A stretch of 64,000 nucleotides of DNA from Natribaculum luteum (GTDB taxonomy: Archaea > Halobacteriota > Halobacteria > Halobacteriales > Natrialbaceae). The DNA lies in assembly GCF_023008545.1 (NCBI RefSeq), contig NZ_CP095397.1:496001-560000 (forward strand), given 5' to 3'. The translations under genes were made by a program, and so were the position numbers. Below the pieces are notes generated by a model. The model made no database searches. It saw nothing but the letters and a program-made list of their open reading frames with translations, and was not told where the DNA came from. Within the stretch, counting starts at the first letter, position 1. Every line of letters begins with the position of its first letter. Of this stretch, positions 1 to 64,000 are shown piece after piece.

Positions 1-2
1 CG

Positions 3-1001
3 CGACAGGCGCGCGGTCTCTCGCTTCTGGGATCGATGCAGGATCACGTCGAGAACTACTTCGAGCACCCGAAGCTCCAGCAGATCATGCAGTACACGCT
101 GGTGTTTCTCGGTGGCTCGCCGAAGAACACGCCGGCGCTGTACAACCTGATGAGCCACGTCGACTTCAACCTCGGCGTCTGGTACCCCGAGGGCGGTCTC
201 GGCGGCGTGATCGACGGCATCGCCGACCTCGGCCGGGAGCTTGGGGTTACCTACGAGACGAACCGGCCGGCGACGGCGATCAAGGGACGCGAGGGGGCGT
301 TCAAAATCGAGACGCCCGACGGCCCGCTCACGGCCGATCTCGTGGTGAGCAACGCCGACTACGCCCACACCGAGCAGGACCTGCTCTCGCCCGAACGACG
401 CGGGTACGACGCCGACTACTGGGAGTCGCGTACGTACGCGCCCTCCGCGTTCCTGCTCTACCTCGGCGTCTCCGGTGACGTGCCGGAACTCGCCCACCAC
501 ACCCTCGTCCTCCCGACGGACTGGGAGGAACACTTCGATCAGATCTTCGAGGACCCACAGTGGCCGGACGATCCGGCCTACTACTGCTGTGTCCCCTCCG
601 AGACCGACGACACCGTCGCACCCGCGGGCCACAGCAACCTGTTCGTCCTCGTCCCGATCGCACCCGGCCTCGAGGACACGCCCGAACGTCGCAGCCGGTA
701 CCGCGACCAGATCCTCGAGGACGTCGCCGAACACACGGGGACCGACCTGCGCGATCGGATCGTCTTCGAGGAGAGTTTCTGCGTCGAGGACTTCGCCGAC
801 CGGTACAACAGTTTCAAGGGGACGGCTCTGGGAATGGCACACACGCTTCGACAGACCGCCCTGTTTCGCCCGCCCCACCGTTCGAAGGAGGTCGACGGCC
901 TCTACTTCGCCGGCTCGTACACCACACCGGGCATCGGCGTTCCGATGTGTCTCATCAGCGGCGAACTGACCGCGGAGAAGGTGTTCGAAGATCACGGATG
1001 A
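3..1001 (+). CDS. crtD: Carotenoid 3,4-desaturase, CrtI/CrtD family (5' end outside window)
   Basis: The C-terminal 332 residues of an FAD-dependent carotenoid desaturase; the frame is open to the left edge, so the N-terminal Rossmann FAD motif lies outside. The C-terminal flavin-binding signature of the phytoene desaturase family is present (GLYFAGSYTTPGIGVPM, near the end). By sequence alone this could be phytoene desaturase CrtI. However, the next two genes are lyeJ and cruF, and crtD-lyeJ-cruF is the gene order described for bacterioruberin synthesis in Haloarcula japonica. CrtD there introduces the 3,4 double bonds into the C50 chain. The family is certain; the CrtD role rests on context. 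Confidence 0.85.
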   Translation, partial: RQARGLSLLGSMQDHVENYFEHPKLQQIMQYTLVFLGGSPKNTPALYNLMSHVDFNLGVWYPEGGLGGVIDGIADLGRELGVTYETNRPATAIKGREGAFKIETPDGPLTADLVVSNADYAHTEQDLLSPERRGYDADYWESRTYAPSAFLLYLGVSGDVPELAHHTLVLPTDWEEHFDQIFEDPQWPDDPAYYCCVPSETDDTVAPAGHSNLFVLVPIAPGLEDTPERRSRYRDQILEDVAEHTGTDLRDRIVFEESFCVEDFADRYNSFKGTALGMAHTLRQTALFRPPHRSKEVDGLYFAGSYTTPGIGVPMCLISGELTAEKVFEDHG

Positions 1002-1014
1002 TCGTCCGAGGTGC

Positions 1015-1893
1015 GTGAGTGTGACCGACAACCGAACCGCTCGAGCGGACGCCGGGACCGTCGACAGGCTCTCGTACCTGCTGACGCTCTCGCGACCACG
1101 ATTCTGGCTCTACCTCGCGGGGCCGGTGCTCGTGGGCGTCGCCTACGCGGCCGATTCGGTCGGCGACCTGTTCGCGCCCGCCGCGGTCGTCCTGTTCGTG
1201 TACTTCCTCTTGCCGGCGAACGTCTTCCTGTACGGCATCAACGACGTCTACGACCGGGAGATCGACGCCGAGAACCCCAAGAAGGAAGGGCGAGAAGCAC
1301 GCTACGAGGGACAGTCGTTCGTCCCCGTCGCTGTCGGGCTTGCCGCCACGATTCCCCTCGCGTTCTTTCCGATCGTCCCCGCCGAGGCGTGGCCGTGGCT
1401 CGCGGCGTTTCTCGTCCTCGGCGCGGCCTACAGCGCGCCGCCGCTACGACTCAAGACGACGCCCCCGCTGGACTCGATCTCCAACGGGCTGTACGTGACG
1501 CCCGGCGCGGCCGCCTACGCCGCCGTCGCCGGAACGCAGCCACCGGCGCTCGCCGTCGCGGGCGGATGGCTCTGGGCGATGGGGATGCACACCTTCTCCG
1601 CGATTCCGGACGTCGTGCCGGATCGCGAGGCGGGGATCCGGACCACCGCGACCGTCCTCGGCCCACGACGGACGTACGCCTACTGTGCGGCCTGCTGGCT
1701 CGCCACTGCGGGCGCGTTCGCCGCGCTGGATGTTCGGCTCGGGGCACTCATGCTCGTCTACCCCGCGCTCGTCGCCGGCGTCGCGACCTCGAGTATCGCC
1801 GTCTCCCGTGCCTACTGGTGGTTCCCCGCGATCAACACCGTCGTCGGCGCGGCGCTGACGATGGGCGGCCTCTGGAGGGTACTGTATGGGTGA
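1015..1893 (+). CDS. lyeJ: Lycopene elongase/1,2-hydratase, UbiA prenyltransferase family
   Basis: A 292-residue integral membrane prenyltransferase expected to add C5 dimethylallyl units to both ends of lycopene on the way to bacterioruberin. Both aspartate-rich UbiA motifs are visible: NDVYDREID at residues 76-84 and DVVPD at 199-203, set among about eight hydrophobic helices. It starts with GTG 14 bases after crtD (a second GTG lies two codons later) and overlaps cruF by 8 bases, so the three genes are probably cotranscribed and translationally coupled. The neighbouring carotenoid genes favour lycopene elongase over quinone or heme prenyltransferases of the same fold. Confidence 0.88.
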   Translation: MSVTDNRTARADAGTVDRLSYLLTLSRPRFWLYLAGPVLVGVAYAADSVGDLFAPAAVVLFVYFLLPANVFLYGINDVYDREIDAENPKKEGREARYEGQSFVPVAVGLAATIPLAFFPIVPAEAWPWLAAFLVLGAAYSAPPLRLKTTPPLDSISNGLYVTPGAAAYAAVAGTQPPALAVAGGWLWAMGMHTFSAIPDVVPDREAGIRTTATVLGPRRTYAYCAACWLATAGAFAALDVRLGALMLVYPALVAGVATSSIAVSRAYWWFPAINTVVGAALTMGGLWRVLYG

Positions 1894-2755
1894 CGTGGCG
1901 ACGGCGGCCCGCGAACTGACGCGAACGGACGTCGAGCGACGGCTCGAGACGGCGATCCGGGACAACCGGTTTACGATCGCCGTCGTCTTCCCCGTCGTCG
2001 GCGCGACGCTGCTCGTCGCGAGCGCCGAGGGCCTGCTCCCGGAACCGCTCTCGTACAATCCGCTGTTGATCCTGTTCGGGACGCTCGTGATGCGCTCGCC
2101 GTTGGTCGTCGGACTCCTCCCGCGGATCGGACGGTGGGCGGTCGGCTGTCTCGGCGTTCTCGTCGTCTACACGTACCTGATCGAGGCGGTCGGCGTCGAC
2201 ACGGGCTGGCCCTACGGCGCGTTCGAGTACACGATCCAGCTCGGGCCGATGCTGTTCGGCGAGATCCCGCTTGCGTTGCCGCTGTTTTTCGTCCCGCTGG
2301 TGCTCAACGCCTACCTGCTGACGCTGCTGGTGCTTCGCGGGTTAGCCGACAACGTCGCCGCACGGCTGGGAACCGCCATCGCCACCGTCGTCGCGATCGA
2401 CCTCGTGCTCGATCCCGCGGCCGTCGCGATCGGCTTCTGGGCGTACCTCCCGCCGGGCGCGTACTACGGCGTGCCGGCGTCGAACTACGTCGGCTGGCTC
2501 GTCTCGGGGACCGTCGCCGTCGTCCTCGTCGACCTCGCGTTCGACCGGACGGCCCTGCTCGAGCGCGTCCACTCCTGCGAGTTCGTCCTCGACGATCTGG
2601 TGAGTTTCGTCCTGCTATGGGGGACGATCAACGTCCTCTACGGCAACTGGATCGCGGCGGCGATCGCCGGCGCGTTCTGCGTCGGATTGCTCGGGACGGG
2701 TCGGTACGACCGGGAGATGCTCCGGACCGTCGTGCCGTCCGTGGCGAGCCGGTAG
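1886..2755 (+). CDS. cruF: C50 carotenoid hydratase CruF (bisanhydrobacterioruberin hydratase)
   Basis: A 289-residue polytopic membrane protein of the CruF/DUF422 carotenoid family with about seven to eight predicted helices. In haloarchaea CruF adds water to the terminal C5 groups of bisanhydrobacterioruberin, giving bacterioruberin, the red membrane pigment. Conserved-looking polar patches within helices include a GWPYGAFEYT segment near residue 110 and an NVLYGNW segment near residue 250. The ATG lies inside the 3' end of lyeJ (ATGGGTGA, 8-base overlap). It ends 5 bases from the end of the convergent crtB gene, leaving almost no room for a separate terminator. Confidence 0.87.
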   Translation: MGDVATAARELTRTDVERRLETAIRDNRFTIAVVFPVVGATLLVASAEGLLPEPLSYNPLLILFGTLVMRSPLVVGLLPRIGRWAVGCLGVLVVYTYLIEAVGVDTGWPYGAFEYTIQLGPMLFGEIPLALPLFFVPLVLNAYLLTLLVLRGLADNVAARLGTAIATVVAIDLVLDPAAVAIGFWAYLPPGAYYGVPASNYVGWLVSGTVAVVLVDLAFDRTALLERVHSCEFVLDDLVSFVLLWGTINVLYGNWIAAAIAGAFCVGLLGTGRYDREMLRTVVPSVASR

Positions 2756-2760
2756 AAACG

Positions 2761-3717
2761 TTATCGCGTCGGGACGCGCTCGCCGGGTCCCGGTCCAGGG
2801 TGGCCGGTCTCGAGGGCGGGCACCGCGGAGACGCGCTGGAACACCGCCTCGGGGTCGCGGTTCCAGTGCCAGTGCCAGCGGGTCTTCGCGACACACCACA
2901 GCTTCCGCGTCGTCGACAGCGACGGCTCCTCGGTGAGCACGTCGTAGCCCTGTGCCCGGATCAGGCGGTGGTGTTCGGCGTAGAGGACGGCGGCGAGCAA
3001 CACCGGGAGCTGACAGTCCTCGGGAAGGTAGCGAATGCCGGCGACGCCCTCCCGATAGAGGTCCTCCGTGCGCCTGAGTTCGTCGGCCATCGCCCTCGCG
3101 AACGATTCGGACATCTCGAGGTTCTCGATCTGTTCCTCGGCGACGCCGTGGCTCCGCAGGGTCTCCCGTGGAATGTAGATCCGGTCGCGGTCGACGACGT
3201 CCTCGCGGACGTCCCGCAGGAAGTTCGTCATCTGGAAGGCCTCGCCGAGTTTGACGGCGTGAGGAAGCGCCGTCTCCGGATCGTCGGGTTCCATGATCGC
3301 GGTCATCATCACGCCGACGGCGGCGGCCGACCCGCGCATGTACGCCTCGAGGTCCTCGTAGGTCTCGTAGCGGTTCGTGTCGATGTCGGTCTTCATCGCG
3401 TCGACGAACTCGTCGACTTCCTCGTCTGCGATGCCGTAGCGCTCCCGGAGGTCCTGGAACGCGACGAGGACCGGATCGTCGGGGTCGACCCCGCCGAGTG
3501 CCTGTGCCCGAAGCTCCTCGAGGCGGGCGGCCTGCTCGTCGGGCGGGACGTCGGCTGCGTCGTCGACGACCTCGTCGGCGATGCGAAAGAACGCGTACAG
3601 CACGTGCGTCGCGTGCCGAACGCGCCGCGGGAGGAATCGCGTCGCGAGGTAGAACGTCTTCCCGGTGCGCTTCTGTATCTCCTTCCCAGCCTCGATGTGT
3701 TCCTGTTGCATTCTCAC
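2761..3717 (-). CDS. crtB: Phytoene synthase
   Basis: A 318-residue squalene/phytoene synthase that condenses two geranylgeranyl diphosphates head to head into phytoene, the first committed carotenoid step. Both diphosphate-Mg binding motifs are present: DEVVDDAAD from residue 48 and RDVREDVVDRDRIYIP from residue 168. Length is normal for the family. It converges on the crtD-lyeJ-cruF operon, so backbone synthesis and C50 modification are encoded tail to tail. The P450 gene lies upstream on the same strand but 146 bases away, and crtB has its own TATA-like box. Confidence 0.95.
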   Translation of the reverse strand: MRMQQEHIEAGKEIQKRTGKTFYLATRFLPRRVRHATHVLYAFFRIADEVVDDAADVPPDEQAARLEELRAQALGGVDPDDPVLVAFQDLRERYGIADEEVDEFVDAMKTDIDTNRYETYEDLEAYMRGSAAAVGVMMTAIMEPDDPETALPHAVKLGEAFQMTNFLRDVREDVVDRDRIYIPRETLRSHGVAEEQIENLEMSESFARAMADELRRTEDLYREGVAGIRYLPEDCQLPVLLAAVLYAEHHRLIRAQGYDVLTEEPSLSTTRKLWCVAKTRWHWHWNRDPEAVFQRVSAVPALETGHPGPGPGERVPTR

Positions 3718-3746
3718 TTTTTTCCAGTCCAGCCTGGCAACGATAC

Positions 3747-3754
3747 GATAAGTA
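3747..3754 (-). promoter_or_regulatory. Probable TATA box of crtB
   Basis: On the minus strand this reads TACTTATC, centred about 33 bases before the crtB ATG. With normal archaeal spacing, transcription would begin a few bases before the start codon, so the transcript would be almost leaderless. The rest of the 146-base gap between the P450 and crtB shows no other feature. Confidence 0.45.
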
Positions 3755-3863
3755 GTGTTCGACAGATGAGTACAAAAGAGCTAGCCCTCACCAGGCAGGT
3801 TTTCGCGAGACGGCGGGTAGAAAGGAAAGAATATCTCGGATCGACGAACAGTCCGTCGAACGG

Positions 3864-5216
3864 CTACTCCTGACGACGGTGAACGGTCATCGGAATCTCG
3901 TGTTTCGGCCGTGCGGTGATCGTCGCCATCAGGTCGAGGTCGGTTCCAGGCACGAGTTCGAGGTGGTACTGCTGGTAGAGAGTCGCGAGGATGAGTCGCG
4001 CCTCGAGCATCGCAAAGCGGTCGCCGATACAGCGGCGGGGGCCGGCCGCGAAGGGGAAGTACGCGAGTTTCGGGATCGACGACTCGAGGTCGTCGTCCCA
4101 TCGTTCGGGGCGGAACGCGAGCGGGTCGTCGTACCAGCGCGGGTCGCGGTGGACGACCCACTGGTGCATCCGGATCGTCGCACCCGCCGGGATCTCGTAG
4201 CCGCCGATGATGTCCGGTTTGACGGGTTCGCGGACGATCCCCGGCACCGGCGGGTACAGCCGCATCGACTCCTTGACGACCTGCTCGGTGTAGGTCAGGT
4301 CAGAGAGGTCCTCCATCGTCGGCGTCGCGCCGCCGAGGACGTCCTCGAGTTCGGCGACGAGTTTCCGTTCGACCTCGGGGTGCTGTGAGAGGAGATACGC
4401 CGTCAGCGTCAGCGAGAGGGCCGTCGTCTCGTGGCCCGCGAGCAAAAGCGTCACCACCTCGTCGCGGATCTGTTCGTCCGAGAGCCGGTTGCCGTTGTCG
4501 TCTGTCACCTCGAGCAGTTTCGAGATGACGTCCTGCTCGGTCGGGTTCTTCCGGCGCTGGTCGATCAGTTCGTAGACGACGGCGTCGAGTCGCTCCCGTG
4601 CGCGATCGATCCGTCTGCGCGAGGGGGTGGGAACGGCCGGCGGGAGAACGAAGTGCGAGAGGCTCTCCGAGGCGAGCATGAACTCCTCGAGTGCGTCGCC
4701 GACGGCGTCGACGTACCCGTCGATGTCGACGCCGAACAGGGCACGAGCGACGATCTTCAGCGTCACCTCCATCATGTCCTCGTGGATCAGACGGGTCTCA
4801 CCGTCTTCCCACGTCTCGAGGGCCTCTTCGGTGAAGTCGGTCATCATCGAGGCGTAGCTCCGGATGCGATCGGGGTGGAACGCGGGCTGGAGGAGGTGGC
4901 GGTTCCGACGCCAGACTGCGCCCTCGCTGTTCAGGATCCCCTCGCCCGTGATGGGCCCGAGGACCTTCTGGAAGTTGTCGCCTTTGACGTAGTTCTCGTT
5001 GTTCTGGACGAGGACCTGTTCGATGTACTCGGGGTGGTTGAGCTGGTAGACCGGCCCGCCGGGGTCCTCCCAGTGGGCGATATCGCCGTACTCGCGGGCC
5101 GTTCGCGTCATGAAGCCGTAGGGGTCGCGAAGGAAGGCAAGCTGGTTGCCGAGCACGGGCAATCCGTCGGGTCCCGGCGGCGTTTCGCCGGTCGTCGGAG
5201 GCGTGTCGCTACTCAT
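3864..5216 (-). CDS. Cytochrome P450
   Basis: A 450-residue soluble cytochrome P450 with all the hallmark motifs: I-helix AGHETT at 260-265 for oxygen activation, the K-helix ExxR (E316, R319), and the heme-thiolate loop FAAGPRRCIG with Cys396. It is of normal class length, with no fused reductase and no membrane anchor, so electrons must come from a separate ferredoxin system not encoded nearby. It is on the same strand as crtB and close to the bacterioruberin genes, which suggests an isoprenoid or carotenoid substrate, but the sequence does not show this. Family certain, substrate unknown. Confidence 0.93.
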   Translation of the reverse strand: MSSDTPPTTGETPPGPDGLPVLGNQLAFLRDPYGFMTRTAREYGDIAHWEDPGGPVYQLNHPEYIEQVLVQNNENYVKGDNFQKVLGPITGEGILNSEGAVWRRNRHLLQPAFHPDRIRSYASMMTDFTEEALETWEDGETRLIHEDMMEVTLKIVARALFGVDIDGYVDAVGDALEEFMLASESLSHFVLPPAVPTPSRRRIDRARERLDAVVYELIDQRRKNPTEQDVISKLLEVTDDNGNRLSDEQIRDEVVTLLLAGHETTALSLTLTAYLLSQHPEVERKLVAELEDVLGGATPTMEDLSDLTYTEQVVKESMRLYPPVPGIVREPVKPDIIGGYEIPAGATIRMHQWVVHRDPRWYDDPLAFRPERWDDDLESSIPKLAYFPFAAGPRRCIGDRFAMLEARLILATLYQQYHLELVPGTDLDLMATITARPKHEIPMTVHRRQE

Positions 5217-5391
5217 CGGTACTGTATCGAACGAACGCGTCCACTCTATCTCTGTATCCGAGTATCCTAGGTGGTTTTAAAAGTACACGTCGTAGCCTCG
5301 CTGTGTACAGCACCGAGCGCTCGCCTCGAACGGTCCCGAATCAGTCGAAACGGCCGCTCCAGCACGAAAATGGGGCGACAACACGGGATCG

Positions 5392-6051
5392 ATGAGGTAC
5401 GCGACGATCGTCCTGACGTGGGACGACCAGCCAGTTCATCCGCTCGACGACGTCTTCGCCCGCAGCGACGCGATCAGCGTCGAGGCGATCCGGTACGTGA
5501 GTCCGGCCTACGAGGGCCGGTACGTCGAACTGCTCGAACTCGCCGGCGACCTCGAGTCGGCGCGGACGCTCCTCGCCGACGCGCCCGGCGTCATCGAGTA
5601 CGACGTCGCCGGCGACGGCGGACGGGGCGTCGCCTACGTGCAGTGTCGCACGGCCGGCCTCGTCGACGACCTGCTCGCGATCCTCCGGGAACACGAGATC
5701 GTTCTCGAGTGGCCGATGTCCTCCGTCGACAGCCACGACGCTCGCGGGCTCAAACTCACGGTGGTCGGCACGAGCCAGGCGATCCAGCGCGCCGCCGCCG
5801 ACCTCCCGGACGGGATCGACCTCGCCCTCGAGCGACTGGGCGAGTACGAACCGACCGCCGGCCAGCTTTCGGGGCTGTTGACCGAGCGACAACAGGAGTT
5901 ACTCGAGGTCGCGGTGCGCGAGGGCTACTACGAGGTTCCGCGGGAGACGACCCACCGCGAACTCGCCGAGCAACTCGAGGTCGCGCCGGGGACGGTGAGC
6001 GAGCACCTCCAGCGGATCGAGGCGAAGCTGATCGGGGCCGCCCTCGAGTGA
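5392..6051 (+). CDS. Bat-type HTH_10 transcriptional regulator
   Basis: A 219-residue protein whose last 60 residues form the HTH_10 domain first known from the bacterio-opsin activator Bat (TERQQELLEVAVREGYYEVP, then a recognition helix region LEVAPGTVSEHLQRIE). The N-terminal 155 residues look like the small sensory/regulatory domain common in short haloarchaeal HTH_10 proteins, and there is no PAS or GAF domain. It is transcribed away from the P450 and close to carotenoid genes. Bat itself controls carotenoid and opsin genes in Halobacterium, so a role here is plausible but inferred. Its TGA stop shares its last base with a 110-bp palindromic repeat. Confidence 0.82.
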   Translation: MRYATIVLTWDDQPVHPLDDVFARSDAISVEAIRYVSPAYEGRYVELLELAGDLESARTLLADAPGVIEYDVAGDGGRGVAYVQCRTAGLVDDLLAILREHEIVLEWPMSSVDSHDARGLKLTVVGTSQAIQRAAADLPDGIDLALERLGEYEPTAGQLSGLLTERQQELLEVAVREGYYEVPRETTHRELAEQLEVAPGTVSEHLQRIEAKLIGAALE

Positions 6052-6160
6052 TACTGCCGGACAACACGGTTCAGACATCGATCGCACTCGAGACGCTGTC
6101 GTCGCTGCCGACAGCCGTCGAGCCGCGATCGAGTATTCACTGACTGTTATCCGGTAGTAT
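6051..6160. repeat. 110-bp palindromic repeat, copy 1
   Basis: A 110-base element with inverted ends (ATACTGCCGGA at the left, reverse complement ATACTACCGGA at the right). It has an inner palindrome whose arms (CGATCGC..CTCGA..CTGTCG and CGACAG..TCGAG..GCGATCG) would fold into a long hairpin. An almost identical copy (105 of 110 bases) lies at 61512-61621 in this window. Its first base is the last base of the TGA stop of the upstream regulator gene. It has no coding capacity of its own. It could be a miniature inverted-repeat element, a REP-like sequence or a structured terminator. Confidence 0.85.
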
Positions 6161-6176
6161 CAGGCTCGAGACGCCA

Positions 6177-7166
6177 CTAAAGCGTATCGAGGATACCGAG
6201 CACGCGTTCTTCGGCCTCGCGTCCGGGATCGTACTCGTTCCCGTCGCGGTCGCTCTCGAGGTGCTCGTCGACCGTTTTCGTCATCGCGTCCTCGAGCGGC
6301 GTCGACTCCCAGCCCAGGTCGGCGAGTTTCGCCGTCGAGACGATGTGTGGATACTCGCGGTAGAGGACGTAGTCGTCAGTCGAGAGGCCGCCGGCCTCGA
6401 GTTCTCGTGGCCCGGCGTGGACGACCTCTACTTCGGTGTCGAGGCTATCGGCGATCAACTCGACCATCTCTTCTAGCGTGGTGATCCGTCGGTCGCCGAC
6501 GTTGTAGAGCTCGCCGGGTTCGCCGCGTTCGGCGACGGTTCGGAGGGCCGTGGCGACGTCTTCGACGTAGACCCGGTGCCAGATGTTGGTGCCGTCGCCG
6601 GGGACGATCACGCGGTCGAAGCGATTGACGCGGTCGATCCAGAAGTCCAGGCGTTCGGTATAGTCGTGTGGGCCGTAGACGATCGGTGGCCGGACGCCCA
6701 TCGCGTTGACACCGCGGTCAGCAGCCGCGAATATCGCCCGATCGCCCTCCGCCTTGCGGTTGCCGTAGGTGGCAGCCGAGTCGTCGACTGCCTGGTCTGT
6801 GGTGCAGGGCTCGAGTGGCGTTTCGTCTTCGCGTTTGGGGATCTCCTCGCGACCGTAGGCTGCGCCGCTCGAGACGTAGACGTACGCCTCGCAGTCGGCG
6901 AAGATCTCGGTGGCTGCACGGACGTCCCGCGGGTAGTAGGCCACGCAATCGAAGACGGCGTCCGGGTCGACGTCGGCCGCTGCGGCCTCGAGCGCCGAAT
7001 CGTTCGTTCGGTCTCCCTCGAGGTGGGTGACCCGGTCGTCGTCTGCGAACGGATTGTCGTGGTTGCCACGGTTGAAGATCGTGACGTCGTAGTCGTGTGC
7101 CGTGAGTTCGGAGACGAGATGGCGGCCGATAAAGCGCGTCCCGCCGATGACGAGTGCAGAGTCCAT
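6177..7166 (-). CDS. NAD-dependent epimerase/dehydratase (extended SDR)
   Basis: A 329-residue extended short-chain dehydrogenase. The N-terminal NAD-binding loop GGTRFIGRHL (from residue 7) and the catalytic YxxxK (YGNRK, after SSGAAYGRE) are visible, with the GVRPPIVYGPHDY substrate-side segment typical of sugar-nucleotide epimerases. The start is placed at 7166 because the extra 39 residues upstream in the open frame are arginine-rich and unlike the family. Substrate is unknown. Isoflavone-reductase-like and RNA-binding chloroplast epimerase homologues share this form, so a UDP-sugar role is only likely. Confidence 0.85.
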   Translation of the reverse strand: MDSALVIGGTRFIGRHLVSELTAHDYDVTIFNRGNHDNPFADDDRVTHLEGDRTNDSALEAAAADVDPDAVFDCVAYYPRDVRAATEIFADCEAYVYVSSGAAYGREEIPKREDETPLEPCTTDQAVDDSAATYGNRKAEGDRAIFAAADRGVNAMGVRPPIVYGPHDYTERLDFWIDRVNRFDRVIVPGDGTNIWHRVYVEDVATALRTVAERGEPGELYNVGDRRITTLEEMVELIADSLDTEVEVVHAGPRELEAGGLSTDDYVLYREYPHIVSTAKLADLGWESTPLEDAMTKTVDEHLESDRDGNEYDPGREAEERVLGILDTL

Positions 7167-7307
7167 GGTCGAACGTCGCCGGAGTCGCGGAAAACGTTGG
7201 CGAACCGGGGCGGGTATCGATGGACTTCGCCGTCTTCCGTCCCTCGAGAGTTGTGTCTCAATGTACCGGCTAACGCCGATCAAACCATTTCGATTTTATT
7301 ATTTGAA

Positions 7308-7315
7308 TATAAAAG
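7308..7315 (+). promoter_or_regulatory. TATA box of the zinc-finger/RecA-like gene
   Basis: TATAAAAG lies inside an AT-rich stretch (about 7290-7340) that contrasts with the GC-rich surroundings. It is 74 bases before the ATG at 7389. Normal archaeal spacing puts the transcript start near 7335-7340, inside or just after the palindrome at 7321-7339. Confidence 0.65.
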
Positions 7316-7320
7316 CAATA

Positions 7321-7339
7321 TACTACAATAATTGTAGTA
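7321..7339. promoter_or_regulatory. Perfect palindromic operator candidate
   Basis: TACTACAA-taa-TTGTAGTA is a perfect 8-base inverted repeat with a 3-base centre. It sits between the TATA box and the expected transcript start of the gene at 7389. A dimeric repressor bound here would block initiation. No other such clean palindrome was noticed in a promoter in this window. The regulator is unknown. Confidence 0.6.
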
Positions 7340-7388
7340 GTTCGCAGGGGAGAGTTCTTTTTGCTCGCTCGTGGTGGATCGTCTCGTC

Positions 7389-8387
7389 ATGGCGTACCAG
7401 CAGTCGACAGAGCAACGGAGTGGACAGCGACGACGGTGTGCGTACTGTGGCTACTCGATTCCGGAGGAGCCACACCGATCGGAAGCGGGACGGGAGTTCT
7501 GTTCGCGGTCCTGTCTCGAGGCGTTCGACGAGGAGGAGTCGATACCGGCCGAAGACGCGTACGAGCGGTTCGAGACGGGCGTCGAACCGCTCGACTCGCT
7601 CGTGCCGACCGGCCTGCCGGCAGACGCTTTCCTGTTGCTCTCGGGCGAGGAGGGGACCCGCCGATCGGAGCTGCTGACCGAACTCGTCTGGCGCGCGCTC
7701 GAGCGCGGCGAACCGGCCGTCGTCGTCGCGTACGTCGATCCGCCGACGGCAGTCCTCGAGCGCTTCTTCAGGCAGGGGTGGAACGTCCTGCCGTACCTCG
7801 AGGACGATCGGCTACGGATCGTCGACTGTTTCACCCATCGACTCGAGGACCGCGACGAGTTCGTCACGACGCTGAACGAGTGGAACCGGTTTCTCGCCGA
7901 CGCCGGAGACGACGCGGTGATCGACGTCGAACGTCCGGGCGACGTCCGGGCGGTCGCGAACGCGCTACAGCGGGGGCTCGACGACCTCGAAATGACCGAG
8001 ACGGGTCTGGTAGTTCTCGATTCGCTCGACGAACTCGACGCACTGGTCCAGGATCAGTTAGTTCACAACTTCGTTAAGGACGTCCGTGCGAGCGTCTGCA
8101 AGGCGCGATACGTTCCGATCATCGCTGCGGCGACGCCAGCGGACGACGACGGCCGTCTGGTCGGTGACGAGCCCGTCTACGACGGTGTCGTCGACCTGCG
8201 ACTGACCGATCGTCTCGTCCCGGAGTCGCGGCTCAAACAGCTTGGTATCCGCAAACTCGTCGGCACGGCGTACGATCCCCAGTGGACCGCATACGAACAC
8301 GCTCCTGGACGGGGATTGCTCTCGTTCGATCCCACGACCGAGGCCGGTAGTGTGTACGAGCAGAACGTCGAGAGCCGGACGCTCTAA
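7389..8387 (+). CDS. Zinc-finger plus RecA/KaiC-like domain protein with degenerate P-loop
   Basis: A 332-residue protein. The N-terminal 35 residues hold a treble-clef-like zinc site, CAYCG followed by FCSRSC. From about residue 55 a RecA/RAD55-type fold follows. Its P-loop position reads LSGEEGTRRSELL, lacking the Gly-Lys-Thr/Ser needed to bind nucleotide phosphate, while the Walker B strand (GLVVLDSLDELD) is kept. Similar haloarchaeal proteins are often annotated as HTR-like or DUF7504, with a regulatory role suspected. The start is the ATG at 7389; an in-frame GTG 18 bases upstream is less likely. It stands alone behind a palindromic promoter. Confidence 0.72.
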   Translation: MAYQQSTEQRSGQRRRCAYCGYSIPEEPHRSEAGREFCSRSCLEAFDEEESIPAEDAYERFETGVEPLDSLVPTGLPADAFLLLSGEEGTRRSELLTELVWRALERGEPAVVVAYVDPPTAVLERFFRQGWNVLPYLEDDRLRIVDCFTHRLEDRDEFVTTLNEWNRFLADAGDDAVIDVERPGDVRAVANALQRGLDDLEMTETGLVVLDSLDELDALVQDQLVHNFVKDVRASVCKARYVPIIAAATPADDDGRLVGDEPVYDGVVDLRLTDRLVPESRLKQLGIRKLVGTAYDPQWTAYEHAPGRGLLSFDPTTEAGSVYEQNVESRTL

Positions 8388-8714
8388 TCCCGGACTAATC
8401 CGCGTTTGCGAGCGAAACGGCTCTCGAAAGCCGATATTACTGGACCGCGGCGGCGAGGCGCGTCTCCGACGGAGCGGATTTCACGTTCGACAGCAGACCG
8501 GCTCGAGCCGGCCGCTATTCGGGAACACTGGCTCGTGTCCGTTGGACGAACGATCGACCCGTCGGTCGAGCGACGACGTCCACTCGGCTAATCTCCAATT
8601 CAGCGGACGTGACCGTGGAACCACAGATGGGTTTTATTCTGCGGGTTGGTGTACGCCGCGTCGGCGAAGGCGGACAGAGACGAACGACCCATCATCCACC
8701 GAGCAAACCAGATT
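8388..8714. other. Intergenic region with promoter for the low-complexity ORF
   Basis: These 327 bases contain no convincing gene; the short open frames are shadows. The only signal is TTTTATT at 8632-8638, a TATA-like box in front of the ORF starting at 8715. That would give an untranslated leader of about 50 bases. Confidence 0.45.
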
Positions 8715-9560
8715 ATGAACGATAGCTACGACAGCGGAGAGCGAGGGAGCGAACGGCACCACGGCAGTCAGCGACGCGGCGAAGGACGACAGCGCGGACG
8801 CGAACGGGGCTGGCTCCAGGGACAGTCGAGTCAGCACGGCCAGTCGGAGCGGCCTCGAGAACGCGGTCGACGGGAACAGCGAGGGTCGCAGCGTCGAGAA
8901 AGTCGAGAGCGACGTGGCCAGCGAGAACAGTTCGGCCAGCAGGGCCAGCGAGGCCGCCGAGAACGCCGTGGGCAGCGAGGCAGAGGCGGGCAGCGAGAGG
9001 AAGCAGGCCACCAGCAGTGGCAACAGGGTCAGGAAGGGCGCGGCCAACAACAGCAGTACGGCCGTCAGGGCCAGTACGAACGCCAGGGAGAGTATGGCCA
9101 GCAGGAACAGCACAGCCAGCGAGAGCAGTACAGTCGACGCGGTAAACGCGAACAGCGTCAGTACGGCAGCGGCCAGACGACGGGACAACGTGGCCAGCGA
9201 GGTCGGCAAGAACAGTACGGCCAGCAGGGGCAGCAGTACAGCCGCCAGGGACAGCACGGACAGCAGGGGCGTCAGGAGCGGTTCGAACGACGGCGAGGAC
9301 GGCACGAGCAGCGAGAACGACAGCACGGCCAGCAAGAACAGTACCAGCAGCAGGACCACCAGCGCGGTCGCCACGGACGACGTGGCCAGTCGAACCGCGG
9401 TGGCCTCCAGTACCGTCAGCAACGTGGACAGGAACGACGCGAAAGGAGCCGACACGAGGAGAGTCAGCGCGGAACGAGCGAGAGCGGACGTGGGCAACAG
9501 GCGAGCAGAGAACGGTCAGAAGATCGGAGCAACCGACGGCACAGCCACGACCAGGGCTGA
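8715..9560 (+). CDS. Arg/Gly/Gln-rich low-complexity protein (frame uncertain)
   Basis: A 281-residue ORF made almost entirely of R, G, Q, E and S with regularly spaced Tyr or His, for example QQYGRQGQYERQGEYGQQEQ around residue 115. It has no predicted fold, is strongly basic and glutamine-rich, and is quite unlike the acidic proteins around it; it recalls RGG/prion-like domains. It starts at an ATG about 50 bases after the expected transcript start. Because the DNA is a degenerate repeat of caG/Ggc-type triplets, a second forward frame (Ser/Asn/Ala-rich, 8914-9615) and two reverse frames are also open. Tyrosine spacing favours this frame, but the second forward frame has the higher GC at third positions. 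No function is recognised. Confidence 0.5.
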   Translation: MNDSYDSGERGSERHHGSQRRGEGRQRGRERGWLQGQSSQHGQSERPRERGRREQRGSQRRESRERRGQREQFGQQGQRGRRERRGQRGRGGQREEAGHQQWQQGQEGRGQQQQYGRQGQYERQGEYGQQEQHSQREQYSRRGKREQRQYGSGQTTGQRGQRGRQEQYGQQGQQYSRQGQHGQQGRQERFERRRGRHEQRERQHGQQEQYQQQDHQRGRHGRRGQSNRGGLQYRQQRGQERRERSRHEESQRGTSESGRGQQASRERSEDRSNRRHSHDQG

Positions 9561-9619
9561 CGCCCGCCAATCGCCCACTCGAGATCACCCGTTCGAGGCG
9601 ACCCCGCTCGAGTAGCACG

Positions 9620-9660
9620 TTCTGACGGTCGTATCGGAACTGACTCGCAGCCATCGGTAT
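9620..9660. repeat. Possible solo end of the 82-bp palindromic element
   Basis: The last 19 bases (GACTCGCAGCCATCGGTAT) match the right end of the 82-bp element copy at 63414-63495 in 17 positions, and weaker similarity continues inward. The matching left half is absent. On the minus strand it is preceded by TG, as at the ends of other copies. It could be a decayed or truncated copy, or chance. Confidence 0.3.
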
Positions 9661-9707
9661 CAGACGAACCCGAAACCGTTGTGTGTCCGCTCGAGCGAGA
9701 GGGCGCT

Positions 9708-10124
9708 ATGGCCACTGGTGGCACCTACGTCCTCGAGATCGACGTCTCGACGACGACCCGCATCCAGGTCGGCGCGCTCGGTGCGATCGCGTTCGAGGCG
9801 GGGACGTACGCCTACGTCGGGAGTGCGTTCGGCCCGGGCGGGTTCGCTCGCGTCGACCGCCACCGGGAGCTCGCCCGCGGCGAGCGCGACGCGCGCCACT
9901 GGCACGTCGACTACCTGCTCGGGCAGCCAGAGACGAGCCTCGAGGCCGTCGTCACCTTCCCCGACGCGGATCGCGAGTGTGAACTCGCGGCGGCGCTTCC
10001 CGGCGAGCCCGTCGCGGGTTTCGGCGCGTCCGACTGCGGGTGTGAGGCGCACCTGATCGCCGTCCCGGACGATCGGGACGTCCTCGAGTGGGCGACGGCG
10101 GCGGGCGGTACCGTCGACGACTGA
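9708..10124 (+). CDS. DUF123 (GIY-YIG-like) protein
   Basis: A 138-residue protein of the DUF123 family, found in archaea alone or fused to endonuclease III. The family hallmarks are visible: GTYVLEI at the start, GTYAYVGSAFGPGGFARVDRH (the GIY-YIG-like segment, from about residue 32), HWHVDYLL near residue 65, and a C-terminal SDCGCEAHL. The fold suggests DNA or nucleic-acid binding, but no reaction is established. The start at 9708 is used rather than the upstream GTG-type start because the family begins with this beta strand. It converges on gltB with a 13-base gap. Confidence 0.82.
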   Translation: MATGGTYVLEIDVSTTTRIQVGALGAIAFEAGTYAYVGSAFGPGGFARVDRHRELARGERDARHWHVDYLLGQPETSLEAVVTFPDADRECELAAALPGEPVAGFGASDCGCEAHLIAVPDDRDVLEWATAAGGTVDD

Positions 10125-10137
10125 TTGCGGACCGACG

Positions 10138-13100
10138 TCAGTCGTCGCCCGTGGCGTACCCCGCGGTCCCGACGTCGACGCCCGGTTCGGGGGTCTCGGG
10201 GAGCGTCTCGCGGACGTCGTCGCGGCCGTCCTCGGTGATCGCCTCGTGGTAGGCGTCGGGCATCACCTTCACGAACGACTCGAGGACGCTCTCCCAGTTT
10301 TCGAGCAGCGCCTGGCCGCGCTCGCTGCCGGTGTAGGCGACGTGATTCTCGACGAGTCGTCGGAGCATCGCCTCGTCGCGGTCGTCGAGTTCGTCGTACA
10401 GCGAGACCATGCCCGTGTTCGCCCGCTCGGCGAAGTCGCCGTCGACGTCGTAGACGTAGGCGACGCCGCCGGACATGCCTGCGGCGAAGTTCGTGCCGGT
10501 CTCGCCCAGGACGGCGACGACGCCGCCGGTCATGTACTCACAGCCGTGGTCGCCGACGCCCTCGACGACCGCCTTCGCGCCGGAGTTGCGGACGGCGAAG
10601 CGCTCGCCGGCGACGCCGTTGACGTACAGTTCGCCGCCGGTCGCGCCGTAGAGGGCGACGTTGCCGATGGCGACGTTCTCGGTCGGGTCGTAGGCCGCCG
10701 ATTCGGGCGTTCGGACCGTCACCTTGCCGCCCGAGAGCCCCTTCCCGACGTAGTCGTTCGCGACGCCCTCGAGGTGCAAGGAGACGCCGCTGGCGAGGAA
10801 CGCGCCGAAACTCTGGCCGGCGATCCCCTCGAAGTCGACGGTGATCGTGTCCTCGGGGAGCCCGGGTTCGCCGTAGCGACTCGTCACCCGGTTCGAGAGC
10901 ATCGCGCCGACGGCGCGGTCGACGTTGGAGATGTCGGTCGCGAGCGTAACCGGCTGCTGGGTCTCGAGGGCGTCGGCTGCGGCGTCGATCAGCTCCCGGT
11001 CGAGCTGGTCGTCGACCTCGTGGTCCTGCTCGCGGACTTTCGTACGGACGTCGCCGTCTGGTTCGGCGAGGACGGCCGAGAGGTCGACGGTGCGGGCCTT
11101 GGGATGGTCGACGTCCTCGCGCTGTGCCAGGACGTCGACGCGGCCGATCATCTCCTCGAGACTGCGGAAGCCGAGTTCGGCCATGAGCTCGCGCAGTTCC
11201 TGGGCGATGAACGTCATGTAGTTGATGACGTGCTCGGGTTCGCCGGGGAAGCGCTTGCGGAGGTCCTCGCGCTGGGTGGCGACGCCGACCGGGCAGGTGT
11301 TCTTGTGACACTGCCGGGCCATCACGCAGCCGGAGGTGACGAGGCTTGCGGTACCGAAGACGTACTCCTCGGCACCCAGCAAGGCGGCGACGGCGACGTC
11401 GCGGCCGGTCTTCAGTCCGCCGTCCGTGGAGACGCGGATGCGGTCGCGCAGGCCGGTCGCGCGGAGCATCTGGTTTGCCTCCGCCAGACCGAGTTCCCAC
11501 GGGAGGCCGGCGTTCTTGATCGAGGTTCGAGGGGACGCGCCGGTGCCGCCGGAGTGGCCGGAGATGTGGACAACGTCGGCGTTGGCCTTCGCGACGCCCG
11601 CGGCGATAGTGCCGATTCCCGCCTCGCTGACGAGCTTGACGTTGATGTCCGCGTCCTCGTTTGCGGCCTTCAGGTCGTGGATGAGCTGTTTCAGGTCCTC
11701 GATCGAGTAGATGTCGTGCAACGGCGGCGGCGAGATCAGTCCGACGCCGGGGGTGGACTTGCGCACGTGGGCGATCATCTCGTTGACTTTCTGTCCGGGC
11801 AGGTGGCCGCCCTCGCCCGGCTTCGACCCCTGGGCCATCTTGATCTGCAGTTCGTCGGCGCTCGAGAGGTACGTCGAGGTGACGCCGAAGCGGCCCGAGG
11901 CGACCTGCTTGACGTTGCACTCGCGCTCGGTCCCGAAGCGCTCGGGTGGCTCGCCGCCCTCGCCCGAATTGCTCTTCCCGCCGAGTCGGTTCATCGCGAT
12001 CGAGTTGTTCTCGTGGGCCTCTGGCGAGAGCGATCCGAGGCTCATCGCCGCCGTCGAGAATCGCTCGACGATCTCCTCGATCGGTTCGACCTCCTCGAGT
12101 GGAACGGGGTCGCAATCGGAGTCGAACTCGAGCAAGCCCCGAAGCGTCTGGAGGTTCTGGCTCTGCTCGTTTATCATCTCGGCGAACTCCTGGTAGCGCT
12201 CGTAGTCGTTCGAGCGCACCGACTGCTGGAGCGCGCCGACCGTCTGGGGGTTCCACTGGTGGTGGACGCCGCCAGAGCGGTGTTCGAACTCACCCTGGCG
12301 CTCGAGTTCGGACTCCTCGGTGCCGAAGGCGACGGCGTGGCGTTCGCGGACGTCGGCTTCGATCTCGGCGAGGCCGATGCCCTCGGTGCGATTTTCGGTG
12401 CCCTCGAAGTACTCCGCGACGAGGTCGGAGTCGAGGCCGACCGCCTCGAAGATCTGGGCTCCCTGGTAGCTCTCGACGGTCGAGATACCCATCTTCGCCA
12501 TCGTCTTCAGCAGGCCGTCCTCGACCGCGCCGACGTAGGCGTCGATGGCGACCTCGACGTCTGCGCCGTCCGGACCGGCCGTGACGTCCTCGATGGTCTG
12601 GTACGCGAGGTAGGGGTTGACCGCGCCCGCACCGTACCCTATCAGCGTCGCGAAGTGGTGGACGGTCCGCGGATCGGCCGACTCGACGACGAGTCCGGCG
12701 TGGTTGCGAAGCCCGTTGCGCACGAGGTGGTGGTGGACCGCGCCCGTCGCGAGCAGGCTCGGGATCGCCACGCGGTCTTCGTCGACGCCGCGATCCGAGA
12801 GGATCACGACGTCGTGGCCGTCCTCGATGGCCGCCGCGGCGTCTTCCCGGACGCGCTCGATCGCGTCCCGGAGATCCGCTCCGGGCTCTTCCCGCTCCGG
12901 TTCGTACGTGACGTCGATCGTCTCGGCCCCGATCCCGTTTACCTCGCACTCGCGGATCGCCTCGAGTTCGGCGTCCGTCAGGATCGGCGAGTCGAGGACG
13001 AGCTGGCGGGCGTGTTCGGGCGACTCGTCGAGCAAGTTGCGCTGGAAGCCCAGCCGCGACTCGAGGCTGGTGACGAGTTCCTCGCGGATGTAGTCAAGCG

Positions 13101-14688
13101 GCGGGTTCGTCACCTGGGCGAACAGCTGTTTGAAGTACGAAAACAGCGGGCGATTGAACTCCGTCAGCACCGACAGGGGCGTGTCGTCGCCCATCGAACC
13201 GACCGGGTCCTTGCCCTTCTGGACCATCGGCTCGATGAGGTTCTCGAGTTCGTCGTGGGTGTAGCCGAAGGCGGCCTGGCGTTCTCGCAGCCCCGAGACG
13301 GGCTGCTGTGGCGTGCGCTCGCCCGTCGTCACGAGTTCGCCGAGTCGAACCTGTTCGCGCTCGACCCACTCCCCGTAGTGGTCGTCGACGAGGTCCGCGA
13401 ATATCTCCTCGTCGGGGATGACGCGGCCCTCGTTCGGGTCGGCGAGAAAGAGCTGTCCGGGCTGGAGGCGGCCGCGCTCTTCGACCTCCTCGGGAGCGTG
13501 CTCGAGTGCGCCTGCCTCGCTTGCCATCACGAGTCGGTCGTCGGTGGTCACCTCGTACCGGCAGGGTCGGAGGCCGTTGCGGTCGAGGACGGCCCCGACG
13601 CGTTCGCCGTCGGTCGCGGCGACGAGCGCGGGCCCGTCCCAGGGTTCGACGAGCGAGGCGTGGAAGTCGTAGAAGTCCTTTCGCGCCTGGGACATCGAAT
13701 CGTCGTCACGCCACGCTTCGGGAACCAGCATGCGTAGCGCGTGAGCGAGGTCCCGGCCGTCCTGCAGCAAGAGTTCGAGTGCGTTGTCGACGCTCGCGGT
13801 GTCCGACTGATCCGGATCGTTGATGATCGGCTTGATCGCCTCGAGATCGGAGAGCACGTCGCTCTCGAGGTCGGTCTCGCGGGCACGCATCCAGTTGATG
13901 TTGCCCTGGATGGTGTTGAACTCGCCGTTGTGGACGATGTTCCGGTAGGGGTGAGCGAGGTGCCACGCGCCGAGCGTGTTCGTCGAGAATCGCTCGTGGA
14001 CCATGACGAACGTCGATTCGACGCGCTCGTCGGTCAGATCGGGGTAGTAGGTGGGGACCTGCTCGCCTTTGAGCAGTCCCTTGTAGACGACCGTCTTCGA
14101 GTCGAGCGAGCAGACGTAGAAGCGATCGGCGCCGTCGACGTCGGCGTCTTCGATCTCGTTCTCGAGTGCACGGCGGGCGACGTAGAGCGTGCGGTCGAAC
14201 TCCTCGTCGGACTGCTCTCGTTCGGGTACGACGAAACACTGCCACACGTCGGGTTCGGACTCGAGTGCCGTCTTCCCGAGCCCGTCGTTATCCGTCGGCA
14301 CGTCTCGCCAGGCCAGTACCTCGAGGTCGTAGGACTCGAGGACCTCATCGACGATTCCGGCGAGTTCCTCGCGAGCGTCGTCGTCCTGCGGGAAGAAAAG
14401 AGAGCCGACCGCGTAGGTCTCGGGGAGTTCCACGTCGAGGGCGGCACGGAAGAACTCGTCCGGCCGCTGGAGGACGATCCCGGCACCGTCGCCGGTGTTT
14501 TTCTCCGCGCCGGTGGTGCCGCGGTGTTCGAGGTTGACGAGTAACTCGAGTCCGTCGGCGACGACGTCGTGACCTCCCCTGCCGTCGAGGTCCATGACGA
14601 CGCCGACGCCGCAGTTCGAGCGTGCGTCTTCCGGGTCGGCGAGACCCGCTCGACGCTGGGCGGATCGCTCATCGTGTGGCTGTGACAT
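10138..14688 (-). CDS. gltB: Glutamate synthase large subunit
   Basis: A 1516-residue glutamate synthase with the full bacterial-type architecture. A glutaminase domain has its nucleophile at Cys26 after a 25-residue propeptide (NCGVGV). A central domain follows, then the FMN-binding synthase domain (about 830-1200) with the three cysteines of the [3Fe-4S] cluster in CVMARQCHKNTCPVG near 1126. The C-terminal beta-helix repeat has GXGXG-like turns (about 1250-1480). It converts glutamine plus 2-oxoglutarate to two glutamates, the second half of the GS-GOGAT ammonium assimilation pathway. No gltD (NADPH subunit) is adjacent, so the electron donor is probably ferredoxin or an unlinked partner. 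Confidence 0.96.
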   Translation of the reverse strand: MSQPHDERSAQRRAGLADPEDARSNCGVGVVMDLDGRGGHDVVADGLELLVNLEHRGTTGAEKNTGDGAGIVLQRPDEFFRAALDVELPETYAVGSLFFPQDDDAREELAGIVDEVLESYDLEVLAWRDVPTDNDGLGKTALESEPDVWQCFVVPEREQSDEEFDRTLYVARRALENEIEDADVDGADRFYVCSLDSKTVVYKGLLKGEQVPTYYPDLTDERVESTFVMVHERFSTNTLGAWHLAHPYRNIVHNGEFNTIQGNINWMRARETDLESDVLSDLEAIKPIINDPDQSDTASVDNALELLLQDGRDLAHALRMLVPEAWRDDDSMSQARKDFYDFHASLVEPWDGPALVAATDGERVGAVLDRNGLRPCRYEVTTDDRLVMASEAGALEHAPEEVEERGRLQPGQLFLADPNEGRVIPDEEIFADLVDDHYGEWVEREQVRLGELVTTGERTPQQPVSGLRERQAAFGYTHDELENLIEPMVQKGKDPVGSMGDDTPLSVLTEFNRPLFSYFKQLFAQVTNPPLDYIREELVTSLESRLGFQRNLLDESPEHARQLVLDSPILTDAELEAIRECEVNGIGAETIDVTYEPEREEPGADLRDAIERVREDAAAAIEDGHDVVILSDRGVDEDRVAIPSLLATGAVHHHLVRNGLRNHAGLVVESADPRTVHHFATLIGYGAGAVNPYLAYQTIEDVTAGPDGADVEVAIDAYVGAVEDGLLKTMAKMGISTVESYQGAQIFEAVGLDSDLVAEYFEGTENRTEGIGLAEIEADVRERHAVAFGTEESELERQGEFEHRSGGVHHQWNPQTVGALQQSVRSNDYERYQEFAEMINEQSQNLQTLRGLLEFDSDCDPVPLEEVEPIEEIVERFSTAAMSLGSLSPEAHENNSIAMNRLGGKSNSGEGGEPPERFGTERECNVKQVASGRFGVTSTYLSSADELQIKMAQGSKPGEGGHLPGQKVNEMIAHVRKSTPGVGLISPPPLHDIYSIEDLKQLIHDLKAANEDADINVKLVSEAGIGTIAAGVAKANADVVHISGHSGGTGASPRTSIKNAGLPWELGLAEANQMLRATGLRDRIRVSTDGGLKTGRDVAVAALLGAEEYVFGTASLVTSGCVMARQCHKNTCPVGVATQREDLRKRFPGEPEHVINYMTFIAQELRELMAELGFRSLEEMIGRVDVLAQREDVDHPKARTVDLSAVLAEPDGDVRTKVREQDHEVDDQLDRELIDAAADALETQQPVTLATDISNVDRAVGAMLSNRVTSRYGEPGLPEDTITVDFEGIAGQSFGAFLASGVSLHLEGVANDYVGKGLSGGKVTVRTPESAAYDPTENVAIGNVALYGATGGELYVNGVAGERFAVRNSGAKAVVEGVGDHGCEYMTGGVVAVLGETGTNFAAGMSGGVAYVYDVDGDFAERANTGMVSLYDELDDRDEAMLRRLVENHVAYTGSERGQALLENWESVLESFVKVMPDAYHEAITEDGRDDVRETLPETPEPGVDVGTAGYATGDD

Positions 14689-14741
14689 AGGGAACAGTGT
14701 CCACGACTGGAATAAGAACCTACCCCATAATGACTAAGTGT

Positions 14742-14750
14742 ATTATATAT
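14742..14750 (-). promoter_or_regulatory. TATA box of gltB
   Basis: On the minus strand this reads ATATATAAT, about 58 bases before the gltB ATG, in an AT-rich island (14725-14795). The expected start site near 14720 gives a leader of about 30 bases without an obvious Shine-Dalgarno sequence. Confidence 0.6.
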
Positions 14751-15123
14751 CCATACTAGGGCCATAATACTGCATATATCCTTATTTTCTATCGTTATAG
14801 TTTGCTAGTCAGCACCACTCGAGATCGTTCTCGCCGTCGCCGGCAGTCGAGAACCGGATCGCGAGCAACAGTGCGAGTCTGCTCCGCTCGTCGGGGAGAC
14901 GGGGACGTCGACACGAGCATCTCGACCGGCGGGTTCGAAAAGTGTCAGAGGCACCGTAGCGTCCCACCGGCTACGGGCAGTTCCGGACTCGAGACGCTAC
15001 GTTCGTAATCGCTATCTGCACCGTCAAGGGGCGTGTGGCTAAACAATTAGGTTTGCACTCGAATCGACCGTCATCTGTCGATTTCGTAATGAAACTCGTC
15101 GGTGACGACGATCGAGAGCTCGT
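14751..15123. other. Intergenic region with competing hairpins
   Basis: About 370 bases between divergent gltB and the end of proS hold no credible protein gene. A plus-strand AT-rich stretch (14770-14800) could be a promoter. Downstream, CCGTAGC (14954-14960) pairs perfectly with GCTACGG (14970-14976). The overlapping GTAGCGTC (14956-14963) pairs perfectly with GACGCTAC (14993-15000), so two mutually exclusive stems are possible. This could mark a small RNA, but it was not matched to any known family. Confidence 0.3.
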
Positions 15124-16611
15124 TCAGTACGACCTCGCGAAATAGGCGATCTGGTCTGCCGGGTCGCCACAGACGGCACACTCGGCGTCGTCGTCTTCGG
15201 GCGCTTTCGGTTCACCAGCGCTCGCCCCGCCTTCTTCCGCGAGCGGTTGCATGACGATCTCGGCGGCGACTTTCTCTTTGATCGCCTCCTCGCAGGCCTC
15301 GTCGCCACACCACGCGGTCTCGACGTAGCCGCCGTGTTTGCCGATCGTCCCCATGATCTCCTCGGGGCTGTCCGCTTCCCGGACGTTCTCCTCGAGGCGC
15401 TTTTCGGCTGCGTCGTAGAGTTTATCGTAGATCGTCTCGAGGTGGTCGTCGACCGTCTCGACGATTCCGGCGCGATCCTCGACGACGTTCTCGTTGTCGG
15501 GCCGGTGGACGAGCGTGACCTCCTCGTCGTCGACCTCGTTGGGGCCGATCTCGACCCGGAGGGGGACCCCGTTGAGTTCGTGTTCGTTGAACTTGAAGCC
15601 GGGATTGCGCTCGTCGCGGTCGTCGAGTTCGACGCGAACGCCGGCGTCCTCGAGTTCCGCCGCGATCTCCGCGGAGTACTGCAGGACCTTCTCTTTGGTA
15701 TCTTCCTGCCAGATCGGGACGATGACGACCTGCGTGGGTGCGACCGTCGGAGGCAAGACGAGCCCCTGGTCGTCCGAGTGGGTCATGATGAGCGCCCCGA
15801 GCGCACGCCAGGACAGCCCCCACGAGGTGGTGTAGGCGGTGCGTTCCTCCTCGTCCTCGTCGACGAACGTGATGTCGAACGCCTCGGCGAAGCTCTGGCC
15901 GAGGTTGTGGCTGGTCGCCCCCTGGACGGACTTGCCGTCAGGCATCAGCGCCTCGACGGTCGTCGTCATGTCCGCACCGGGGAACTTGTCGTGTTCGGGC
16001 TTCTTGCCCCGCAGGACCGGGATCGCCAGGACGTCCTCGTAAACCCGTTCGTACTGGCCGAGGCGCGTCCAGACCTCCTCCCAGGCCCCCTCGCTGGTCG
16101 CGTGGGCCGTGTGGCCCTCCTGCCAGAGGAACTCCTTCGTCCGGAAGAACGGCTTCGTCTCGGTGGCCTCCCACCGCACGACCGAACACCACTGGTTCAG
16201 TCGCAGGGGAAGGTCACGGTGGCTGCGGGTCCACTTGGCCATGAAGGGCGCGATGATCGACTCGCTGGTCGGCCGGACGGCGAGGCGTTCCTCGAGTTCG
16301 TCGTGGCCGCCCTGGGTGACCCAGGCGACCTCGGGGTCGAACCCCTCGACGATGTCCTTCTCGCGCTCCAGGAACGACTCGGGAATGAACATGGGGAAGT
16401 AGGTGTTCTGGACCCCGGTCTCTTTGAACCAGCCGTCCAGCGCCTCCTGGATGCGCTCCCACAGCGCGTAGCCGCGTGGTTTCGTGACGATGAACCCGCC
16501 CATGGGGGCGTAGTCGGCCAGTCCCGCCTTCTGGACCACTTCGGCGTACCACTCGCCGGGTCTGTGTGACTTCGACTCGGTGATGCCGAGCTCCTGACTC
16601 TCTTCGCTCAT
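15124..16611 (-). CDS. proS: Prolyl-tRNA synthetase
   Basis: A 495-residue class II aminoacyl-tRNA synthetase of the archaeal/eukaryotic ProRS type, which charges tRNA-Pro. The class II core is visible (RPTSESIIAPFMAKW, the FFRTKEFLWQEGHTAH motif 2 region, and a TSWGLSWRALGALI motif 3 region). The anticodon-binding domain follows, then the archaeal C-terminal domain with paired cysteines (WCGDEAC and CAVCG) that usually hold zinc. It ends in the expected C-terminal tyrosine. The start at 16611 begins MSEESQELG; the 19 extra upstream residues are unlikely. It stands alone. Confidence 0.97.
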   Translation of the reverse strand: MSEESQELGITESKSHRPGEWYAEVVQKAGLADYAPMGGFIVTKPRGYALWERIQEALDGWFKETGVQNTYFPMFIPESFLEREKDIVEGFDPEVAWVTQGGHDELEERLAVRPTSESIIAPFMAKWTRSHRDLPLRLNQWCSVVRWEATETKPFFRTKEFLWQEGHTAHATSEGAWEEVWTRLGQYERVYEDVLAIPVLRGKKPEHDKFPGADMTTTVEALMPDGKSVQGATSHNLGQSFAEAFDITFVDEDEEERTAYTTSWGLSWRALGALIMTHSDDQGLVLPPTVAPTQVVIVPIWQEDTKEKVLQYSAEIAAELEDAGVRVELDDRDERNPGFKFNEHELNGVPLRVEIGPNEVDDEEVTLVHRPDNENVVEDRAGIVETVDDHLETIYDKLYDAAEKRLEENVREADSPEEIMGTIGKHGGYVETAWCGDEACEEAIKEKVAAEIVMQPLAEEGGASAGEPKAPEDDDAECAVCGDPADQIAYFARSY

Positions 16612-16749
16612 ACCTCGACACTCAGTCAGCGCAGGCTTAAACGATGCGAAGGTAAGGCGCCGAGTCACACGCGTCGACCCCCAGAAACGCCGCCACGGTT
16701 TCCTCCGGTTCTCGCGCCTTTAGGTCACTCGCCGTCGACTAGGCCGACG

Positions 16750-17721
16750 ATGCGAGCGATCGAAGTCAGTGAATACGGCGACAGCGACGTTCTCGAGCCC
16801 GTCGACCGCGAAAAGCCCGATCCCGGCCCCGGCGAAGTGCGCATCGCCGTCGAGGCGGCGGGCATCAACTTCGCGGACGTCATGCAGCGACGCGGCCAGT
16901 ATCCCGGCGGCCCGGAGCCACCGTACGTCCCCGGGATGGAAGCCGCGGGAACGATCGACGCCGCAGGCGAGGGCGTCGACCTCGAGGTCGGCGACCCCGT
17001 CGTCGCGATGGTCTCCGGCGGCGGCTACGCCGAGTACGTCACCGCCGACGCCCAGACGCTCTTTCCGATCCCCGAGGCGATGGGCTTCGCGGAGGCCGCC
17101 GGCTTCCCCATCCAGTTTCTCACCGCTCACGCCTGCCTGTTCGAGTGGGGCGGCCTGGAAGCGGGCGAGCGCGTCCTGATCCAGGCCGCGGCGGGCGGCG
17201 TCGGCACGGCCGCCGTCCAGCTCGCCTCCCGTGCGGGTGCGGAGGTGTTCGGCACGGCGAGTTCTGCCGAGAAGCTCGAGCTGGCCGCCGACCTGGGCTG
17301 CGATCACCCGATCGACTACACCGAGGAGGAGTTCGCCGCCGTGATCGACGAGGAGACCGACGGCGAGGGCGTCGACCTCGTCCTGGAGTCCGTCGGCGAC
17401 GACGTCTTCGAGCGCAGCCTCGACGCCCTCGCGCACTTCGGTCGGCTCGTCACCTACGGCGTCGCGAGCGGCGTCCCCGCCGAGGTGAGCAACCGTCGGC
17501 TGCTGTTCGAGAACAAACGCGTAATCGGCTTCCACCTCGGGCAGGCCGCCCAGCGCGACCCCGACAGGGTGATGAGAGCCGTCCCCGACCTCACAGAAGG
17601 GCTCGCGTCGGGCGACCTCGAGGTGATCGTCGGCGAGTCGTTCCCGCTCGTCGAGGCCGCAGCGGCCCACCAGTACATCGAAGATCGGAAGAGTTCCGGG
17701 AAGGTCGTCTTGCGTCCCTGA
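16750..17721 (+). CDS. NADPH:quinone oxidoreductase, zinc-independent MDR family
   Basis: A 323-residue medium-chain reductase/dehydrogenase of the quinone oxidoreductase (QOR) type. The N-terminal GroES-like domain carries PGMEAAGTIDAAGEGV. The Rossmann domain has QAAAGGVGTAAVQLA near residue 150, and the tail ISxGKVVLRP-like end (KSSGKVVLRP) is typical. The zinc-binding cysteines of alcohol dehydrogenases are absent. It likely reduces quinones or enones with NADPH, protecting against electrophiles or redox cyclers. It converges on the Nudix gene with a 9-base gap. Confidence 0.9.
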   Translation: MRAIEVSEYGDSDVLEPVDREKPDPGPGEVRIAVEAAGINFADVMQRRGQYPGGPEPPYVPGMEAAGTIDAAGEGVDLEVGDPVVAMVSGGGYAEYVTADAQTLFPIPEAMGFAEAAGFPIQFLTAHACLFEWGGLEAGERVLIQAAAGGVGTAAVQLASRAGAEVFGTASSAEKLELAADLGCDHPIDYTEEEFAAVIDEETDGEGVDLVLESVGDDVFERSLDALAHFGRLVTYGVASGVPAEVSNRRLLFENKRVIGFHLGQAAQRDPDRVMRAVPDLTEGLASGDLEVIVGESFPLVEAAAAHQYIEDRKSSGKVVLRP

Positions 17722-17730
17722 CTCGGGCCG

Positions 17731-18216
17731 CTACTCCGCGAACGAGACGTCCCACTCGAGGTCGTGGTCGACGAACGTTGCCTCGTCGAGCGGTTCGCCA
17801 CCCTCGAATCGAAACTCGCCGGCGACGGTGTCGCCCTCGAGGACGCCCGGCAGCCACAGGCGGTCGTCGTCCCACATCCGGTCGTACGGAACGTCCTCGA
17901 TCGCGAACCACTCCGGTCGCGCCTCAGGCGAGGCGGTCGGCTCGCCCGCGAACTCGTCGGTCCGGTAGACGTGACAGAACGTGTGGCCGTCGCCGTCGAG
18001 TGTGAAGGTGAGTTCGCCCGCTTTTTCCGTCTTCGCAGGATCGACGTCGATGCCAAGTTCCTCGCGGACCTCCCTGATCGCACACTCCAGGGGCGTCTCG
18101 TCGCCCTCGAGTTTGCCGCCGGGGCCGTTGTACCACCCCTCGCCGAGGCCGCGGCGCTTCTCGATCAACAGCACCCGACCGTCGCGTACGACGAAACACA
18201 GCGTCGCCTCGATCAT
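17731..18216 (-). CDS. Nudix hydrolase, MutT/8-oxo-dGTP diphosphatase type
   Basis: A 161-residue Nudix protein. The Nudix box GGKLEGDETPLECAIREVRE followed by ELGI is complete (Gx5Ex7REUxEExGU). The preceding WYNGPGGK and the early LLIEKRRGLGEGWYNG resemble the MTH1-like group that cleans oxidised purine dNTPs from the nucleotide pool. The start at 18216 (MIEATLCFV) is chosen because the family begins at this strand; 41 extra upstream residues are low in similarity. It lies 134 bases downstream of the helicase-nuclease operon on the same strand, fitting a DNA-maintenance setting. Confidence 0.88.
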   Translation of the reverse strand: MIEATLCFVVRDGRVLLIEKRRGLGEGWYNGPGGKLEGDETPLECAIREVREELGIDVDPAKTEKAGELTFTLDGDGHTFCHVYRTDEFAGEPTASPEARPEWFAIEDVPYDRMWDDDRLWLPGVLEGDTVAGEFRFEGGEPLDEATFVDHDLEWDVSFAE

Positions 18217-18350
18217 CGTCGGCGGTTCGGACGCCACGAGATAAAACGTCTCGGCTCCCGTCGCACCGTCGTAACGGCGGACGTGAATCGGCGTCGACGC
18301 ACTCGCGACCGTCGTGTGAGTGCGCCGGAACCCGATCACAGCCGCCAGTA

Positions 18351-21300
18351 TCAGTCGTCTCCGACTGCCTGCTCGTCGACCGCGTACTCCGCGGGTGCAC
18401 AGCCCAGCGACCGGTGTGGGCAGAACCGGCAGTGGTCACCCGGCGTCGTCTCCGCGAACGAAGGGTCGTCGACCGCCGCGAGCGTCTCGCGAACCGACTC
18501 CCACGCCGGGAGGTCGTCTCGAGCGAACAGGTCGACGTGGGGTCCGCTCTCGCCCACGTAGACGTAGCCAGCTCGGGCGACCGGCTCGTCGAACAGCGTC
18601 TCGCAGGCCCGCAGGTACAGCTGTAACTGGGTCGCCTCCTCGGGATCGATTCGATCGGCCGTCGTCTTGTAGTCGAGGACGACGAGGTCGCCCGCCGGCG
18701 TCCGACGGACCGAGTCGACGTAGCCAACGACGTCGCCGTCGATCCCGGGAACGTCCTCGAGCGCAAACGGCAGTTCGGCCGCGAGCGGTTCCCACTCGTG
18801 GACGGGCGCGTCGACCGACGACGCGGCCGCGGCGAAGTACCGGTCGACGCACTCGAGGACGGCCTCTCGGGCGTCGGTGAGATCGCGAGCAGTCAACTGG
18901 CGCACCGCGGCCTCGCGCCACTGCTCGTCGGTTCGATACTCGCGGTAGAACGCCTCCTCGGCGACGGCGTGGAAGACCCTGCCGATGGCGCGTGCGTTCG
19001 GCGTCGTTCCCCCTCTCGAGATCGGGTCGTCTATCGCGTCGACCACGTGATCGAGGTAGTGTTTGCGCGCACACTCCCCGTGGGTCTGCATCGCCGAGTA
19101 ACTGTGTCGCATCGCGACGGGGAGGTCGCCCGCGCTCGCAAGTGTCTCGACCGGAAACCGGACGGTGTCACTCGAGAGCGCGCTCGGGCACCGACCCGTC
19201 GGGATTCGAAGTTCGTCGACGTGGTCTGCCGCGTCGGCCGCCGGAAGCAAGGTTCCGTCGCGAAGCAGCCGTCCGAGTCGGTGGACCGTCTCGATCGCCT
19301 CGCGGGTCGCAAGCGGTTCGACGGTCCGTTCGCCGTAGTTTCCGTAGTAGGTGATCGTCCCCGGCGTGACGTCGGCCGCAACGGCGATCTCCTCGGTGAG
19401 GTCGACGACGGTCTCGGGATACCGTTCCCGGACCCGGTCGAAGCTCTCCGTGAGCGAAGCCCAGAGGTCCATCCGTTTGCCGGCGACGCACCACTCGATC
19501 TCGTCGGCCAGACACGCCTCCGCCGTCGACGTCGCGAGTTCGCCCTCGCCGCCCTCGTAATCGTAGCTCGACCCGAACAGGAACAGGTGATTTTCGGCAC
19601 GAGTGAGCGCGACGTGGAGTACCCGCCACTCCTCGCCGACCGTCTCGCGGGCGAGGTCAGCGAGCAGCGGGGAGTCGACGTCGTCGTCGATCGTCGCCTC
19701 GAGCAGCCGGTAGCGGGCACGCCCGGCGTAGTCGGTCTCGACACACCACTCCTCGTCCGAGAGGTAGGGGACGAGCACGGTATCGAACTGCAGCCCCTTC
19801 GCCTGGTGGACCGTCATCACGTCCACGCAGGCCTCCGAGCGCGTTCCGCGCCCGTATCCCGTCTCGCCCCCGGTCAGCGTCCGCTCGAGCGCGTCGACGA
19901 ACGACGTCGTGAGCGTCCCCAGTACCGTCCCCGGATCGTACGTCTCGGCGAAGCGTTCGACGCGCTCGAGTTCGGCGCGCTCCTCGCTCGTCAGGAACCA
20001 CGCGAGTCGCGTCACCTCGAGGAACCGGCGGACGAACTGCGCGAGCGGATAGACGTCGCGCATCGTCGTGAGCACCTCGAGGTGAGTGCGTGCGCGCTCG
20101 AGGCGCTCGGGATCGTCGAACGCGCTCGGATCCGCGGTCGCAAGCGCATCGTACAGCGATCCGTCGTGTGACTGGAGCCGTTCCAGGTCGGCCGCCGAGA
20201 GCCGGTACCGGTACGCCAGCACGCGTCGAAGGTGGGCGTCGGCGGTCGGGTCGACGACCACCCGGAGGTACGAGAGGACGGTCTGGGTGCCCGGTCGAAC
20301 CTCGCCGCGGGCCGACCCCGACACCTCGTAGGGGATCTGTCGATCCCGCAGTTCGTCGGCGATCGCCTGCGCGTGGCGGTTCGTCCGGACGATCACCGCC
20401 ACGTCGGCGAGCGACCGTCGAGGGGCGTCGTCGAACTCGCCGTTTAGCAGCCTCGAGACCGTCGTCGCGACCTGCTCTGGCGTCGAGAACTCGATCTCGT
20501 CGCCGTCGATCCGGCCGACGCGCACGGGCGGGTCGGCCGTCTCGTACTCACCGGGCGTTCGTCCGACTTCTCGAAGCGTCTTCGAGGACTGGGTGCCGTA
20601 CGTACAGTGGTTCGTCAGGTCCAGGATCTCCTGTTTCGAGCGGAAGTTGAGCTCGAGTTCGATCGCCTCGTGGTCGTCGTAGGTCACAGCCAGCCGATCG
20701 AGCCCCTCGCGGTCGGTGCCGCGCCAGCCGTAGATGGCCTGGTCTTTGTCGCCGATCGCGAACAGGTCCGGTCGATCCTCGCCCGCAGTCAACTGCGTGA
20801 TGAGCCGAAACTGCGTCCCGTCGGTGTCCTGGAACTCGTCGCAGTACACCTGCGCCCACCGGTTCGTGATCTCGTCGGCGACGCTCTCGTTGGCCGTCGC
20901 TCCCTCGTTTCCGGCTCGGTCTGGCCCGCCGTCGTCCTCGAGTAACTGCGTCGCCGTCCGAACGAGTTCGTCGAAGTCGACGATCCGCTCGCGTTCGAGG
21001 TACGCCCGGTAGTCGGCGTAGACCTCGGTGTAGTGACGCGCCAGCCGCAGGAACTCGAGGTAGTGTTTGAGCCGTCCGAACGGCGTCTGCTCGATCGTCG
21101 ACGTGGCGTTGCGCCGGATCTCGTTTCCGAACAGCGCCCGCGGCAGGTGTTTCGTCGTCGGCTCGTCGAGCGACAGCGCCTCGAGCGTGTTCGTCACGCA
21201 CGTCTGGAGGACGCCGAGGTACCGCCGAACGTCCGAGACGACCGCGTCGTCGTGAAACTCGTCGGGTGCCTCGGCGATCTTCTCCCGGCAGTAGGTCAGC

Positions 21301-22031
21301 AGCTTGCCGTAGTCGACCAGCGACTCGCGGGCCTCATCGAGGTGGTCTTCGCGGTTGAAGTACCGCAGCGCCTCGTTGTCGAACGACAGGTTCTCGCTGG
21401 CTTCGCGCTCGAGCCAGAGGACGAACTCGCCGAGAACCTCGAGCGTGCGAACGTCGGGAAGACGATCTGCGAGCGTCTCGGGATCGACGTCTTCCTGGCT
21501 CATCTCCCGGATGAACCGATCGAGCGAGTCGGCGAGGTCGGCCGCGGAGCCGTCGCCGCGGGTCGACGCGTCGGCGAACTCGTAGTCGCCGTCCTCGAGG
21601 AGCTGTCGAACGATCCGGCGACGGCCACGCTCGGTGACGACGTCGAACTCGGGAGAGAAGCCGAGGTAGTAGGCGTACTCGCGGACGAGGTGGTGACACA
21701 GCGAGTGGTAGGTGTAGACGTCGATCGCAGCGGCGTCCTCTGGACCGAGCCGCTCGGTGACCGCCTCGCGGATACTCGCCGCGGCCTCGTTGGCAAACGT
21801 CAGGACGAGGACGTCCTCGGGTGCGACCTCGCCGCGCTCGATGGCGCGTTCGATCCGCATGAGCATCGTCGTCGTCTTGCCGGTGCCGGCTCCGGCGTCG
21901 ACCGAGGTACACGCCGCCCGGCTCTCGAGGGCCGCTCGCTGGTTCCCCTTCGGTCCGTCAGGATGCTCGTTGGTCTGCCCGCTCTCGGCGTCCCCGTCGA
22001 CGCCGTCGTCCGTCGCGTCCGCGTCACCCAT
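18351..22031 (-). CDS. UvrD/AddA-like helicase fused to iron-sulfur PD-(D/E)XK nuclease
   Basis: A 1226-residue superfamily 1 helicase. It has a Q motif (GNQ), Walker A GAGTGKTT at 47-54, Walker B DEFQDT at 398-403, motif III GDKDQAIYGWRG near 427, the VHQAKGLQFD motif near 740, and motif VI VALTRAENHLFLF. The C-terminal third is a RecB-family nuclease with GYVDSV and LVVLDYKTT carrying the catalytic Asp and Asp-x-Lys. It is bracketed by cysteines (ECARK early, CRFCPHRSLGC at the end) placed as in the AddB/Cas4 Fe-S staple. This is the AddA/RecB-like motor of the three-gene operon; its ATG overlaps the preceding gene by 8 bases (ATGGGTGA). Confidence 0.88.
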   Translation of the reverse strand: MGDADATDDGVDGDAESGQTNEHPDGPKGNQRAALESRAACTSVDAGAGTGKTTTMLMRIERAIERGEVAPEDVLVLTFANEAAASIREAVTERLGPEDAAAIDVYTYHSLCHHLVREYAYYLGFSPEFDVVTERGRRRIVRQLLEDGDYEFADASTRGDGSAADLADSLDRFIREMSQEDVDPETLADRLPDVRTLEVLGEFVLWLEREASENLSFDNEALRYFNREDHLDEARESLVDYGKLLTYCREKIAEAPDEFHDDAVVSDVRRYLGVLQTCVTNTLEALSLDEPTTKHLPRALFGNEIRRNATSTIEQTPFGRLKHYLEFLRLARHYTEVYADYRAYLERERIVDFDELVRTATQLLEDDGGPDRAGNEGATANESVADEITNRWAQVYCDEFQDTDGTQFRLITQLTAGEDRPDLFAIGDKDQAIYGWRGTDREGLDRLAVTYDDHEAIELELNFRSKQEILDLTNHCTYGTQSSKTLREVGRTPGEYETADPPVRVGRIDGDEIEFSTPEQVATTVSRLLNGEFDDAPRRSLADVAVIVRTNRHAQAIADELRDRQIPYEVSGSARGEVRPGTQTVLSYLRVVVDPTADAHLRRVLAYRYRLSAADLERLQSHDGSLYDALATADPSAFDDPERLERARTHLEVLTTMRDVYPLAQFVRRFLEVTRLAWFLTSEERAELERVERFAETYDPGTVLGTLTTSFVDALERTLTGGETGYGRGTRSEACVDVMTVHQAKGLQFDTVLVPYLSDEEWCVETDYAGRARYRLLEATIDDDVDSPLLADLARETVGEEWRVLHVALTRAENHLFLFGSSYDYEGGEGELATSTAEACLADEIEWCVAGKRMDLWASLTESFDRVRERYPETVVDLTEEIAVAADVTPGTITYYGNYGERTVEPLATREAIETVHRLGRLLRDGTLLPAADAADHVDELRIPTGRCPSALSSDTVRFPVETLASAGDLPVAMRHSYSAMQTHGECARKHYLDHVVDAIDDPISRGGTTPNARAIGRVFHAVAEEAFYREYRTDEQWREAAVRQLTARDLTDAREAVLECVDRYFAAAASSVDAPVHEWEPLAAELPFALEDVPGIDGDVVGYVDSVRRTPAGDLVVLDYKTTADRIDPEEATQLQLYLRACETLFDEPVARAGYVYVGESGPHVDLFARDDLPAWESVRETLAAVDDPSFAETTPGDHCRFCPHRSLGCAPAEYAVDEQAVGDD

Positions 22032-23028
22032 CGAATCGCACCTCCGTGGCCATGTACTCCCCACAGCAGACGGCGTACCCGCAGTCCGGACAGGACCGGT
22101 CGACGATCCGGTCCCACGCCGACGTCGGATCGAACGCACCCGACAGCACGTTCTCGAGCGTCTCGCCCAGTCGGGTCTCGACGGTCCGGTTGCGGTGTTC
22201 GTGGGTCATCCCGAACGTGTGGTGGTCGAGGAAGACGTCCGTCAGGTCGACCGTCTCGAGGCTCGCCTCGACGGTCTCTCGAACCCAGTTGACCGAGGCG
22301 CTCGAGCGCTCTACCAGCGGAACCTGTACGTACCGACACGTCCGATTCCCGAGCTCGAGTCGGTCCCGGAGATCGCGCAACCCCTCGAGGACGACGGCCG
22401 TCTCGAACAGCGCGCCGACGGCGTCCGGTTCGAACCGGTCGTCGTCGGGATCGAAGTGATCCGTAAAGAGCGCGGCGACGTCGCCCTCCCACGCCGACCG
22501 ATATCGGAGCAGTCCGAGCGGGGCGAGCGTCGGGACGAACCGGACGCCCGTCAGCGAGCTTCCGTCGGTGGTGACGTAGTCGACGACCGACTCGACCTCG
22601 ACTCCCGTGCCGTCGGGGAGCAGAATCGTCGCCGACAGCGGGAGTTCCGGTCCCAGCAGCTCCTCGTCGGTTTCCCGGCGCAGTTTCGTCACGCCGCGAA
22701 CGTGCTCGACGCCGACGTCCGCGACGTACGCGCGAACGGCGGCCTCGAGTCGCTGGCGCTCGTGGCGGCGCTGGGCCAGCGAGTGGAACCGCTCGCCGTG
22801 GCTGGTCCACAGTTCCGTGAGCCGATCGATGACGGCCGCTTCGAGGTCGTCGCGGTCGGTTCGCCCGGTTCGCAACGCGTCACAGATCGCCGTTCGTAGC
22901 AACTCGAGGCGTCGCGTCTCCGGCGGGTCGTCGTCCTCGCTCTCGAGGCCGTGCACGTGAGCGAACTCGTACCGGCGCGGACAGTGGAGATACGTTTGCA
23001 CCCCCTCGATCGAGACCCGCTCAGTCAC
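22024..23028 (-). CDS. Cas4/Dna2-like Fe-S protein with degenerate nuclease site
   Basis: A 334-residue protein, second gene of the helicase-nuclease operon. It opens with a YLHCPRRYEFAHVHG segment matching the first-cysteine motif of Cas4/AddB-type nucleases and ends with CPDCGYAVCCGEY, supplying further cysteines for an iron-sulfur cluster. In between, the expected nuclease core (VEVESVVDYV, then a long insertion, GVRFVP) keeps an Asp but lacks the D/E-x-K pair, so catalysis may be lost. It starts with GTG, overlapping the preceding gene as GTGACTGA and the next gene by 8 bases. A structural subunit or DNA-end sensor is the likeliest role; the product name is inferred. Confidence 0.68.
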   Translation of the reverse strand: MTERVSIEGVQTYLHCPRRYEFAHVHGLESEDDDPPETRRLELLRTAICDALRTGRTDRDDLEAAVIDRLTELWTSHGERFHSLAQRRHERQRLEAAVRAYVADVGVEHVRGVTKLRRETDEELLGPELPLSATILLPDGTGVEVESVVDYVTTDGSSLTGVRFVPTLAPLGLLRYRSAWEGDVAALFTDHFDPDDDRFEPDAVGALFETAVVLEGLRDLRDRLELGNRTCRYVQVPLVERSSASVNWVRETVEASLETVDLTDVFLDHHTFGMTHEHRNRTVETRLGETLENVLSGAFDPTSAWDRIVDRSCPDCGYAVCCGEYMATEVRFDG

Positions 23029-25156
23029 GTCGCACCACCTCGCCGGCGGCGAACTCGAACTGCGAGCGGACGGCCGTCGCGAGTTCCTCGTCGACGTTCC
23101 CCTCGAGGACGACGGCGATCTCCTCGAACAGCGCCTCGGTCTCGGCGAGGTCCGCCTCACCGCCGGTGCTCGCCTCCCGGAGCACTCGCTCGAGTTCCCC
23201 TCGTGGCTCTGCGAGCAGTTCCTCGAGCGCGCTGGTGCGCCCGTAAACTGCCGCCTCCCGGGCACGTGCGTCGACGTCCTCGAGGGTGACGTCGGGATGG
23301 TCTGCGAGTAGTTTCACGTACCGCGACTCCTCTCGCGATCGACCGAGGCCGCCTGACTCACGTTCGTACGAACAGAGGTACAGCTGCGAGTGTGCCGCCC
23401 GCGCGCCCAGTGCGAGCGCCCGTCTGGCCCGCTGGGCGTGGTAGGCCTCGAACGGGTTCCCGACCGACGCGGGCGACGAGACGGGAGCGAACGTGCGTGC
23501 CACGTCGGCTGGCGACGGACCGGTGACGGCCGGGTAGTTCGGCATCGACTCGAGCCACGGCGTCGGGAACAGGTTTGTGAGGTGCTGTCGGCCGGGATAG
23601 CGGTCGTCGAGCAGGTCGAGCAGGAAGACCGCCTCGCGACCATCGTACTTGAGATCAGCGACGGGACAGACCGTCACACCGCCCGTCTCTGGTCGCGTCT
23701 CGATGTCGTGGACGTACGGCGCGTCGTACTCGATCGTCCGGCGAAGCATCCGGCGCAACCCCGCCCAGTCGGGAGAGACGACGTCGGTCTCCTCGACGAA
23801 CCGGGCGATCTCGAGGACGCGACGGACGCTCTCGTACTGTTCTCGGGCGTCGGCCCACGTCTCGCTCTCGGCGATCCGCCGTTTCAGGTCGGTGCGAACG
23901 AGCCAGCGCTCGAGCGACCGGGCGAGACTCGAGTCGGTACACTCCTCGACGAGGTCGGGAGCGAAGTCGGGGACGCGAGCGGCCAGTCGCTCGCGGGCAC
24001 GCTCCCGTTCGTGACCGCAGTTGTACGCGACGAACGCGTAGAGTTCGTTGACCGCGGGGTCCTGGGCGAGCGAGTGCGTGCCGACCGTCGCCGTTGGAAC
24101 CCCCGCGTCCCGAAGGCGTTCTCGCGTCTCGGGGACCCGTTCGATCGTCGGGACGGCGACCGCCACGTCGTCGTAGCGCCACTCGTCGTGGCGATCGCAG
24201 AGGGTCTGTATCTCCGTGGCGACCTGCCGGTCCTGCTCGCGAGCCGTTCCGGCCCGTATTCGCCGCACACTCGCGGGCTCGCCGCTCGACTCGTCCGTCG
24301 CGAGGAGGTCGACGATCGTCCCGTGATCGGCGTTCGCCCGCGTGGTCGGCGCTGCCGGCGGCTCGATCGTCTCGATCGCGAGTCCGTCTGCGAGATCCTC
24401 GAGGTTGCCTGGTTCGACCCGCGTGCGCTCGACGCTCGCGTGGCGCTCGCCGAGGCAAACGAGCGCTGCGTCGTCCGTGAGGGCGGCGAGGTACCGTCGG
24501 TCGAGTCGCCGACACTCCTCGAACTCGAGGACGAGCACCGCGTCGAACGACGAACTGACGCGGCTTCGCAGACCGTCGCGGTCGTCCTCGAGGAGGTCGA
24601 CCGCCCGCGGGATCACGTCCGCCCGCTCGACGAACCCGCGAGCGCGCAGTTCCTCGTGGAACCGGTCGTTCATCGCGTACAGGAAGTCGAGACACTCGTG
24701 GGGCTCCTCGAGGTCGTCGTGGCGAAGTCCCTGCCGCGTCGCCGCGAGGAGCAACTGTCCGACGTCGCGGGTGAAGCTGTCGTGCTGGCGGGCGCGCTCG
24801 AGGTACGCCGGCACGTCGCGTTTCGCGCCGTCGATCACCATCGAGACGAGTTCGATCCGCTCTTCGTAGGCGAGTCGATCGAGCGTCGGATCGTACTCCT
24901 CGAGGACCTTCGAGGCGTGTTCCGGCAGCGACTCGACTCGGGGACTGCGCGGCGTGGCGTTCGTCGCGTCGGCGCTCGTGAGCGCCTCGCGGACGCGCTC
25001 GACCCCCGCGGGCTGGCGCTTGAGGACGAGGACGTTTCCTGGCCCGTACTCGTCGGCGAGGGCGGCGTACTTCGCTGTGACGACCTCGAGGACGTCGCTG
25101 TGAGGCGACGGGAGGACCTTCAGGACGCCGTCGAGATCGGTGGTGGGCGAAGACAT
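23021..25156 (-). CDS. AddB/RecC-like inactive helicase-fold subunit
   Basis: A 711-residue protein heading the helicase-nuclease operon. Its layout follows UvrD/AddB helicases without the ATP site. The N-terminal segment NVLVLKRQPAGVERVREAL occupies the P-loop place but has no GxGKT. A DAVLVLEFEECRRLDRRYLAAL stretch (near 208) stands where Walker B would be. VTVCPVADLKYDGREAVFLLDLLDDRYPG (near 510) and YLCSYERESGGLGRSRE (near 630) match the later helicase motifs of RecC/AddB proteins. No nuclease domain or Fe-S cysteines are seen at its C-terminus; the next gene seems to supply that part. Haloarchaea-specific divergence makes the family call moderate. Confidence 0.65.
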   Translation of the reverse strand: MSSPTTDLDGVLKVLPSPHSDVLEVVTAKYAALADEYGPGNVLVLKRQPAGVERVREALTSADATNATPRSPRVESLPEHASKVLEEYDPTLDRLAYEERIELVSMVIDGAKRDVPAYLERARQHDSFTRDVGQLLLAATRQGLRHDDLEEPHECLDFLYAMNDRFHEELRARGFVERADVIPRAVDLLEDDRDGLRSRVSSSFDAVLVLEFEECRRLDRRYLAALTDDAALVCLGERHASVERTRVEPGNLEDLADGLAIETIEPPAAPTTRANADHGTIVDLLATDESSGEPASVRRIRAGTAREQDRQVATEIQTLCDRHDEWRYDDVAVAVPTIERVPETRERLRDAGVPTATVGTHSLAQDPAVNELYAFVAYNCGHERERARERLAARVPDFAPDLVEECTDSSLARSLERWLVRTDLKRRIAESETWADAREQYESVRRVLEIARFVEETDVVSPDWAGLRRMLRRTIEYDAPYVHDIETRPETGGVTVCPVADLKYDGREAVFLLDLLDDRYPGRQHLTNLFPTPWLESMPNYPAVTGPSPADVARTFAPVSSPASVGNPFEAYHAQRARRALALGARAAHSQLYLCSYERESGGLGRSREESRYVKLLADHPDVTLEDVDARAREAAVYGRTSALEELLAEPRGELERVLREASTGGEADLAETEALFEEIAVVLEGNVDEELATAVRSQFEFAAGEVVRRD

Positions 25157-25330
25157 CAGTCGGTCGGTCTGTCACGGAGTAGTGACTCTCTCGTATTTAA
25201 ACTCTCGTCCGGCGTCACACTCGATATCGAGACCCTGTCGTATCGGGTCGAGGATGGCTCGGAACTCGAGCGAGTTCGACGGGTTCGCCGAGACGAATCC
25301 TTAATACGTTGCACTGTGACACGTTCGCAC

Positions 25331-25735
25331 ATGGATGACATTTTCGTCGCACGGCTCATGTCTACCGACCTCCACACCGTCTCTCCCGACACGCTCGTCG
25401 AGGATGCGGGCGAAGCGATGCTCGAGAACGGCATCGGCTCGGTCGTCGTCGTCGACGAGGACGAACGACTCGAGGGGATCCTGACGACCACCGACTTCGT
25501 CGAAATCGTCGCCGAGAGCCATCCGAAAGCGCAGACGTCCGTCTCGCGATACATGACCACCGACGTCGTCACGACGCACGCGCAGGCGTCGATCCGCGAC
25601 GTCGCGGACACGATGATCGAGCACGGCTTTCACCACCTGCCGGTCGTCGACGAGGAGGAGGGCGTCATCGGGATGGTGACGACGACTGATCTCGCAGCTT
25701 ACCTGTCTCACGTCCAGACGCCAAGTCCCGCGTGA
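25331..25735 (+). CDS. Two-CBS-domain protein
   Basis: A 134-residue protein that is simply one Bateman module: two CBS domains (about 8-60 and 72-125), each ending in the usual GILTTTDF and GMVTTTDL signatures after VVVVDED and LPVVDEE. Such stand-alone modules bind adenine nucleotides and act as energy or osmotic sensors for partner proteins. TTAATAC, about 30 bases before the ATG, is a plausible TATA box, giving a nearly leaderless transcript. It is transcribed divergently from the helicase-nuclease operon; no partner is evident. Confidence 0.9.
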   Translation: MDDIFVARLMSTDLHTVSPDTLVEDAGEAMLENGIGSVVVVDEDERLEGILTTTDFVEIVAESHPKAQTSVSRYMTTDVVTTHAQASIRDVADTMIEHGFHHLPVVDEEEGVIGMVTTTDLAAYLSHVQTPSPA

Positions 25736-25750
25736 CGGCGCGGTGTGCCA

Positions 25751-26209
25751 TCACGCCGATCCGCCGTCGGCCTCGAGCACCGCCAGATACCCCACGTAGA
25801 CGAGTGCCGAGGCGACGAGTGCGATCGCGAGAACCGTCACGCCGACGTAACCCTCGAGGGCAACGTTCGGATTTGCCCACAGGTACGCGCCGCCCTCCAC
25901 GGCGAAGACGAACAGCGCGCCGTAGACCGCGGTGAACGCGATCGCACGGGCGAGTCCGACGAGTCCGCGCTGACGACTGTTGAGCAGTTCGACGACGAAC
26001 AGGAACGCGAGCGCGAGAAAGTAGAACGGTTCCGGCAGCGCCTGTCCCAGTCGGTGGCTGCCCTGGATCGCGACGACGCCGTAGTACGCGAGCGCGAGGA
26101 GGACGGCCCCGATCAGCGTGAGCGTGAGGCCGTAGCCGCTGGCGTCGTCCGGACTCGGGGTCGTGACCGGCCCGCTCGAGGACGTGGCCTCCGAAGCGTC
26201 ACTGGCCAT
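25751..26209 (-). CDS. Haloarchaeal membrane protein, unknown function
   Basis: A 152-residue protein with a polar 25-residue N-terminus rich in Ser, Thr and Pro, then four clear hydrophobic helices (about 28-48, 62-78, 88-108 and 120-144). A short QGSHRLGQALPEPFYF loop separates the first two. No catalytic motif is visible. It converges on the CBS gene with 15 bases between. I do not recognise the family; homologues would be expected only in haloarchaea. Confidence 0.7.
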   Translation of the reverse strand: MASDASEATSSSGPVTTPSPDDASGYGLTLTLIGAVLLALAYYGVVAIQGSHRLGQALPEPFYFLALAFLFVVELLNSRQRGLVGLARAIAFTAVYGALFVFAVEGGAYLWANPNVALEGYVGVTVLAIALVASALVYVGYLAVLEADGGSA

Positions 26210-26313
26210 GTGCCTAGCCGGTGGATGGTGTCCTTAGTTAACGACGGCCTGTTCGGATCCCGTCGGAGCGTCGACCGTACTCGTCGGACCGGAGTCCCAG
26301 AGGCCGTCAGTTC

Positions 26314-26395
26314 ATACGGTCTGCTGTAACTGTTTACCGGCGCATCTGCAACCCGTCATGCGGATGCGTCGGAAATGACTTACAGTAGTCCGTAT
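26314..26395. repeat. 82-bp palindromic element, diverged copy
   Basis: An 82-base inverted repeat (ATACGG..CTGTAACTG.. at the left, ..GACTTACAGTAGTCCGTAT at the right) whose inner arms GCGCATC and GATGCGT also pair. It has the same length and base-by-base layout as the copies at 42209, 55228 and 63414 (shared CTGTrACTGkTTACCGrCGCA and CGGAA..GACTyACAG), though more diverged. Its right end coincides with the last base of the trpB stop codon on the minus strand. Confidence 0.75.
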
Positions 26396-27546
26396 CAGAG
26401 GTCGAACGTCGCGGCCGCAGTCTCCATGTCCTTGTCGCCACGTCCCGAGAGGTTCACCAGGATGGTATCGTGTTCGCCGTCGTCGGCCAGCTGGAGGGCG
26501 CGTGCCACCCCGTGGCTCGACTCGAGGGCCGGAATGATTCCCTCGGTCTCGCTCAACTCCCTGAACGCGGCGAGGGCCTCGTCGTCGGTGATGCCAGTGT
26601 ACTCACAGCGACCCACTGCCTGGAACATGGCGTGTTCGGGACCGACGCCGGGGTAGTCCAGCCCTGCGGAGACGGAGTGGACCTCGACGTCCTCGTCGAT
26701 CACGCGCGTTTTCATCCCGTGGAGAACCTCGTCGTCACCGCTCGAAAGCGGGGCGGCGTGGCGCTTCGAGTCTGCGCCCTCGCCGCCGCCTTCGGCACCG
26801 TAGAAGGCGACGTCGTCGTCGCGGAACGCGTGGAAGAGCCCGATCGCGTTCGAGCCACCGCCGACGCAGGCGACCGCTGCGTCCGGCAGTTCGCCCGTCC
26901 GCTCTATCATCTGCTCGCGGGCTTCCTCGCCGATGACCGACTGGAAGTCACGGACCATCCGCGGGAACGGGTCGGGACCGACGACGCTGCCGACGAGGTA
27001 GTGGGTGTCCTCAACGTTCTCGGCGAAGTCCTCGAGTGCGGCGTCGACGGCGTCGGCGAGGCCGGCGTCACCGCGAGTGACCTCGTTGACGTCGGCACCC
27101 ATCAGCCGCATCCGGAAGACGTTCATCTCCTGGCGCTCGACGTCTTTTTTCCCCATGTAGATCTCCGTCTCGAGGTCGAGCAACGCGCCGACCATCGCGG
27201 TCGCGACGCCGTGTTGGCCCGCGCCCGTCTCGGCGATCAGCCGCTCGCGACCCGCCTTCTTCGCGAGCAGGCCCTGCCCGAGCACGTTGTTGATCTTGTG
27301 TGCGCCGCCGTGGAGCAGATCCTCGCGTTTGAGGTAGATGTCGACCCCGTACCGTTCGCTCAGGTTGCGAGCGTAGTAGATCGGCGTCGGCCGGCCGGCG
27401 AACTCCTCGAGGAGGTCGCGAAGCTCCGTCTGGAACTCGTCGGTCGCGCTCACGTCGTCGTACGCGTCGGCGAGTTGCTCGAGAGGTTCGAGCAGCGGTT
27501 CGGGAACGTGCCGTCCCCCGTAGCCTTCGAAGTCGCCCTGGGACAT
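26395..27546 (-). CDS. trpB: Tryptophan synthase beta chain (unlinked to trpA)
   Basis: A 383-residue PLP enzyme of the TrpB1 type that joins indole and serine to make tryptophan. The PLP lysine is Lys84 in GGAHKINN, the catalytic glutamate is Glu106 in AETGAGQHG, and the glycine-rich phosphate loop is GGGSNAIG. The usual HTGAHKIN reads HGGAHKIN here. No trpA, trpC or other trp gene is nearby, although TrpB1 normally works with TrpA. It may be a second copy or a solo serine/indole enzyme. A TATA box 26-34 bases before the ATG implies a leaderless transcript. Its stop codon touches an 82-bp repeat. Confidence 0.9.
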   Translation of the reverse strand: MSQGDFEGYGGRHVPEPLLEPLEQLADAYDDVSATDEFQTELRDLLEEFAGRPTPIYYARNLSERYGVDIYLKREDLLHGGAHKINNVLGQGLLAKKAGRERLIAETGAGQHGVATAMVGALLDLETEIYMGKKDVERQEMNVFRMRLMGADVNEVTRGDAGLADAVDAALEDFAENVEDTHYLVGSVVGPDPFPRMVRDFQSVIGEEAREQMIERTGELPDAAVACVGGGSNAIGLFHAFRDDDVAFYGAEGGGEGADSKRHAAPLSSGDDEVLHGMKTRVIDEDVEVHSVSAGLDYPGVGPEHAMFQAVGRCEYTGITDDEALAAFRELSETEGIIPALESSHGVARALQLADDGEHDTILVNLSGRGDKDMETAAATFDL

Positions 27547-27571
27547 GTCTACACCACCGTTGCCGTGCTGG

Positions 27572-27580
27572 GTAAAAATA
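27572..27580 (-). promoter_or_regulatory. TATA box of trpB
   Basis: On the minus strand TATTTTTAC is centred about 30 bases before the trpB ATG, so transcription should start at or very near the start codon. No attenuator or leader peptide of the bacterial trp type fits in this space. Confidence 0.55.
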
Positions 27581-27797
27581 CGTTCGGAGATGGACAGCGA
27601 TATCCACTCGCGTCACCCTCCGGACGTCGCTGTACCGTCTCGGATCTCGGCCGGCCGCTCGAGATCGGCCGTGAGACCGAACGTCGACTCGAGCGAACCT
27701 GCCCTCTGCAATATTAGGTGCCTATTATGTGCATCCATGTATATCATATGTTTAGCGAAAATACTTATGTGATGGTCCGTCCGAGATAGCGGTACCG

Positions 27798-27980
27798 ATG
27801 TCCGTGAATACGACCACGAACTGGGCTGATCCGGCGACCTGTCCCTTCTGCGGTGGCGACTTACCCGATCCCGGCGCTGGCTTCGTCGACCACCTCGGCG
27901 AGAGTCCCGACTGCGAGTCGGGCTTCGAGATCTGGCGGGAGAACGTCGCCGGCGACGTCGCCGGCGAGTGGAGCGGATAA
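27798..27980 (+). CDS. Small zinc-finger protein (DUF7501-like)
   Basis: A 60-residue acidic protein with a CPFCGG knuckle at residues 15-20, His32 and Cys39 spaced to complete a single zinc site, and a FEIWRENVAGDVAGEW tail. It resembles the DUF7501 family of haloarchaeal micro-proteins. The AT-rich region upstream (27700-27775) contains GAAAATACTTA about 35 bases before the ATG, fitting a short-leader promoter. Function is unknown; many such haloarchaeal zinc micro-proteins are regulators or adaptors. Confidence 0.8.
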   Translation: MSVNTTTNWADPATCPFCGGDLPDPGAGFVDHLGESPDCESGFEIWRENVAGDVAGEWSG

Positions 27981-28444
27981 CGCCGGCTGAAGCCGACCTC
28001 GAGTGTGTCGCCGCCACCTCCTCCATCGAGCGGTCCGTGTGTTACGGAGTCGCCTTCTGAACTCGCCATCAACACCTTCGATACTGTGTACTAAGTTATT
28101 CCGTACCACGAACCACAGCGGACGCGTCCAACGGCCCGTGACACACCCTGACATATGTCTCAGTTCAAGTCAGGCTCGCCCGCCTATCGCGACAACGCGC
28201 ACAAACCACGTCGACACACTCGTCGGGAAGCGCATGGTCGAGAAGCAGTGTTTCGACCTCGAGCGTTCGAGTTGATTCGACGCCACGTTCGACGAGACAC
28301 CCGTCGGCGTTCTCGAGCGTCGTGCTCTCGATCTCGACTGGGGTCGAAAGTCTTCTCGGGCCGTGCTAGCTCGGGCGTATCTGGCGGATACGACAATGTA
28401 CGTTGCCAAAAACAATTACTGAATACTATGTGGCGAGAGGTTGT
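27981..28444. other. Gene-poor stretch, possible decayed sequence
   Basis: These 464 bases contain only short shadow frames. Composition is less GC-rich at codon-like third positions than the flanks, and fragments such as the one beginning at the ATG at 28155 (MSQFKSGSPAYRD..) are not recognisable as a family. AT-rich sequence at 28405-28435 (CAAAAACAATTACTGAATAC) probably holds the promoter of the aldolase-like gene at 28445. I see no inverted repeats or transposase remnants that I could name. Confidence 0.35.
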
Positions 28445-29332
28445 ATGGTAGACAATACCGAGCAGACGAGTACTGCGCCGTCAGCCACGAGACGGCGGTA
28501 CATGAAGGCGACGGGTGCCGTTGCCGTGGGGGCACTCGCCTCCAGTGCGGTCGCAGCCGACGGGCGAACCGATCCGAGCACCTTTTCCGACGAGTTTCTC
28601 GAGGCGGTCGAGAACGGAGAGCCGGTGTACGGCGTCTCCGCGTCCCTGGCGGGGATGGATCCCGTGACCGTCACCTCGCACGTGGACACCGACTGGATCT
28701 GGATCGACACCGAGCACGCAGCGTACGACGTTCGAGAAGTGCGAGAGATGATGAGCGTCATTCCAGAGGATACCGCCGGGATCACGCGCGTTCCGGGCGC
28801 CCATCCGAAGGAAGTCGAGCGCGTGCTGGACGCTGGATCGGACGGCGTCATCGTTCCCAAGCTTCGGACAGTCGAGGAGGTCGAGGAGTTCGTCGCCAGC
28901 GCCTACTATCCACCGAAAGGAGACCGGGGCGTCGCCGGTTCTCCGGCCAGCACGTTCGGTCTCGAGTTCGACGAGGAGTACATGCAAACGGCGAACGAGA
29001 ACGTCTTCGTCGTCATCCAGGTCGAAACAGCGGAACTCGTCGACAACATCGATCGCGTCGCACAAATCGAGGGCATCGACTCGCTGCTCATCGGTCCAGC
29101 GGACCTCTCCTCGCAGCTCGGCGATCCGCTCAACACCGACACGGCGGAGTTCCAGCGGGCAGTCGATCGGGTTCGCCGAGCAGCAGAACGTAACGACATC
29201 GCGCCGGGATACTGGATCGGGCTGGACGACGCCGAGCCGTTCGTCGAGGAGGGCTGGCAGGTCCTCTCGCTCGGCAGCGATGCGGCGCTACTCGCCCAGG
29301 CCGTCCAGGAGCGGATCGACGACTCTCCATGA
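28445..29332 (+). CDS. HpcH/HpaI aldolase-family protein with Tat signal
   Basis: A 295-residue protein of the HpcH/HpaI class II aldolase family, which splits 4-hydroxy-2-oxoacids. The family residues are present: IDTEHAAYD near residue 80, the substrate arginine in ITRVPG, VPKLRT, the metal-binding Glu in QVET, and the Asp in IGPADLS. Unusually, residues 16-36 form a twin-arginine signal (TRRRYMKATG followed by an alanine-rich helix), so the protein is probably exported or lipid-free secreted. Cytoplasmic relatives lack this. It lies beside a tRNA with a duplicated 3' end. The substrate outside the cell is unknown. Confidence 0.85.
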   Translation: MVDNTEQTSTAPSATRRRYMKATGAVAVGALASSAVAADGRTDPSTFSDEFLEAVENGEPVYGVSASLAGMDPVTVTSHVDTDWIWIDTEHAAYDVREVREMMSVIPEDTAGITRVPGAHPKEVERVLDAGSDGVIVPKLRTVEEVEEFVASAYYPPKGDRGVAGSPASTFGLEFDEEYMQTANENVFVVIQVETAELVDNIDRVAQIEGIDSLLIGPADLSSQLGDPLNTDTAEFQRAVDRVRRAAERNDIAPGYWIGLDDAEPFVEEGWQVLSLGSDAALLAQAVQERIDDSP

Positions 29333-29371
29333 GCGAATAGCTCGAAATATGAAAACCACGTGAAGAAGCGT

Positions 29372-29392
29372 ACTCGCCGGGATTTGAACCCG
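29372..29392 (-). repeat. Duplicated tRNA-Ala 3' end (possible att site)
   Basis: ACTCGCCGGGATTTGAACCCG is an exact 21-base copy of 29408-29428, the T-arm and acceptor 3' half of the neighbouring tRNA-Ala gene, offset by 36 bases. Archaeal integrases use tRNA 3' ends as attachment sites and leave such duplications. Here the two copies are nearly adjacent, so any element has gone, or this is only a partial tRNA duplication. Confidence 0.75.
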
Positions 29393-29404
29393 AAGCAAGA
29401 ATCA

Positions 29405-29476
29405 TGGACTCGCCGGGATTTGAACCCGGGGCCTCTTCCTTGCGAAGGAAGCGATCTGCCGCTGATCTACGAGCCC
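29405..29476 (-). tRNA. tRNA-Ala(CGC)
   Basis: The minus strand folds into a complete cloverleaf. The acceptor is GGGCTCG with CGAGTCC plus discriminator A, and the D-arm is GATC-AGCGGCA-GATC. The anticodon arm is CTTCC-TTCGCAA-GGAAG with anticodon CGC, which reads alanine codon GCG, and the T-arm is CCGGG-TTCAAAT-CCCGG. The CCA end is not encoded and there is no intron. TACAAATA about 25-30 bases upstream (near 29505) may be its TATA box. GCG is a frequent codon in this GC-rich genome. Confidence 0.95.
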
Positions 29477-29575
29477 TCGAGCATTCGTAACCGGGGTCGC
29501 TATTTGTAGCTTGTGTTTCGACAGCGGCGTGGGAGACACTCTCGCGACGAGGTCGGCGATCACGAATCCGACCGA

Positions 29576-30730
29576 TCACCGCTCCGTCGCGGCCAGCCGC
29601 CTGAGTCGGGCGATCCGATCCTCGGTCGGAGGGTGGGTCCGGAAGGAACCGGACGCGAGGTCGTCGACCGCCGGCGGGAGGACGTCCAGTGCGACGACCG
29701 CCTGTTCCCACTTCCGGAGGTCCGTCGTCGGCGTCGCTCTGGCGTCCGAGAGCGTGGCGAGCGCGCTGGCGAGTGCCGCTGGCGATCCCGTAAGCGCCAC
29801 GGCGCCGGCGTCGGCGTGCCACTCCCGGCCGCGCGAGAGGATCGCGACGCCGAACTGGCCGTACGATTTCAACAGCCCGAAGACGCCGTTCCAGAACCGG
29901 TCGTCGACGTCCCGCGGGTCGTCGTCGATCCAGTCGTCGGCGATCAACACGGGGACCATCGCGGCGGACATGATCCGGCTGTCCCAGTTCGCCAGATGAC
30001 TGACCTCGTGGGCCAGGACGGCCTCGAGTTCCGCGCCCGGGAGCGCCTCGAGGAGGCCGGTCGAGACGGCGACGACGGCCGTCTCGCCGCTGCCGAGCGT
30101 GAACGATTCGGGTCGATCGGTCTCGGTGACGTACACGTCGGGCGCGGGAACGTCCGCGAGCTGTGCGAGCCGGGCGACCGTGGCCTCGAGGTCGGCGTCG
30201 AACTCCGACGCGGGGACGCTGTCGTCGACGAGTCGCTCTCGGAGGTGTCGGACTTCACGTCGCGCTCCGGACACCATCATGACGACGGTGAGAATCGCGC
30301 TGAGTCCGAACGCGAGCAGGAGTCCCGCCACCGTTTCGAGCAGGAGGACGATCGCCGCACTCCCCTCGACGACGAGGAGGTACAGACAGCCCAGCGCCCA
30401 CCCCGTGGCAAGGAGGGAGGCGGGTGTGGGCTGGAATATGTGCGTCGCGGCGGTGTAGCGGGCGATCGTCGGCCACCAGTCGACGACGAGGATCAATCCG
30501 AGCACAGCGCCGACCGCCACGAGAAACGGCGGCACGGATGCAACGTCGCTGATCGCCGGCAGCGACGCGAACCCCTCGAAGGCAGAATGCACCCATCCCC
30601 AGACGGCGAACGCGAGCACGCCCCCGAGGATGCCGACAAGCAGTGCGACGACGAGCGCGACCGTCGCGAGGATGGCGACGGCGACCACCATCCGAACCAG
30701 CAGCGAGAGATGGAGCCGATACATGTTCAT
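29576..30730 (-). CDS. M48-family membrane metalloprotease (HtpX-like)
   Basis: A 384-residue zinc protease of the M48/HtpX group. Four hydrophobic helices occupy the first 170 residues. The catalytic HEVSH motif is near residue 239, followed by a further membrane-proximal stretch and the third ligand region SRGREWHADAGAV, where Glu completes the zinc site. HtpX proteins degrade damaged membrane proteins. It starts at MNMYRL; the long upstream open frame is a shadow. The rhomboid protease gene lies upstream on the same strand, a pairing that suggests a membrane quality-control locus. Confidence 0.9.
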   Translation of the reverse strand: MNMYRLHLSLLVRMVVAVAILATVALVVALLVGILGGVLAFAVWGWVHSAFEGFASLPAISDVASVPPFLVAVGAVLGLILVVDWWPTIARYTAATHIFQPTPASLLATGWALGCLYLLVVEGSAAIVLLLETVAGLLLAFGLSAILTVVMMVSGARREVRHLRERLVDDSVPASEFDADLEATVARLAQLADVPAPDVYVTETDRPESFTLGSGETAVVAVSTGLLEALPGAELEAVLAHEVSHLANWDSRIMSAAMVPVLIADDWIDDDPRDVDDRFWNGVFGLLKSYGQFGVAILSRGREWHADAGAVALTGSPAALASALATLSDARATPTTDLRKWEQAVVALDVLPPAVDDLASGSFRTHPPTEDRIARLRRLAATER

Positions 30731-30885
30731 GCAAACTGTCCTGTTGCCGAACGTAGGTAAACGTCGGTGCAAAAACCTTCTGGAAGCGAGAATCCGACAC
30801 AGACGGAAGAGCGCCGAACGCCCACTGTCTGGGGTCGCCCAGCGTGGAACACGTCGAGATGAGTGCGATCGAGACCGTCGATCTC

Positions 30886-31494
30886 TCACGCCATCACGCT
30901 CTCGGCCGGGTGCCGCTCGTCCACCTGCAACAGTCGGGCCCGGCCCGCGACCAGCCCCAACAGGAAGCCAACGAAGTGCGCGACCAGCGCGGCTCGCGGA
31001 CTCGCCGTTGCGATCGTGACGGCGGCAGCCAGCGAGACGAAGACCAGCCAGACGAGCCAGCGCGGGACGTCGACGCTCGAGGCGATGCTTTCGGCGACGG
31101 GATTCACTACGAGGAGATAGCCAAGGAGTGCGAAGACGGCACCGCTCGAGCCGAGGACGGCGGCCCCGTACCCGAAGAAACCCGTCACCCAGACCTGCGT
31201 GACGCCCGCGATCGCTCCAGTGACGAGGAAGAAAGTGTGAAACCGGAGTCGGGTGGTCGCGCGGGCGACGGGCCATCCGAACAGCACGAGTGCGACGCTA
31301 TTGGACAGCAGGTGTGCGAGGCCGGCGTGTGCGTAGACGCTGGTGGCGATCGTCCACGGGTGTTGCGAGAGCGGCGTCGAGAGGACGAACAGACTGGCGA
31401 CCACGCCGAGCACGCCGGCGACGCTCTGGACGATCGCGACGAGCAAGAATACGACGAGCGTCTCTTCGATTGGACTTCCCGACGAACGCGACAT
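30886..31494 (-). CDS. Rhomboid-family intramembrane serine protease
   Basis: A 202-residue polytopic protein with six hydrophobic helices. The rhomboid signature is intact: HLLSNS (the HxxxN on helix 2), the catalytic serine in LGSSGAVFALLG on helix 4, and the catalytic histidine in AHFVGFLLG on helix 6. It cleaves transmembrane segments within the bilayer. Haloarchaeal rhomboids have been linked to surface glycoprotein processing, but the substrate here is unknown. It precedes the M48 protease gene by 155 bases on the same strand. Confidence 0.92.
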   Translation of the reverse strand: MSRSSGSPIEETLVVFLLVAIVQSVAGVLGVVASLFVLSTPLSQHPWTIATSVYAHAGLAHLLSNSVALVLFGWPVARATTRLRFHTFFLVTGAIAGVTQVWVTGFFGYGAAVLGSSGAVFALLGYLLVVNPVAESIASSVDVPRWLVWLVFVSLAAAVTIATASPRAALVAHFVGFLLGLVAGRARLLQVDERHPAESVMA

Positions 31495-31607
31495 GTCAGT
31501 CAGTACGTCGGGTAGCTACAAAAGCACTCAGGAGACCAGCAGCTATTCGGTCCGGCGCAATCGGTTCCAGTAGCGAGTGGAACTGCGCGAGAGGTAACCG
31601 ATCGCGA

Positions 31608-31916
31608 TCAGTCTTCGAGGACGATCTCGATCGAGACGTCGTTGGGCACCTGGATGCGCATGAGCTGTCGGAGTGCGCGTTCGTCGGCGTCCAGGTCGAT
31701 CAGGCGCTTGTGGACGCGCATCTCCCAGTGCTCCCACGTCGCGGTACCCTCGCCGTCGGGCGACTTGCGCGTCGGAACCTCGAGCGTCTTCGTGGGCAGC
31801 GGGATCGGCCCACTGAGGTTGACGCCGGTGTTGTTCGCGATCTCGCGGACGTCGTCACAGATGTCGTCCAGATCTTCGGGACTCGTGCCCGCGAGTCGAA
31901 CGCGTGCTTGCTGCAT
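31608..31916 (-). CDS. rps10: 30S ribosomal protein S10
   Basis: A 102-residue S10 (uS10) with the typical archaeal opening [16 protein letters not shown], the exposed loop [20 protein letters not shown], and the [15 protein letters not shown] segment that packs into the 30S head. The gene starts immediately after the aEF-1alpha stop codon (adjacent bases), the standard archaeal tuf-rps10 arrangement, so both are on one transcript. Confidence 0.98.
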
Positions 31917-33185
31917 TTATTTCTCGTTGACGTCGAGGACCTTCCCGGCTGCGATGGTCTGGCCCATGTCGCGGATGGCGAAGCTCCCGAGTTCGGGGAT
32001 CTCGCTCGAGGGTTCGATGCTGAGGGGCTTCTGTGGTCGGATGGTGACCACAGCAGCGTCACCCGACTGGATGAAGTCGGGGTTCTCCTCGGCGACTTCG
32101 CCGCTCGAGGGGTCCATCTTCTTGTCGATGGATTCGATCGTACACGCGACCTGCGCCGTGTGGGCGTGGAAGACCGGCGTGTACCCTGCGGTGATGACCG
32201 AGGGGTGCTGCATGACGACGATCTGCGCCTGGAACGTCTCGGCGACGCTTGGCGGCTCGTCGGCGGGGCCACAGACGTCACCGCGGCGGATGTCGTCCTT
32301 GCCGATGCCGCGGACGTTGAATCCGACGTTGTCACCGGGCTCGGCCTTGGGCACTTCCTCGTGGTGCATCTCGATCGTCTTGACTTCGCCGCCCACGTCG
32401 CTGGGCTGGAAGGAGACGTTGTCGCCGGTGTTCATGACACCGGTCTCGATCCGTCCGACGGGGACGGTACCGATACCCGAGATGGTGTAAACGTCCTGGA
32501 TCGGGAGGCGCAGCGGCGCGTCCGTCGGCGGCTCCGGCTCGGGCAGCGCGTTCAGGGCCTCGAGCAGGATTTCGCCGTCGTACCACGACGTGTTGTCGCT
32601 TTCCTCGGCGATGTTGTCGCCTTCGAACGCCGAGATCGGGATGAACGAGGCGTCGTCGGTGTTGAACTGGACCTGCTTGAGCAGCTGCTCGACCTCGTCG
32701 ACGACCTGGTTGTAGTCGTCTTCGGAGTAGTCGACGACGTCCATCTTGTTGATGCCGATGATGAGCTCGTCGATACCCAGGGTGCGGGCCAGGAAGACGT
32801 GCTCCTGGGTCTGGGGTGCGACGCCGTCGTCTGCGGCGACGACGAGGACGGCGTTGTCCGCCTGCGAGGCACCGGTGATCATGTTCTTGACGAAGTCACG
32901 GTGGCCCGGACAGTCGACGATGGTGAAGTAGTACTCGTCGGTGTCGAACTCCTGGTGGGCGATGTCGATGGTGACACCACGCTCTCGCTCCTCGGCGAGG
33001 TTGTCCATCACGTAGGCGAACTCGAAGCCGCCTTTGCCCTTCTCTTCTGCTTCTTCGCGGTGCTGTTCGATGACGTGCTCGGGTACGCTCCCCGTCTCGT
33101 AGAGGAGTCGCCCGACCAGCGTACTCTTCCCGTGGTCAACGTGGCCGATGATGGCCAGGTTCTGGTGCGGTTTGTCTTCGCTCAT
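31917..33185 (-). CDS. tuf: Translation elongation factor aEF-1alpha
   Basis: A 422-residue GTPase that delivers aminoacyl-tRNA to the ribosome. G1 is GHVDHGKST at residues 14-22, the G2 region contains [10 protein letters not shown]3 is DCPGHRDF, G4 is NKMD, and two beta-barrel domains follow, ending with [18 protein letters not shown]. Length matches other haloarchaeal EF-1alpha proteins. It stands directly before rps10 and 206 bases after homoserine dehydrogenase on the same strand. Confidence 0.98.
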
Positions 33186-33391
33186 TGTTGTAGCTCACGC
33201 GCAGAGGCGCTTATATCGGTCTCTTTTGCCCGTTGCGGTTAAAACCATTTCGAAACCGGGTTCAGGGTCCCCCGACGCCCTCTTGCGGTTTGTGTCACGT
33301 CCACACGGGTCTCGCCGGTCGACGCCGTCGGTCCGAGAGCCACGACTGTCCGGTCGGCGAGAACGTCTCGAGAACGGTGTCGAATCGCCGG

Positions 33392-34339
33392 TCAGAGCGG
33401 CGGCAGTCGGCCGACGTCGGACAGCACCGCAGTCGCCGTCTCGGGGCCGCCAGCACCGCGTCCGCTGTTGTGGAGGCTGCCGGCGTGGCGGGTCTCGATC
33501 TGGACGATGTTTCGGGTTCCGGTCACGGCGAGCGCGCCGTTTTCCGGCACCAGACGGGGACCGACGCGCACTCCATCGCGCGTGGCCTCGCCGATGAGCC
33601 GGATCGTCCGGCCGTCCTCGGCGGCGAGTTCGAGCGCGCTGCCGGGGACGTTCTGGATGCCGGTGACGTCCGCGTCCTCGAGGCTGAAGCCGCCGTCTGC
33701 GAGCACGTTCGCGAGGATGACGAACTTGAGCGCGGCGTCGGTGCCATCGACGTCGAACGTCGGGTCGGCTTCCGCGACGCCCAGGTCCTGGGCCTCGCTG
33801 AGGACGTGTTCGTAGTCGAGGCCTTCGGCGGCCATCCGCGTGAGGATGAAGTTCGCGGTGCCGTTCAACACGCCGCGGACGGCTGTCACGGCTTCCGGCG
33901 TGCTGTCTTCGATCGTCGAGAGGATGGGGATCGCCCCGCCGACGGTCGCCTCGAACCGAATCGAGCCCGCGCTCTCGCGCTCGAGGTCGCGCAACTCTTC
34001 GTACCGCTCTGCGACGGGTCCCTTGTTCGCGAGGACGGCGTGGCGGTCGTCCTCGAGCGCCCGCCGGACGTGTGAGAAGCCGGGTTCGGCGTCGCCGAGC
34101 GTCGTCGGGGTGGCCTCGACGAGGACGTCGTAGTCGGTCTCGAAGAGCTCCTCCGGCGTCGCGCTCCCGAGTGCGTCCCCCGCGTCCTTGCGCTCGAGTG
34201 CGCTCGAGACGTCGATCCCGTCCGCGTCGACGGTGGCGTGTCGCGAGTCCGCGAGGGCGACGACCTCGTGGCCGTACTCGCCCGCGAGTTCGGCGACCGA
34301 TCGGCCGACTGCGCCGGCACCGAGAACGGCGAGCCGCAT
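33392..34339 (-). CDS. hom: Homoserine dehydrogenase
   Basis: A 315-residue oxidoreductase that makes homoserine from aspartate semialdehyde for threonine and methionine synthesis. The Rossmann loop GAGAVG (7-12), the NKGPVA active-site stretch, GTANFILTRM, and the EAQDLGVAEADPTFDVDGTDAALK block with the catalytic Lys and Asp are all present. It lacks the C-terminal ACT domain of longer bacterial enzymes. The gene just upstream encodes two ACT-like domains and overlaps it (TGATG, one base), so feedback regulation is probably supplied by that separate subunit. Confidence 0.95.
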   Translation of the reverse strand: MRLAVLGAGAVGRSVAELAGEYGHEVVALADSRHATVDADGIDVSSALERKDAGDALGSATPEELFETDYDVLVEATPTTLGDAEPGFSHVRRALEDDRHAVLANKGPVAERYEELRDLERESAGSIRFEATVGGAIPILSTIEDSTPEAVTAVRGVLNGTANFILTRMAAEGLDYEHVLSEAQDLGVAEADPTFDVDGTDAALKFVILANVLADGGFSLEDADVTGIQNVPGSALELAAEDGRTIRLIGEATRDGVRVGPRLVPENGALAVTGTRNIVQIETRHAGSLHNSGRGAGGPETATAVLSDVGRLPPL

Positions 34340-34890
34340 CAGGCATCACCTCCCGGCAGGGGTTCGACGACGGAGAGGTCGCGTTCGTCGGCGATCGATC
34401 GGACGGCCGCGATGGCGTCCTCGACGCGCCCGGAGTCGACGGCGAGACGGAGTCGCGCACTCGAGACGGCGTCGATGCCATCGGGTGCGGCAAGCGAGAG
34501 GTCGACGACGGCCGCGGCCGCATCGGCTTCGATCGCCTCGAGGGTCTCCGAGAGGTCGGTCTCGACCAGGTGGCCGACGAGGACGACGCTGACCTCCTCG
34601 CCGTAGCGTTCCGCGCCGGCCTGGATCACGTTGACGCCGGCGTCGCGGAGGCCGTCGACCACGGCGTCGAACCGGTCGGGGGGACACTCGAGGTCGACCT
34701 CGACGGGGATGTGCCCCCGCGGTGTGATGTTGCCGCGTTCGTGGTGGATACTCAGGAGATTCCCTCCGTTGTCGGCGATTGGTGCGAGCGCCCGGAGCAA
34801 CTCTCCGGGTTCGTCGACGAGCTCGAGTCGAACGGTGTAGGCACGGATGCCACCGTCCGTCTCCGGCTCGTCGTCTATTTCCTCACCCAT
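34339..34890 (-). CDS. ACT-domain regulatory protein partnered with homoserine dehydrogenase
   Basis: A 183-residue protein with an ACT domain at about 18-95 (YTVRLELVDEPGELLRALAP with the Gly-rich turn) and a second regulatory domain behind it. ACT domains bind amino acids. Its stop and the hom start share one base, showing tight coupling. This suggests an amino-acid-sensing subunit for homoserine dehydrogenase, the role that a fused ACT domain plays in many bacteria. The start at 34890 (MGEEID) is preferred over the longer frame. Confidence 0.85.
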   Translation of the reverse strand: MGEEIDDEPETDGGIRAYTVRLELVDEPGELLRALAPIADNGGNLLSIHHERGNITPRGHIPVEVDLECPPDRFDAVVDGLRDAGVNVIQAGAERYGEEVSVVLVGHLVETDLSETLEAIEADAAAAVVDLSLAAPDGIDAVSSARLRLAVDSGRVEDAIAAVRSIADERDLSVVEPLPGGDA

Positions 34891-34997
34891 CACCGACACC
34901 TCCGAACTGCGGGCGTCCACACGTCATGATGTACGAGTGTGGGATTGGCGCGTAAAAACATATAGGCGTTCCCAAAACTGGCCACGCTCGGTCGCCC

Positions 34998-35366
34998 CTA
35001 GAAGTGATCCTCGCCCGGATTCGACGAGCCCCAGTCGCCGCGGCCGCCCTCGGTACGATCGATGCCCATGATCGACTCGGGCTGGTCGGGACCGCCGAGT
35101 TCTTCGCGCGCGTCGGGGACGCGAACCGTGACGGCATCGATCTCGGGCCACTTGAGCAGTTCGGCCTCGATGTTGCCCGTCGTGACGTCGCTGATCGAAC
35201 AGCCGCGACAGCCACCGCCGAGTTCGACGACGACCTCGCCGGTCTCCGGGTCCGCCTCGCGAACGGCGCTGGTGCCGCCGTGCATCTGGATGATGGGCAT
35301 CTCGCGAGCGAGCCAGCGCTCGACGCGGTCTTTCAGCGGCGCGTCGTCCCCCTCGAGTTCGGTCAT
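34998..35366 (-). CDS. NifU-like (NFU) iron-sulfur scaffold protein
   Basis: A 122-residue protein with an NFU domain whose GGGCRGCSIS motif carries Cys53 and Cys56, the CxxC that holds a transferable [4Fe-4S] cluster at a dimer interface. It probably passes clusters to apo-proteins. A 35-residue acidic tail (GGPDQPESIMGIDR..) follows the domain, as in other haloarchaeal homologues. It starts at MTELEGD; upstream residues in the open frame are basic and unlikely. It lies 107 bases upstream of no partner gene; SUF genes are not nearby. Confidence 0.9.
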   Translation of the reverse strand: MTELEGDDAPLKDRVERWLAREMPIIQMHGGTSAVREADPETGEVVVELGGGCRGCSISDVTTGNIEAELLKWPEIDAVTVRVPDAREELGGPDQPESIMGIDRTEGGRGDWGSSNPGEDHF

Positions 35367-35410
35367 CGTCCGCCCTAGGGAGTCGACGCGGGAATAGTTT
35401 CGGTTCCCGT

Positions 35411-36832
35411 TCACTCCTCGCTGCCGCGTCGGCGAAGCCACTCGAGCGCGAGCGCACCGCCGGCGAGTCCGGCGGTGGCGGTGAAGCCGGATAGCTGGTC
35501 GCCGCCCGATTCGCTTCCCGAGTCGTTCGTCGACTCGGGTTCGGGGTCGGTCGCTGTCCTCTCGTCGTCGCCGGTCAGCGAGGGCGGGTCGGCCTGCTGG
35601 CCGGCTTCGATCGGGAACGTGTACAGCCCGCCGTCCGTCGGGGCGTTCGGAATCAGAGTCGTGCTACTGGCGACGAAGACGTCCTCGCGCGCGACGCGGG
35701 CGGTCCAGAATCCCGCCGTTTCGGGATCGCGCCACCAGGCGAGTTCCTCGGGTTCGGCGGGATCGGTGACGTCGTGGATCTTCACGCCGCCCTGGTACCA
35801 CGCCGAGTAGAGGTGACCGCCCCGGAGTTCGAAGTTGTGGGCTGTGGTCCACGACCCGCCGCGGTAGGAGGCGTCGGCCGTCGCCGGCGGATCGATCGTC
35901 GCCAGCTGCCGGATGTCGTCGCGGTCGGAGACGTCGAACAGGTCGATTCCGCCGGCACCCTCGGGATCGCCGGGATCGGTCGCCCAGCTCTCCCTGCCGA
36001 CCGCCAGGAGGTCGCCGCGCTCGTCGAGCGTCGCGAAGTGGTCGTTTCCGGGCAGTCCCAGGTAGGCGTCGTTCACCGCGGCCGCGTCCAGCTCGAGCTG
36101 GTCGTCGACGGTCGTCTCGGCGACGTGGCCGAGATACTGGGGATCGCTGGGATCGCTCACGTCGAGCAGGTAGGTGCCCGCGTTCCAGTAGGCGAGTGCG
36201 GCGACGTCGCCGTGGACGGTGACGTCGTGGAGGTAGTGCAGCCGCGAGTCGACGTCGCGCCACGCGGGTTCGTGGTCGGCGACCGACCAGCGGGCGATCT
36301 CCTCGAAGTCGTCTCCGCTCGCGTCGAGGACGACGAGAGGGTTTTCCGCCGTGCCGTTGCAGACGAGATAGAGCGTTTCGTCGTCGAGCGAACAGTTGTG
36401 GACGTGAAAGCCGGTCTCGTAGGGTTCGCCTGCGCGGACGGGATCGCTGGGATCGCTCACGTCGTAGCAGACGATGCCGTAGAAGTCGTCGTCGAAGGCG
36501 GGGTTTGCCGGTCCTGGGACGGCCAGTCTGTCGCCGGCAACGTCGACGTCGAGCACGTCGGTGAGGCGACGGTCGCCGACGGCGATGTCGCGCCGCTCGG
36601 CGAGGAGGGTCGGATCGCGGGGGTCGCTCACGTCGACGACCGCGAAGCCGTCGACGACCGCCAGGTAGGCCACGTCGCCGTCGTCGCCGACGACCGTCTC
36701 GCACGCGCCGTCGACCTCGAGCCGGCCCAGCGGCTCGTAGGCGTCGGCTGCGGCGGTGGCGGGGACGGAACTGCCGAGCGTCGTCGCGGCGGCGGTGCCG
36801 ACGCCGGCGCGGAGGAGGGTCCTGCGACGCAT
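35411..36832 (-). CDS. Tat-exported LVIVD-repeat beta-propeller protein
   Basis: A 473-residue surface protein. Residues 1-29 are a twin-arginine signal (MRRRTLLRAGVG, then an alanine-rich core ending ATAAA). The body is made of LVIVD-type repeats, seen as recurring DVSDP phrases (DVSDPRDP, DVSDPSDP twice, DVSDRDD, DVTDPAEP) that build a beta-propeller. The end is a low-complexity spacer (PEPESTNDSGSESGGD), a hydrophobic helix and an RRRG cluster, resembling a PGF-CTERM-like surface anchor sorted by archaeosortase, although the PGF itself reads SGF. Ligand unknown. Confidence 0.85.
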   Translation of the reverse strand: MRRRTLLRAGVGTAAATTLGSSVPATAAADAYEPLGRLEVDGACETVVGDDGDVAYLAVVDGFAVVDVSDPRDPTLLAERRDIAVGDRRLTDVLDVDVAGDRLAVPGPANPAFDDDFYGIVCYDVSDPSDPVRAGEPYETGFHVHNCSLDDETLYLVCNGTAENPLVVLDASGDDFEEIARWSVADHEPAWRDVDSRLHYLHDVTVHGDVAALAYWNAGTYLLDVSDPSDPQYLGHVAETTVDDQLELDAAAVNDAYLGLPGNDHFATLDERGDLLAVGRESWATDPGDPEGAGGIDLFDVSDRDDIRQLATIDPPATADASYRGGSWTTAHNFELRGGHLYSAWYQGGVKIHDVTDPAEPEELAWWRDPETAGFWTARVAREDVFVASSTTLIPNAPTDGGLYTFPIEAGQQADPPSLTGDDERTATDPEPESTNDSGSESGGDQLSGFTATAGLAGGALALEWLRRRGSEE

Positions 36833-36905
36833 ACGCGTACATCTTCTCCCCGGGCCAGCTACAAAACAGTGGCGCGGATCGACTCGATCTCGCGTGCGAG
36901 CGGCC

Positions 36906-37883
36906 CTAGTTTCGCATTCGTCGTCGATCGCCAGTTCCCTCGGTCAGCGCGCTCGCGAGTGCACCCTCGACGACCACGTCGTCGCCGAGGTCCGTCACCG
37001 TGATCTCGGGGACGTTCGTCATCACGGTGTCTTCGATTCGCTCGCGGATCGGATCGATCACCAGTTCCTCGTTTCGCAGCGCGACCGCCCCGCCGAAGGA
37101 GACGACAAGCGGCGCGAACGCGTGGACGACGTTCGTCACGCCGATGACGTTCCAGTGGGTCACCTGTTCGATCGTGTGGTCGGCCAGGTCGTCCTCGCCG
37201 GCGAAGGCGAAGACGTCTTTCGCCGTGAAGTCGGGGTCCTCGAGTGGTAACTCGGTCGAGATCGTCGGATCGTCTTCGGCGAGCAGGCGCGCGTAGTCGG
37301 GGATGTTGTTCCCCGAACAGTACGCCTCCCAGTGGCCCTCGTGGCCACAGCCGCAGGTCATCCGCCCGTGAGGGTCGACGACGTAGTGGCCGACCTCGCC
37401 CGCGTTGCCGTCCCACCCGCTCAGGACCTCGCCGTCACAGCAGACGCCCGCGCCGACCCCCGAGGAGATGGTGATGTAGGCCATGTCGTCGGGGTTGCGA
37501 TCCGAGTGAAAGCGTTCACCGATGACGCCCGCGTTCGTGTCGTTGTGCAGGTACACCTCGTCGCTGTCGACGAGTTTCTCTATCGGTCCCGTCAGCGGAA
37601 TGCGATCGATCGTGTCGGGGAGGTTCGCAGGATCGATCACTGCCCCTTCCGCGAGGTCGAACGGTCCGATCGAACCGATCCCGACGGCCTGGATCTGGAC
37701 TGGATCGATCCCCGCGTCCGCACACGCCTCTCGGAGCGTCGCCAGTACTTTCTCCGTCACGTCGATCCCCGTCGGCCCGCGCGGCGTTGCGTCCTTGCTC
37801 GAGCCGACGGTCGTCCCGTCGCTCTCGGCGACGACGGCCCGGACGTTGGTCGCGCCGAGGTCGACGCCCGCGTAGTAGAACAT
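36906..37883 (-). CDS. ROK-family sugar kinase, glucokinase-like
   Basis: A 325-residue ROK kinase with the ATP phosphate loop DLGATNVRAVV at residue 8, the catalytic aspartate in HNDTNAGVIGE, SSGVGAGV, and GNAGEVGHYV. The zinc motif reads CGCGHEGHWEAY: the third cysteine of the classical CxCGxxGCxE is replaced by histidine, which can still bind zinc. ROK kinases of this form in haloarchaea act as glucokinases. The start at 37883 (MFYYAGVDLG) matches the family. No sugar-transport genes are adjacent. Confidence 0.88.
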   Translation of the reverse strand: MFYYAGVDLGATNVRAVVAESDGTTVGSSKDATPRGPTGIDVTEKVLATLREACADAGIDPVQIQAVGIGSIGPFDLAEGAVIDPANLPDTIDRIPLTGPIEKLVDSDEVYLHNDTNAGVIGERFHSDRNPDDMAYITISSGVGAGVCCDGEVLSGWDGNAGEVGHYVVDPHGRMTCGCGHEGHWEAYCSGNNIPDYARLLAEDDPTISTELPLEDPDFTAKDVFAFAGEDDLADHTIEQVTHWNVIGVTNVVHAFAPLVVSFGGAVALRNEELVIDPIRERIEDTVMTNVPEITVTDLGDDVVVEGALASALTEGTGDRRRMRN

Positions 37884-38018
37884 CCCTACCCTATGGGACG
37901 GCCGCCACCACACTTAACTACACACATCTTTACTCGTGCTCGAGTATCGGCTTCGAAACAGGTCCACGACGACCGACTCCACCGACACTCGTATGCTGTT
38001 TGCTATCATATACTAGTT

Positions 38019-38429
38019 ATGGCCACGGAGGACGCTTCCGATCGGGCCGAGTCGCTCTCCGAGTCCGAACGACGCGCGCTCCACGAGGTCGAACTCGGAC
38101 TCGAGTGGCTCCAGCGAGCACAGGGCTGTCTGATCGAGTTCCACCACGCGACGGGTCACGGGATGGACCACCTCTACCAGGCGGAGATGCATCTGCGAGA
38201 GTGTGGCTACGACGACCTCGCCGACGCCGTCCGGAACGACCTCCTCCCTCACGGCGTCGTCGACGAGGACCGCTGGTCGTACGACGTCCTCGAGGACTTC
38301 CAGTCGACGCTGCTGACGGCGACGGTCGCCCTCGAGCGGCGGACGCGCCAGGAGGTCGCGGACGGACGGCGACACGTCGCCGAGCGACGGCAGGAACGGG
38401 AGTGGAAAGAACGGGCCGACAGGCGCTGA
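38019..38429 (+). CDS. Haloarchaeal hypothetical protein
   Basis: A 136-residue, highly charged and probably all-helical protein. A histidine-rich stretch, FHHATGHGMDHLYQAEMHL (about residues 41-59), might bind a metal, and the last 35 residues are Arg/Glu-rich and likely a helix (RRTRQEVADGRRHVAERRQE). Codon usage fits the genome, so it is a credible gene. I do not recognise a family with known function. It converges on a Usp gene. Confidence 0.65.
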   Translation: MATEDASDRAESLSESERRALHEVELGLEWLQRAQGCLIEFHHATGHGMDHLYQAEMHLRECGYDDLADAVRNDLLPHGVVDEDRWSYDVLEDFQSTLLTATVALERRTRQEVADGRRHVAERRQEREWKERADRR

Positions 38430-38450
38430 CGACGCCGTCTACGCCCGCAG

Positions 38451-38912
38451 TCACTCGGCGACGCCGTCGCGGACGTAGGTGACGGGACAGTTCGCCGACT
38501 GCATGATCTCCTGTGAGGTCGAACCGAAGACCGCCTTCCCGCCGGCCGACTGCCGGCGGCCACCGACGACGATGCGATCCGCGCCGACGTCGTCTGCGAG
38601 GTCGACGATCGCCGGGCCGTGGTCGCCGACGACGCCTCTGACCTCGTAGTCGACGTCTGCACCCTCGAACCGCTCTTCCAGTTCTGGAACCGGCGTGCGA
38701 CGCGCGGCGATCTCGTCCGAATCGGCCTCCTCGAGGGCGACGTCGAACCCGAGCTGGTCACGTATTTCGTCGTACTCCCCGGACGTGAACGCGTGTCCGA
38801 CCACGACGGTCGCCTCGAGCGGGACCGCGACCTCGAGGACGTCGTCCGCGAGTTCGTCCGCTCGTACCGAGTCCATCGGTCCGACCGCGAGCAGGATCGT
38901 CTCGATCGTCAT
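38451..38912 (-). CDS. Universal stress protein A-like
   Basis: A 153-residue single-domain Usp (ETILLAVGPMDSVRADEL start, VVGGRRQSAGGKAVFGSTS near 120). The nucleotide loop reads GGRR where the common form is GxxG, then the usual nine residues and GS. This GGRxxSxxGKAVFGS variant is shared only with the next gene, so the two form a tandem paralogue pair in the same orientation, 90 bases apart. Binding of ATP cannot be assumed. The start at 38912 gives the normal N-terminal strand. Confidence 0.88.
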   Translation of the reverse strand: MTIETILLAVGPMDSVRADELADDVLEVAVPLEATVVVGHAFTSGEYDEIRDQLGFDVALEEADSDEIAARRTPVPELEERFEGADVDYEVRGVVGDHGPAIVDLADDVGADRIVVGGRRQSAGGKAVFGSTSQEIMQSANCPVTYVRDGVAE

Positions 38913-39002
38913 GCTCGAGAGAGGAACGCCGACTGGGTTAAGCGTTCTCGTCCGCACAAGTATTCGGTTCGGTGACAGACACCCGTCACGCGGCGACGCG
39001 GT

Positions 39003-39458
39003 TCACTCTTCGCCGCGGACGAAAGTCGTGGGACAGGGAGCCGACAGCAGGACCTTCTGTGCGGTCGAGCCGAAGACCGCCTTGCCCGTCGGCGAGCGCT
39101 TGCGTCCGCCGACGACGACCCGGTCGGCACCGACCTCGGTCGCGAGGTCGACGATAGTCTGCCCGTGGTTGCCGACGGAACCCCGGATCTCGTAGTCGAC
39201 GCCCGCCTCGTCGAGGACGGCCATCAGATCGCGAATCGTCGCGTGGCGCGCGGCGACCTCGTCGGCGTCTCCCGTCTCTCCGTCGGGATCGACGTCGAGT
39301 CGGTCGAGCACCTCCTCGTACTCGTCGCTCGTAAATACGTGGGCCAGCACGACGGTCGCGTCGGCTGGCTGTGCGACGTCGACGACGGTTTCGGCCAGCT
39401 CGTCCGTCCGATCGGCGTCTCCGGGACCGACCGCGAGCAGGATCGTCTCGAGGGTCAT
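39003..39458 (-). CDS. Universal stress protein A-like
   Basis: A 151-residue Usp, close paralogue of the gene just downstream (same TILLAVGP opening, YEIRGSVGNHG, and VVGGRKRSPTGKAVFGSTA loop with GGRK in place of GxxG). The pair probably arose by tandem duplication and has since diverged in the middle helices. Transcribed leftward from a gap shared with the divergent SDR gene. Exact signal sensed is unknown. Confidence 0.88.
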   Translation of the reverse strand: MTLETILLAVGPGDADRTDELAETVVDVAQPADATVVLAHVFTSDEYEEVLDRLDVDPDGETGDADEVAARHATIRDLMAVLDEAGVDYEIRGSVGNHGQTIVDLATEVGADRVVVGGRKRSPTGKAVFGSTAQKVLLSAPCPTTFVRGEE

Positions 39459-39570
39459 ACCGGCTACTACGTCCCTCCTCCGTCTTAAACGTTCATCGTT
39501 AATTCTATATCGAGTAAATACGTTCTCACCGTCCCGGACGACTTATTCGTTCGACGGTGGAGTCGGACGT

Positions 39571-40311
39571 ATGGACGAACCCGACCTCTCCGGACAGACC
39601 GTCCTCGTGACGGGCAGTGCGAAAGGCGTCGGCCGCGAACTTCTACTGGCGACGGCCGCCTGCGGCGCGGCGACGGCGGTCCACTACCACACGAGCGCGG
39701 ACGCGGCACGCGAGGCCGCTGCAGACGCCACCGAGCGCGGCGCTTCCGACGCGACGACCGTCCAGGGCGACGTCACCGACCCCGACTCAGTCGACGGCCT
39801 TTTCTCGGCGGTCGAAGCCGACCTCGGCAGCGTCGACGTCCTCGTGAACAACGTCGGCGCGTTCGCACCCGCCCACTGGGAGGAGATCGACTTCGAGACG
39901 TGGAACCGGGTCCTCGAGACGAACGTCAACGGCACCTACCTCTGTTCGAAGCGCGCGCTCCCGGCGATGCGCGAGAACGGGTACGGACGGATCGTCAACG
40001 TCGGCTACGCCTCCTCCGAGAAGGGACTGGTCAGTCCGAAGAACTTCCCGTACTTCGTCGCGAAAGCCGGCGTCCTGATGTTTACCCGGATGCTCGCCGC
40101 TGACACCCAGGACGACGGCGTGACGGTCAACGCCGTCTCTCCGTACGTCGTCGAGAACTCCGAGGAGTTCCCCGACGACCTCCCACGTGGACGCCCCGCA
40201 GCCTACGAGGATCTGATCCGTCCGATGCTGTTCTTCCTCGATCCCGACACCGGGTACGTCAGTGGAGAGAATCTCGAGATCGACGGCGGCTGGTTGCCCG
40301 AGCGCGTGTGA
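39571..40311 (+). CDS. Short-chain dehydrogenase/reductase
   Basis: A 246-residue classical SDR. The cofactor loop TGSAKGVG is at 14-21, NNVGA near 93 stabilises the sheet, and the catalytic YxxxK is Tyr161 and Lys165 in YFVAK with serines at 148-149. The end (GYVSGENLEIDGGWLPERV) is typical of 3-oxoacyl-ACP reductase and glucose dehydrogenase-like members. Lack of an acidic residue right after the second strand fits NADPH preference, though this is weak evidence. Substrate unknown. Confidence 0.9.
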   Translation: MDEPDLSGQTVLVTGSAKGVGRELLLATAACGAATAVHYHTSADAAREAAADATERGASDATTVQGDVTDPDSVDGLFSAVEADLGSVDVLVNNVGAFAPAHWEEIDFETWNRVLETNVNGTYLCSKRALPAMRENGYGRIVNVGYASSEKGLVSPKNFPYFVAKAGVLMFTRMLAADTQDDGVTVNAVSPYVVENSEEFPDDLPRGRPAAYEDLIRPMLFFLDPDTGYVSGENLEIDGGWLPERV

Positions 40312-40398
40312 CGGACGGGCCCATCGAACGCACCCGAGGTCCGTGACACGGGCGACCGCTCCACAATCCTATTACCGACACAGCGCCAACGACGACGT

Positions 40399-40635
40399 AT
40401 GGAACCGAACGTCGGTGGATTCGACAGGACGGTGCGGATCGCCCTCGGGCTGGCGTTTCTGTCGATCGCGCTCGCGGCGGTCGCGTCCGGATCGACGCTC
40501 GGCGAGTCGACGCGGACCGTCCTCGTCGCGGGGACGTCGCTCGTCGCGGCCGTCCTTCTCGCCAGTGCGATTCTCCAGCGGTGTCCGGTAAACAGGCTCC
40601 TCGGCATCGACACCTGCGAGACGGCGAGACGGTGA
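40399..40635 (+). CDS. DUF2892 (YgaP-like) small membrane protein
   Basis: A 78-residue protein with the DUF2892 pattern: N-terminal MEPNVGGFDRTVRIALGL, two transmembrane helices (about 12-32 and 40-60), and a QRCPVNRLLGIDTC end carrying two cysteines. In bacteria such a domain follows a rhodanese; here it stands alone. A role in sulfur or thiol handling is sometimes proposed but not shown. It lies 87 bases after the SDR gene on the same strand. Confidence 0.85.
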   Translation: MEPNVGGFDRTVRIALGLAFLSIALAAVASGSTLGESTRTVLVAGTSLVAAVLLASAILQRCPVNRLLGIDTCETARR

Positions 40636-40688
40636 CGACGATTCGACCACCGGAAACGCACAAGCGCCCTCGTTCTGTACGTTAACAT

Positions 40689-41045
40689 ATGTCTGATACC
40701 GAACTCGCGGATCGAGAGTGTATCGCCTGTACGACCGACGACGACCCCCTCGAGGGCGAGGAACTCGACGCTCTCTACGAACGGATCGACACGGACGTCT
40801 GGGACGTCGTCGACGAACACCACCTCGAGGGAACCTACGCGTTCGAGGACTTCCGGGACGCACTCGAGTTTACGAAGGAGATCGGCGAACTCGCCGAGGA
40901 GGAGTGGCACCACCCGGACATCCACCTCTCGTGGGGCGAGGTCGTCGTCGAGATGTGGACGCACAAGATCGACGGCCTGTTCGAGACCGACTTCGTGATG
41001 GCGGCCCGGATGGATCGCATCCACGAGCAGTACGCCCCGGAGTGA
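40689..41045 (+). CDS. 4a-hydroxytetrahydrobiopterin dehydratase (PCD/DCoH)
   Basis: A 118-residue pterin-4a-carbinolamine dehydratase. The catalytic signature [23 protein letters not shown] is complete, here spanning about residues 71-93 with the two adjacent histidines and PD. PCD recycles the pterin cofactor of aromatic amino-acid hydroxylases; in archaea without such enzymes it may have another pterin or molybdopterin role. A 25-residue N-terminal piece holds CIAC, possibly a metal site. The mobA gene for molybdenum cofactor is in the same window but 21 kb away. Confidence 0.9.
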
Positions 41046-41180
41046 TCACGATCGTCGGATCCTCGGACGGGAGGGTCCGAGTGCTCGTGACGGAACGCTG
41101 CGAGCGCTCGCAACGGCGACTCGAGTCCGCCAACTCGAGGCTGTCGTAACCGTTAGGGGCCGCCCTCGTGTAGTGCGTCT

Positions 41181-41408
41181 ATGTCCAAAAATCGCGTCGT
41201 CCAGGGGCGAATGGTCACGCCCGAGTCGCTCGCGGAACTCGTCGAGGGCGAGTCGGTGCTGGAAGCCGACGCTATCGAAGACGCGGATCGGGAGTGTCCC
41301 GACTGCGGCGGAGACGTGCTGACGGTCGGCTACATGCCCTCCGTCACCGCATTCGTCACCGGCTGGAAGTGTACAGAGTGTGACTGGCGGGACACCGACC
41401 GGGAGTGA
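41181..41408 (+). CDS. Small zinc-ribbon protein (DUF5795-like)
   Basis: A 75-residue acidic protein with a complete four-cysteine ribbon: CPDCGG at 39-44 and CTECDW at 64-69, with GYMPSVTAFVTGWK between them. It matches the haloarchaeal DUF5795 pattern (opening NRVVQGRMVTPESLAEL). Function is unknown. It stands alone between the PCD gene and the DUF2071 gene, all on the same strand. Confidence 0.85.
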   Translation: MSKNRVVQGRMVTPESLAELVEGESVLEADAIEDADRECPDCGGDVLTVGYMPSVTAFVTGWKCTECDWRDTDRE

Positions 41409-41516
41409 CCGACCGCGACGGGGCAAACCGACTGCGCTCGAGCGCGACCGTCGTCTCCTTCCGGAGCGCTGTTCCTCGAGCCACAGTTTTTCGACCGGCG
41501 TGTCCCTAGCGCCGGT

Positions 41517-42209
41517 ATGGTCCTTCCGATCGCGATGGGCTGGCGACACCTGCTGTTCGCCAGCTGGCCGGTCGATCCCGACGCCCTCGAGGTTCGCCTG
41601 CCCGACGCGCTCTCCGTCGACGAGTACGACGGGCGAGCGTGGCTGTCGGTCGTCCCCTATCTCAACGTCGACGTTCGCCCGCGCGGACTCCCCGCGGCGG
41701 TCGGCTTCGACCTCCCGGAGCTGAACCTCCGGACGTACGTGCGGTGTGACGGGGAACCGGGCATCTACTTCTTCAGCCTCGACGCCGAGGGGTTGTTCGG
41801 CGTCGCGGGAGCGCGGCTCTTCCACGACTTGCCGTACTACTACGCTCGGATCCGCTTTCGAGAACGCGCGGGGCGTGTCAGCTTCACGAGCGAACGCCGC
41901 CACCCCGGCGCCCGGTCGGTCCGATTCGACGCGACGTACGAACCCGTCGGCGGGCCGTTTACACCCTCGAGTGGCTCGCTGGCCGAGTTCCTGACGGAGC
42001 GGTACCGGTACTACACCGAGGGCCGCGACGGTTCGATACGGTACGCCGACGTTCACCACGACCCCTGGCCGCTCCAGGAGGCAACGGTCACGTTCGCCGA
42101 AAACACGCTCTTTCGGGCCAACGGGTTCGAGACACCCGAGGGGAGCCCCGTCTGTTACTACAGTCGGGGCGTGGACATCACGTCATCGCGAAACCGGCGG
42201 TTTCGGTGA
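41517..42209 (+). CDS. DUF2071 (YqjF-like) protein
   Basis: A 230-residue protein of the DUF2071/YqjF family. Its hallmarks are WRHLLFASWPVDPDALEVRLP at the start, WLSVVPYLNVDVRPRG, the ELNLRTYV and GIYFFSLDAE strands, and YYYARI. The fold is related to acetoacetate decarboxylase, but no reaction is known. Its TGA stop shares its last base with an 82-bp palindromic repeat. The end of the protein is arginine-rich (SSRNRRFR). Confidence 0.87.
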   Translation: MVLPIAMGWRHLLFASWPVDPDALEVRLPDALSVDEYDGRAWLSVVPYLNVDVRPRGLPAAVGFDLPELNLRTYVRCDGEPGIYFFSLDAEGLFGVAGARLFHDLPYYYARIRFRERAGRVSFTSERRHPGARSVRFDATYEPVGGPFTPSSGSLAEFLTERYRYYTEGRDGSIRYADVHHDPWPLQEATVTFAENTLFRANGFETPEGSPVCYYSRGVDITSSRNRRFR

Positions 42210-42290
42210 TAATGATAGCTGTGACTGGTTACCGACGCAACCGCAAGGCGGTTCGCGGTTGCGGCGGAACAGACTCACAGCTATCGTTAT
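42209..42290. repeat. 82-bp palindromic element, copy
   Basis: A near-perfect 82-base inverted repeat running from ATAATGATAGCTGTGACTGG to the mirrored CACAGCTATCGTTAT, with core arms CGCAACCGC and GCGGTTGCG around a short loop. The same element occurs at 55228-55309 and 63414-63495, and in diverged form at 26314-26395. It starts on the last base of the DUF2071 gene's TGA. It could act as a terminator-like hairpin or be a mobile palindromic unit. Confidence 0.9.
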
Positions 42291-42297
42291 GAGGCCG

Positions 42298-42339
42298 CAC
42301 TCGAGGTCGACTCCCGGTCGCACGGCCGAACCTCGAGTG
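42298..42339. repeat. Inverted repeat, possible hairpin
   Basis: CACTCGAGGT (42298-42307) and ACCTCGAGTG (42330-42339) are exact inverted 10-base arms around a 22-base loop, lying just after the 82-bp element and before the promoter of the transporter gene. It may be a second terminator-like structure or a regulator site. TCGAG is common in this genome, so part of the match is expected by chance. Confidence 0.45.
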
Positions 42340-42387
42340 TGCGAGTCGACGGGGTCTGTGTTCGGCAGGTTTGTCCGCGGTACTGAC

Positions 42388-42396
42388 GTTTTTATC
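42388..42396 (+). promoter_or_regulatory. TATA box before micro-ORF and transporter
   Basis: GTTTTTATC places the expected transcript start near 42420. The first ATG after it is the ten-codon micro-ORF at 42423, only a few bases downstream, so that frame would be read in leaderless fashion. Confidence 0.55.
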
Positions 42397-42422
42397 ACCG
42401 TCGCCCCTCCCGGCGAGTGACT

Positions 42423-42455
42423 ATGGCACTGCGAATCTGGGTGGGGAGACGATGA
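42423..42455 (+). CDS. Micro-ORF (10 codons) coupled to the transporter
   Basis: ATG to TGA encodes MALRIWVGRR. Its stop overlaps the transporter ATG as ATGA, and a GGAG purine run inside it sits three bases before that ATG. The TATA box at 42388 should start transcription just ahead of this ORF. It may be a leader peptide that couples ribosomes to the transporter start, or simply chance. It is too short for similarity evidence. Confidence 0.35.
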   Translation: MALRIWVGRR

Positions 42456-43438
42456 GCACCGTCGACCGCGTGCGGACCGTCAGCCGCGTCGCGAGCAAGT
42501 ACTTCGTCGTCTGGGTACTGCTCTTCTCGGCGCTCGCGCTTTACTCGCCGACGACGTTCACGCCGATCGGCGACTACATCAGTCCGCTGCTCGGGCTGAT
42601 CATGCTGGGGATGGGATTGACCCTCGAGCCCGCCGACTTCAGGCGGTTGATCGACCGACCGCGGGACGTCGCGATCGGCGCTGTCGCACAGTGGCTGATC
42701 ATGCCGCTGGCGGCGTGGGCACTCGTCGCCGTCATGGGGCTTCCGCCGGCGCTCGGGGTCGGCCTCGTCCTCGTCGGCGCGGCACCCGGCGGGACGGCCT
42801 CGAACGTCATGACGTACCTCGGGAAGGGTGACGTCGCGCTGTCGGTCGCGATCACGACCGTGACGACGCTCGCGGCACCGATCGTCATGCCGGCGTGGGT
42901 CCTCTTCATCCTCGGCGAGCAGTTGCAGGTGACGTTCGCCGAGATGTTCACCTCGATCGTCCAGATCGTCATCGTTCCCGTCGTCCTCGGCTTCGCGATC
43001 CGCTACGTGCTCGATCGGTACGCGCCTCGCGTCGCCGACGTCGGCCTCGACGTCTTCCCGACGATCAGCGTCGCCGCGATCGTGGCGATCGTCGCCGCGG
43101 TCGTCGGTCTGAACGTGGACAACATCCTCACGGCGGCACCGCTCGTCTTCGTGGCCGTCGTCCTCCACAACGGGATCGGGCTCGGCTCTGGCTACGCCGT
43201 CGGCCGGGCGGCCAGCATGGCGGAAGACCGCGCGCGGACGTGCGCCTTCGAGGTCGGCCTGCAAAACAGCGGGCTCGCCGTCGCGCTCGCGATCAGCTTC
43301 TTCAGCCCCGAGGCGGCGCTCATCCCGGCGCTGTTCAGCGTCTGGCACAACGTCAGCGGCCCCGCGCTCGCGAGTTACTTCGCCGCGAATCCGCCGGCCG
43401 ACGTCGAATCCGTCGACGGAACCGTCGCCTCGAACTGA
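42452..43438 (+). CDS. Bile acid:sodium symporter (BASS/SBF) family transporter
   Basis: A 328-residue membrane protein with about ten helices and the BASS family's broken-helix motifs: LGLIMLGMGLTLEPADF near residue 57, GAAPGGTASNVMTYLGKGDVAL near 115, and the C-terminal repeat EVGLQNSGLAVALAISFF. Relatives carry organic anions such as 2-keto acids or sulfonates with sodium. The substrate cannot be told from sequence. The start overlaps a micro-ORF; a longer upstream frame is less likely because the promoter lies at 42388. Confidence 0.9.
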   Translation: MSTVDRVRTVSRVASKYFVVWVLLFSALALYSPTTFTPIGDYISPLLGLIMLGMGLTLEPADFRRLIDRPRDVAIGAVAQWLIMPLAAWALVAVMGLPPALGVGLVLVGAAPGGTASNVMTYLGKGDVALSVAITTVTTLAAPIVMPAWVLFILGEQLQVTFAEMFTSIVQIVIVPVVLGFAIRYVLDRYAPRVADVGLDVFPTISVAAIVAIVAAVVGLNVDNILTAAPLVFVAVVLHNGIGLGSGYAVGRAASMAEDRARTCAFEVGLQNSGLAVALAISFFSPEAALIPALFSVWHNVSGPALASYFAANPPADVESVDGTVASN

Positions 43439-43515
43439 TCGTTCCGGTTTATTTCTCGGTTCTGGTGGCTGAACGTTCGGGTGGAGTAATGTCACTCGAC
43501 GTCGAACTTCTGTGT

Positions 43516-44151
43516 ATGTACCGAACTATCCTGGTGCCGACCGACGGGAGCGAAGCCGCCGAATCGGCCGTCTCGCAGGCCTACGAGATCGCAGAGCGGT
43601 TCGGCGCGACCGTCCACGTCCTGTTCGTCGTCGACGTCGACGTGAACACGCCGTTGAGCCTGTCGACGGAACCGGTCGTCGAGTCGGTTCGCGAGAGCGG
43701 CGAGGAACTCACGAGCGAAATCGCCGACGGGGCTCCAGAAGGCGTCGAGACCGTCACCGTCGTCGAGGAGGGCGACCCCCACGAGCGCATCCTCGAGTAC
43801 GCCGGCGCACACGACGTCGACCTGATCACCATGGGGACCCACGGTCGCCGCGGGCTCGACCGGTACCTGATCGGCAGCGTTACCGAGCGCGTGGTGAGAA
43901 GCGCCGACTGCTCGGTGCTGGTGACGCGTGCGACCGAAGCAGCACCCGCGATCCAGAGTGCCGACGCGGCGATCGACACCGCACGCGACGCGCTCGCCGA
44001 GGGGGGCCACGACGACGTGACGATCGTCGAGGATCCGTACGAACAGGCCGGCTACTGGATCGTCCGTGCGGAAGGCGACGACCGGACGTTCAACGTCCAC
44101 GTCGATCGACCGAGCGGCGACGCCCGGATCGCGACGATCGACCAGCGCTGA
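43516..44151 (+). CDS. Universal stress protein with C-terminal extension
   Basis: A 211-residue protein. Residues 1-140 are a Usp domain with a canonical nucleotide loop (MGTHGRRGLDRYLIGSV). The last 70 residues form a separate small domain (AAIDTARDALAEGGHDDV.., ending RTFNVHVDRPSGDARIA) not seen in the other Usp genes here. An in-frame ATG at 43489, preceded by GGAG, would add nine residues and is a real alternative given the TATA box near 43450. It precedes AMP phosphorylase by 45 bases on the same strand. Confidence 0.85.
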   Translation: MYRTILVPTDGSEAAESAVSQAYEIAERFGATVHVLFVVDVDVNTPLSLSTEPVVESVRESGEELTSEIADGAPEGVETVTVVEEGDPHERILEYAGAHDVDLITMGTHGRRGLDRYLIGSVTERVVRSADCSVLVTRATEAAPAIQSADAAIDTARDALAEGGHDDVTIVEDPYEQAGYWIVRAEGDDRTFNVHVDRPSGDARIATIDQR

Positions 44152-44196
44152 CCACCAGCACCGTTTTGGCCGCTCCGATCCGACCGAGAGACACGA

Positions 44197-45675
44197 ATGC
44201 AACTCGAGGCCGCCGCGATCGACATCGGGACGAGCCAGCCGACGGTGCTGTTGAACACCGTCGACGCCGACGACCTGGGCGTCCATCCCCTCGATCGCGT
44301 CCGAATCCATCGCGACGGGGCGGCGACGACGGGAATCGTCAAGGTCACCGACGAACTGGTTGCCCCCGGAACCATCGGAATGGCCGAACCGCTCCACTAC
44401 CTCCGCGGGCCCGTCGACGTGACGCTCGCGGGCTCGCCGCGGTCGGTTCGGTACGTCCGCAAGAAGTTGAACGACATCGAACTCGAGCGCCACGAACTCG
44501 AGGCGATCGTCAGCGACGTCCTCGAGAACCGGCTCTCGGACGTCGAACTCGGTGCGTACGTCTCGAGCGTCTACGCGAACGGGCTCTCGCTCGAGGAGAC
44601 GAAACACCTGACGCAGGCGATGACCGACGCCGGCGAGCGCCTGCAGTGGGACGAGCCGATCGTCGCCGACAAACACTCGATCGGCGGCGTCGCGGGCAAC
44701 CGCGTGACGCCGATCCTGGTGCCGATCGTCGCCGCAGCCGGGCTCACGATCCCGAAGACGTCCTCGCGGGCCGTGACGTCGCCGGCCGGCACGGCGGACG
44801 TCGTCGAGGTCTTCTGTGACGTGGATTTTTCCACCGACGAGATCGAGGAGATCGTCGCGGCGACGAACTGCTGTCTCGTCTGGGGTGGCGGCGTCGACCT
44901 CTCGCCGGTCGACGACGAAATCATCCGCGCGGAGAACCCGCTGTCGATCGATCCCCACGGACAGCTCATCGCCTCGGTCCTCTCGAAGAAACGCAGCGCC
45001 GGCTCGACCCACGTCGTGATCGACCTTCCCTACGGCGAGGGGGCGAAAGTCGAGAGCCTCCCCGCTGCCAGGGAGCTCGCAGACGATTTCAAGCGCGTCG
45101 GCGATCACCTCGACGTCGACGTCGTCTGTGCGATCACCCACGGCTCCGACCCGATCGGCGACGGCATCGGCCCCGTTCTCGAGGCGCGGGACGTCCTCGC
45201 CGTCCTCGAGGGCGGCGGTCCCGAGACCCTGCGGCTGAAGTCGATTCGGCTCGCGAACATCTTGCTCGAGCACTGCGGCGTCGACGCGTCGGCCGAGGAA
45301 ATCCTCGACTCCGGGCGGGCGCTCGAGCGGTTCCGGCAGGTGATCGCGGCCCAGGGCGGCGACCCCGACGTGACCGTCGACGACCTCGAGCCGGGGTCGG
45401 AGCAGGTGACGGTCCACGCCGACCGCTCGGGGCTCGTCTCGCGGGTCGACAACCGCCAGCTCAGCGACGTCGCGCGGCGAGCGGGGGCACCGCGCGATCG
45501 ACGTGCGGGAATCGAGACCCACCGCGTCGCCGGCGAACCGGTCGACGAGGCCGACGAACTGTACACGATCTACGCCGAAACGGCCAGCAAACTCGAGGAG
45601 GCGAGCGCGCTCGCCGAGCGACTCGAGCCGATCCGGATCCGGACGCGCGCGGACGCGCTCGTCGAACGCCGGTAA
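44197..45675 (+). CDS. deoA: AMP phosphorylase
   Basis: A 492-residue archaeal thymidine-phosphorylase-like enzyme that phosphorolyses AMP (and CMP/UMP) to the base and ribose-1,5-bisphosphate. The phosphate-binding signature KHSIGGVAGNRVTPILVPIV and the TSSRAVTSPAGTADVVE loop are complete. The N-terminal 80-residue domain specific to the archaeal NMP type is present, and length is right. It begins the archaeal NMP degradation route to ribose-bisphosphate isomerase and type III RuBisCO; neither is in this window. It lies among Usp genes, whose proteins commonly bind AMP/ATP. Confidence 0.94.
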   Translation: MQLEAAAIDIGTSQPTVLLNTVDADDLGVHPLDRVRIHRDGAATTGIVKVTDELVAPGTIGMAEPLHYLRGPVDVTLAGSPRSVRYVRKKLNDIELERHELEAIVSDVLENRLSDVELGAYVSSVYANGLSLEETKHLTQAMTDAGERLQWDEPIVADKHSIGGVAGNRVTPILVPIVAAAGLTIPKTSSRAVTSPAGTADVVEVFCDVDFSTDEIEEIVAATNCCLVWGGGVDLSPVDDEIIRAENPLSIDPHGQLIASVLSKKRSAGSTHVVIDLPYGEGAKVESLPAARELADDFKRVGDHLDVDVVCAITHGSDPIGDGIGPVLEARDVLAVLEGGGPETLRLKSIRLANILLEHCGVDASAEEILDSGRALERFRQVIAAQGGDPDVTVDDLEPGSEQVTVHADRSGLVSRVDNRQLSDVARRAGAPRDRRAGIETHRVAGEPVDEADELYTIYAETASKLEEASALAERLEPIRIRTRADALVERR

Positions 45676-45787
45676 GGGCGGGGGATCGCCACCGACCGAC
45701 TCCCTCAGGTAGCGCGCACCCACCGAACGTGCCCTGTCGGCCGCGCCACAAGCTATATGCCGCCGTCGGTGGTGGGAATCCAGGCAG

Positions 45788-46198
45788 ATGTACGACACGA
45801 TCCTCGTTCCGGTCGACGGCAGCGACGCGGCAAACCGCGCGACCGAACACGCGATCAGTCTCGCGTCGACGTTCGACGCCGACCTCCACGCGCTGTACGT
45901 CATCGACACGCGACGCTACGGATCGTCGGCGCTTCGCGACTCGGAGGCGATCCTCGAGGACCTCGAGCAGACGGGCCAGTCGGTCCTCGAGGACGTCGTC
46001 CAGCGGGCGGCTGTCGACGTAACCACGGAGATGCGACGCGGCCGGCCACACGAGGAGATCGACGGCTACGCCGACGAGATCGACGCGGACCTCATCGTGC
46101 TCGGCAACCGCGGACTCGGTGCTCCGGCGGGTGGCGAAATCGGCAGCGTCGCCGAACGGGTCGTCAGGTTCGTGGGTCGGCCCGTGATAACCGCCTGA
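45788..46198 (+). CDS. Universal stress protein A-like
   Basis: A 136-residue single-domain Usp (MYDTILVPVDGSDAANRATE; LGNRGLGAPAGGEIGSVAE with a canonical GxxG-9-GS loop; ending VVRFVGRPVITA). It is the closest paralogue of the next gene. Both are driven by nearly identical promoters: AAGCTATATgCCG here, centred 33 bases before the ATG, giving a leader of only a few bases. Confidence 0.92.
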   Translation: MYDTILVPVDGSDAANRATEHAISLASTFDADLHALYVIDTRRYGSSALRDSEAILEDLEQTGQSVLEDVVQRAAVDVTTEMRRGRPHEEIDGYADEIDADLIVLGNRGLGAPAGGEIGSVAERVVRFVGRPVITA

Positions 46199-46277
46199 GA
46201 TAGACTCGAGTTCGACACTGTCTTCGATCCCTGAGATAAGCTATATCCCGCGTTTTCGCGTGTATCGTCACGCTCCG

Positions 46278-46697
46278 ATGTACGACACGATTCTCGTCCC
46301 GACGGACGGCAGTGATCCTGCGAATCGTGCTGTCCAACACGCCATCGAGTTGGCCGACCGCTACGGGTCCGAGATCCACGCGATGTACTGTGTCGAGACC
46401 CACCGCTACGGCGAACCCGCGCTGAGTAGCTCCGCGATCGTCCTCGACCAGCTCGAGGAGCGCGGCGAGGAACTGCTCGAGGAACTCGCCGACCGCGCGG
46501 ACAACGTCGGCGTCGACTGCGGGTGGAGTATCTGTCACGGCCGTCCCTGGGAGAAGATCAACGAGCGAGCCGAGGAGATCGACGCGGACCTCATCGTACT
46601 CGGCTATCAGGGACAGAGCCACTCTCGAGACCGCAAGATCGGCAGCGTCGCCGAGCGAGTCGTTCGAACGGCGGATCGGCCGGTGCTGACTGCCTGA
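46278..46697 (+). CDS. Universal stress protein A-like
   Basis: A 139-residue Usp, paralogue of the previous gene (MYDTILVPTDGSDPANRAVQ; LGYQGQSHSRDRKIGSVAE, canonical loop; VVRTADRPVLTA). Three cysteines, including CVETHRYG and VDCGWSICHG, are unusual for this group. Its promoter AAGCTATATcCCG, centred 34 bases before the ATG, copies that of the upstream gene. It converges on a two-domain Usp gene with a 17-base gap. Confidence 0.92.
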   Translation: MYDTILVPTDGSDPANRAVQHAIELADRYGSEIHAMYCVETHRYGEPALSSSAIVLDQLEERGEELLEELADRADNVGVDCGWSICHGRPWEKINERAEEIDADLIVLGYQGQSHSRDRKIGSVAERVVRTADRPVLTA

Positions 46698-46714
46698 TAA
46701 TGATCGACCGTGTC

Positions 46715-47590
46715 TCACCCGAGCGTCAACACCGGGTGGTCCGAGCGGCGAACGACGCGCGCGGTCGTGCTGCCGAGCAGCTGGTCGGACGTCGCCGCCC
46801 GTCCGCGGGTCCCCATGACGATCACGTCGGCGTCGACGCCGTCGGCGTAGCCGAGAATCTCCGCCGCCGGGACGCCCCGTAACACGTCTGCCGTCACCGA
46901 GAGCCCGCGGTCGCGGGCCTCGAGTGCGACGGTCTCGATGGCGTTCTCTCCACCCTCGCGGAGGAGGCCGATGATGCTCCGCGGTGCGTCCTCCAGGTCG
47001 TAGACCGTCTCGTCGATCACGTAGACGACGTCGACGGTGGCGCCGACGTTTTCGGCGAGATCGAGGGCGTGTTCGGCGGCCCGCTCGGCGGCGTCGCTAC
47101 CGTCGACGGGAACCACGACTCGCTCGGTCCTGACGGCCTCGACGCTCTGGACGGTGCTGGTTCCCAGACGGACCGACAGCACCGGTGCGTCCGCGAACGT
47201 GATCACGCGCTCGGTCGTACTGCCCAGTCGAACGTCCGTCGAGGGCGTCGCCCCGCGCGTTCCCATGGCGATCAGGTCGGCGTCGATCTCGTCGGCGTAC
47301 GCCAGAATTTCCCGGTGAGCGGCGCCTTCACGAACGTCGCGGACGGCGTCGACGCCCACGTCGGCCGCCAGGTCTGCGACCGCCGCGTTCGCGTCGCGCG
47401 CCCGTCGCTCCGACGACCGGCGAACCGCCGCTTGCTGGTCTTCGTCGAGGTCCCCGAGGTCGTCTCCCGTCTCGACGACCGAGAGCGCGTGGACGGTCGC
47501 GTCGTCGACTCGAGCGAGCGCGAGCGCCCGTGCGATGGCTCCCTCTCCGCCGGAACTGCCGTCGACTGGAACGAGGATCGTCTCGTACAT
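46715..47590 (-). CDS. Two-domain universal stress protein
   Basis: A 291-residue protein of two Usp domains in tandem (about 1-145 and 150-291). The nucleotide loops are MGTRGATPSTDVRLGSTTE in the first and MGTRGRAATSDQLLGSTTA in the second, both canonical, so both halves should bind ATP. Such fusions fold as an internal dimer. The start MYETILVPVDGSSGGEG is standard. It lies head to head with the ABC1 kinase gene, 176 bases away. Confidence 0.92.
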   Translation of the reverse strand: MYETILVPVDGSSGGEGAIARALALARVDDATVHALSVVETGDDLGDLDEDQQAAVRRSSERRARDANAAVADLAADVGVDAVRDVREGAAHREILAYADEIDADLIAMGTRGATPSTDVRLGSTTERVITFADAPVLSVRLGTSTVQSVEAVRTERVVVPVDGSDAAERAAEHALDLAENVGATVDVVYVIDETVYDLEDAPRSIIGLLREGGENAIETVALEARDRGLSVTADVLRGVPAAEILGYADGVDADVIVMGTRGRAATSDQLLGSTTARVVRRSDHPVLTLG

Positions 47591-47766
47591 CTCGAGGGTC
47601 GTACCACGGCGACCGTAAAGAAGCCACCCCGAGACTCGAGGCCGACGATCGCCTCGACCGCCGCGTCGCTCCCGACGGAGTCGTTCCAGTCACGTATTTG
47701 TGTCGACCGTTCGAACGCGTGGTACATGCACGGTCCGTTCACCGCTCTCAGGTTCACCCGCCGCCG

Positions 47767-49335
47767 ATGAGGGGATTCTACCGCCGTTACGTCCAGGTCG
47801 TCGCCCGGTTTCTCCCGTTCGCACTGGCGTTCCTGCGCGACCGGCGGCGATTCCTGCTGTTTGGCCCGCCGCGGCGCACCCCCGAGTCGGTCCACCGCCA
47901 GCGTGCCGAACGGATGACGAAGACGATGCTCGAGCTTGGCCCGGCGTTCATCAAGGTTGGGCAGGTACTTTCGACGCGCCCGGACATCGTTCCGCCGACG
48001 TACGTCGACGTCTTCTCGACGCTCCAGGACGAGGTCCCGGAGAGCGCTGGCGGCGATCCGCGGACGGTCATCGCGGAGGAACTCGGCGACGTCCCCGACA
48101 TCGACCGCTCGACACTCGAGACGGTCGCCGGCGGTTCCCTGGCGTTCGTCTACACGATCGAGTACGGCGGCGAGCGAATCGCCCTGAAGGTCAGACGACC
48201 CGGCATCAAGACGGTGATCGAACGCGACCTGCGAGTCATCGACGCGCTGGTTCCGATCGTCAGCGTCTTCGCCGACGAACACCAGCAGTATTCGCTCGAG
48301 AACGTCGCCGACGACTTCGAGTCGGTCATCCTCGACGAACTCGACTTCGACCGCGAGGCAACCTTGATGAGCGAAATCGACGCGAATTTCGCCGACGACG
48401 AGCGGGTGATCGTCCCGGGCGTCTACGAGGAGCTGAGCTCGGAACGGCTGCTCGCGATGGAGTTTGTCACCGGCAGGAAGGTCACCGACGAGGACGTCCT
48501 GGCCGACGTCGGCGTCGATCCGACCGAGATGGCGACGCTGATCGCCAGGACGTACCTCAAGATGGGGCTCGTCGACGGTGTCTTCCACGCCGATCCCCAC
48601 CCGGGGAATCTCTCCGTGACGGACGACGGACGACTCGTCATCTACGACTTCGGGATGAGCCAGCGGCTCACGCCGAAAGATCAGGAAGACATCGCCACCC
48701 TCTACCGGACGCTCGTCCGTCGCGACGTCGACGGCTTGCTGAACGCGCTCATCGCACTCGACGTGCTCGATCCCTCGGTCGACCGTACCGCCGCCCGGAA
48801 CGTCCTCCGGCTGGTGATCGAGAACCTCGAAGGTCGGTCGGAGATCACCTGGCGGCTGATCATCACCGAACTGCTCGAGCGGCTCCGGGACTTTCCGTTT
48901 CGCATCCCGCCGGACGTCATGCTCCTCGTCCGCGTCGGCACCGTTGGCGAGGGCGTCTGTCGCTCGCTCGATCCGGAGTTCGACTTTCTGGCCGTCACGC
49001 GCGACTTTCTCGTCGATTACGGCTTCATCGAGAGCGAACTCCAGACGCTGCTCGAGGACGTGCGCGACGACCTCTGGGAGTCGCTTCCCGTCCTGGCCGG
49101 GACGCCCGCCCGGTTCGACCGGGTCCTCGGCCAACTCGAGCGTGGCGAACTCGTCGTCCGAACGGCTCCGGTCGACGCGAACGGGGACAGCGGCGGCGTC
49201 GGTTACGCAGTCGTCGCTGGAACGTTGTTCGTCGCGGCGGCGATCCTGACGTTCCACGAGCGGCCGTACGAACTCCTCTCGCTGGCGCTCGCGGTCGTCT
49301 TTCTCGCCCAGTACGTCCGCCATCAGTCGACCTGA
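47767..49335 (+). CDS. ABC1/AarF/UbiB-family atypical kinase
   Basis: A 522-residue ABC1-type kinase. The family's ATP-site motif KxGQ is in FIKVGQVLSTRPDIVP (near residue 59), the nucleotide lysine in ALKVRRPG, the catalytic loop in FHADPHPGN, and the metal Asp in YDFGMS. Two hydrophobic helices at the C-terminus (VGYAVVAGTLFVAAAILTF and LLSLALAVVFLAQYV) anchor it in the membrane. UbiB proteins support quinone or isoprenoid lipid metabolism, possibly as ATPases rather than protein kinases. The haloarchaeal substrate is unknown. Confidence 0.92.
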   Translation: MRGFYRRYVQVVARFLPFALAFLRDRRRFLLFGPPRRTPESVHRQRAERMTKTMLELGPAFIKVGQVLSTRPDIVPPTYVDVFSTLQDEVPESAGGDPRTVIAEELGDVPDIDRSTLETVAGGSLAFVYTIEYGGERIALKVRRPGIKTVIERDLRVIDALVPIVSVFADEHQQYSLENVADDFESVILDELDFDREATLMSEIDANFADDERVIVPGVYEELSSERLLAMEFVTGRKVTDEDVLADVGVDPTEMATLIARTYLKMGLVDGVFHADPHPGNLSVTDDGRLVIYDFGMSQRLTPKDQEDIATLYRTLVRRDVDGLLNALIALDVLDPSVDRTAARNVLRLVIENLEGRSEITWRLIITELLERLRDFPFRIPPDVMLLVRVGTVGEGVCRSLDPEFDFLAVTRDFLVDYGFIESELQTLLEDVRDDLWESLPVLAGTPARFDRVLGQLERGELVVRTAPVDANGDSGGVGYAVVAGTLFVAAAILTFHERPYELLSLALAVVFLAQYVRHQST

Positions 49336-49407
49336 CGAGCAGCCTGTGACGAGCGACGAGCGACCTCGCCCCGCAGGTTCATGCCGAGTGCCGCCGTACG
49401 AACCACG

Positions 49408-49860
49408 ATGGACAGGATCGAGTACACGTACACGTTCGGCATGGACGACGAGGAGGTCGTCGACGCACTCGAGAGCCACGAGGTCGGCGTCCTCTCGCTT
49501 GCGAGCGACGGGAGCGGGTACGCGATTCCCGTCGCGTACCTCTTCGACGGCTCGTCGCTGTACATCCGCCTCGGGACCGACGACTCGAGCAAGAAGCTGT
49601 CGTTTATCGACGAAACGGACGAGGCGTGCTTCTTGCTCTACGAGTACGAACCGCCCGACGACTCCTGGAGTGTCATCGCGACGGGACCGCTGTCCGAACT
49701 CACCGGCGACGAGCGGGCCGTCTTCGACGACGTCACGATCAACGAGGAGTTCCTCCGACTGCGCGTCTTCGACGAGGACGTCGACGAGATCGACCTCGAG
49801 ATCTACGAACTCGAGATCGAGACGCTCACCGGGCGCAAGACGGGATCGGAGTCGCTCTGA
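49408..49860 (+). CDS. Pyridoxamine 5'-phosphate oxidase-like flavin-binding protein
   Basis: A 150-residue acidic split-beta-barrel protein of the haloarchaeal PNPOx-like group. The core strands GVLSLASDGSGYAIPVAYLF and YIRLGTDDSSKKLSFI (where the lysine pair would touch the flavin phosphate) are visible, followed by SWSVIATGPLSEL. Cofactor could be FMN, F420 or heme; the enzyme reaction is unknown. The start at 49408 (MDRIEYTY) is chosen over an ATG 27 bases earlier. It precedes a two-domain Usp gene on the same strand. Confidence 0.82.
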   Translation: MDRIEYTYTFGMDDEEVVDALESHEVGVLSLASDGSGYAIPVAYLFDGSSLYIRLGTDDSSKKLSFIDETDEACFLLYEYEPPDDSWSVIATGPLSELTGDERAVFDDVTINEEFLRLRVFDEDVDEIDLEIYELEIETLTGRKTGSESL

Positions 49861-49932
49861 CCGTCGGGCCCGCATCGCTTTGACGCCAGCGACCGATTCA
49901 CGTTTAAGACGTTCGCACGTGTACGTTCGGTG

Positions 49933-50778
49933 ATGTACGAGACGATCCTCGTCGCGACAGACGGGAGCGACGTCGCGACGACGGCGGCAGAACAGGGACT
50001 TGCGATGGCGGCCGACCTCGATGCGACGATCCACGTCCTCTCGGTCGCCGACGTTCGCGACGACGACGCGTGGTCGAGCGTCCGCGAGCGGTGGCGGGCG
50101 GACTGTCGGGAGTACGTCGACGACGTCTCGGCCGATGCGGCCGAACGCGACGTTCCGGTCGAGACCGAGATTCGCGAGGGTAAACCGACGCTCGAGATCC
50201 TCGACTACGCCGACGACGTCGACGCCGACCTGCTCGTGATGGGAACGCACGGTCGAACCGGACTCCAGCGGCTGCTCCTCGGGAGCGTCGCGATCAGCGT
50301 GATCCGCGACGCCAGTCGGCCGGTTCTCACCGTCGGGCCGACCGTCCGCGACGGCCCGCGCCGGTTCGACGACGTGGTCGTCGCGACCGACGGTCGTCCG
50401 GGTGTCGGTGCTGCCGTCGACGCCGGAATCGCACTCGCCGAGGCGTACGGCGCGACGGTTCACGCCCTCTCCGTCGTCGACGACACGCACTCACACATCG
50501 ACGTCGTCCGCGAGGAGTTCGAACGCATCGCCGACCAGTCGACGAGGGAAGTCGCCGTCCGCGCGGCCGACCGCGGCGTGGGGACCGTTCGGGCGACCGA
50601 GTACGGACGACCGAGCGACGAAATCATCTCCTACGCCAGAGACCACGATGCCGACGTCGTCGTGATGGGTACCGAGAGTCGGACCGAACTCGAGCGCTTC
50701 GTCCTCGGCAGCGCCTCTCAGCGCGTCGTCAGCGGCGCGTCGGTGCCCGTTCTAACGGTTCGAGCGACCCCCAACTAG
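49933..50778 (+). CDS. Two-domain universal stress protein
   Basis: A 281-residue tandem Usp protein. The first domain has a canonical loop (MGTHGRTGLQRLLLGSVAI). In the second the loop reads MGTESRTELERFVLGSASQ, with Ser in place of the second glycine, so this half may not bind nucleotide. TTTAAG near 49905 is a TATA box 28 bases before the ATG, implying a leaderless transcript. It is followed after 48 bases by a winged-helix regulator on the same strand. Confidence 0.9.
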   Translation: MYETILVATDGSDVATTAAEQGLAMAADLDATIHVLSVADVRDDDAWSSVRERWRADCREYVDDVSADAAERDVPVETEIREGKPTLEILDYADDVDADLLVMGTHGRTGLQRLLLGSVAISVIRDASRPVLTVGPTVRDGPRRFDDVVVATDGRPGVGAAVDAGIALAEAYGATVHALSVVDDTHSHIDVVREEFERIADQSTREVAVRAADRGVGTVRATEYGRPSDEIISYARDHDADVVVMGTESRTELERFVLGSASQRVVSGASVPVLTVRATPN

Positions 50779-50826
50779 GCTCGAGCGAAACCGATCCCGA
50801 TTTCACTGTGCCGTCCCGACTGTCCG

Positions 50827-51234
50827 ATGATGTTCGTCCTCCGTTCCAGTCGCGACGACGACGTCGACGCACAGGACGTACTCGACGCGCTGGCCGACGA
50901 GACGTGCCAGACGATCCTCTCCGAGCTCGACGAGCCGAAAACGGCACAGGAACTCGTCGACGCGTGCGACGTCTCGGAGTCGACGCTGTATCGAAAACTC
51001 GAGCGGCTCAGGGACGCGTCGCTGCTCCGGAGTGGCCTCGAGATCAGAGCGGACGGCCACCACACGTTGCGATACGAGGTCGACTTCGACGAGGTGGCGA
51101 TCTCGGTCGACGACGAACGGACGCTCGGCCTCGAGATCAGCCAGTCCTCGCCGTCCCCAGAAGACTCGCCCCGGAAGCCGTGGCTCGGTGAGAACGCTCG
51201 ACTCCGGGGATCGCTGTCCCAGTCGTCGGACTAG
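50827..51234 (+). CDS. ArsR-like winged-helix transcriptional regulator
   Basis: A 135-residue protein with a winged helix at about 14-80: DVLDALADETCQTILSELDE, then a helix-turn-helix (TAQELVDACDVSESTLYRKL) and a wing HHTLRYEVDFDEVAI. Residues 105-135 are disordered and Ser/Pro-rich. It starts at one of two adjacent ATGs. It probably regulates a nearby gene, with the two-domain Usp upstream the first candidate, but no binding site is recognised. Confidence 0.82.
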   Translation: MMFVLRSSRDDDVDAQDVLDALADETCQTILSELDEPKTAQELVDACDVSESTLYRKLERLRDASLLRSGLEIRADGHHTLRYEVDFDEVAISVDDERTLGLEISQSSPSPEDSPRKPWLGENARLRGSLSQSSD

Positions 51235-51303
51235 CCCTCCAGGCTGACGTGGTAAAAACGGCGTTCGGCTACGCGTGGCGACTCGCGTCGGGTGGCCGTC
51301 CCG

Positions 51304-52503
51304 TCACTCGCTGAGCCACCAGCCGTACATCTTCTCGAGTTCCTCGCCGCCCGGGGACTTCTTGCTGCGTCCGTAGGTCTTGCCCTCGAGGATCTGTCGT
51401 TCGACCGAGTTCAGCGCCAGCGAGACTGCGTGGCGGTCGCCGTACCCTTCGCCCGAGGCCATGAACGTCCCCTTGTCCGTGTACAGGCGGACTCGCGCGA
51501 GCAACAGCGGAACGCCACGCAGCGTCTCGTCGTGTTCGTGGAGGTGGACTTTCGCCTCGAGGACGCGCATGTCCCGGTACTTGCCTGCGACCTCCTCGAT
51601 GCGTTCCGCGAGTTCGTCGCGGGTCAGTTCCGTCATGAGGTCGGCGCCGAACACCTGCACCGGCAGCCGTCCCTCGTCGGTCCAGGTCAGCGACTCGAGC
51701 AGGTCGGTCTTCGTGACGATCCCGTCGAGCGCGCCGTCGTCGTCGAGGACGACCGAGGACGAGCCGCCGTGTTCGAGCATCGTGTCGAGGACGTCCTCGA
51801 GCGTCTCGTCTCGCGTGGCGGTCCCCACCGTCTCGGTCATGACGTTGCGCACGGGCAACTCGAGGAGGTCGGTACTCTCGCCCTCCCGGGCACCGAAGCC
51901 GCCCTTGCTCGCGCCCACGTCCCCGTCGGCGTCGCCGCCCGTGGGCCGCTGGAGTTCTCGGGTGACGAACTCGAGGACGTCGTAGAGGCTGACGATACCG
52001 ACGACCTCGTCGCCGTTCTCGTCGCTGACGACCGGGAGGTGTTCGATGCGCTCCGTGCGGAACGTCGACAGCGCCTTCCCGAGCGCGGTCTCGGGTTCGA
52101 CGGAGACGACCTCCGACGTGGAGACGTCCGCAGCCGAGAGGACCGACAGGTACGACTGGACGTGCTCGAGGATGTCGTCGGCTCTGACGACCCCGACCAG
52201 GTCGTCGCCGGAGAGGACGGGGAGGACGCGGGTGTCGCCACCGATCATGAGCCGTGTGGCTTCCCGGAGGTCCTCGTGTCGGTCGACGGTCGGAACGGGG
52301 CGGACGAGCGACCGCGCCTTTCGGTTCGACTTCTGGTGCGACGAGAGGACGTCCCTTCGGGTGACGATCCCCTCGAAATCGCCGTCGCTGGTGATGAGGA
52401 GCGCTTTCCGGTTCGATTCCTCGAACGCGCCCCTGAGCTTCGAGACCGGCGTCGATTCGTCGAACATGTCGAACTCCGCGTCGACGATTTCGCTGACGTC
52501 CAT
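51304..52503 (-). CDS. Four-CBS protein with C-terminal S30AE/HPF-like domain
   Basis: A 399-residue protein. Two Bateman modules (four CBS domains, about 1-125 and 125-280, each with the usual VVxDxxGxxxGIV phrase) are followed by an 85-residue alpha-beta domain (about 295-385). That domain has the strand-helix order and basic tail of the S30AE/HPF ribosome-hibernation fold (AKVHLHEHDE.., VRLYTDKGTF.., HAVSLALNSVERQIL, GRSKKS). A nucleotide-sensing ribosome-associated factor is plausible. The CBS part is certain; the S30AE-like call is inferred from pattern only. Confidence 0.82.
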   Translation of the reverse strand: MDVSEIVDAEFDMFDESTPVSKLRGAFEESNRKALLITSDGDFEGIVTRRDVLSSHQKSNRKARSLVRPVPTVDRHEDLREATRLMIGGDTRVLPVLSGDDLVGVVRADDILEHVQSYLSVLSAADVSTSEVVSVEPETALGKALSTFRTERIEHLPVVSDENGDEVVGIVSLYDVLEFVTRELQRPTGGDADGDVGASKGGFGAREGESTDLLELPVRNVMTETVGTATRDETLEDVLDTMLEHGGSSSVVLDDDGALDGIVTKTDLLESLTWTDEGRLPVQVFGADLMTELTRDELAERIEEVAGKYRDMRVLEAKVHLHEHDETLRGVPLLLARVRLYTDKGTFMASGEGYGDRHAVSLALNSVERQILEGKTYGRSKKSPGGEELEKMYGWWLSE

Positions 52504-52664
52504 GTCGCCAGCTTGGTTTGCCGTCCTTAATGACCTTGTCTTTCGGGTACCATTGTCGTCGACGCTGTCGATCGAGGTAGTCTTCGACACGATTGTCGCC
52601 GGTACTTCCCATCGCAGTGACGAGCGCCGCCGACGCTTTTGGTCACGGCGCTCGTAGCGGCGGT

Positions 52665-53153
52665 ATGTACGTCGCCGTTGCCGGGACGTTCGGCCCCATC
52701 CACGACGGACACCGCCGACTGTTCGAACACGCGCTCCGGTTCGGCGACGACGGCGTCGTCGTGGGACTCGCGAGCGACGACCTCGCCGTCGAGACCAGAC
52801 GGGACGATCCGCGGCCGATTCCGTCGTTCGGCGAGCGAACACGGGCGGTCTCCCAGACCCTCGCCGAACTCGACGAGTGGGGCCGGGACGTCGAGATCCG
52901 GGAACTGGACGACGAGCTCGGGATCGCGTCGACCGATCCGTCGATCGACGCGCTGGTCGTCTCTCCCGAGACCGTCTCCGAACTCGAGGACGTCAACAGC
53001 CGTCGCCGCGAACGCGGCCTCGAGCCGCTGACAGGCATCGTCGCCCCGTATGTTCTCGACGAGGACGGCGAACGGATCTCCTCGACGCGAATGGTGCGCG
53101 GCGAGATCGACGAACACGGGGCCACCATCGATACCGACGGAACGAACGACTGA
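52665..53153 (+). CDS. coaD: Phosphopantetheine adenylyltransferase, archaeal type
   Basis: A 162-residue nucleotidyltransferase that adenylates 4'-phosphopantetheine to dephospho-CoA, the next-to-last step of CoA synthesis. The HxGH-type site is visible in AGTFGPIHDGHRRLFEHAL, and the second catalytic motif is ISSTRMVRGEID. SFGERTRAV and the VVSPET strand fit archaeal PPAT rather than bacterial CoaD. It is divergent from the CBS protein gene by 161 bases. Confidence 0.92.
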   Translation: MYVAVAGTFGPIHDGHRRLFEHALRFGDDGVVVGLASDDLAVETRRDDPRPIPSFGERTRAVSQTLAELDEWGRDVEIRELDDELGIASTDPSIDALVVSPETVSELEDVNSRRRERGLEPLTGIVAPYVLDEDGERISSTRMVRGEIDEHGATIDTDGTND

Positions 53154-53253
53154 CCGGTGGTTTCTCCCCGCTCGAGTTAGTGCGGGTCGTCGGTCCGGCC
53201 GACGCGTGGCTCCCCACGACAGAATTATCTGAAGTGGTACCGTCGAACACGGT

Positions 53254-53430
53254 ATGGGCTGGCACTGTCGGCTCTACGGCCATCGGTGGCGGCACGACGG
53301 CGAGCACGAGGTCGTTCGTCCGGAGGAGAACGGGCCGGTCTACCCGTTCGAATGTGCCGTTTGCGGGCGCGAGAAGGTCGTGAACGTCGGCCGAAACGAG
53401 TGGGTACCGGTACGGACGCTCCACGAGTGA
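53254..53430 (+). CDS. Small zinc-ribbon protein, DUF1660-like
   Basis: A 58-residue ORF beginning MGWHCRLYGHRWRH and containing CAVCGREKV later, so a Cys-x6-His/Cys-x2-Cys zinc site is likely. The CRLYGHRW opening resembles the small DUF1660 family known from phages and archaea. AATTATC about 28 bases before the ATG is a good TATA box for a leaderless transcript, and codon usage fits. Function unknown. Confidence 0.7.
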   Translation: MGWHCRLYGHRWRHDGEHEVVRPEENGPVYPFECAVCGREKVVNVGRNEWVPVRTLHE

Positions 53431-53466
53431 CCGTGACTGTCCGGGCGTTCTCCCGAGTCTGCATCG

Positions 53467-53937
53467 TCACCGGACGACCATGACGGGAACCGGAGCGCGC
53501 TTGACGACGCGCTCGGCGACGCTCCCCAGCAGGAACCGCTCTGCCCCGGTGCGGCAGTGACTCCCCATCACGATGCGGTCGACGTCGTGCCCCTCGACGT
53601 ACTCGAGGACGACGTCGTCCGGCTTGCCGAACTCGAGGACCGTCTCGACGTCCTGGTCGCGTTCCGCGGCGAGGTCGCGGGCGTCGTCGAAAACCTCCTC
53701 GGCTCGCTGCTCGGCCTGATTTCGCCACTCCTGCCAGTACTCCGGCGTCACCGCACCGGGCGGTGCGCCGTCGCGGAACGTCGGGCGCATGACGTCGACG
53801 AGTGTCCGCCCAGAGCCGAGCGGGTCCATGACGTGTACGACGACGATCTTGGCGTCCTGGTAGTCCTCGAGCGCCACCTCGAGGGCTTTCGTCGAGAGCG
53901 GCGAGCCCTCGGTCGGAACGAGAACCGTCTGTGTCAT
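53467..53937 (-). CDS. Universal stress protein A-like
   Basis: A 156-residue Usp with an enlarged middle helix (TFRDGAPPGAVTPEYWQEWR). The nucleotide loop is MGSHCRTGAERFLLGSVAE: Cys replaces the second glycine of GxxG, which should weaken nucleotide binding or make it redox-sensitive. CTATTTGA, 27 bases before the ATG on the minus strand, is a TATA box, so the message is leaderless. The start is MTQTVLVPTEGS. Confidence 0.9.
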   Translation of the reverse strand: MTQTVLVPTEGSPLSTKALEVALEDYQDAKIVVVHVMDPLGSGRTLVDVMRPTFRDGAPPGAVTPEYWQEWRNQAEQRAEEVFDDARDLAAERDQDVETVLEFGKPDDVVLEYVEGHDVDRIVMGSHCRTGAERFLLGSVAERVVKRAPVPVMVVR

Positions 53938-54078
53938 ACAGTCTCTATCACTGCCAGGGTCAAATAGACCGCTGGGCAGGACGCCATCCGTTCCGATCAC
54001 CGACTGTCCACGATCGACGGAATCTGGGTGGTGGTAATTTGGTGAGCGAGGTCGAACTCGAATCTAGAGGTGATGTGA

Positions 54079-54339
54079 GTGCAAGTGACCGATCTCGACT
54101 ACTACGACAAGATCCTCCTGGGAATCACGGGGAGCGTTCTGGGCGGCGTCGTCCTCGGCGCTGTCTCGTCTCTCGCGATACACGTCGGTGCCTTTCTCGG
54201 TGCGCTCGTCGCGACGCTGTTCGTCTACGCCGGAGCGTTCCGGAATCCGCCACTGCCGGAGACGCAAGCGACAGTCAAAGCCGCTGTCGTCGTCTGGCAC
54301 GTGGTGTTGCTCGTCACGGCGTTCGTGATCCTCTCGTGA
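54079..54339 (+). CDS. Small membrane protein, unknown function
   Basis: An 86-residue protein with three hydrophobic helices (about 11-30, 33-52 and 65-85) joined by short loops, one of them FRNPPLPETQATVKA. Glycine-rich packing in the first helix (GITGSVLGGVVLGAVSS) suggests tight helix contacts. GTG start; no cysteines or charged clusters in membrane. I do not recognise the family. It precedes the PAC2 gene by about 100 bases on the same strand. Confidence 0.65.
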   Translation: MQVTDLDYYDKILLGITGSVLGGVVLGAVSSLAIHVGAFLGALVATLFVYAGAFRNPPLPETQATVKAAVVVWHVVLLVTAFVILS

Positions 54340-54436
54340 CTGCTCGATGGCCCGACGACCGCGTCCGGGAGACGACGGCCGGCGTCGGGGCAGCCACAGA
54401 ACCATATCCCATCCCAGTGTACTGCCCACTGCACCT

Positions 54437-55198
54437 ATGTCGGACCAGCCTACGACCTCGTCGTTCGAACAGGTCTCCGAAATCGAGACGGACGAACCGA
54501 CGCTCATCGAGGGGCTCCCCGGACACGGTCTGGTGGCTGCGATCGCCGTCGACCAGATCACGGACCAACTCGAGCTAGACCACTACGGAAATATCACCTC
54601 GGACGACTTCCCGCCGGTCGCCACGTTCGAGAACGGACTGGTCAGGGACCTCGTCCGCGTCTACGCAGGGTCCGATCCGGACGTGATGACGCTCAAGAGC
54701 GACCTCGCGCTCCCGCCGGCGTCGTTCGAGTCGCTGAGCCAGTGCGTGCTGACCAAACTCGCCGACCGGTTCGATCGGGCGATCTTCCTCGCGGGCGCAC
54801 CGGCCCAGTCCGAAGAGCAACTCGGCGACGTGATCGGCGTCGCGACCACCGAAGACCTCAGGGCAGACCTCACGGACGCTGGCATCGAGATCGCCGACGA
54901 TCCGGGGGTCGTCGGCGGCATTACCGGTGCACTCGTCAGGCAGTGTTACCAGGCCGACATCCCGGCCGTGCTGTTGATCGTCCGCTCACATCCCTTCCTG
55001 CCCGACCCGAGCGCGGCGCGGGCGGTAATCGAGAACGCGCTCGAGCCGCTCGTCGACTTCGACGTCGACACGACGGCGCTCGAGGAGCAAGCCGACGAGA
55101 TCCAACAGCGGATGCAACAGGTGGCAGAACAGTACCAGCAGGTGGCAGAAGAACAACAGCCACAGCAGCAGACGCCGGCGACCGGAATGTTCCAGTAA
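54437..55198 (+). CDS. PAC2-family proteasome assembly chaperone-like protein
   Basis: A 253-residue protein of the archaeal PAC2 (DUF75) family. Visible hallmarks are EPTLIEGLPGHGLVAAIAVDQI at the start, HYGNITSDDFPPVATFENG, and GVVGGITGALVRQC in the middle. The C-terminus (about 215-253) is a glutamine-rich coiled coil (QQRMQQVAEQYQQVAEEQQP) of low complexity. Eukaryotic PAC2 helps assemble the 20S proteasome; in archaea the role is not proven. An 82-bp palindromic element starts 30 bases after its stop. Confidence 0.9.
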   Translation: MSDQPTTSSFEQVSEIETDEPTLIEGLPGHGLVAAIAVDQITDQLELDHYGNITSDDFPPVATFENGLVRDLVRVYAGSDPDVMTLKSDLALPPASFESLSQCVLTKLADRFDRAIFLAGAPAQSEEQLGDVIGVATTEDLRADLTDAGIEIADDPGVVGGITGALVRQCYQADIPAVLLIVRSHPFLPDPSAARAVIENALEPLVDFDVDTTALEEQADEIQQRMQQVAEQYQQVAEEQQPQQQTPATGMFQ

Positions 55199-55227
55199 GG
55201 TCGATCCGCCGCAGTTCGTACTCCGTG

Positions 55228-55309
55228 ATAACGATAGCTGTGAGTCGTTCCCGCCGCAACCGCGAACCGTCTTGCGGTTGCGTCGGTAACCAGTCCCAGC
55301 CATCATTAT
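55228..55309. repeat. 82-bp palindromic element, copy in inverted orientation
   Basis: An 82-base inverted repeat beginning ATAACGATAGCTGTGAGTCG and ending CCCAGCCATCATTAT, with core arms CCGCAACCGC and TGCGGTTGCG. Compared with the copies at 42209 and 63414 its left half corresponds to their right half, so it is inserted the other way round. It lies 30 bases beyond the PAC2 stop codon. Confidence 0.88.
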
Positions 55310-57757
<2,448 letters not shown>

Positions 57758-57907
57758 GCTCCCGGTCTCGTCTTTCGGTCTCGCCGCTTTGCGATCTCGT
57801 CTTTCGGTTTCTGCTGTCGACGCGGCTCACACGTCGAGCACACGCGAGCACCCGCGAGCGGTCGCTGCGGCGACGGCCGTGAGACGTGCTCGAGCGTGTC
57901 CGCTCGG

Positions 57908-58324
57908 TCAGCGAACGACCGTGACGGGAACGGGCGCTCGTCGGGTGACCGTCTCCGCGACGCTCCCGAGCAGTACCCGCGAGACGCCCGAGCGGCCGTG
58001 GCTCCCGACGATCACGTGATCGATCGCGTTTTCCGCGGCGTAGTCGACGACCTCGCGTGCGGGTGCGCCGACGACGGTCTCGGTCGTCACCGATCCCTCG
58101 TGGTCGGCCGCGCGCTCGCTCGCCGTCTCGAACAGTTCGTCGGCTTCGTCGCACTTCTCGTCGACGACGGTCCCAGCGCCGAAGTGTGCGGCCTCCCCGT
58201 ACCCGACGTCGTACGGGTTGACCACGTGCAAGAGCGTGAGGTCGGCGGCAGGGTATTCCGACAGCGCGTACTCGAGTGCGTCCCAGGCGGGTTCGGAATC
58301 GTCTAGGGCCACGAGAATGTCCAT
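57908..58324 (-). CDS. Universal stress protein A-like
   Basis: A 138-residue Usp (MDILVALDDSEPAWDALEYA; canonical loop VGSHGRSGVSRVLLGSVAE; end RRAPVPVTVVR). The middle helix is acidic and includes FGAGTVVDEKCDEADELF. A TATA-like TTAAAC about 29 bases upstream on the minus strand suggests a leaderless message. It converges on katG, 150 bases from its stop. Confidence 0.92.
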   Translation of the reverse strand: MDILVALDDSEPAWDALEYALSEYPAADLTLLHVVNPYDVGYGEAAHFGAGTVVDEKCDEADELFETASERAADHEGSVTTETVVGAPAREVVDYAAENAIDHVIVGSHGRSGVSRVLLGSVAETVTRRAPVPVTVVR

Positions 58325-58475
58325 AAGTTGTCGTTATATTGGCAGATACTTAAACTATCGCGAGCGTGGTGGGTGAAACCGCAGCGATCACGTGACAGTC
58401 ACGCTCCGTGACGACTGGTCATAGCCACCACGTAGTATTATGGCCCCTGGCGTGGGAAGGGTAGCCCGAAGGACA

Positions 58476-58898
58476 ATGCCAATCGAAAACCTCGCACGGA
58501 GCGACGTCGTTACGGCAAAAGCCGACGACCCAGTTCAGGACCTCGCGACGATGATGGACGAAGAGGAGATAGGAAGCGTCGTGATAACTGACGGTGAAGA
58601 ACCCGTCGGTATCGTGACCGACCGCGATCTGGCGGTGCAAGTGGTCGCCCAGGGGGCAGACCCGGCCGATCACACTGCCGAAGACGTGATGTCGTCGGAT
58701 CTGTACACGATCGAACCCGACGCGGGCTTCTACCAGGCGACCGAGATGATGAGCGACCACGGGATCCGCCGACTGCCCGTCGTCGATTCGAACGGCGAAC
58801 TGGACGGGATCATCACGGTCGACGACCTCAACGAACTGCTGGCCGACGAACACCAGGAACTCGCGGGCGTCATTCGGGAACAGCGACCGCCCTACTGA
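58476..58898 (+). CDS. Two-CBS-domain protein
   Basis: A 140-residue Bateman module with two CBS domains (about 8-60 and 72-125), shown by GSVVITDGEEPVGIVTDRD and RRLPVVDSNGELDGIITVDD. It opens MPIENLARSDVVTA, typical of haloarchaeal single-module CBS proteins; an ATG 36 bases upstream is less likely. It probably senses adenylate nucleotides. It is divergent from a Usp gene, whose products bind the same ligands. Confidence 0.9.
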   Translation: MPIENLARSDVVTAKADDPVQDLATMMDEEEIGSVVITDGEEPVGIVTDRDLAVQVVAQGADPADHTAEDVMSSDLYTIEPDAGFYQATEMMSDHGIRRLPVVDSNGELDGIITVDDLNELLADEHQELAGVIREQRPPY

Positions 58899-59042
58899 GA
58901 CTACTGGACGACGGTCGGCACCTGCCCGATCGCGACTCGACGCCCGTCCCGGTGACAGCGTCTCGCGTGTGATCGGTGCGTGAACAGTTTGACCGGCAGT
59001 GAGAGGCTCCGTCTTCTCTGCGATTCACTCGAGACGACGTCG

Positions 59043-60296
59043 TCACCTCCGGACGAGCGTGATCGCGAGCAGACACCCGGTGGCCGAGAAGGCGGCGAGG
59101 ACGGCGAAGACGGCCCACACGGGGGCGTACGTTCGAACGGTGCCGACGATCGCCGCTCCGAGTGCGCCGATGCCAAAGATGGCGAGGTAGGTGTACCCAA
59201 AGGAGAGCCCACGCGCGTCCGGCGGCGAGTACTTCGCGATCGTCGCCTGGGTGAGCGGCTGGAGGGCGAACAGGACGAACCCGAGGACGATGCTTACGAC
59301 GAGCAGCGGAGCGAGCCCCGCTCGAGCGATGGGAGCGAACACGAGCGCGATACCCGTCAGCGCCGCCAGCATACCGACGATCCCCTGTTCGGGTTCGATC
59401 ACGTCGGTCAGTCGTCCGCTGACGTACTGTCCGGCGATACCGACCATCAACAGCCCCGCATAGAGGTACTGTGCGAGGTCGAACTCCTCTGCCATCGGAC
59501 TGTCGGGCGCGAACAGCCCCAGCCGAACGTCGCCGACGGCCGCCGCGAGGAAGTCACCGAGGAGGTCGGGCAGGAACGTCAGGATGCCCCGGTAGTAGAG
59601 CCCGTTGAACGCCACGATCACGAAGACGGTGACGAACGCGAGCGTGAACAGCCGGCGTGTGTCGTCGACGAGACTCGAGAGCGACTGGCCACCCGCGTGG
59701 GGATCGCTGCCGCCGTCGGCCAGTTCGACGGCGGCCGTCTCGTCGAAGTCGATCAGCACGCCGGCGACGGCGGCGATCAACGCCGGCACCGAGAGGATCG
59801 CGACCACGACGCGCCAGTCGAACGCGAGCAAGAGCAACGCCGTCAGGAGCGGCCCCATGGCGATCCCGACGTTGCCCGCCATCCCGTGGTAGGCAAAGCC
59901 CCTGCCGCGGTCCCGAACGCCGTTGCTGATGAGCGTGAGTCCCGCGGGGTGGTAGACGCTGGCGGCGATCCCCCAGACGGCCAGCGCGGCCGTCACGGCA
60001 CCGATTCCCGGCGCGACGCTCAACAGGACGAACGAGAGCCCCATCACGACGAGACAGGCGGTGATTAGCGTCCGCGACCCGTACCTGTCGACGAGCACGC
60101 CGCCCGGCAGCGCGCCGACGCCGAACAGGGCGTAGCCGACCGCGACGGCGGTCCCGAGCACTGCGGCCGTGACCGAGAACTCGAGCAGCCAGATCGTCAT
60201 CAGGATCGGGACCGACAGCTCGTACGTGTGAACCATCGCGTGGCCGACCATCACGAACCCGACGATCGAGCGATCGTTGTGATTCACGGTGGCCAC
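59043..60296 (-). CDS. MFS transporter
   Basis: A 417-residue major facilitator with twelve hydrophobic helices and a longer central loop (about 190-225, DFDETAAVELADGGSDPHAGG). The loop 2-3 signature is GVLVDRYGSRTL. An unusual periplasmic loop after helix 7 (DLLGDFLAAAVGDVRLGLFAPDSPMAEE) is seen in relatives near the fosmidomycin-resistance group. Substrate unknown; drug or metabolite export is likely. It stands alone, 185 bases from the next gene. Confidence 0.88.
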   Translation of the reverse strand: MATVNHNDRSIVGFVMVGHAMVHTYELSVPILMTIWLLEFSVTAAVLGTAVAVGYALFGVGALPGGVLVDRYGSRTLITACLVVMGLSFVLLSVAPGIGAVTAALAVWGIAASVYHPAGLTLISNGVRDRGRGFAYHGMAGNVGIAMGPLLTALLLLAFDWRVVVAILSVPALIAAVAGVLIDFDETAAVELADGGSDPHAGGQSLSSLVDDTRRLFTLAFVTVFVIVAFNGLYYRGILTFLPDLLGDFLAAAVGDVRLGLFAPDSPMAEEFDLAQYLYAGLLMVGIAGQYVSGRLTDVIEPEQGIVGMLAALTGIALVFAPIARAGLAPLLVVSIVLGFVLFALQPLTQATIAKYSPPDARGLSFGYTYLAIFGIGALGAAIVGTVRTYAPVWAVFAVLAAFSATGCLLAITLVRR

Positions 60297-60481
60297 CTCG
60301 AGCGTCCGCGCCGCCGCTCGTCGCGGCGGACTCGTTCGTTCATACTCGAGAGACTGTGCTCCCGGGCATGTATCTTTTCCACTCCCGGCAGACGAGGGAC
60401 TCGACGAGCGAGAGCGAGTCGTCGCCGAACGCCGACGCGGCGATCACGCGACCGAACGCGGGCGACGGCCGCTCGAGCGGG

Positions 60482-61369
60482 TTACGTCCCGTGGGGGCTG
60501 CCGCGGACGAGCGTCACCGTAAGCGGCGAGCGGCGGGCGACCGCCTCTGCGACGCTCCCGGTGACGAGTCGGGCTGCCAGCGACCGCCCGTGGATCCCCA
60601 TGACGAGCTGGTCGAACTCCGCGTCGAGTGCGTACTCGACGATTTCGTTCGCGGGCGATCCGTACGACCGGTCCGTCTCGAGGGCCGCGTCACGTTCATC
60701 GGCGCGCTCGGTCGCCGACTCGAGGATCTCCTCGCTGCGTTCGTCGAGCTCCTCGAGGATCGACTCGAGGTACGTTCCCTTGACCTCCCCGACCGAGTGA
60801 TCGAACGGGAGGTCGACGACGTGCAAGGCCGTGATCGCCGCGTCGGTGAACTCCTCGAGTGCGTACACGAGCGCGGCGGTGGCCTGCTCCGAGCCGTCGA
60901 CCGGGACCAGCACGCGTCCCGGCAGCTCGCGTTCCCGGAGTTCGGTAGGCGGTTCCGCGACGACCGTCGTCGTGACCGGCGACCGTCGAACGACGGCCTC
61001 GCCGACGCGACCGAGGTAGGTGCCGGCGATCGGCGACTCGCCGTGGCTTCCGACGACGACGTGGTCTACGTTCTCCTCGACTGTGTGCTCGAGAATTTGG
61101 CTGTGTGGCCTGCCGGTTCGCGTTTCGGTCTGCAGGTCGCGTCCGTGACGCTCTGCACGGCTCTCTGCTGCCTCGAGGACGCGCGCTGCGGCCTCCTGGG
61201 CGCGCTGCTCGGGCGACTCGACGTCGCCGACGGTCGCGTAGTGGTCTCGCGTCGGGTCGACGACGTACAGCGCAGTGATCGTCGCGTCTGGAAACGACGC
61301 GAAACAGTACTCCAGGCCGGCGAAAGCCCGCTCGTGGCCGTCGACGGGGACGAGAACGTTCGTTGGCAT
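60482..61369 (-). CDS. Two-domain universal stress protein
   Basis: A 295-residue tandem Usp protein. The first domain's loop is VGSHGESPIAGTYLGRVGE, where Arg replaces the Ser/Thr after the last glycine; the second domain has a canonical MGIHGRSLAARLVTGSVAE loop. So the second half is more likely to bind ATP. The start MPTNVLVPVDG is used because 53 upstream residues in the frame are arginine-rich and cross the promoter (TATATAAG box at 61421 on the other strand). Confidence 0.9.
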   Translation of the reverse strand: MPTNVLVPVDGHERAFAGLEYCFASFPDATITALYVVDPTRDHYATVGDVESPEQRAQEAAARVLEAAESRAERHGRDLQTETRTGRPHSQILEHTVEENVDHVVVGSHGESPIAGTYLGRVGEAVVRRSPVTTTVVAEPPTELRERELPGRVLVPVDGSEQATAALVYALEEFTDAAITALHVVDLPFDHSVGEVKGTYLESILEELDERSEEILESATERADERDAALETDRSYGSPANEIVEYALDAEFDQLVMGIHGRSLAARLVTGSVAEAVARRSPLTVTLVRGSPHGT

Positions 61370-61420
61370 CGTACTGGGGAGACGTCGATGCGTCTCGGGT
61401 TCAAATCCGACGACGAACCG

Positions 61421-61428
61421 TATATAAG
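61421..61428 (-). promoter_or_regulatory. TATA box of the two-domain Usp gene
   Basis: CTTATATA on the minus strand, about 55 bases before the Usp ATG at 61369, predicts a start site near 61398 and a leader of about 30 bases. The rest of the 308-base gap up to mobA holds the 110-bp repeat and no gene. Confidence 0.55.
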
Positions 61429-61511
61429 AAACACCCTGCCGTCGTCGACGATGACTGTCTCTGTCGCTGTCATCCAGCGTCGTCCAGCGCCGTCGTCGAC
61501 CCTGTGGGTGT

Positions 61512-61621
61512 ATACTGCCGGACAACACGGCTCAGACATCGATCGCACTCGAGACGCTGTCGTCGCTGCCGACAGCCGTCGAGACGCGATCGAGTATTCA
61601 CTGACTTCTGTCCGGTAGTAT
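61512..61621. repeat. 110-bp palindromic repeat, copy 2
   Basis: A 110-base element differing from the copy at 6051-6160 at only five positions, three of them clustered at 96-99 near the right end. The inverted ends (ATACTGCCGGACA and TGTCCGGTAGTAT) are even better matched here, and the inner palindrome is conserved. It lies 56 bases beyond the mobA stop and upstream of the Usp promoter. The flanking base on each side extends the inverted end (T..A). Confidence 0.9.
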
Positions 61622-61677
61622 AGACGGGTCGCCAGCAGGCGTGTGGGGTACGCGCCGTTCGCGGCGGCCGATCGACA

Positions 61678-62334
61678 TCAACGGCGCGCGAGTCGCCGTT
61701 CGGCCGCCTCGAGTTCCTCTCGCGTGTCGACGCTCTCGAACGTTTCGAGCGGCGCGTGCTCGCGTACCGTCGCTTCGTCGACGACGACCCAGTCGAGGTA
61801 CTCGAGTGCGGCGAGGACCCGTCCGTCGCTCTCCTCGAGTGCTCTCGTACACGCCCGGACCATCGGTTCGCTCCGGTAGACCGCCTGCGTCGTCTGGTAC
61901 CAGCCGTCCTCCAGTTTCGGCACCGCGCCGTCCCTGCCTTCGGCGGTCTCGAAGAGCGCGGCGAGGAGGTCGGGATCGACGAACGGCATGTCACACGCGA
62001 CGATGGCCGCGTACGGCGACTCGACGGCCTCGAGGCCGATCCGGATGCCGCCGAGCGGGCCGAGGTCCGGCGTTGGATCGACGGCGAATCGGGCATCGAC
62101 CGGCGACGGCTCGAGCGCCTCGTGGATCGGCTCCGTCTGCTCGTCGCGACAGTTGATCACGAGTTCGTCGGTCACGGTCGCCACGCGTTCGGCGACGTGG
62201 CGAACCATCGGCTTCCCGCCGAGGTCGGCGACGGCCTTGTCCGCGTCGCCAAAACGCGTCGAGAACCCGCCCGCGAGGACGACGCCGGCGCGCGAGTCGG
62301 CCGTGACATCGGGTTCGTCTCTGTCGGTCATCAC
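61678..62334 (-). CDS. mobA: Molybdenum cofactor guanylyltransferase, MobA-like
   Basis: A 218-residue nucleotidyltransferase that attaches GMP to molybdopterin. The nucleotide motif LAGGFSTRFGDADKAVADLG, the KPMVRHV segment, LGPLGGIRIGLEAV and VACDMPFVDPDLL are all in place. One of two adjacent ATGs is the start. It follows a Usp gene by only 3 bases on the same strand, so the two are likely one transcript. Confidence 0.9.
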   Translation of the reverse strand: MMTDRDEPDVTADSRAGVVLAGGFSTRFGDADKAVADLGGKPMVRHVAERVATVTDELVINCRDEQTEPIHEALEPSPVDARFAVDPTPDLGPLGGIRIGLEAVESPYAAIVACDMPFVDPDLLAALFETAEGRDGAVPKLEDGWYQTTQAVYRSEPMVRACTRALEESDGRVLAALEYLDWVVVDEATVREHAPLETFESVDTREELEAAERRLARR

Positions 62335-62337
62335 CGG

Positions 62338-62787
62338 TTACCGGATCAGCGTCACGCGCATCGGTGCCCGGAACGCGACGGCCTCGGTGACGCTGCCGAG
62401 GAGCAGATGGACGTCTCCACCACGGCCGTGACTGCCCATGATGATGTGATCGACGTCGTGAGAATCGGCGTAGTCGACGATCTCCCGGTCTGCACGTCCG
62501 GTGACGACCTCGGTCGTGATCGACGCGTCGTGCTCGTCTTCGATCTCCGTCAGCTCGTCGAGCAGATCCGTCGCGAGTTCCTCGGCGCGCTCGTACCACT
62601 GCTCGGAGCCGTGACGCGGTTCGACGTCGCTTTGAAACTCCACGCCGGCGACGCTGTAGCCCGGTTCGGTCGGATCGATGACGTGTAATGCGGTGATCTC
62701 GGCGTCCGGATACTCCTCGAGTGCGACCTCGAGAGCGCGTCGCGACAGTGGTGAGCCGTCCACCGGCACGAGAATGTGGTCTCCCAT
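62338..62787 (-). CDS. Universal stress protein A-like
   Basis: A 149-residue Usp (MGDHILVPVDGSPLSRRALE; canonical loop MGSHGRGGDVHLLLGSVTE; end FRAPMRVTLIR). It lies directly upstream of mobA with a 3-base gap, an uncommon pairing. A TTTTTCT TATA-like box about 26 bases before the ATG suggests leaderless translation. The much longer upstream open frame runs through another Usp gene on the other strand and is not used. Confidence 0.92.
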   Translation of the reverse strand: MGDHILVPVDGSPLSRRALEVALEEYPDAEITALHVIDPTEPGYSVAGVEFQSDVEPRHGSEQWYERAEELATDLLDELTEIEDEHDASITTEVVTGRADREIVDYADSHDVDHIIMGSHGRGGDVHLLLGSVTEAVAFRAPMRVTLIR

Positions 62788-62982
62788 ACTCGAAGGTACG
62801 TCCGGCAGCAAGAAAAAGGTGGACCGCGGATTCCAGTCCGTGAGGTTCCGATCTCGGATCCCCGGTCCCTGCCTTCCTCTTTCACCGTCGCCGTTTCCCT
62901 CGTCCCCCACAGTTAAACCCACGGCCACGCTATCGCCGGGAGAGTGCGGGACCGGGAGGCCGCCTCGAGGCAGGGAAGTCAG

Positions 62983-63414
62983 ATGTACGATACGATTCTG
63001 GTCGCGGTCGACGACGGCGATACGGCACGGGAGACGCTCGAGCACGCGGTCGCGGTCGCCGAACGGCTCGGGGCGACGCTCCACGTCGTCACCGTCGTCG
63101 AACCGCCCGGGAGTCCGATGCGATTCGGCGTCGAGGAGGTCGACGCCCTCAATCGCGCGGCGACGACGCTCGTCGACGACCTCGTCGCCGCCTACGCCGA
63201 CCGCGACCTCGAGGTCCACGGCGACGTCCGCCGGGGCAAACCTGCCGAGCAGATCCTCGCACGCGCCGAGGAGGTGGACGCCGACATGATCCTCGTCGGC
63301 CGCAGCGAGGCGAGCGAACTCGAGTCGGCGATCCTCGGTAGCACGCCCGACCGCCTCGTCCGGCTGTCGTCGGTTCCGGTCGCGATCGTGCCGGAACCGG
63401 ACGCAGACGAGTGA
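62983..63414 (+). CDS. Universal stress protein A-like
   Basis: A 143-residue Usp (MYDTILVAVDDGDTARETLE). The loop reads VGRSEASELESAILGSTPD, with Glu replacing the second glycine, so ATP binding is doubtful. The TATA-like TTAAAC near 62914 would start transcription about 62941, next to an in-frame GTG at 62944 that would add 13 residues; either start is possible. Its TGA stop shares its last base with an 82-bp repeat. Confidence 0.88.
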   Translation: MYDTILVAVDDGDTARETLEHAVAVAERLGATLHVVTVVEPPGSPMRFGVEEVDALNRAATTLVDDLVAAYADRDLEVHGDVRRGKPAEQILARAEEVDADMILVGRSEASELESAILGSTPDRLVRLSSVPVAIVPEPDADE

Positions 63415-63495
63415 TAATGGTGGCTGTGACTGGTTGCCGACGCAACCGCACGATAGTTCGCGGTTGCGGCGGTAACGACTCACAGCCATCGTTAT
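63414..63495. repeat. 82-bp palindromic element, copy
   Basis: An 82-base inverted repeat from ATAATGGTGGCTGTGACTGG to CACAGCCATCGTTAT with core arms CGCAACCGC and GCGGTTGCG, in the same orientation as the copy at 42209. It starts on the last base of the Usp gene's TGA. Read as protein it gives a spurious small ORF. Confidence 0.9.
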
Positions 63496-63545
63496 GGGCG
63501 CGTCCACACGACGACGAACAGTTCACTTTCGCTCCGGCCGGTTCC

Positions 63546-63576
63546 GCAACCGACAACCCTTCATTTCTGCGGTTGC
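63546..63576. promoter_or_regulatory. Inverted repeat before uvrA
   Basis: GCAACCG (63546-63552) and CGGTTGC (63570-63576) form a perfect 7-base inverted repeat 14 bases before the uvrA ATG. The arms are the same words as the core of the 82-bp element that ends 50 bases upstream. It may be an operator or a hairpin in the leader. Confidence 0.4.
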
Positions 63577-63589
63577 TGGCTGCCTCTAG

Positions 63590-64000
63590 ATGAGCAAGGA
63601 GTACATCGAGGTGCGGGGTGCACAGGAGCACAACCTGAAGGACCTCGACGTCTCGATCCCGCGCGAGGAGTTTACCGTCGTCACCGGCCTTTCGGGGTCG
63701 GGGAAGTCCTCGCTCGCGTTCGAGACGGTCTACGCGGAGGGCCAGCGCCGGTACATCGAGAGCCTCTCGGCGTACGCCCGGAACTTCCTCGGGCAGATGG
63801 ACAAACCCCAGGTCGAGACCGTCGAGGGGCTGTCCCCGGCGATCTCGATCGACCAGAAAAACGCCGCCAACAACCCCCGATCGACGGTCGGCACGGTGAC
63901 GGAACTGCACGACTACCTTCGCCTGCTGTACGCCCGCGTCGGCACGCCCCACTGCCCCGAGTGTGGCCGGGAGGTCGGCGAGCAAAGCGCCCAGAACATG
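63590..64000 (+). CDS. uvrA: Excinuclease ABC subunit A (3' end outside window)
   Basis: The first 137 residues of UvrA, the damage-recognition ATPase of bacterial-type nucleotide excision repair, which haloarchaea use. The opening [20 protein letters not shown], Walker [11 protein letters not shown] (from residue 33), the [14 protein letters not shown] signature-domain lead-in, and the start of the first zinc finger (CPECG) are visible. The frame runs to the window's end. It is preceded by an 82-bp palindrome and an inverted repeat. Confidence 0.96.

Follow-up and report, generated by a model that had tools for sequence, protein, structure and literature searches.

The DNA analysed here, referred to as the window, is a 64,000-nucleotide stretch of the Natribaculum luteum genome (contig NZ_CP095397.1, positions 496,001 to 560,000), and three consecutive genes, g1, g2 and g3, lie on its minus strand. 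Gene g1 (23021..25156, minus strand; 711 aa, ATG start) is predicted to code for an AddB/RecC-like subunit with an SF1 (UvrD) fold and without a Walker A motif; g2 (22024..23028, minus strand; 334 aa, GTG start) for a separate AddB-type nuclease domain with a lost catalytic site; and g3 (18351..22031, minus strand; 1226 aa, ATG start) for a UvrD-type motor with a C-terminal Fe-S PD-(D/E)XK nuclease. Read from the sequence, the g1 stop overlaps the g2 start (GTGACTGA, 23021..23028, minus strand) and the g2 stop overlaps the g3 start (ATGGGTGA, 22024..22031, minus strand) by exactly 8 bp each, as the first-pass annotation had stated for both junctions. A candidate TATA-box-like element, picked out by eye (TTTAAATA, 25194..25201, minus strand), may be present ~40 bp upstream of the g1 start codon. 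The overlaps were then surveyed at 110 loci with a script that picked the in-frame start nearest to a 6-bp overlap, a choice that is biased towards short overlaps. The g1/g2 overlap was 8 bp in 64 loci, 4 bp in 45 and 11 bp in one (8 or 4 bp in 109/110), and the g2/g3 overlap was 8 bp in 63, 4 bp in 39, of another length in 7 and unresolved in one (8 or 4 bp in 102/110). To judge from these reading frames, the presence of in-frame starts so placed at nearly all loci is far beyond chance, despite the bias in start choice.

Conservation of the three genes together had been set as a test in the first-pass annotation, and they were found together and in the same order at 110 of the 111 homologous loci, the exception being a locus that stops at a contig edge. 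At every complete locus g1 and g2 are two separate chains, neither is missing at any of them, and no fused g1-g2 was found among the complete haloarchaeal loci. In this survey the split three-gene arrangement was found only in Halobacteria. Within the Natrialbaceae, 64 of 74 genomes carry g1; since the other 10 lack it, g1 is not essential. The window copy is the only g1 in its own genome. A virus-borne origin was considered and rejected, no relative of g1 being present among the viral contigs.

The g3 product was described at the outset as a UvrD helicase with a C-terminal Fe-S nuclease, and both parts were recovered with Pfam (UvrD-helicase, 3.9e-54; UvrD_C, 1.2e-26; PDDEXK_1, 3e-23). The motor residues are the Walker A K52, DE398-399, Q431, R464 and R811, those of the nuclease are D1106, D1120, K1122, Q1135 and Y1139, and four conserved cysteines (C987, C1201, C1204 and C1211) are the predicted Fe-S ligands. 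Apart from gaps, these motifs do not vary, being present in 108-111 of the 111 sequences. Methanogen AddA can be aligned to the greater part of the protein (E 3e-70), which also matches a UvrD-Cas4 profile (E 9e-67) and, among PDB sequences, AdnB (1.6e-25). As aligned, g3 holds every residue of an SF1A (UvrD-type, 3'-5') motor and of a PD-(D/E)XK nuclease.

The first protein had been taken for an inactive helicase fold, and its placement inside that fold by profile searches was a further test. The AF2 model of g1 (pLDDT 82) matched UvrD (E 4e-23) and AddB (E 5e-22) by Foldseek, and the query-normalised TM-scores were highest against AddB (0.62-0.64). Bacterial AddB was also the top match of the g1 profile among PDB sequences (E 2.9e-7). 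A Walker A motif is absent from the 111 g1 sequences; the sole match to its pattern is a stray one close to the C-terminal end of the sequence from locus L046. Both the sequences and the model indicate that g1 is the SF1-fold partner subunit that is not the motor, as AddAB requires. In columns placed by a weak alignment, Ala138 of the window g1 stands at the ionic-latch Glu129 of AddB, and Leu77 at its Chi-pocket Phe68 (PMC4824097); these positions vary among family members. The latch column holds E in 41/69 and D in 9/69 sequences of the clade to which the window belongs, and T in 39/42 of its sister clade.

The g2 product matched PDDEXK_1 of Pfam (4.9e-8). Its profile gave no meaningful match among PDB sequences, so a fold comparison was used instead; the top Foldseek PDB match of the AF2 model (pLDDT 87) was AddB (1.4e-5). 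The conserved C16, C313, C316 and C322 are the predicted Fe-S ligands. Of the catalytic residues, only D150 is kept in the window, the others having been replaced (D/E by R163, K by V165, Q by E209 and Y by V213). The catalytic residues are gone yet the Fe-S cysteines are retained in 69/69 sequences of the window's clade, whereas the catalytic residues are intact in all 42 sequences of the sister clade, and on the g1 tree the loss of the site maps as one change. On these residues, the nuclease of g2 is dead in the window's clade, switched off by mutation, and g2 is hence not a second nuclease there. The initial description of g2 as a Cas4-like Fe-S protein holds for the fold and the four cysteines, which it has in common with Cas4, but not for the catalytic PD-(D/E)XK residues, which are missing in the window; no Cas4 model of NCBIfam matched g2.

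The first-pass annotation had also proposed that the AddB function is split into two polypeptides. In single-chain methanogen AddB, g1 aligns to columns 12-573, the N-terminal part (E 7e-19, its best profile match), and g2 to the C-terminal nuclease, columns 726-1045. Because both are collinear on one AddB chain, "split AddB" is correct as a description of the arrangement; what it does not settle is descent from AddB as against a duplicated UvrD-Cas4. Under the latter explanation, g1 and g2 would be a degenerate, split copy of a duplicated UvrD-Cas4-type helicase-nuclease that forms a heteromer with g3, the likeness to AddB would be convergent, and AdnA/AdnB would possibly be a parallel case. 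The g1 profile also matches UvrD-Cas4 (2.5e-11) and g3 (7.5e-10), and the Fe-S cysteines are common to g3 and UvrD-Cas4. In addition, the active-clade g2 profile matches UvrD-Cas4 nuclease domains (8e-10) above the AddB nuclease (1e-4), but since the UvrD-Cas4 profile was built from 3 sequences these E-values are not on equal terms. The top matches of g1, to methanogen AddB by profile and to bacterial AddB in the PDB, argue against such a descent, and we regard it as a possibility to be entertained tentatively.

A second explanation is that the trio is a defence helicase-nuclease that would degrade the ends of viral or plasmid DNA on entry, with repair secondary or absent. The form with an active g2 has a patchy spread and is often plasmid-borne beside defence genes: the sister clade was found on 16 plasmid records, with neighbours that include the BREX-5 pglZ, type III restriction-like Mod/Res pairs, a Piwi-domain protein, PLD-family proteins and AAA/DUF4143 ATPases, and 16-19 of the 42 sister-clade loci have PLD or AAA genes nearby. 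Moreover, UvrD-Cas4 relatives have been tied to defence (PMC5704561). However, none of these neighbour genes was found near the 68 window's-clade loci (0/68), and certain plasmid copies are surrounded by metabolic or plasmid-maintenance genes. The dead-g2 form occurs in most Natrialbaceae, mostly at one fixed chromosomal locus with housekeeping neighbours, namely a CBS gene upstream in 46/67 loci and, downstream, NUDIX in 30/66 and proS in 26/66. A search of PADLOC-DB 2.0.0 gave no specific system match; g1 weakly matched GajB/RTasHel (best 5e-5), g2 had no match, and g3 gave a generic UvrD match. Gene context favours a housekeeping role for the window's clade, whereas in the sister clade it favours a mobile or defence function, and as an account of the trio defence is unlikely. 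That g1 and g2 are decaying remnants beside a g3 that acts alone as a UvrD-Cas4-type enzyme is highly improbable and appears largely refuted by conservation: each has lost one catalytic site and single-chain UvrD-Cas4 proteins do occur alone (PMC5704561; loci L142-L144), but g1 and g2 are intact ORFs present at every complete locus, g1 has dozens of invariant columns, all Fe-S ligands are retained, and, where decay would be expected to leave frameshifts and losses, the lone remnant locus, on a Halorubrum lacusprofundi plasmid, no longer has g2 or g3 either.

We favour, with a probability of about 0.72, the prediction that the trio processes double-stranded DNA ends as a split helicase-nuclease of the AddAB type with three subunits. 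Its most likely activity is that of an ATP-dependent helicase-nuclease acting on DNA ends, in which, as in RecBCD, a single nuclease works. In the proposed mechanism, g1, g2 and g3 would form one complex, in which g3 would travel on the 3'-ended strand and unwind the duplex. The strands would run over g1, which would serve as a scaffold in the way that the dead helicase domains do in AddB and RecC, and may also scan for a Chi-like signal. The g2 subunit, held by its Fe-S cluster, would keep the fork and steer the 5' strand uncut, and the cutting would be done by the g3 nuclease alone; with a single cutting nuclease, the enzyme would be functionally RecBCD-like (one nuclease) and not AddAB-like (two). 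For how AddA and AddB divide their tasks, and for the use of dead helicase domains as scanners, this picture draws on published work (PMC4824097). If the g3 nuclease were limited to the 3' strand, like AddA, the product would not be recombinogenic, which would count against the split-AddAB reading. Also counted against it were the nearer match of active-clade g2 to the UvrD-Cas4 nuclease, the Fe-S cysteines in g3, the lack of conservation of the latch Glu and the Chi-pocket Phe, and the absence of g1 from some Natrialbaceae.

NurA is present in the own genome, where its gene lies close to that of a DUF87 ATPase, and in 288/292 haloarchaeal genomes. A replacement of HerA-NurA by the trio was thereby ruled out; with NurA nearly universal in haloarchaea, the trio is additional to it. 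A Rad50 zinc-hook search gave no match in the own genome and equally none in the Haloferax volcanii control, and is therefore uninformative. In the Natrialbaceae, the genomic setting suggests that the trio is most likely a chromosomal DNA-repair/recombination enzyme that works alongside the usual archaeal end-processing enzymes. Although Mre11-Rad50 is credited with end resection in haloarchaea, recombination at breaks goes up in Haloferax volcanii when it is deleted (reviewed in PMC7776575), which means that there must be other resecting enzymes. In the openly licensed literature found, no AddAB/RecBCD-type machine is described for haloarchaea, nor is the trio. In the lineages that carry it, a conserved enzyme of the split AddAB type would provide a concrete candidate for this resection. 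A broader proposal, which we consider rather unlikely, is that in an archaeal lineage a two-nuclease AddAB-type enzyme independently became a one-nuclease RecBCD-like machine by splitting of the second subunit and silencing of its nuclease, and is now a dedicated resection/recombination enzyme, possibly with its own Chi-like sequence, that would account for Mre11-Rad50-independent resection in carrier lineages. The two natural versions, which are predicted to be equivalent complexes but for having one or two working nucleases, would offer a direct test of the purpose of the second nuclease.

HerA-NurA and Mre11-Rad50 also process DNA ends in archaea, but belong to protein families unrelated to the trio. 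AddAB (RexAB) of Bacillus and others shares with it a subunit with both SF1 motor and nuclease, a partner that combines an SF1 fold with an Fe-S PD-(D/E)XK domain (here g1 plus g2) and adjacent genes. It differs in that AddB is one chain, here cut into two (711 and 334 aa), and in that here the AddB-type nuclease is inactive by sequence in the window's clade, the nuclease of the motor subunit (g3) carries Fe-S cysteines, and the latch and Chi-pocket residues of AddB are, on a weak alignment, not conserved. The methanogen AddB-AddA pairs (loci L145-L149 and L152) are from the same phylum and have adjacent genes in equal order; their AddB (1,026-1,141 aa) is collinear with g1 plus g2 (711 + 334 = 1,045 aa), but it is unsplit and has an intact nuclease site, and their AddA is without the Fe-S cysteines of g3. 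The AdnAB enzyme of mycobacteria has the same UvrD-type motor plus nuclease architecture, and g1 and g2 match AdnA by fold; however, AdnAB consists of two chains, each with a motor fold and a nuclease, whereas the AdnA counterpart here is two chains. UvrD-Cas4 fusions have the layout of g3, a UvrD motor fused to a C-terminal Fe-S PD-(D/E)XK domain, but were described as stand-alone proteins or with restriction genes, without g1 and g2 (PMC5704561). With RecBCD the trio shares three polypeptides, a dead helicase-fold subunit (RecC) and, as predicted for the window's clade only, one working nuclease located in the motor subunit. The third polypeptide is here a split Fe-S nuclease-fold domain and not a RecD motor, and no RecD-type gene was found in the trio or its conserved neighbours. 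Bacteria seem to have made the same step, from two nucleases to one, between AddB and RecC.

The three genes lie on the minus strand, where the first-pass annotation had placed them: g1 (25156-23021; 711 aa), g2 (23028-22024; 334 aa, GTG start) and g3 (22031-18351; 1226 aa). The 8-base overlaps it had reported were found at both junctions (g1/g2, 8 bp; g2/g3, 8 bp), and when both junctions were compared across 110 homologous loci, nearly all overlaps measured 8 or 4 bp. The script used settles on whichever in-frame start gives an overlap closest to 6 bp and is biased to short overlaps, but chance would not supply such a start at nearly every locus. The full set occurs in this order at 110 of 111 loci, and the remaining one (L093) is cut off by a contig end; hence, the genes are conserved together, as the annotation had required. 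The g1 profile was positive in 107 of 292 haloarchaeal genomes (64/74 Natrialbaceae and 43/218 elsewhere by our own table count, some of the 43 being fragments). A scan of one genome per species (84,980 species), which depends on short conserved patterns that very distant relatives may escape, gave 80 loci among the matches listed, all from Halobacteria.

The g3 product matched UvrD-helicase, UvrD_C and PDDEXK_1 above cut-offs, and none of its helicase, nuclease or cysteine motifs varies: each is identical in 108-111 of 111 sequences, and the others have gaps there. Matches of g1 to profiles were weak (UvrD_C, 0.011; TIGR01075, 0.0014). The best PDB match of a 32-sequence g1 profile was bacterial AddB (2.9e-7), with UvrD1 behind (1.2e-5). 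The g1 AlphaFold model (pLDDT 82) matched both folds, UvrD ranking first by E-value and AddB highest by query-normalised TM-score. A Walker A motif at the helicase position was absent from every g1 sequence; the sole pattern match, in L046, is a stray one near the C-terminus. The first protein thus has a helicase fold, as proposed, and is predicted to be inactive.

The g2 product had been described as a Cas4-like Fe-S protein. It matched PDDEXK_1 (4.9e-8), its AlphaFold model (pLDDT 87) matched AddB first and then AdnA, and the four Fe-S cysteines are retained in 110/111 sequences; the description stands to this extent, but the catalytic residues are lost in the window's g2. The full catalytic set (D, D/E, K, Q and Y) is found in 42 sequences (active clade). 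The other 69 (dead clade, including the window) keep the first D and have lost the rest, except for Halorussus ruber (L062). Here DYR replaces DYK, so that the acidic residue stays and K becomes R, and this sequence is possibly an intermediate in the loss. A quick-method g1 tree of 99 rows needs just one fully supported branch to separate the active from the dead state, versus ∼30 changes with shuffled labels; L032, with a dead g2, forms a long branch near the root. Since the nuclease site of methanogen AddB is intact and one branch separates the states, the dead state would, if the root is placed correctly, most simply be derived and have arisen once. The loss is a clear evolutionary switch, beyond what the first pass could see.

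Weak matches to g1 were also seen among methanogens from the same phylum; they lie in ORFs of 1,026-1,141 aa that carry a C-terminal PDDEXK_1 domain and adjoin an AddA-like gene. In profile comparisons, g1 aligned to columns 12-573 of methanogen AddB (7e-19) and g2 to columns 726-1045 (2e-7), and haloarchaeal g1 and g2 sum to 1,045 aa. From these alignments and lengths, one AddB chain is the counterpart of g1 and g2 jointly, and the suggested split of AddB into two polypeptides holds as a correspondence. Descent from AddB is less sure, because active-clade g2 is nearer to UvrD-Cas4 nuclease domains (8e-10) than to the AddB nuclease (1e-4), and g3 matches AddA (3e-70) and UvrD-Cas4 (9e-67) about equally while sharing its Fe-S cysteines only with the latter. 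The adjacent methanogen AddB-AddA pair, in which the AddB nuclease is intact, was seen at L145-L149 and L152; no description of it was found in the open-licence literature.

The dead-g2 form occupies one chromosomal place in most Natrialbaceae, with a CBS-domain gene upstream (46/67 loci) and a NUDIX gene, an oxidoreductase gene and proS downstream (25-30/66 loci). Active-g2 trios and the remaining divergent copies have a scattered distribution that takes in 16 plasmid records; they neighbour BREX-5 pglZ, type III restriction-like pairs, a Piwi-domain protein, PLD-family proteins and AAA/DUF4143 ATPases. Of the 42 active-clade loci, 16-19 have PLD or AAA genes nearby, against 0 of 68 dead-clade loci. 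On plasmids (L155, L156 and L158-L162), the active-g2 trio is often part of a cassette that recurs, together with a divergent AAA_14/DUF4143 ATPase (568 aa), a convergent 375-aa protein, DnaQ-type exonuclease-like by eye, and a PLD/TDP-like protein (∼715 aa); the whole cassette may act as a larger system for defence or plasmid competition. On plasmids of Natrinema zhouii (L165:3221-14345) and Haloplanus rubicundus (L157:7942-15534) the trio adjoins SbcD/SbcC-like genes or a metallophosphoesterase gene, which looks as though a Mre11-Rad50-like pair had moved together with the trio. On Halorubrum lacusprofundi pHLAC01 (L166:6019-6954), g1 survives as a 311-aa remnant, both g2 and g3 are missing, and the AAA ATPase gene is still adjacent.

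Of 292 haloarchaeal genomes, 288 carry NurA (PF09376), which lies at G000:C1:2010494-2011429 in the window's genome; it is also present in the Haloferax volcanii control, in contrast to a review that reports HerA and NurA absent from H. volcanii (PMC7776575). NurA in the window's genome has a DUF87 ATPase gene ∼4 kb away.

The two AddAB nucleases divide the strands between them, AddA cutting the 3′-ended and AddB the 5′-ended one, and Chi is recognised by the inactive helicase domains of AddB and RecC (PMC4824097). By analogy with AddAB/RecBCD, g3 would unwind from a DNA end, g1 would serve as scaffold or scanner, g2 would hold the fork, and cutting would be done by one nuclease, in which the proposed enzyme resembles RecBCD. 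Neither of the two AddB residues tied to the latch and Chi pocket is conserved in g1, which leaves Chi control unsupported, though it may still operate.

Reviews of archaeal break repair (PMC7776575, PMC8708640) make no mention of such an enzyme, and a Cas4 survey covers UvrD-Cas4 fusions, not this trio (PMC5704561). The trio cannot be filed as AddAB, since the feature tested, an AddB that is one chain and has a working nuclease, is lacking in the window, nor as RecBCD, since RecD was not seen in the conserved gene set. We conclude that it is a real, conserved and new variant of the AddAB/RecBCD kind, and, as far as function can be deduced, it most likely works like those enzymes.
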